Assembly: GCA_022793555.1 (NCBI GenBank)
Contig: JAAWDB010000105.1
Location: 1-15,509 of the forward strand
Direction: 5' to 3'
Length of the DNA: 15,509 bases
Source: Bacilli bacterium
GTDB taxonomy: Bacteria > Bacillota_I > Bacilli_A > RF39 > UBA660
Below, one piece after another: positions 1 to 15,509 of this stretch. The notes under the pieces were generated by a model, which made no database searches, was not told the DNA's origin, and saw only the letters and a list, made by a program, of their open reading frames with translations. The first letter of the stretch is position 1. Each line of letters begins with the position of its first letter. The position numbers and the translations under genes are program-made.

Positions 1-894
1 TCTTAAAATATATCCTTGATCTGTATTACTTGGCAAAATTCCAGCAGGATCAGCAGCGATAAAAATACTAGTTCTAATATGATCCGCAATTATTCGCATG
101 CCCTTTTCGTTACCTTCATAAGTAAGGCCAGAAATTTGACATATTTTTTGAATAACAGATTTCCAAACGGATGATGCGTAGTTATCACATACGCCTTCTA
201 CAACAGCAACAATTCGCTCATAACCCATTCCGGTATCCACATTTTTTTTAGGAAGTGAAGAAATTGTTCCATCGCTATTTTGATTAAACTCCATGAAAAC
301 ATTGTTCCATATTTCGACCCAACGGTCGTCTGTAGGATCAAAGTTTTCTGGAACTTGATCATCACTACGCCAAAAAAAGATTTCCGTATCTGTTCCACAA
401 GGTCCTGTTTCTCCAGCGGCCCAGAAGTTGTCTTCTTTTCCTAGATAAGCAATTCTAGATTTTGGGATGCCATGATCTAACCAATATTTTGCACTTTCTT
501 CATCTCTTGGAATTTGATCATTACCTTGAAATACAGTTACAGCTAAACGGTCTACCGGAATATTTAATACTTTTGTTAAAAATTCAAAGCTATAAGCGAT
601 ACTTTCTTTTTTAAAATAATCTCCTAAGCTCCAATTACCAAGCATTTCAAAGAAAGTGTGATGGGTTTTGTCTCCTACTTCTTCTAAATCTGTTAAACGC
701 ACACATTTTTGATAATCACAAAGTCTTTTGCCACTGGGATGCTCTTCTCCCATTAAATAAGGAATTAAGGGTTGCATTCCTGCAGTATTAAAAAGAACAG
801 ATGGATCATTTTCGGGTACTATTGGGGCACTTGGTATTTGAGTATGTCCTTTACTCACAAAATAATTGATAAATAAGTCTTTAATATTTTCCAT
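1..894 (-). CDS. alaS: Alanine--tRNA ligase, N-terminal 298 residues (runs off the left edge)
   Basis: Charges tRNA-Ala with alanine in the cytoplasm. The frame is open from an ATG at 894 to base 1, so only the class II catalytic core and the start of the tRNA-recognition region are present. Visible motifs are SKGH and PSAPIVPENDPSVLF near the N-terminus, THHTFFEMLGNWSLGDYF (motif 2), ETGPCGTDTEIFFW, DTGMGYERI (motif 3) and RIIADHIRT. An AAGGAG Shine-Dalgarno lies 7 nt before the ATG. The insertion found in standard bacterial AlaRS after the CVR motif (GGKHNDLENVGYTARHH type) is replaced by a short TDLEEVGDKTHH, and GPCGPCTEI is GPCGTDTEI. This resembles the minor, shorter AlaRS clade seen for example in Patescibacteria (from memory). 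The gene lies 20 nt behind a kinase-like gene, and both are downstream of an alanine T-box, which agrees with the assignment. Total length and the fate of the editing and C-Ala domains cannot be seen. Confidence 0.96.
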   Translation of the reverse strand, partial: MENIKDLFINYFVSKGHTQIPSAPIVPENDPSVLFNTAGMQPLIPYLMGEEHPSGKRLCDYQKCVRLTDLEEVGDKTHHTFFEMLGNWSLGDYFKKESIAYSFEFLTKVLNIPVDRLAVTVFQGNDQIPRDEESAKYWLDHGIPKSRIAYLGKEDNFWAAGETGPCGTDTEIFFWRSDDQVPENFDPTDDRWVEIWNNVFMEFNQNSDGTISSLPKKNVDTGMGYERIVAVVEGVCDNYASSVWKSVIQKICQISGLTYEGNEKGMRIIADHIRTSIFIAADPAGILPSNTDQGYILR

Positions 895-914
895 TTTTAT
901 TTCTCCTTTTTGGT

Positions 915-1442
915 TTATAATTCTTTTAAAATATCGTGCATTTTTTTATTCAATGCTTTTTTATCATCATTTACAATGATGTAATCAAAATCATCAAAAT
1001 CATCTAAGGCTCGTTCGGTTTCATGTTTTGATTCTTCTAAATTCAAGTCATAATTGCCATGTTCATTTACAACGTAAATGGAATAACACTCTTGGTAATT
1101 CTCTTTCATTTTTAATATTTCTTTGGGAAAACGAACATCAGCTATTACTAAGTTATCAAAAAACTTTTCATAAATTTTTATATCTTCTTGCATTCTTCTA
1201 ATAAAGAAATCGGGATCTTGTAAATTTATTCGAATGAAAGACCCCATATTTTGTAAAAATCTTCTTGGTTTGGGTTCTTTATTGTATTCCCAGTCAATCA
1301 TTTCAGAAGCAAACAATTTAATATATTTACTAAATTCGGTTAAAACAGTTTTTTCATTATTTTGGTCATAATAGTTTTTGATACTTTCGGCTACACTATA
1401 TTTACCACTTCTGGCTTTTCCTGCAATTAAAAATATTCTCAT
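915..1442 (-). CDS. P-loop kinase-like protein of the deoxynucleoside monophosphate kinase type
   Basis: A 175-residue soluble protein. Residues 8-16 (GKARSGKYS) form a Walker A P-loop; the residue after the lysine is Tyr followed by Ser, like the GKDT variant in dNMP kinases rather than the classic GKS/T. IADVRFPKEI at 100-109 and KHETERALDD at 139-148 match the DVRFPNE and HESE-type segments of phage and bacterial dNMP kinase-like proteins. The likely activity is phosphorylation of a (deoxy)nucleoside monophosphate, but the substrate is not shown by the sequence; dephospho-CoA kinase is less likely because its GGIGSGKST start and substrate motifs are absent. AGGTGAGGTG just before the ATG supports the start. 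It is the first gene after the alanine T-box and is followed 20 nt later by alaS, so its expression is probably tied to uncharged tRNA-Ala. Family placement is fairly sure, the exact function is not. Confidence 0.8.
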   Translation of the reverse strand: MRIFLIAGKARSGKYSVAESIKNYYDQNNEKTVLTEFSKYIKLFASEMIDWEYNKEPKPRRFLQNMGSFIRINLQDPDFFIRRMQEDIKIYEKFFDNLVIADVRFPKEILKMKENYQECYSIYVVNEHGNYDLNLEESKHETERALDDFDDFDYIIVNDDKKALNKKMHDILKEL

Positions 1443-1456
1443 AAATCACCTCACCT

Positions 1457-1502
1457 AAAACAAAAGGTACCACATATGCCAAGGAGCAAATTATGCGGTA
1501 CC
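1457..1502 (-). terminator. T-box regulated intrinsic terminator
   Basis: An 11-bp stem formed by GGTACCGCATA (1492-1502) and TATGTGGTACC (1466-1476), with one G-U pair, is followed by TTTTGTTTT on the minus strand. It shares the GGTACC element with the antiterminator bulge, so the two folds exclude each other, as expected of a T-box switch. Confidence 0.88.
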
Positions 1503-1615
1503 ATCCTTTTTTTTACTTAATTTTGATAACGGTTTTCCCGTTTAATCTCCAAAGGCAGCAGATAAAGATAATTTTTGTAAGTTTCCACCAACCACTTACT
1601 CTCTTTAAAAAACGA
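1457..1615 (-). ncRNA. T-box leader, alanine specifier (GCU)
   Basis: The leader lies between the AI-2E gene and the kinase/alaS pair. In transcript order it shows the following. AGAGAG precedes an apical stem GTAAGT/ACTTAC (1577-1600) with a GGUUGGUG loop. A specifier region tct-GCT-gcc (Ala codon at 1557-1559) comes next, then a stem III-like hairpin AACGG/CCGTT near 1527-1541. The antiterminator has AAGGA (1504-1508) pairing with TCCTT (1481-1485), with the conserved bulge TGGTACC at 1497-1503. The bulge UGGU would pair with an ACCA tRNA end, fitting the A73 discriminator of tRNA-Ala. A competing terminator overlaps the antiterminator. When alanyl-tRNA is scarce, uncharged tRNA should stabilise the antiterminator and allow transcription of the kinase and alaS. 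The exact 5' end and the pairing at the base of stem I are uncertain, and stem I appears short. Confidence 0.9.
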
Positions 1616-1619
1616 ATCT

Positions 1620-2789
1620 TTACTTTCCTTCTTCATCGATTAATATTACATTTTGATCTTCAAATAAATTGTATTTTTCAACAAAAAATCTGTAAACTAC
1701 TTTGGCTAGCGCTATACAAGGTGTCGCCAAAATCATTCCTAATATACCAAAGAAATGTTCAAAAATCAACAGTCCTAGAATAATTGTTACAGGATGCAGT
1801 TTCATTGTTTTACTCATTACGACTGGTTGTAAGATGAAGTTTTCTATTAACTGAACAATTACAGCCACGATTATCGCCATAATACCAATTAAGCTACTTT
1901 GACTAAAACCAATTATTACGGCGGCTGCACCACCAATATATGGTCCAACATATGGAATTAAATCAGTAAGTCCACAAAAGAAACCGAATAATAATGGTGC
2001 TTGAAGTCCAATAGCAGCAAAGCCGATAGAATCACAAACAAAGACCATTGTTGCTACTAAAAGGGTTCCATTTACACATTTTCTTACTTCACTACTAATA
2101 TTTGTGATTAATAATGATAGTTCAAAGCGATTTTTTTTAGGAAATAAATGTAGTAAATGGGTATTAATCGCATCAAAATCAAATAGCATATATAAGCCAA
2201 TAATTAAGCCGAAGCCAATCGTTAATAGACTTGAGAAAAAGTTACCTACAAAATTGATAATAGAAGCTGGTAAATTGGTGGTAAAATCAACAAAAAATGT
2301 ATTCATGGTTTCCATTAGGTTTTGTTTGACATTACTTAAATCAATTCCCTTATTAGTACTTAATGAATCAAAAAGATTCGTAATGTAATCTTCTACACCA
2401 TTAAAAATCTCAGGAAGATTACTTAACAATTCATTTAATTGCGTATAAATTGTCGGTATTAATATTCGAATAAATACGATTAAAAAAACGATCAATAATA
2501 AATATAAAATTAAGGAGCTTACCATTCTTGGTATACCTTTTTGTTCCATTTTCTTTACTAATGGATTTAATAGCCATGCTATGACAAAGCCAATAAACAA
2601 TGGTGATAATACTTTTAAAACACTTAGTAAAAAATTAATAATTCCCCATTCTCTAGCTATAATTGTAACAATTAAAATAATTGCAATAATCATAACTAAA
2701 TAAAATAAGTGAAGAATCTTTTTTGAAAGACTTACGACTTCATTTACTTCATTCATATCTAATTTTTCTTTTGGTTTTCGAAAATTCAT
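1620..2789 (-). CDS. AI-2E family transporter (YrrI/PerM type)
   Basis: A 389-residue polytopic membrane protein. Strongly hydrophobic stretches lie at about 30-46, 52-76, 92-112, 180-206, 244-275 and 283-365, with a large soluble loop at about 115-175. Family landmarks are GFFCGLTDLIPYVGPYIGG (269-287) and ENFILQPVVMSKTMKLHP (316-333), followed by FEHFFGILGMILATP (343-357). This matches the AI-2E/PerM superfamily, whose members have been linked to autoinducer-2 or ion export; the substrate cannot be inferred here. In Bacillus subtilis the paralogue YrrI is encoded just upstream of alaS, so the neighbourhood supports a YrrI orthologue. The ATG follows AAGGAGGGTAAATC, a strong ribosome-binding site. 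The alanine T-box starts directly after its stop codon. Confidence 0.93.
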   Translation of the reverse strand: MNFRKPKEKLDMNEVNEVVSLSKKILHLFYLVMIIAIILIVTIIAREWGIINFLLSVLKVLSPLFIGFVIAWLLNPLVKKMEQKGIPRMVSSLILYLLLIVFLIVFIRILIPTIYTQLNELLSNLPEIFNGVEDYITNLFDSLSTNKGIDLSNVKQNLMETMNTFFVDFTTNLPASIINFVGNFFSSLLTIGFGLIIGLYMLFDFDAINTHLLHLFPKKNRFELSLLITNISSEVRKCVNGTLLVATMVFVCDSIGFAAIGLQAPLLFGFFCGLTDLIPYVGPYIGGAAAVIIGFSQSSLIGIMAIIVAVIVQLIENFILQPVVMSKTMKLHPVTIILGLLIFEHFFGILGMILATPCIALAKVVYRFFVEKYNLFEDQNVILIDEEGK

Positions 2790-2807
2790 GATTTACCCTC
2801 CTTTTTT

Positions 2808-2816
2808 ATTATACCA
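2808..2816 (-). promoter_or_regulatory. Extended -10 promoter of the AI-2E gene
   Basis: TGGTATAAT matches the extended -10 consensus TGnTATAAT exactly and lies 18 nt before the start codon at 2789. No good -35 is seen 17 nt upstream. The predicted start falls close to the ribosome-binding site, giving a leader of about 10-14 nt. Confidence 0.5.
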
Positions 2817-2844
2817 TTATTGAATCAAAAAAATAGCAGAATTT

Positions 2845-2874
2845 AAAAAAAATAGAATTTTTACATTCTATTTT
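2845..2874 (-). terminator. Intrinsic terminator overlapping the stop codon of the Pro/Glu-rich membrane protein gene
   Basis: A perfect 10-bp stem AAAATAGAAT/ATTCTATTTT (2865-2874 with 2849-2858) has a 6-nt loop that contains the TAA stop codon, followed by a run of T on the minus strand. The 5' arm is part of the last codons of the gene. GC content of the stem is low. Confidence 0.7.
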
Positions 2875-3793
2875 CATCATTTCTATTATATGAAGAAACA
2901 TCATTTTCTAAACTCGAAAAGACAATATCAGATTTCTTGTTAACTTCCGTATTCGTATTTAATTTTGGTAAATCAATTGTTTTTGGTAATTCAATATTTG
3001 GTTTAGCAGGAGAAATTGGTGGAATAACTGGCTCTTTTTTTTCTTCGATTATAGGTTTTGGTTCCACTTCAAATTCTTTTGATTCATTTTCTTTCTTTTT
3101 ACTTACAAAAACCGAACTAAATTGATTAGGACTTGGCATTTTTGGCTTTTCTTGATTATTATAATTGTTGTTTTCTATTGGTTCTTTTACTTTATTAAAT
3201 GATACAGAATCTTCTATAATTGGTGGAAAATCAGTAGTTTCTACTGTATCAAAAGTTGATTCATTAGCAACAGATTCTTCAGAAACTATTGGTGGCGTAA
3301 TAGTAAAAGATGATTCTTCTTGATTGCTAATGCTTTCAAGTTCTTTAGAAATAGAATCTGCTAAAGCATCAAAATCAAAGTCCATTTTAGGAGGAACAAT
3401 TTGTTCTTCCTCTTTTTGAACATTTTCAACTTTTATAATACTATCGTTATCAGTTAATGTAGGGGCTGGAACACTTTTCTCTTCTACAATTGGTGCTGGT
3501 AACGGATCTACCATTTTTTCAACATTTAATTCATTTTCAGTTGAAGTTTCTGTTGATCGTTTAAAAATTTCAGGATCAATATTTAATTGGACAGTTGGCT
3601 CATCATCAGTAAAAGCTTTCTGTGCCAATGTATTGTTTACTTCTATGCTTTTTGTTTCTGCTAGTTTTCTTTCTTTTTGATCCTTTTTTCCAAAAAATAG
3701 GACAATTAAAAACGCTAGCACTAAAATGGATATTACTATGAATAAGATAATTCCAAAATTATCATTACTATATAAATTCGTCAAAAAATCCAT
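2861..3793 (-). CDS. Single-pass membrane protein with long Pro/Glu/Ser-rich cytoplasmic tail, function unknown
   Basis: From the ATG at 3793 the product is 310 residues. Residues about 15-36 (FGIILFIVISILVLAFLIVLFF) form one membrane helix, followed by GKKDQKERK, so the tail should be cytoplasmic (positive-inside rule). The remaining roughly 265 residues are low-complexity, rich in Pro, Glu, Ser, Lys and Asn, and probably disordered. A short Pro-Ile-acidic motif recurs: APIVEEK, PPIVSEE, PPIIEDS and KPIIEEK, plus PPISPAK. The start at 3793 is chosen because AAAGGTGGTGAG sits just upstream; the alternative GTG codons at 3805/3802 are part of that ribosome-binding site. The layout (short N-out segment, helix, long linker) recalls division proteins such as ZipA, but no folded C-terminal domain is visible, so no function is assigned. 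It has its own promoter and terminator. Confidence 0.8.
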   Translation of the reverse strand: MDFLTNLYSNDNFGIILFIVISILVLAFLIVLFFGKKDQKERKLAETKSIEVNNTLAQKAFTDDEPTVQLNIDPEIFKRSTETSTENELNVEKMVDPLPAPIVEEKSVPAPTLTDNDSIIKVENVQKEEEQIVPPKMDFDFDALADSISKELESISNQEESSFTITPPIVSEESVANESTFDTVETTDFPPIIEDSVSFNKVKEPIENNNYNNQEKPKMPSPNQFSSVFVSKKKENESKEFEVEPKPIIEEKKEPVIPPISPAKPNIELPKTIDLPKLNTNTEVNKKSDIVFSSLENDVSSYNRNDENRM

Positions 3794-3823
3794 TTTACTC
3801 ACCACCTTTTTTATTCTATTGAT

Positions 3824-3853
3824 AGGATATCATAAAAAAGTAAAAAAAGTCAA
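3824..3853 (-). promoter_or_regulatory. SigmaA-type promoter of the Pro/Glu-rich membrane protein gene
   Basis: TTGACT (3848-3853), an 18-nt T-rich spacer and TATCCT (3824-3829) preceded by TGA (extended -10). The start codon at 3793 follows about 30 nt later. Bases 3854-3924 hold only AT-rich sequence with no recognisable element. Confidence 0.6.
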
Positions 3854-3924
3854 TAGCGATAATTCAGCAAATGGATTTTATTATGTTTCGTTTTAAATAT
3901 AATCCTAACGCCTTTTAAAACATT

Positions 3925-3963
3925 AAAAAAGCTCATTTTTTCGTAAAAGAAAAATAGAGCTTT
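3925..3963 (-). terminator. Intrinsic terminator downstream of yneF
   Basis: AAAGCTC (3957-3963) pairs with GAGCTTT (3928-3934), extended with mismatches by ATTTTTC/GAAAAAA-type pairing, followed by TTTTTT on the minus strand. It lies about 50 nt after the yneF stop. Confidence 0.75.
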
Positions 3964-4011
3964 AATTTTTTTCTCTAAAAATTTTGCTATCACGCTCTTC
4001 AAGTAACGTTA

Positions 4012-4221
4012 TTACATATTTTTTGTCATTTGATTCATTACTTGTTTTACTTGCTTTTGACTTGGTTTTCGTCCCATACTGCTCATCATTGCTTCAATCA
4101 TTTTTTCGTTGATTGGAGGATTCTTTTGCATGTATTTTTTTGTTGCAGTACGAGCAAGTAAAAATCCGATCACTGCCCCAATTACAATTCCTAATAATAC
4201 TAATAATATGTCTCCTAACAT
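4012..4221 (-). CDS. yneF: YneF family (UPF0154) small membrane protein
   Basis: A 69-residue protein with one N-terminal membrane helix (residues about 3-23, [23 protein letters not shown]) and a conserved basic cytoplasmic part: [19 protein letters not shown] and [16 protein letters not shown]. The KNPPINE and GRKPSQK segments match B. subtilis YneF closely, and the length is normal for the family. No biochemical role is established for it. GGAGG lies 6 nt before the ATG. As in B. subtilis, it follows tkt and sirA in the same order and direction. Confidence 0.93.
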
Positions 4222-4241
4222 AATAGCCTCCTTGTTGATTA

Positions 4242-4270
4242 ATTTTACTAAAAATCAGATTAAAACACAA
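4242..4270 (-). promoter_or_regulatory. Possible promoter of yneF
   Basis: TTGTGT (4265-4270), a 17-nt spacer and TAAAAT (4242-4247), 21 nt before the start codon of yneF and right after the sirA stop. The -35 is a weak match. Confidence 0.4.
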
Positions 4271-4274
4271 GTTT

Positions 4275-4691
4275 TTACACCGCTATTTTTTCTAGCCAAA
4301 AATAATCTTTATTTTCAAAATCACAAAAAAACAAATTTTTTTCTTTTTCTAGATCCTTTAGAAAAGAAGGTCTTGGAATCGTACTTTCCATTTCTAAATA
4401 TGTACGGTTTACAATTAATTTGGTTCTTTCTTGACGATACACATCATAAATTTGATGTACGTTGCGGTATTTTGAATAAAAATAGTTTTCTTTATAATTT
4501 TTAAATAATTCAATATCTAGTTGTTTGGGATTCATTTTTTCTATAATTCTTTCAAATAAATCTACTCCTAGTTCCAAATCATTTTTATCAACATAATAGA
4601 TTTGTTCTAGTGTTCGATATAAATGATGGGGATTTTTTTTGGTTAAAATAGCTAACTCATCTTTAATTTTAAAAATGAAAAATTGTCTCAT
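4275..4691 (-). CDS. sirA: Sporulation inhibitor of replication SirA
   Basis: About 138 residues from the ATG at 4691 (a GTG at 4700 in the same frame lies in the GGGTGA ribosome-binding site and is less likely). SirA binds domain I of the initiator DnaA and blocks new rounds of replication when a cell commits to sporulation. The C-terminal LFFCDFENKDYFWLEKI matches the DFNSKRYGWL end of B. subtilis SirA, and the overall plan (N-terminal RQFFIFKIKDEL strand/helix, central LFERI, KENYFYSKY) and length (148 in B. subtilis) agree; sequence identity looks low. Gene order tkt-sirA-yneF is the same as in B. subtilis. A perfect Spo0A box lies in its promoter, which is how sirA is activated in Bacillus. 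The combined evidence makes the call firm despite sequence drift. Confidence 0.88.
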   Translation of the reverse strand: MRQFFIFKIKDELAILTKKNPHHLYRTLEQIYYVDKNDLELGVDLFERIIEKMNPKQLDIELFKNYKENYFYSKYRNVHQIYDVYRQERTKLIVNRTYLEMESTIPRPSFLKDLEKEKNLFFCDFENKDYFWLEKIAV

Positions 4692-4708
4692 AAATTTCAC
4701 CCAAATCT

Positions 4709-4742
4709 ACTTTAGCAGAAATGCAAAAAAATTTTTGTCGAA
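4709..4742 (-). promoter_or_regulatory. Spo0A-activated promoter of sirA (0A box plus extended -10)
   Basis: TGTCGAA at 4736-4742 on the plus strand (TTCGACA on the coding strand), inside TTTTTGTCGAAAAAG, is a perfect Spo0A box. Its TCGACA doubles as a -35-like element. TAAAGT (4709-4714) preceded by TGC is an extended -10, 21 nt away. A longer-than-usual spacing with a 0A box over the -35 is typical of Spo0A-activated sigmaA promoters such as spoIIG and spoIIE. The predicted start lies only about 10 nt before the sirA ATG. Confidence 0.7.
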
Positions 4743-4766
4743 AAAGGGAAATTTATCGTTTAATTC

Positions 4767-6746
4767 TTATCTTAATAAGGATTCTACTTTTGCTTTTAAC
4801 GAAAGATAATCAAAGCCCATTTTTTGTTCAACTTCAAATGGCCGTCCACTATAACCAAATTCATTAATTCCAATAATACTCTCATAACTGTTGGTAAAAC
4901 GATTCCAAATTAGAGGATTTTCGGCAGAAATTACTATTCGTTTTACTGTACTTGGTAAAATAAGCTCTTCATATTCTTTACCTTCGCTTAAAAACAACTC
5001 CATCGATGGCATGGATACAACACGAACATCTAAACCGATTTGTTCAAAATCATAAGCCATTTGTAGTGCATAAACTAGTTCACTACCAGAACTTATTAGA
5101 ATTCCATCTAATTTCGTTTTTTCTTTTTTTATAATATAAGCACCTTTAGAGACTTCTTTAGCACTACTCCCTGGTAATTTTGGAGAATCATTTTTGGTGA
5201 TGATCAGTGCAGATGGTAAATTCTTTTTTAAAATACATTCCCAAGATCCCATTACCTCCATAATATCTCCTGGACGATAGCAAATTAAGTTTGGTGTAGT
5301 ATGTAACATGGATAGTTGCTCTATAGGTTGCATTACTGGTCCATCTTCGCCAATGTGAATCGTATCATGAGTAAAGATATAAGTAACAGGTAGATTCATT
5401 AATGCTGTTAATCTTAATGAAGATTTTAAGTAATCCGCATAGATTAATTTAGTACTGCCATATACTTTTAATCCAACAAGGGCCATACCATTTAAAATAG
5501 ATGCCATGGCATTTTCTCGAGATCCAAAACGGATATTACGCCCTAATTTGTTTTTGGGATTTAATTCACCTGTGTTATTTAAAAAGCTTTGACAAGATAA
5601 AGAAGAATCAGCACTTCCTCCTAAGATTAATGGTGTTTTGCCGCCAATAATATTTAATATTTTTAAATTTGTTTCGCGTAATGATTCCCGATAATTATCA
5701 TTAATTTTATAATTATCGCTATTAAAATTGAAATTCCATTGCTTATTTTCTAAAGCATTTTTTATTTCTATTAACCGAGGATTTTGTTGACCTTCTAATC
5801 TTTTATAAATTTCTTGCCACTTTTGATATTTTTTATCGCTACGATCGTTAATGCCTTTTTGAAAATAAATAATACTATCTTTTGATATTTCAAATGGCGG
5901 TAAAAATAAGTTCCATTTTTTTCTTAAATTGGCAACATCATCCGTTGTTAATGGTCGATTATAAGTAATACTCTTATTTTCGTTAAATGATCCACTTCCT
6001 AAAATAGTTTTAAATATTAATAATGATGGACGTCCACTTTTTTTAGCGGATGAAATTGCGCGATCAATGTCACGAATGTTGGAACCATCTTTTAGCATAT
6101 CGACATAAAAACCTAAAGCTTGATATTTCTTTACGATATCTTCATTAATTGTCGTATCTAGTGGACCATCTTCCGTGATATTTGTGCAACTATATAAGAT
6201 TATTAAATTATTTAATTGTTGAACTCCCGCAAAGGATAACGCTTCATTTGTAATTCCTTCCATAAAGTCCGCATCATCACATAGACAATAGGTCGTATAA
6301 TCGATTAACTTTAAACGATCATCTTCACTTTCAAAGACATTTTTAATATATTTTCCTGCTAAGGCGACACCCGTTGCACAAGCAATACCTTCCCCATGTA
6401 ATCCAGTAGTAGCTTCCACCCCTGGAGTTCTCATATATTCTAAAATTCCTGGAGTAATACTATTTATGGTTCGGTAGTTCATCAAGTCTTCTTTTTTTAT
6501 TGGAAATCCAGCCATGTGTAATGCTGCATAAATTAAACTAGAAGCGCCTTGAGATGAAACGATTAAACGATCACGATTAAGCCAATTTGGTTCATTTGGA
6601 CGAATGCATAAATGGCGATGAAACAAAGTATATACAATTGGTGCCATACTTAAAGCTAAGCCTGGAGAACCACTTCCTGCTCTAGTAATCATATCTATAC
6701 TTAAAATTTTTAATTCATTTAATGTACGAATATCCTCTTGATTCAT
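4767..6746 (-). CDS. tkt: Transketolase-like protein lacking the active-site histidines
   Basis: 659 residues, the normal length of transketolase, and collinear with it over all three domains: PNWLNRDR (53-60), TPGVEATTG (107-115), DFMEG (160-164), GRNIRFGSRENAM (402-414), THDTIHIGEDGP (459-470). Transketolase uses thiamine diphosphate to move two-carbon ketol units between sugar phosphates. The residues that do this are largely missing. SGHPG is SGSPG (Ser27), SAGHGS is SSQGAS (Gly67), PGHPE is PGILE (Ile101), AVHGAPL is ITYNRPL (Tyr262), and GPTHQP is GPVMQP (Met472). The Mg ligand Asn is Thr188 and GDGD is DDAD, although Asp158 and the cofactor-activating Glu411 remain. The phosphate-binding Arg appears as Lys (LTRQNLP to ITKNDSP). 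The frame is intact with no sign of decay, so it may be a pseudoenzyme or have changed chemistry. It sits where the ordinary tkt lies in B. subtilis (lexA...tkt-sirA-yneF). The ATG follows AGAAGGTG. Confidence 0.9.
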   Translation of the reverse strand: MNQEDIRTLNELKILSIDMITRAGSGSPGLALSMAPIVYTLFHRHLCIRPNEPNWLNRDRLIVSSQGASSLIYAALHMAGFPIKKEDLMNYRTINSITPGILEYMRTPGVEATTGLHGEGIACATGVALAGKYIKNVFESEDDRLKLIDYTTYCLCDDADFMEGITNEALSFAGVQQLNNLIILYSCTNITEDGPLDTTINEDIVKKYQALGFYVDMLKDGSNIRDIDRAISSAKKSGRPSLLIFKTILGSGSFNENKSITYNRPLTTDDVANLRKKWNLFLPPFEISKDSIIYFQKGINDRSDKKYQKWQEIYKRLEGQQNPRLIEIKNALENKQWNFNFNSDNYKINDNYRESLRETNLKILNIIGGKTPLILGGSADSSLSCQSFLNNTGELNPKNKLGRNIRFGSRENAMASILNGMALVGLKVYGSTKLIYADYLKSSLRLTALMNLPVTYIFTHDTIHIGEDGPVMQPIEQLSMLHTTPNLICYRPGDIMEVMGSWECILKKNLPSALIITKNDSPKLPGSSAKEVSKGAYIIKKEKTKLDGILISSGSELVYALQMAYDFEQIGLDVRVVSMPSMELFLSEGKEYEELILPSTVKRIVISAENPLIWNRFTNSYESIIGINEFGYSGRPFEVEQKMGFDYLSLKAKVESLLR

Positions 6747-6770
6747 AATGCACCTTCTTATTCTAGAATT

Positions 6771-6799
6771 AGTATAACAAATTTTAAAGATGCACTCAA
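6771..6799 (-). promoter_or_regulatory. SigmaA-type promoter of the transketolase-like gene
   Basis: TTGAGT (6794-6799), a 17-nt spacer and TATACT (6771-6776), 24 nt before the start codon. No LexA box is seen here, so this gene can be transcribed apart from the SOS operon upstream. No terminator separates the two. Confidence 0.65.
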
Positions 6800-6804
6800 A
6801 TATT

Positions 6805-7110
6805 TTATGTGTAATATTCTGACAGTACTCTTTGCTTTTCTTCTAATAAAGCATCAAAAATGTTGATTTCTAATTTATTACAGAGGGATAAAAGAACGGA
6901 AAAAATACTTGTGACATCGCCTTTTTGCGATATTTTGTCTTCTTCATACATATCTTTGGCTAAGTCAATTACTTTTTCAAATAGTGAGAAAATTTCATCA
7001 TCTAATAAATTATCGTGATACTTCTCTTTCATTATGTCTTCTACATATTTCTGGATTAAAACTAAGCTACCTTTGGTTTTTATTTTTTTTAATAATTCTT
7101 TCTTGCACAT
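6805..7110 (-). CDS. Small all-helical protein, possibly MazG-like, in the lexA-divergent operon
   Basis: 101 residues, soluble, without signal or membrane segment. The second half, FEKVIDLAKDMY (44-55) then GDVTSIFSVLLSLCNKLEINIFDALLEEK, follows the rhythm of MazG-type nucleotide pyrophosphohydrolases (E..E helix, then ELADVL..ll.lanklGidleeal.eK), but the metal-binding EExxE and ExxD motifs are not clearly conserved. It may be a degenerate or non-catalytic relative, or simply a similar helical fold. The ATG is preceded by TAAGGAGGAG, which also contains the stop codon of the upstream small gene (13-nt gap), so the two are co-transcribed from a promoter carrying a LexA-type box. If MazG-like, a role in nucleotide-pool cleansing during DNA damage would fit; this is inference. 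Confidence 0.7.
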   Translation of the reverse strand: MCKKELLKKIKTKGSLVLIQKYVEDIMKEKYHDNLLDDEIFSLFEKVIDLAKDMYEEDKISQKGDVTSIFSVLLSLCNKLEINIFDALLEEKQRVLSEYYT

Positions 7111-7123
7111 TTTTATCTCCTCC

Positions 7124-7279
7124 TTAATTTTGAAATGCTATTTCATTGATCATTTTACTTTTTAAGCTCTCTTCTTGTTGGTTTAAATAACGAAATCGTT
7201 CATTTAACATTAATACACCCAACACGATAATTCCGTAAAAAAGAATTAATCCTCCATATTTTTTCATTAATTCATTCAT
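7124..7279 (-). CDS. 51-residue single-pass membrane protein, putative SOS-induced division inhibitor
   Basis: A short gene with a good ribosome-binding site (GAGGGAG, 5 nt before ATG). The product starts MNELMKKYGG, has one membrane helix at about 9-25 (GGLILFYGIIVLGVLML) and ends in a polar, helix-prone tail (NERFRYLNQQEESLKSK...). The Lys pair before the helix suggests the N-terminus is inside and the tail outside. No LysM or other known domain. In Bacillus, Listeria and Staphylococcus the gene next to and divergent from lexA (yneA or sosA) encodes a small membrane protein with this topology that stops cell division in the SOS response. This gene has the same position, topology and an apparent LexA operator, but no clear sequence similarity that I can see. 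The function is therefore inferred from context. Confidence 0.75.
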   Translation of the reverse strand: MNELMKKYGGLILFYGIIVLGVLMLNERFRYLNQQEESLKSKMINEIAFQN

Positions 7280-7301
7280 AATACTCCCTCTTTCTATAAT
7301 C

Positions 7302-7330
7302 ATTTTATATCATACACACGTTCGTGTCAA
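7302..7330 (-). promoter_or_regulatory. SigmaA promoter of the lexA-divergent SOS operon
   Basis: TTGACA (7325-7330), a 17-nt spacer and TAAAAT (7302-7307). The predicted start is near 7295, 16 nt before the start codon of the small membrane protein. A LexA-type operator fills the spacer. Confidence 0.8.
7311..7324 (-). promoter_or_regulatory. LexA operator within the divergent promoter
   Basis: CGAACGTGTGTATG on the minus strand compared with the Gram-positive LexA box CGAACN4GTTCG: one half-site (CGAAC) is perfect, the other (GTATG) is degenerate. It lies between the -35 and -10 of the divergent promoter, where binding would block RNA polymerase. Confidence 0.6.
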
Positions 7331-7338
7331 GAGTAATT

Positions 7339-7352
7339 TGAACAAATGTTTG
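7339..7352 (+). promoter_or_regulatory. LexA operator of lexA
   Basis: TGAACAAATGTTTG differs from CGAACN4GTTCG only at the first base and at one base of the second half-site. It overlaps the first bases of the lexA -35 (TTGACA at 7350), consistent with autorepression. Confidence 0.8.
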
Positions 7353-7378
7353 ACACGTTTTACAAACTGTGTTAAGAT
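7350..7378 (+). promoter_or_regulatory. SigmaA promoter of lexA
   Basis: TTGACA (7350-7355), a 17-nt spacer and TAAGAT (7373-7378). The predicted start near 7385 is about 14 nt before the chosen start codon. Confidence 0.82.
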
Positions 7379-7398
7379 GTTAATGGGTGATTATACGG

Positions 7399-8031
7399 AT
7401 GATAATAAATTCCGAAAAAACTTTAACAAAAAAGCAAAATGAAGTCTTAGATTATATTAAAAAGTATACTGCGAAACATGGGTATCCTCCGGCAATTCGA
7501 GAAATTGGAGCAGGACTTGGTTTATCTAGTCCAGCAACCGTTCATACCCATGTCAAAAAGTTAGAAGAAGCTGGTGTGATTAAAACTTCTAGTAATAAGT
7601 TTCGAACGATTGAAATACTTGTAGATAATGAATACGAAGAAAATCATGATGATGTTATAAAGGTCCCTTTACTTGGAAAAGTTACGGCAGGAAATCCGAT
7701 TGAAGCCATTGAACGACCAAATGAATTTTTTGATCTTCCTGCGGCTTTGATTCCTTCGAAAGAAAGCGTTTTTACTTTAGAGGTTAGCGGTGAATCGATG
7801 ATTAATGCAGGAATTTATGATGGAGATTATGTTATTGTTCAAAAACAAAGTACAGCTAGAAATGGTGAAATCGTGGTTGCCATGACCGAAGATAATGAAG
7901 TTACTTTAAAAACTTTTTATAAAGAAGATGGACATATTCGTTTACAACCAGAAAATGATACCATGGCACCTTTTATTTTTGAAAATGTCACGATTATTGG
8001 AAAAGCAATTGGACTTTATCGTAAATTTTAA
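7399..8031 (+). CDS. lexA: SOS repressor LexA
   Basis: 210 residues from the ATG at 7399. A GTG at 7387 in frame would add four residues, but it lies within the GGGTGAT ribosome-binding site and at the predicted transcription start. The N-terminal winged helix-turn-helix covers about 5-75 (KQNEVLDYIKKYTAKHGYPP, REIGAGLGLSSPATVHTHVKKLEE). Autocleavage is at Ala97-Gly98 in GKVTAGNPI. The catalytic Ser133 is in SGESM and Lys171 in VTLKTF. LexA represses DNA-damage genes and cleaves itself when stimulated by RecA filaments. Length and motifs are normal (B. subtilis 205). It is divergent from a two-gene operon with LexA boxes between them and ends at a strong terminator. Confidence 0.98.
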   Translation: MIINSEKTLTKKQNEVLDYIKKYTAKHGYPPAIREIGAGLGLSSPATVHTHVKKLEEAGVIKTSSNKFRTIEILVDNEYEENHDDVIKVPLLGKVTAGNPIEAIERPNEFFDLPAALIPSKESVFTLEVSGESMINAGIYDGDYVIVQKQSTARNGEIVVAMTEDNEVTLKTFYKEDGHIRLQPENDTMAPFIFENVTIIGKAIGLYRKF

Positions 8032-8035
8032 AAAA

Positions 8036-8066
8036 GATCTAGTAAACAAAATTTACTAGATTTTTT
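8036..8066 (+). terminator. Intrinsic terminator of lexA
   Basis: A perfect 10-bp stem ATCTAGTAAA/TTTACTAGAT (8037-8046, 8052-8061) with loop CAAAA, followed by T6, starts 5 nt after the lexA stop. Confidence 0.9.
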
Positions 8067-8071
8067 ATGCA

Positions 8072-8101
8072 CAAGAAAACCTCAATTTTTATATTGAGGT
8101 T
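8072..8101 (-). terminator. Intrinsic terminator of the rhomboid gene
   Basis: A 9-bp stem AACCTCAAT/ATTGAGGTT (8078-8086, 8093-8101) lies 8 nt beyond the rhomboid stop, followed on the minus strand by TTCTTG after the TT of the stem. The plus strand also reads into T-rich sequence, so it may act in both directions as a backup for lexA. Confidence 0.8.
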
Positions 8102-8108
8102 CTTTTAT

Positions 8109-9257
8109 TTAACGAAAGAAAACGACATAACTTAAAAATGCTAAATAGATGGTTAGAACAATGCAGCCATTTACACGATCAGTTTTATTTGTTTTTCCGT
8201 TTATTCCTAGGACCATCATGGAAAGGTATCCACCAATTAAACCACCAATATGCGCAGCATTATCGACACCTGACATTATAAATCCTAAAATTAAATTTAA
8301 AGCAATTAACGGAATAATTTGATTTTTTAAAACACTTCCTAAATATAAACGATAATGATATCCAAAATATAGTAAAGCGCCAAGAAGGCCAAATATGGCA
8401 CCAGATGCTCCAACACTTACACTACTTCCAAAAATACAAGACATCAAATTACCACTTATGGCACTAATTAAATAAATAGCAATAAACTTTCCTTTGCCAA
8501 CATAATTTTCTACTTGTGTACCAATAATGAATAAAGCATACATATTAAATAATAAATGAAGAAAGCCACCATGTAAAAAGGCACTGGTAACCAAACGGAA
8601 AATATTGATTCCACCAGAGGAAACTAAAGGTGCGTAATTTGCTCCATATTTTAGAAGGCTTAAAGCATCTAACTTTCCACTACTACCAATAAAAGTAATG
8701 AAAAAAGCAACGATACAAATACTTATGATTATGTTAGTAACAATTATTTTTTTGGGTTTAAAGGTACTTTCATAAACTTTGTTTTCTTTTTCTGTCTTCT
8801 CATTGATATCTTTGGTTACATTTAAAATTAAATCCATGCCACTCGATTCATCCAATAATTTTAAATCAATATCGGGAAAAGACTCGCCTTTTAATTTCTT
8901 TTTGGCATCTTTTAAATTTTTTACGACGACGGAATTAATATTTTTTTGGGTAGGTATTTTAACATTATCATTGACATCTAAAAGAATGTTTAATGTATTC
9001 ATCGAAAAAGATACGGTTTTCTTCTTGATCTGACGCATGACATTATTGATTTTAAAAACATCAAATTTATATTGCTCTTCATTATGGATATAGTTGGCAT
9101 TAATTCGAACAATTTTATATGGCCCATCTTGATTTTCCAACCAAATTTCATCTTTGACCCCATTAACAACAATGGGGGTATAATTTTGTTCAGTTACGAA
9201 ATAATGAACTAAACGCATGATGATTTCATCTTTTTTATTCATTACAATTGTACTCAT
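8109..9257 (-). CDS. gluP: Rhomboid family intramembrane serine protease (GluP-like)
   Basis: 382 residues. The first about 165 residues are a soluble, Lys-rich cytoplasmic domain; the membrane part runs from about 171 to 382. Rhomboid features in order are HGGFLHLLFNMYAL (229-242, with Asn238), the catalytic Ser285 in GASGAIFGLLGAL, and the catalytic His336 in NAAHIGGLIGGY. These proteases cut membrane proteins within or near their transmembrane helices. The arrangement (N-terminal cytosolic domain plus rhomboid core) matches B. subtilis GluP/YqgP, although GluP is longer (about 507 residues, with C-terminal TPR repeats), and the C-terminal repeats are absent here. AGGAGGAAGTCC precedes the ATG. 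Monocistronic: own promoter and terminator. Substrate unknown. Confidence 0.94.
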   Translation of the reverse strand: MSTIVMNKKDEIIMRLVHYFVTEQNYTPIVVNGVKDEIWLENQDGPYKIVRINANYIHNEEQYKFDVFKINNVMRQIKKKTVSFSMNTLNILLDVNDNVKIPTQKNINSVVVKNLKDAKKKLKGESFPDIDLKLLDESSGMDLILNVTKDINEKTEKENKVYESTFKPKKIIVTNIIISICIVAFFITFIGSSGKLDALSLLKYGANYAPLVSSGGINIFRLVTSAFLHGGFLHLLFNMYALFIIGTQVENYVGKGKFIAIYLISAISGNLMSCIFGSSVSVGASGAIFGLLGALLYFGYHYRLYLGSVLKNQIIPLIALNLILGFIMSGVDNAAHIGGLIGGYLSMMVLGINGKTNKTDRVNGCIVLTIYLAFLSYVVFFR

Positions 9258-9281
9258 GGACTTCCTCCTAGCAGTACTTTT

Positions 9282-9310
9282 ATTTTAATACATTTCATAA
9301 GATTAGTAAA
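9282..9310 (-). promoter_or_regulatory. Possible promoter of the rhomboid gene
   Basis: TTTACT (9305-9310), a 17-nt spacer and TAAAAT (9282-9287), 24 nt before the start codon. The -35 matches at four of six bases. Confidence 0.45.
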
Positions 9311-9326
9311 GAGGAGCTCTGTGACT

Positions 9327-9653
9327 ATGATATTCCTTTTCTATAGTATCGCCGAAATTCTATTGCTGTTTTTTACTTTTCAATTTAAACATTTAAAGAA
9401 AAATTTTACTCATATTTTCTTTTTAGCGATCTCTATAATGCTTCTAGCGTGTAGTTATGGATTATTTCAATTTTATTTTGCAAATCTTTATTTTGCTTTT
9501 TGTTCCATTTTGGCACTTATTACTTTTCAATTTTTTTTCGATTTCCAACTAAAAAAAGAAACGCTTTTTTACTACGTTTTACTCTTTATATCCCATTTCT
9601 TTTTGTTTATTCTATTCTTACAGACCAGTTTCTTTTTCTTCCAAAGTATTTAA
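9327..9653 (+). CDS. Small Phe-rich polytopic membrane protein, unknown
   Basis: 108 residues from the ATG at 9327 (or 110 from GTG at 9321). AAGAGGAG at 9309-9316 can serve either start. Three to four hydrophobic helices are separated by short basic or polar turns (FKHLKKNF, FQLKKE). It is very rich in Phe and Leu. No family recognised. It is the only plus-strand gene besides lexA, fills the 360-nt space between the rhomboid and rluD genes, and its end overlaps the 3' end of the convergent rluD by 36 nt. No convincing promoter or terminator was found. A hydrophobic reading frame can arise by chance from T-rich DNA, so its reality depends mainly on the ribosome-binding site and on filling an otherwise empty gap. 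Confidence 0.5.
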   Translation: MIFLFYSIAEILLLFFTFQFKHLKKNFTHIFFLAISIMLLACSYGLFQFYFANLYFAFCSILALITFQFFFDFQLKKETLFYYVLLFISHFFLFILFLQTSFFFFQSI

Positions 9654-10523
9654 GAAATTTTGAAATTCTTTGGGTAACGGAGAAGTAAAGTGTAAGTTTT
9701 TTTTGGTGATAGGATGCACAAAATCTAATTCTTTTGAATGCAGAAACTGACCAAATTCCGTACATTTCTTATTTGTATAAACGGGATCGTTGTACACGGG
9801 GTATCCAATATATTTCATATGTACTCTTATTTGATGTGTTCTTCCCGTTTCTAATTTTAATTCGACAAGCGTGTATCCAACATATCTTTTTAAAACGGTT
9901 AAATGTGTTACAGCATGTTTAGAATTGTTAGCGGTGACAGTCATTCGTTTTCGATTTAGTTCATCTCTTCCAATGGGGGCATCAATAATAGCGTGACGAC
10001 TTTGAAATTCACCTTCTAGTAAAGCTACATATTTTCTAGAAACTTTCTTTTCTTTGAAATCACTTGCTAATACTTGGTGCGCTGCATTCGTTTTTGCTAC
10101 CAATAATAAACCACTGGTATCTTTATCAATACGATGGACGATTCCTGGTCTTTCTAAACCATTGACATCACTTAGATTTTTTGTGTGATAAAGAAGACCG
10201 TTTGCTAAAGTATTATCGTAATTACCACTTCCTGGATGAACCACTAAGCCACTTGGTTTATCGACTACAATAACATCATCATCTTCATAAACAATGTTTA
10301 AAGCCATTTTTTTTGGTTCGACATTTGTTTCATTTTTTAATTCTTTAACAAATTCTATTTTATCCTCTTTTTTTACTTTATAACTTGGTTTTGGTTTTTG
10401 ACCATTAATTAAAATACAATCTTGCTCAAGCATATGCTCAATTTGACTTCTTGAATACTCAGTGATACTTGCTAAATATTTATCTAAACGAATATCATTT
10501 TCTTCGACAATCCATGTTTTCAC
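9618..10523 (-). CDS. rluD: RluD/YlyB-type 23S rRNA pseudouridine synthase
   Basis: 301 residues starting at GTG 10523, preceded by AAGGAG 9 nt upstream. An N-terminal S4 RNA-binding domain (about 11-60, IRLDKYLASITEYSRSQIEHML) is followed by the RluA/RluD catalytic domain. The catalytic Asp133 is in GIVHRIDKDTSG, with VVDKPSGLVVHPG (86-98) and the later GRTHQIRVHMKYIGYPVYND typical of the family. It converts specific uridines in 23S rRNA helix 69 or a related RNA to pseudouridine. Its first 29 nt overlap the end of lspA, so the two are translationally linked, as in B. subtilis lspA-ylyB. Exact target position inferred from family only. Confidence 0.95.
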   Translation of the reverse strand: MKTWIVEENDIRLDKYLASITEYSRSQIEHMLEQDCILINGQKPKPSYKVKKEDKIEFVKELKNETNVEPKKMALNIVYEDDDVIVVDKPSGLVVHPGSGNYDNTLANGLLYHTKNLSDVNGLERPGIVHRIDKDTSGLLLVAKTNAAHQVLASDFKEKKVSRKYVALLEGEFQSRHAIIDAPIGRDELNRKRMTVTANNSKHAVTHLTVLKRYVGYTLVELKLETGRTHQIRVHMKYIGYPVYNDPVYTNKKCTEFGQFLHSKELDFVHPITKKNLHFTSPLPKEFQNFLNTLEEKETGL

Positions 10524-10974
10524 GATGATCTTCTCCTTTTACAACAGCGATAATTAGCAAAATCGTTCCTATGACGACTCCGATATCGGCGATATTAAAA
10601 ATTGGATAGTCATATCCAAATAGATTAAAATCTAAAAAATCTCTTACGTATCCAAATAGCCAACGGTCCATGAGATTTCCTACCATACCTCCTACTAAAA
10701 GACCAAAGGCGATATTGTTTCTTTTATTCGGTATGAACTGGTACATAAAATGATAAATTAAAGCAAGTGATAAAATGCTAATACCAATAATTATAGGAAT
10801 TTTATTATCTAATAAACTCCAAGCAACACCATAATTATTCATGTAATGCAATGAAAAAAAATTTGGAATAATTACAATTTGCTCATTTAAAGTAATAAAG
10901 GTTTCAATCAATACTTTGGATAGTTGGTCTAAAAACAGCGTAGCAATTGCTACAAGCAATATTTTTCGATTCAT
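10495..10974 (-). CDS. lspA: Lipoprotein signal peptidase (signal peptidase II)
   Basis: 159 residues with four membrane helices (about 5-24, 60-80, 88-105, 128-147). Cleaves the signal peptide of prolipoproteins after diacylglyceryl modification. Conserved blocks are FLDQLSK (14-20), NYGVAWSLL (47-55), GGMVGNLMDR (95-104), VRDFLDF (110-116) and YPIFNIADIGVVIG (123-136). The catalytic aspartates are Asp112 and Asp130. AAGAGGT lies before the ATG. Stop is TGA inside the start of rluD. No promoter is seen in the 23 nt to ylmC, so it is probably read from upstream. Confidence 0.97.
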   Translation of the reverse strand: MNRKILLVAIATLFLDQLSKVLIETFITLNEQIVIIPNFFSLHYMNNYGVAWSLLDNKIPIIIGISILSLALIYHFMYQFIPNKRNNIAFGLLVGGMVGNLMDRWLFGYVRDFLDFNLFGYDYPIFNIADIGVVIGTILLIIAVVKGEDHRENMDCRRK

Positions 10975-10997
10975 AAGATAACCTCTTGTTAATTATA

Positions 10998-11219
10998 TCA
11001 TATTTCGACTAATATGACATCCTCTCCGATTTTGTTAATTTGCGAAAAAGTTATGGTTGTCTCATCAGCACTTCCAAAAAAACGAAAAAAACGTTTTGGC
11101 TCCACCACTAAATAAAGAATTGCTCCACCACTATCAATCTCAACGTCAATAATTCTTCCTAATCTGCGACCATCTTTTATACTAACGACATCTTTTCTTT
11201 GTAAATCGGCAAGACGCAT
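10998..11219 (-). CDS. ylmC: YlmC/YmxH family PRC-barrel protein
   Basis: 73 residues forming one PRC-barrel domain: RKDVVSIKDGRRLGRIIDVEID (8-29) and INKIGEDVILVEI at the end, matching YlmC/YmxH proteins of spore formers. Molecular role not established; the family is found mostly with sporulation genes, and here it follows sigG as in Bacilli and Clostridia. GAGGTGG lies before the ATG. The 33-nt gap to sigG contains CATATAGT (11242-11249), which fits the sigmaE -10 consensus CATAnnnT, but no good sigmaE -35 is present, so regulation by sigmaE is only a possibility. Confidence 0.9.
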   Translation of the reverse strand: MRLADLQRKDVVSIKDGRRLGRIIDVEIDSGGAILYLVVEPKRFFRFFGSADETTITFSQINKIGEDVILVEI

Positions 11220-11252
11220 AAAACCACCTCAATAAACTATATGTAAGGATTT

Positions 11253-12029
11253 TTATTTGATTAACTTTCGAACATTAGTAATTGCACTTTTTTCGATACG
11301 TGAGACTTGAGCTTGACTAATTCCTAAACGATCGGCAATTTCCATTTGGGTCTTACCAATAATAAAGCGTTCCTTTAGGATATTTCGTTCTCGTTCACGC
11401 AATTTCTCAATCGCTTTATTCATAGAAATTATCATATCTTGATCTCTACTCTTTTCTTTTTTGTCCGCTAATTGATCTAGTAAATATATGGTATCACCCC
11501 CATCATTATATATGGGTTCAAAAATACTTACTGGTTCTTTTAAAGAATCGAGTGCATAGGAAATTTTATATTCTTCAATTTCTAAAATTTGAGCAATTTC
11601 CGCATTTGTTGGTTCATAGCCATTTTTTGTCATATACTCTTCTTTGCATTTTAATATTTGATAAGCTAAATCTTTCACGCTTCTACTTACACGGACACTT
11701 GTATTATCTCTAATGTATCGTTTAATTTCTCCTAAAATTAAAGGACAAGCATATGTACTCAATTTTAAATTATAAGATAAATCAAAATTATCAATGGCTT
11801 TAATTAACCCAATAACTCCAACTTGAAATAAATCATCTAGGTTATATTTGGAATTATTAAAACGTTTTAGAATACTTAATACTAATTTTAAATTGCCATT
11901 TACCAGTTCTTCTTTGGCATTTAAATCTCCACTTTGATATTTCTTAAATAATTCTATGGTTTCACTACTTTTTAATACTTTAATATTATTGGTATTTAGA
12001 CCAGTAATGTCTACTTTATATCGTGCCAT
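11253..12029 (-). CDS. sigG: Forespore sigma factor SigG
   Basis: 258 residues, close to B. subtilis SigG (260). The start RYKVDITGLNT corresponds to the NKVEICGVDT N-terminus specific to SigG. Region 2 is at about 40-107 (NGNLKLVLSILKRF, DDLFQVGVIGLIKAIDNFDL, STYACPLILGEIKRYIRDN). The central part contains VRVSRSVKDLAYQ and EPVSIFEPIYNDGGDTIYLLDQ, a SigG/SigF hallmark. Region 4 has GKTQMEIADRLGISQAQVSRIEK with the helix-turn-helix. SigG directs late forespore genes. It follows sigE in the same direction with a 129-nt gap that holds a large hairpin covering its ribosome-binding site. A TGAATA hexamer at 12096-12101, like the -35 of sigmaF/sigmaG promoters, lacks a clear partner -10, so its own promoter is not resolved. 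Confidence 0.97.
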   Translation of the reverse strand: MARYKVDITGLNTNNIKVLKSSETIELFKKYQSGDLNAKEELVNGNLKLVLSILKRFNNSKYNLDDLFQVGVIGLIKAIDNFDLSYNLKLSTYACPLILGEIKRYIRDNTSVRVSRSVKDLAYQILKCKEEYMTKNGYEPTNAEIAQILEIEEYKISYALDSLKEPVSIFEPIYNDGGDTIYLLDQLADKKEKSRDQDMIISMNKAIEKLRERERNILKERFIIGKTQMEIADRLGISQAQVSRIEKSAITNVRKLIK

Positions 12030-12031
12030 TT

Positions 12032-12074
12032 AAAAAGCCCCTTTCAACTATCTGTTGGTTAAAAAGAGCTTTTT
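12032..12074 (-). promoter_or_regulatory. Leader hairpin sequestering the sigG ribosome-binding site
   Basis: On the transcript a 15- to 17-bp stem (12058-12074 with 12032-12048, including three G-U pairs and no mismatch) closes a 9-nt loop and ends only 2 nt before the sigG ATG. The Shine-Dalgarno AAAGGGG (12039-12044 region) lies in the 3' arm and is fully paired. The 3' arm ends in TTTTT, so the structure could also act as a terminator for sigE read-through. Confidence 0.75.
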
Positions 12075-12158
12075 TTATTCAATTATTGTTCATTCTATTC
12101 AAAACTTCGATTTTGTTTGACATTATTTAGCATTTCTTTTAAATTTTTAATAATGTTT

Positions 12159-12821
12159 TCAAGTTTTTAATGACTTTTTTTCAATTCTTGAAATATAAGA
12201 TTGACTGATTCCTAGCATTTCAGCAACTTCTTTTTGGGTATATTCATCAGTGTTGTTTAAGCCATAACGTAAAACCATAATTTGTTTGTCACGATCATTT
12301 AATTTATTAATTTCTTTCGAAAGTAAATTTTTTTCCATGTTCGATTCAAACTCTTTGCTCACTAAATCATCATCAGTTCCTAAAATATCTTCTAGGTGTA
12401 ATTCGTTGCCTTCGGCATCATAATTTAAAGAATCTTCTAAGGATATTTCTCCTCTTCTTTTTTTATTTTTTCTTAGAAACATTAATATTTCATTGGCAAT
12501 ACAGCGTGAGGCATATGTAGCAAGCTTAATGTTTTTATCGATTTTGTAGGTATTAATGCCTTTTATTAAGCCTATCGAACCAATACTTACTAAGTCTTCT
12601 ACTTCATAACCGGTGTTTTCATATTTTTTGGCTAAGAAAACGACTAAGCGTAAGTTATGTTCAATTAAAATATTTCTTGCCTCATCATCCCCTTGGCTCA
12701 CTTTAATTAGATATTCTAATTCTTTTTCTTTGCTAAGGGGCGGCGGAAGTTTATCGGTGCTTCCAACAAAGAAACATTCGCTATATTTTTTTCGTAACCA
12801 TAATAAGATTTTTTTTAACAT
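12159..12821 (-). CDS. sigE: Mother-cell sigma factor, pro-SigE
   Basis: 220 residues from the ATG at 12821, chosen because AGGAGG lies 7 nt upstream; an earlier ATG at 12839 has no ribosome-binding site. The N-terminal pro-sequence (MLKKILLWLRKKYSECFFVGS) precedes DKLPPPLSKEKE; the CFFVG segment aligns with the VYYIG site where SpoIIGA cuts B. subtilis pro-SigE. Region 2: HNLRLVVFLAKKYENTGYEVEDLVSIGSIGLIKG and LATYASRCIANEILMFLR. Region 4: TQKEVAEMLGISQSYISRIEKK. The frame then ends with SLKT and TGA, some 9-12 residues short of the usual C-terminus. A -1 shift at the A7 run (12175-12181) instead gives IEKKVIKNLKTLLKI and stops at 12139, matching the IEKRIIKRLRKEF end of known SigE. Overlaps spoIIGA by 7 nt (translational coupling). 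Confidence 0.95.
   Translation of the reverse strand: MLKKILLWLRKKYSECFFVGSTDKLPPPLSKEKELEYLIKVSQGDDEARNILIEHNLRLVVFLAKKYENTGYEVEDLVSIGSIGLIKGINTYKIDKNIKLATYASRCIANEILMFLRKNKKRRGEISLEDSLNYDAEGNELHLEDILGTDDDLVSKEFESNMEKNLLSKEINKLNDRDKQIMVLRYGLNNTDEYTQKEVAEMLGISQSYISRIEKKSLKT
12174..12180 (-). other. Slippery heptamer A AAA AAG near the 3' end of sigE
   Basis: The zero frame reads GAA AAA AAG TCA, so the sequence fits the X XXY YYZ pattern of -1 frameshift sites exactly. A -1 slip continues as GTC ATT AAA AAC TTG and ends at the TAA at 12139-12141. It may instead be a simple indel in a homopolymer, real or from sequencing. Confidence 0.55.
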
Positions 12822-13609
12822 ATTAAGTCCTCCTGACATTTAGAATTTAAAATACAATTTATTCCATCAATATGAAATTCTTCTTCACTAATCCCAATTA
12901 AATATTTTTTGGATTTCTGTCCTTTTATTTCTACATATTCCGGAGAAATGCATTTTAATAAACCATGATTATTTAGGGAATGATAAGGAACATAAATTAT
13001 TCTTTTGGTATCGATTTTTTTTAAACTTGCTTTTTCAAGCAATATAATCGCTTTATTCGTGATGGGATCCAGTAATTTATTTCCTGTATCTAAAAAAGCA
13101 TTGCAAGTTAATTTCTGACCGTCTTTAAAGAAAATAAATAATTCATAGTAATGGTTGTACTGACTTTTTAATTTTTTATTACTTCTTAAATAAATATATA
13201 AAATTACGGGAGATATTATGATTAGAAAGATAAAATTAATGGATAAACCTTCATGAAAGAAAACAATGCCTTTTTGTTTGTAGCTAAATTCGATGTTTAA
13301 GTAATATAAGAATCCACCAAGAATAGTTCCTGTCATATAGAAATAAATCATATTTTGGAATGTGTAGCGCCAATTTTTGAAATGGAAACTAACAATGCAA
13401 ATGAGAAATGAGGTGATGATTTTAAAAATAATTAAAAACATTTTGGAACAAGGAAGAAACAAGAAGATTAAGGTTAAGGATCCTAAAAGGGCGCCCAAAA
13501 CTAACTTTTTCCAGGAACTATTTCGCTTTAAGGTATAATTAACCGTCAATAGTAAAAGAAAATCCATACTAAAATTTAAAAGCGCTATTAAATCAAGATA
13601 GATTTTCAT
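12815..13609 (-). CDS. spoIIGA: Sporulation sigma-E factor processing peptidase SpoIIGA
   Basis: 264 residues. The N-terminal half has about five membrane helices (roughly 6-24, 35-53, 57-76, 87-104, 122-142); the C-terminal half is a cytoplasmic aspartic protease domain with the catalytic Asp174 in AFLDTGNKLLDP and a YVPYHSL segment. It sits in the septum and cleaves pro-SigE in the mother cell after a forespore signal (SpoIIR). Somewhat shorter than B. subtilis SpoIIGA (309). The ATG at 13609 follows GGTGATG. The stop overlaps the start of sigE, the standard spoIIG operon layout. Confidence 0.96.
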   Translation of the reverse strand: MKIYLDLIALLNFSMDFLLLLTVNYTLKRNSSWKKLVLGALLGSLTLIFLFLPCSKMFLIIFKIITSFLICIVSFHFKNWRYTFQNMIYFYMTGTILGGFLYYLNIEFSYKQKGIVFFHEGLSINFIFLIIISPVILYIYLRSNKKLKSQYNHYYELFIFFKDGQKLTCNAFLDTGNKLLDPITNKAIILLEKASLKKIDTKRIIYVPYHSLNNHGLLKCISPEYVEIKGQKSKKYLIGISEEEFHIDGINCILNSKCQEDLIC

Positions 13610-13624
13610 ATCATCACCAAAATG

Positions 13625-13658
13625 ATTATAAAAAAAAAGAATCGTAAAAACTGTCGAT
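13625..13658 (-). promoter_or_regulatory. Candidate spoIIG promoter with a Spo0A-like box
   Basis: TATAAT (13625-13630) lies 15 nt before the spoIIGA start codon. TGTCGAT on the plus strand at 13652-13658 (ATCGACA on the coding strand) matches the Spo0A box TGTCGAA at six of seven bases and lies 21 nt upstream of the -10, where 0A boxes cover the -35 of spoIIG in B. subtilis. Half of the box is also the arm of the terminator of the preceding gene. Confidence 0.5.
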
Positions 13659-13662
13659 TCTT
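13630..13662 (-). terminator. Intrinsic terminator of the gene upstream of spoIIGA
   Basis: An 8-bp stem AAGAATCG/CGATTCTT (13655-13662, 13637-13644) with a 10-nt loop is followed by T-rich sequence on the minus strand. The first arm starts in the TAA stop codon at 13661-13663. Confidence 0.75.
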
Positions 13663-14224
13663 ATAATTCTCTTTTCTTTTTTAGTCCATCTGAAGAAGTT
13701 CGGAAATATTTTTCTAATGCTTGTAAATCTTGCCAATCAGAATCTGTTTTTTCTAATTGTTTTAATTCTTTTAGTGTATATAATGCACAAACAAGCGTTA
13801 AACTAACCAAAGTTCTTTCTAAATTATCCGTTGGGATGATGGATAATAGATTTTGAATTCCCTCTTTTAATACCGGAATATTTGATATCGCTGAAAGTAA
13901 GGTCATCGTTAAGCCACAAAATGCTTTGCTATTACTTTCTTTTCTTAAACGCTTTAATTTACGATTCTCGGTTTCATACCATGCTTGACATACGGCATAA
14001 TCAACCTTTAAAGATTCGGTACAAAAATAGTGAAAAATGTCAGCAGATAAGTGTTTTCTTAAAATATCCGTGACCATAATTTCCTTATTTTGTAAAATTT
14101 CATCAGCATCTGATATCATTTTTCCTATTTGTTCTTGATCTTGTTTGCTTTCTAAAATGATCTTTTTCATCCAAGCAATATCTTGTTTTATTCTTACTAA
14201 TTCTTCATGAACATTTTTATTCAT
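13661..14224 (-). CDS. Uncharacterised protein between ftsZ and spoIIGA
   Basis: 187 residues. The first about 60 residues are charged and helix-prone (EELVRIKQDIAWMKKIILESKQDQEQIGK), likely a coiled coil. A middle part (about 57-98) contains two Cys residues and basic stretches (NRKLKRLRKES). Two hydrophobic stretches follow, about 101-119 (AFCGLTMTLLSAISNIPVL) and 137-151 (LVSLTLVCALYTLKEL), which may be weak membrane or buried helices, and a charged tail ends KKKREL. No family recognised. AGAAGG lies 7 nt before the ATG. It has its own promoter and terminator, between the division and sporulation operons; B. subtilis has an unrelated gene (bpr) at this place. Position suggests but does not show a link to division or sporulation. 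Confidence 0.8.
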   Translation of the reverse strand: MNKNVHEELVRIKQDIAWMKKIILESKQDQEQIGKMISDADEILQNKEIMVTDILRKHLSADIFHYFCTESLKVDYAVCQAWYETENRKLKRLRKESNSKAFCGLTMTLLSAISNIPVLKEGIQNLLSIIPTDNLERTLVSLTLVCALYTLKELKQLEKTDSDWQDLQALEKYFRTSSDGLKKKREL

Positions 14225-14240
14225 TTCTTTGCCTTCTTTT

Positions 14241-14269
14241 AGTTTATTTTTTTCATCCTTAAAAGTTAA
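14241..14269 (-). promoter_or_regulatory. SigmaA-type promoter of the uncharacterised gene
   Basis: TTAACT (14264-14269), a 17-nt spacer and TAAACT (14241-14246), 16 nt before the start codon at 14224. Confidence 0.5.
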
Positions 14270-14293
14270 GAAAAAGATCTCTTACGAAATCTT
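14268..14293 (-). terminator. Intrinsic terminator of ftsZ
   Basis: AAGATTTC (14286-14293) pairs with GAGATCTT (14274-14281) over a GTAA loop (one G-U pair), followed by TTTCTT on the minus strand. The first arm begins inside the ftsZ stop codon. Confidence 0.65.
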
Positions 14294-15338
14294 AATAATC
14301 ATCTCTACTTCTTAAGAATGGTGGAATATCATATTCTGTATCCATATTACTCATTCTTCTTTTGGGCATTGAGTCGTCTGTTTCTTCACTTTTTCCATCA
14401 AAACCAGTTGCGATGACAGTTACAATTACCTCATCATTTAAATTTGAATTTTGAATGGCACCAAAGACAATGTTAATATCACTATTAGCGGCTTCACGAA
14501 CCGTTTCAACGGCATCTTCAATTTCAAAAAGTGTTAATGAATTACCACCCGTAATATTGATAATAGCATCGGTTGCTCCATCGATTGTTGTTTCTAAAAG
14601 AGCACTAGATACTGCTTGACGTGCTGCTTCAACAGCTCTATTTTCACCAATTCCCATACCGATTCCAATTAAAGCAGTTCCACTTTTTTCCATCACTGTT
14701 TTTACATCAGCAAAGTCTAAGTTAATGACTCCAGTTACGGCAATTAAATCCGAAATTGACTGAACACCACGATGTAAGACATTGTCTACTTCTTTAAAGG
14801 CATCTTGGAAACTTGTTGTTTTATCAATAATATCTCTTAAGCGATCATTTGGAATAATGATTAAGGTATCAACATGTTTTTTTAATTCTTCTAACCCAAT
14901 TAGGGCATTTTCCATACGCTTTTTTCCTTCAAAGCGGAAAGGTTTTGTAACAATTCCTACGGTAAGAGCTCCAGCTTCTTGAGCAATTTCCGCAATAATT
15001 GGTGCAGAACCAGTACCTGTTCCACCACCTAAACCACATGCGATAAAAACCATATCGGCACCTTTTACCGATTCTTCAATTAAAGCTTTACTCTCTAGTG
15101 CAGCTTCTCTTCCAATTTCCGGGTTTGATCCAGCGCCACGACCACCTGTAATATTTTCACCAATTTGAATTTTATTTTTGGCCTCGGAAGCATTTAAAAC
15201 TTGTAAATCGGTGTTTACTACATAGAATTCTACACCTTGAACGCCTTCTTCAATCATACGGTTTACGGCGTTACATCCACCGCCACCACAACCAAATACT
15301 TTAATTTTTGCAATTGGGTCTATTTTTAATCCGTCCAT
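14292..15338 (-). CDS. ftsZ: Cell division protein FtsZ
   Basis: 348 residues. This tubulin-like GTPase polymerises into the Z-ring at the division site. The GTP-binding [14 protein letters not shown] is at 15-28, the tubulin signature GGGTGTG at 104-110, and the T7 loop region [14 protein letters not shown] contributes the catalytic aspartate in polymers. The C-terminal tail [13 protein letters not shown] contains the conserved peptide that binds FtsA and other partners. The linker between the GTPase core and this tail is short (about 20 residues, [20 protein letters not shown]), which explains the shorter length than B. subtilis FtsZ (382). AAGGAGAG lies before the ATG, and ftsA ends 12 nt upstream, so the two are one operon. 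Confidence 0.99.
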
Positions 15339-15350
15339 AATACACTCTCC

Positions 15351-15509
15351 TTAATTATCAAAAAAGTAACCAAACAGTTTTCCTAAAACGGAGTTATCAG
15401 AGAAATTTATTTTTCTATCTACTCCACCTAATTCTTCCTGTTCTTCCAAATTAAATATGGAAAATTCTTTATTTCTTAAACGTAATTTATTTTCATAATA
15501 TTTTATCAA
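15351..15509 (-). CDS. ftsA: Cell division protein FtsA, C-terminal 52 residues (runs off the right edge)
   Basis: The minus-strand frame is open from the edge to a TAA at 15351-15353. The end NSVLGKLFGYFFDN is the amphipathic membrane-targeting helix typical of FtsA, preceded by an acidic linker (LEEQEELGG) and IKYYENKLRLR, which fits the end of the actin-like core. FtsA tethers FtsZ to the membrane. It lies directly upstream of ftsZ as in most bacteria. Confidence 0.88.
   Translation of the reverse strand: MIKYYENKLRLRNKEFSIFNLEEQEELGGVDRKINFSDNSVLGKLFGYFFDN

Follow-up and report, generated by a model that had tools for sequence, protein, structure and literature searches.

Why is a full-length transketolase gene kept in a bacterium when its product is altered at residues that bind ThDP, Mg and the substrate? 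This question is raised by a tkt gene (4767..6746, minus strand; 659 aa) in the window, that is, the whole stretch of 15,509 nucleotides that was analysed. A sequence-only reading of this DNA had offered two answers, a pseudoenzyme with a regulatory role or a ThDP enzyme with another substrate. The first is favoured here in a somewhat wider form, with a rough probability of 0.58: the gene probably encodes a pseudoenzyme that is maintained for some role other than catalysis. On sequence and prediction, the catalytic residues are lost and the fold and the gene are under selection; in addition, a promoter-like site is kept and a second tkt was not found. Beyond the two answers offered earlier, the loss appears to be recurrent in the family, and many of its genomes have a phosphoketolase. 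Among the open-licence PMC papers that literature searches listed, none was seen to describe degenerate transketolases in Bacilli.

The gene, its product and its neighbours

Pfam recognizes three transketolase domains (PP, residues 7-330; Pyr, 362-520; C-terminal, 535-646), each over the cut-off, in one chain of about 660 residues. The reading frame is complete, as had been claimed, without an internal stop, and the opposite (plus) strand is stop-rich. The fold, which had also been taken to be intact, is predicted to lie within 1.5 Å of a solved transketolase structure (comparison by VIA-align, the pocket being judged from sequence alignment), and the nearest solved structures are ordinary bacterial transketolases. 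The protein shares length, domain order, predicted fold and scaffold residues with bacterial TktA (E. coli; L. salivarius 4c7v; TIGR00232, PF00456/PF02779/PF22613). It differs from TktA in its ThDP-, Mg- and substrate-binding residues, and its score of 560 against the NCBIfam model of bacterial transketolase, TIGR00232, is below the cut-off of 682.25. As controls, the degenerate proteins P0001, P0002, P0014, P0030 and P0038 scored 512-610, and the canonical proteins P0058, P0062, P0097, P0105 and P0108 scored 669-757, four of these five exceeding the cut-off and one falling just under it. Upstream of the ATG are a likely ribosome-binding site (AGAAGG; 6753..6758, minus) and a likely promoter with an extended -10 element (6771..6799, minus; TTGAGT-17-TATACT, TGTTATACT). 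A split-chain transketolase (6yaj/6yak) is a variant among the solved relatives, whereas the window gene encodes a single chain, and no further match was found in the source genome. Short N-terminal matches in the class members G040, G047 and G058 are maybe of the split-chain type.

lexA (7387..8031, plus) is the divergent upstream neighbour of tkt, and sirA (4275..4700, minus; PF10747, 26.4 bits against a cut-off of 26) and yneF (UPF0154; 4012..4221, minus) lie downstream. The sequence-only reading had regarded the position between lexA and sirA as the conserved place of tkt, and canonical relatives in the family indeed have the same gene neighbourhood. lexA on one side with sirA or yneF on the other was counted by hand in 18 of 26 context loci (L128-L153, comprising 25 degenerate loci and G180, where two sites are altered) and in nine of 13 canonical context loci; among those 18, two have a lexA match at just 29-32% identity and one (G180) has lexA about 5 kb off. 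Since this neighbourhood is common to degenerate and canonical loci, the degenerate gene is most likely an ortholog of canonical tkt and no paralogue. The lexA-tkt-sirA neighbourhood is presumably also that of Bacillus subtilis. A search for a second, canonical tkt found none in the source genome, which is about 70% complete, so that a copy could have been missed there, nor in six genomes of the same genus (68-90% complete; the copy of G001 is split over two contigs). In genomes without tkt, lexA adjoins sirA in five of 24 loci and is near yneF in two more, and most of the 24 have neither sirA nor yneF inside flanks of 1.5 kb (24 of the 29 loci from the lexA search were read, five weak secondary matches being left out). 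A 101-aa ORF between lexA and tkt (6805..7110, minus), without a Pfam or NCBIfam match, recurs in same-genus loci and in genus g156.

Loss of active-site residues

Residue positions were assigned by alignment to E. coli TktA, with which HMMER alignments to three solved transketolases concur. Both confirm the replacements that had been read by eye: substrate-binding His26 is Ser27 (codon 6666..6668), pyrophosphate-binding His66 is Gly67 (6546..6548), His100 is Ile101 (6444..6446), His261 is Tyr262 (5961..5963), His473 is Met472 (5331..5333), and the Mg ligand Asn185 is Thr188 (6183..6185; all codons on the minus strand). The TktA alignment likewise bears out the change of GDGD to DDAD, of which Gly156 to Ala159 is a part, and the new His117 (6396..6398, minus), which takes the place of Leu116 beside ThDP. 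It adds two substitutions to those read earlier, Phe434 to Lys433 (5448..5450, minus) on the pyrimidine side of ThDP, where Lys is found in all 28 proteins of the genus-level clade (P0001-P0028), and Phe437 to Tyr436. Asp155, Glu411 and His461 are retained (Asp158, Glu411 and His460 here), as had been stated, together with Asp469 (Asp468). The activating Glu411, present in the window protein, is T, P or S in three of the 28 genus-clade proteins. Taken by site, only Asp158 is left of the ThDP-Mg site (His66, Asp155, Gly156, Asn185 and His261 in E. coli; G67, A159, T188 and Y262 here), and His26, His100, His261, His473 and Phe434/Phe437 are all replaced (S27, I101, Y262, M472, K433 and Y436).

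The excerpts of a structural paper available to us name His69, His263, Asp158, Gly159 and Asn188 as the pyrophosphate contacts of L. salivarius transketolase (PMC4601599), and four of these five are altered in the window protein, as is one of the three metal ligands given there. Among the pyrimidine contacts in the same excerpts, Leu119, Phe434, Phe437 and His473 are altered and Gly117, Glu411 and Tyr440 retained; among the substrate contacts, His28 and His263 are altered, Arg520 is Lys, and Ser384, Arg357, His461 and Asp469 are retained. The Lys at the Arg520 position had been counted among the losses as a replaced phosphate-binding Arg; the residue was read correctly, but it is no sign of decay, as Lys is found there in 75 of 203 canonical loci. 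The change at His473 is by itself weak evidence, because mammalian transketolases carry Gln at this position, according to the same excerpts (PMC4601599). Chance or an assembly error is unlikely, since P0002-P0028, each on its own contig, show a similar loss. Judged from these alignments, the window protein very probably no longer catalyses the transketolase reaction. It would fold, probably as a homodimer, but productive binding of ThDP-Mg and ketol transfer would both be lost.

The residues that remain permit a different use of the pocket, in which a phosphorylated sugar would still be bound at the retained phosphate subsite and its level signalled. R357, S384, H460 and Lys518 (for Arg520) are present in the window protein, and 28/28 proteins of the genus clade, 32/33 of the sister clade g91 and 9/10 of g156 retain H461 (E. 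coli number). R358, however, is altered in 9/28, 33/33 and 10/10 of them, respectively, which means that the phosphate subsite as a whole is not conserved, and such a sensor is very improbable.

Conservation of the pocket and of the remaining protein

Across 203 canonical loci, 201 from the family and two from the class, invariance of at least 97% is seen at 86 positions. Of these, 53 are kept at 90% or more in the genus-level clade, and 17 in less than half of its proteins. Among these 17, His100 is presumably a cofactor or substrate contact, four are next to contacts (P101, L158, D183 and T472) and four are elsewhere. The other eight are cofactor or substrate contacts named in the excerpts of PMC4601599.

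Mean pairwise identity was compared between a pocket of 21 hand-chosen columns and all other columns. It is 0.90 in the pocket and 0.49 in the rest for canonical proteins (0.91 and 0.59 for 27 canonical close relatives), against 0.57 and 0.69 in the genus clade, 0.67 and 0.65 in g91 (33 proteins; P0030-P0065 minus P0052, P0058 and P0062) and 0.67 and 0.73 in g156 (10 proteins). The C-terminal domain is the least conserved one in canonical loci (0.42 vs 0.54 for PP); in degenerate clades its identity and that of PP are 0.70 and 0.68 (genus), 0.65 and 0.64 (g91), and 0.72 and 0.73 (g156). A weakened pocket with a kept remainder matches what lost catalysis with a retained fold predicts, although this pattern alone cannot separate a new role from an even, fold-only constraint.

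The same comparison bears on the earlier suggestion of a ThDP enzyme with a new chemistry or substrate, whose pocket would have been rebuilt and not destroyed. The window protein does retain E411 and D155. In the genus clade, however, position 66 is N, G, K, S or others, 156 is R, S, A, K or others, and 473 is M, L, A, I or others; 18 of the 28 proteins have Thr for the Mg ligand Asn, to which the uniform Lys at Phe434 and the three altered Glu411 residues are added. A conserved, rebuilt pocket with an intact ThDP-Mg site is thus not what this clade has, and because its pocket is less conserved than the remaining protein, the suggestion is improbable for the genus. g91 is a more open case: it retains the Mg and pyrophosphate ligands N185 (33/33), H261 (33/33) and H66 (30/33), and has near-fixed new pocket residues, Arg/Lys473 (33/33), Tyr71 (32/33), Ala116 (30/33) and Ser160 (29/33). 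From these residues, the g91 pocket may have been rebuilt to bind an anionic ligand.

Distribution in the family and apparent repeated origin

A tkt match is present in 284 of 386 genomes of the family, whose members are probably RF39-like and gut-dwelling, and absent in 102. Ten catalytic sites were scored in 247 of the 284, the other 37 being left unclassified (fragments, very weak matches or sequences not retrieved): 206 genomes are canonical, 12 have one or two altered sites and 29 have three to ten, some sites being unreadable in five of the 206 canonical genomes (201 are fully readable) and in five of the 29 degenerate ones. Eight of the 12 have D155E alone (L173, L174, L193, L196, L202, L230, L231 and L243), in which the Mg ligand Asp155 is changed to Glu; these loci are possibly metal-site variants or an initial step of decay. 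G005 and G006, two further genomes of the genus with degenerate tkt, are outside the sample of 247 and bring the degenerate loci to 31 in a tree of 252 rows.

Trees made without the pocket columns need eight (FastTree, 239 rows), ten (FastTree, 252 rows) or 12 (IQ-TREE, 73 rows) changes between the canonical and degenerate states, counts that omit rows with one or two altered sites, cannot separate loss from regain and come from trees in which long branches are possibly misplaced. The IQ-TREE tree was obtained by a quick search under a mixture model, with rows chosen as the degenerate groups and their nearest canonical relatives. By these counts, degeneration apparently arose in 8 to 12 lineages. 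Canonical and degenerate members coexist in six genera (g4, g8, g58, g81, g125 and g155). In the IQ-TREE tree, each of the six joins a degenerate to a canonical member with an SH-aLRT support of 98-100%, except for g155, where it is 93%; a second canonical member of g58 is placed elsewhere. Outside g58, the degenerate tips exceed those of their canonical sisters in length (0.43 vs 0.13, 0.42 vs 0.22, 0.21 vs about 0.12, 0.20 vs 0.067, and 0.80 vs 0.45); in g58 they measure 0.24 and 0.32, against 0.25. Genera g108, g156, g82 and g81 mix degenerate with absent tkt, which looks like a route to gene loss. The loci L086 and L087 (G128 and G247; genus g120) encode a protein of about 580 aa that is 25% identical to the window protein and barely transketolase-like.

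Is the gene kept or decaying?

The gene might be a slow relic, catalysis having become dispensable and the gene drifting to deletion under weak residual constraint with no present function. In favour of this are the absence of tkt from 102 of the 386 genomes and the genera that hold both absent and degenerate copies, and the evolution of degenerate tkt is accelerated. The median ratio of tkt to rhomboid distances is 1.87 in 15 genus pairs and 0.97 in 10 canonical pairs; the ratio to sirA is 1.39 (10 degenerate pairs) vs 0.65 (28 canonical pairs), that to rluD 1.28 (15 degenerate pairs) vs 1.04 (a single canonical pair), and that to lexA 4.49 vs 1.91 (36 canonical pairs, of far deeper divergences).

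Degenerate tkt is nevertheless under purifying selection and is not decaying freely. All seven genomes of the genus carry the gene though the measured pairs differ at 20-37% of residues; in seven within-genus pairs (63-80% protein identity), dN/dS is 0.122-0.225 (NG86), and close relatives thus show constraint. More widely, NG86 gives 0.024-0.422 in 22 pairs of which one or both members are degenerate and 0.045-0.276 in 19 canonical pairs, far under 1, with dS saturated in many pairs and YN00 returning values for just two of the 41; the top values (0.39-0.42) are those of g108, where nearly all sites are lost. An internal stop is absent from 30 of the 31 degenerate loci, two of these 30 being cut by contig ends. 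The only in-frame TAA, in a genus member (L006 of G005), speaks for a relic, but it is about 10 codons from a contig end, and full-length proteins nearly identical to L006 exist (P0024 and P0026). Neutral simulation from the window gene at 0.1 substitution per site gave a mean of 13.6 stops, and none of 300 runs was free of stops. One in-frame TAA is also seen in a tkt with canonical residues (G213:C135, L296).

Among 30 degenerate loci, 22 have the extended -10 element TGNTATAMT no more than 50 nt from the start, as do 120 among 174 canonical ones, so that it is no rarer in the former; shuffled sequences contain 0.011 of it each. The most eroded lineages (G390, G324, G239, G128, G247 and G130) are among the eight degenerate loci that lack the element, which again suits a relic. 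On this evidence a relic without function, the strongest of the competing explanations, is unlikely. In the preferred reading, that of a pseudoenzyme, the gene would still be expressed and its purifying selection would serve a non-catalytic role, most likely in a structural or regulatory partnership with another protein, contacted through the surface. Faster evolution than that of the neighbours, the evenly spread constraint and the promoter element missing in the most eroded lineages are points against it, as are the genera in which degenerate and absent tkt occur together, and the persistence of E411, D155, H460 and a portion of the substrate-phosphate site.

Phosphoketolase and the possible dispensability of transketolase

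Phosphoketolases are ThDP enzymes. A phosphoketolase (XFP_N) was found in 232 of the 386 family genomes, 231 of the matches exceeding the cut-off. It is present in 24 of the 29 genomes with degenerate tkt (five are without a detected one), in 87 of the 102 without tkt, in 11 of the 12 with one or two changes and in 90 of the 206 canonical ones; for degenerate vs canonical genomes, the odds ratio is 6.2 (p 1e-4). By genus (classified members), the counts are 12 of 14 for degenerate and 44 of 92 for canonical-only genera (p 0.009). A test on nine phylogenetically independent pairs gave no significant link (median p 1); its power is low, and it could hardly reach 0.05, because about seven of the nine pairs share the phosphoketolase state. 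The enzyme is present in all listed members of four of the six mixed genera. The contrast in a first sample (23/28 degenerate genomes including G180 with two changes, 6/25 canonical and 18/18 without tkt) was overstated and became weaker in the wider set. The ThDP motif GDGE...N is intact in the 20 phosphoketolases that were read, 19 of them from genomes with degenerate tkt. Phosphoketolase is likely a permissive background at most.

An explanation by loss of the entire pentose phosphate route is unsupported, for Rpe (69 of 71 family genomes) and RpiB (67 of 71) occur alike with canonical, degenerate or no tkt. Transaldolase (PF00923) was found in none of the 71 family genomes and in 10 of 14 control genomes. 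TPK_B1 (PF04265) was likewise found in none of the 71, and since it is missing in canonical genomes too, it is uninformative on a lost supply of ThDP. The gene inventory suggests that phosphoketolase together with Rpe and RpiB could handle pentose phosphates and so make transketolase catalysis dispensable, after which tkt would be either deleted or retained without an active site. A speculative explanation of its retention, less likely than not, is an old second, non-catalytic function of the family's transketolase, for example a protein contact tied to the constant position of the gene next to lexA and sirA, which would have been exposed 8 to 12 times after phosphoketolase made ketol transfer dispensable.

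Comparison with known pseudoenzymes

Human TKTL1 is a transketolase relative that has been argued to be inactive, part of its active site being missing (excerpts of PMC3485151), and its activity is contested (excerpts of PMC6334435). TKTL1 coexists as a paralogue with an active TKT and is missing a stretch of 38 residues, whereas the window protein is the sole copy found, is of full length and has been changed by substitutions. The trypanosome prozyme and the partner of deoxyhypusine synthase are, in the portions of the sources available, likewise dead enzyme folds under selection; they differ in that they activate a living paralogue as a heteromer, and no living tkt was found here. The pseudoenzymes compared are thus extra paralogues beside an active enzyme, and here the sole copy found of an enzyme of central metabolism is degenerate. 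The apparently repeated losses within one family are natural replicates that separate transketolase catalysis from any other role, and a second function can be tested for directly by comparing canonical with degenerate sister species within the six mixed genera. Degenerate genes may be annotated as transketolase, which would credit genomes with a pentose phosphate step that is probably missing.

Elsewhere in the window, a 187-aa ORF at 13661-14224 is without a Pfam or NCBIfam match. SigG-like, SigE-like and SpoIIGA-like sporulation genes lie at 11253-15338, in a genome of roughly 1 Mb, and the ORF adjoining them reads as ftsZ by eye.
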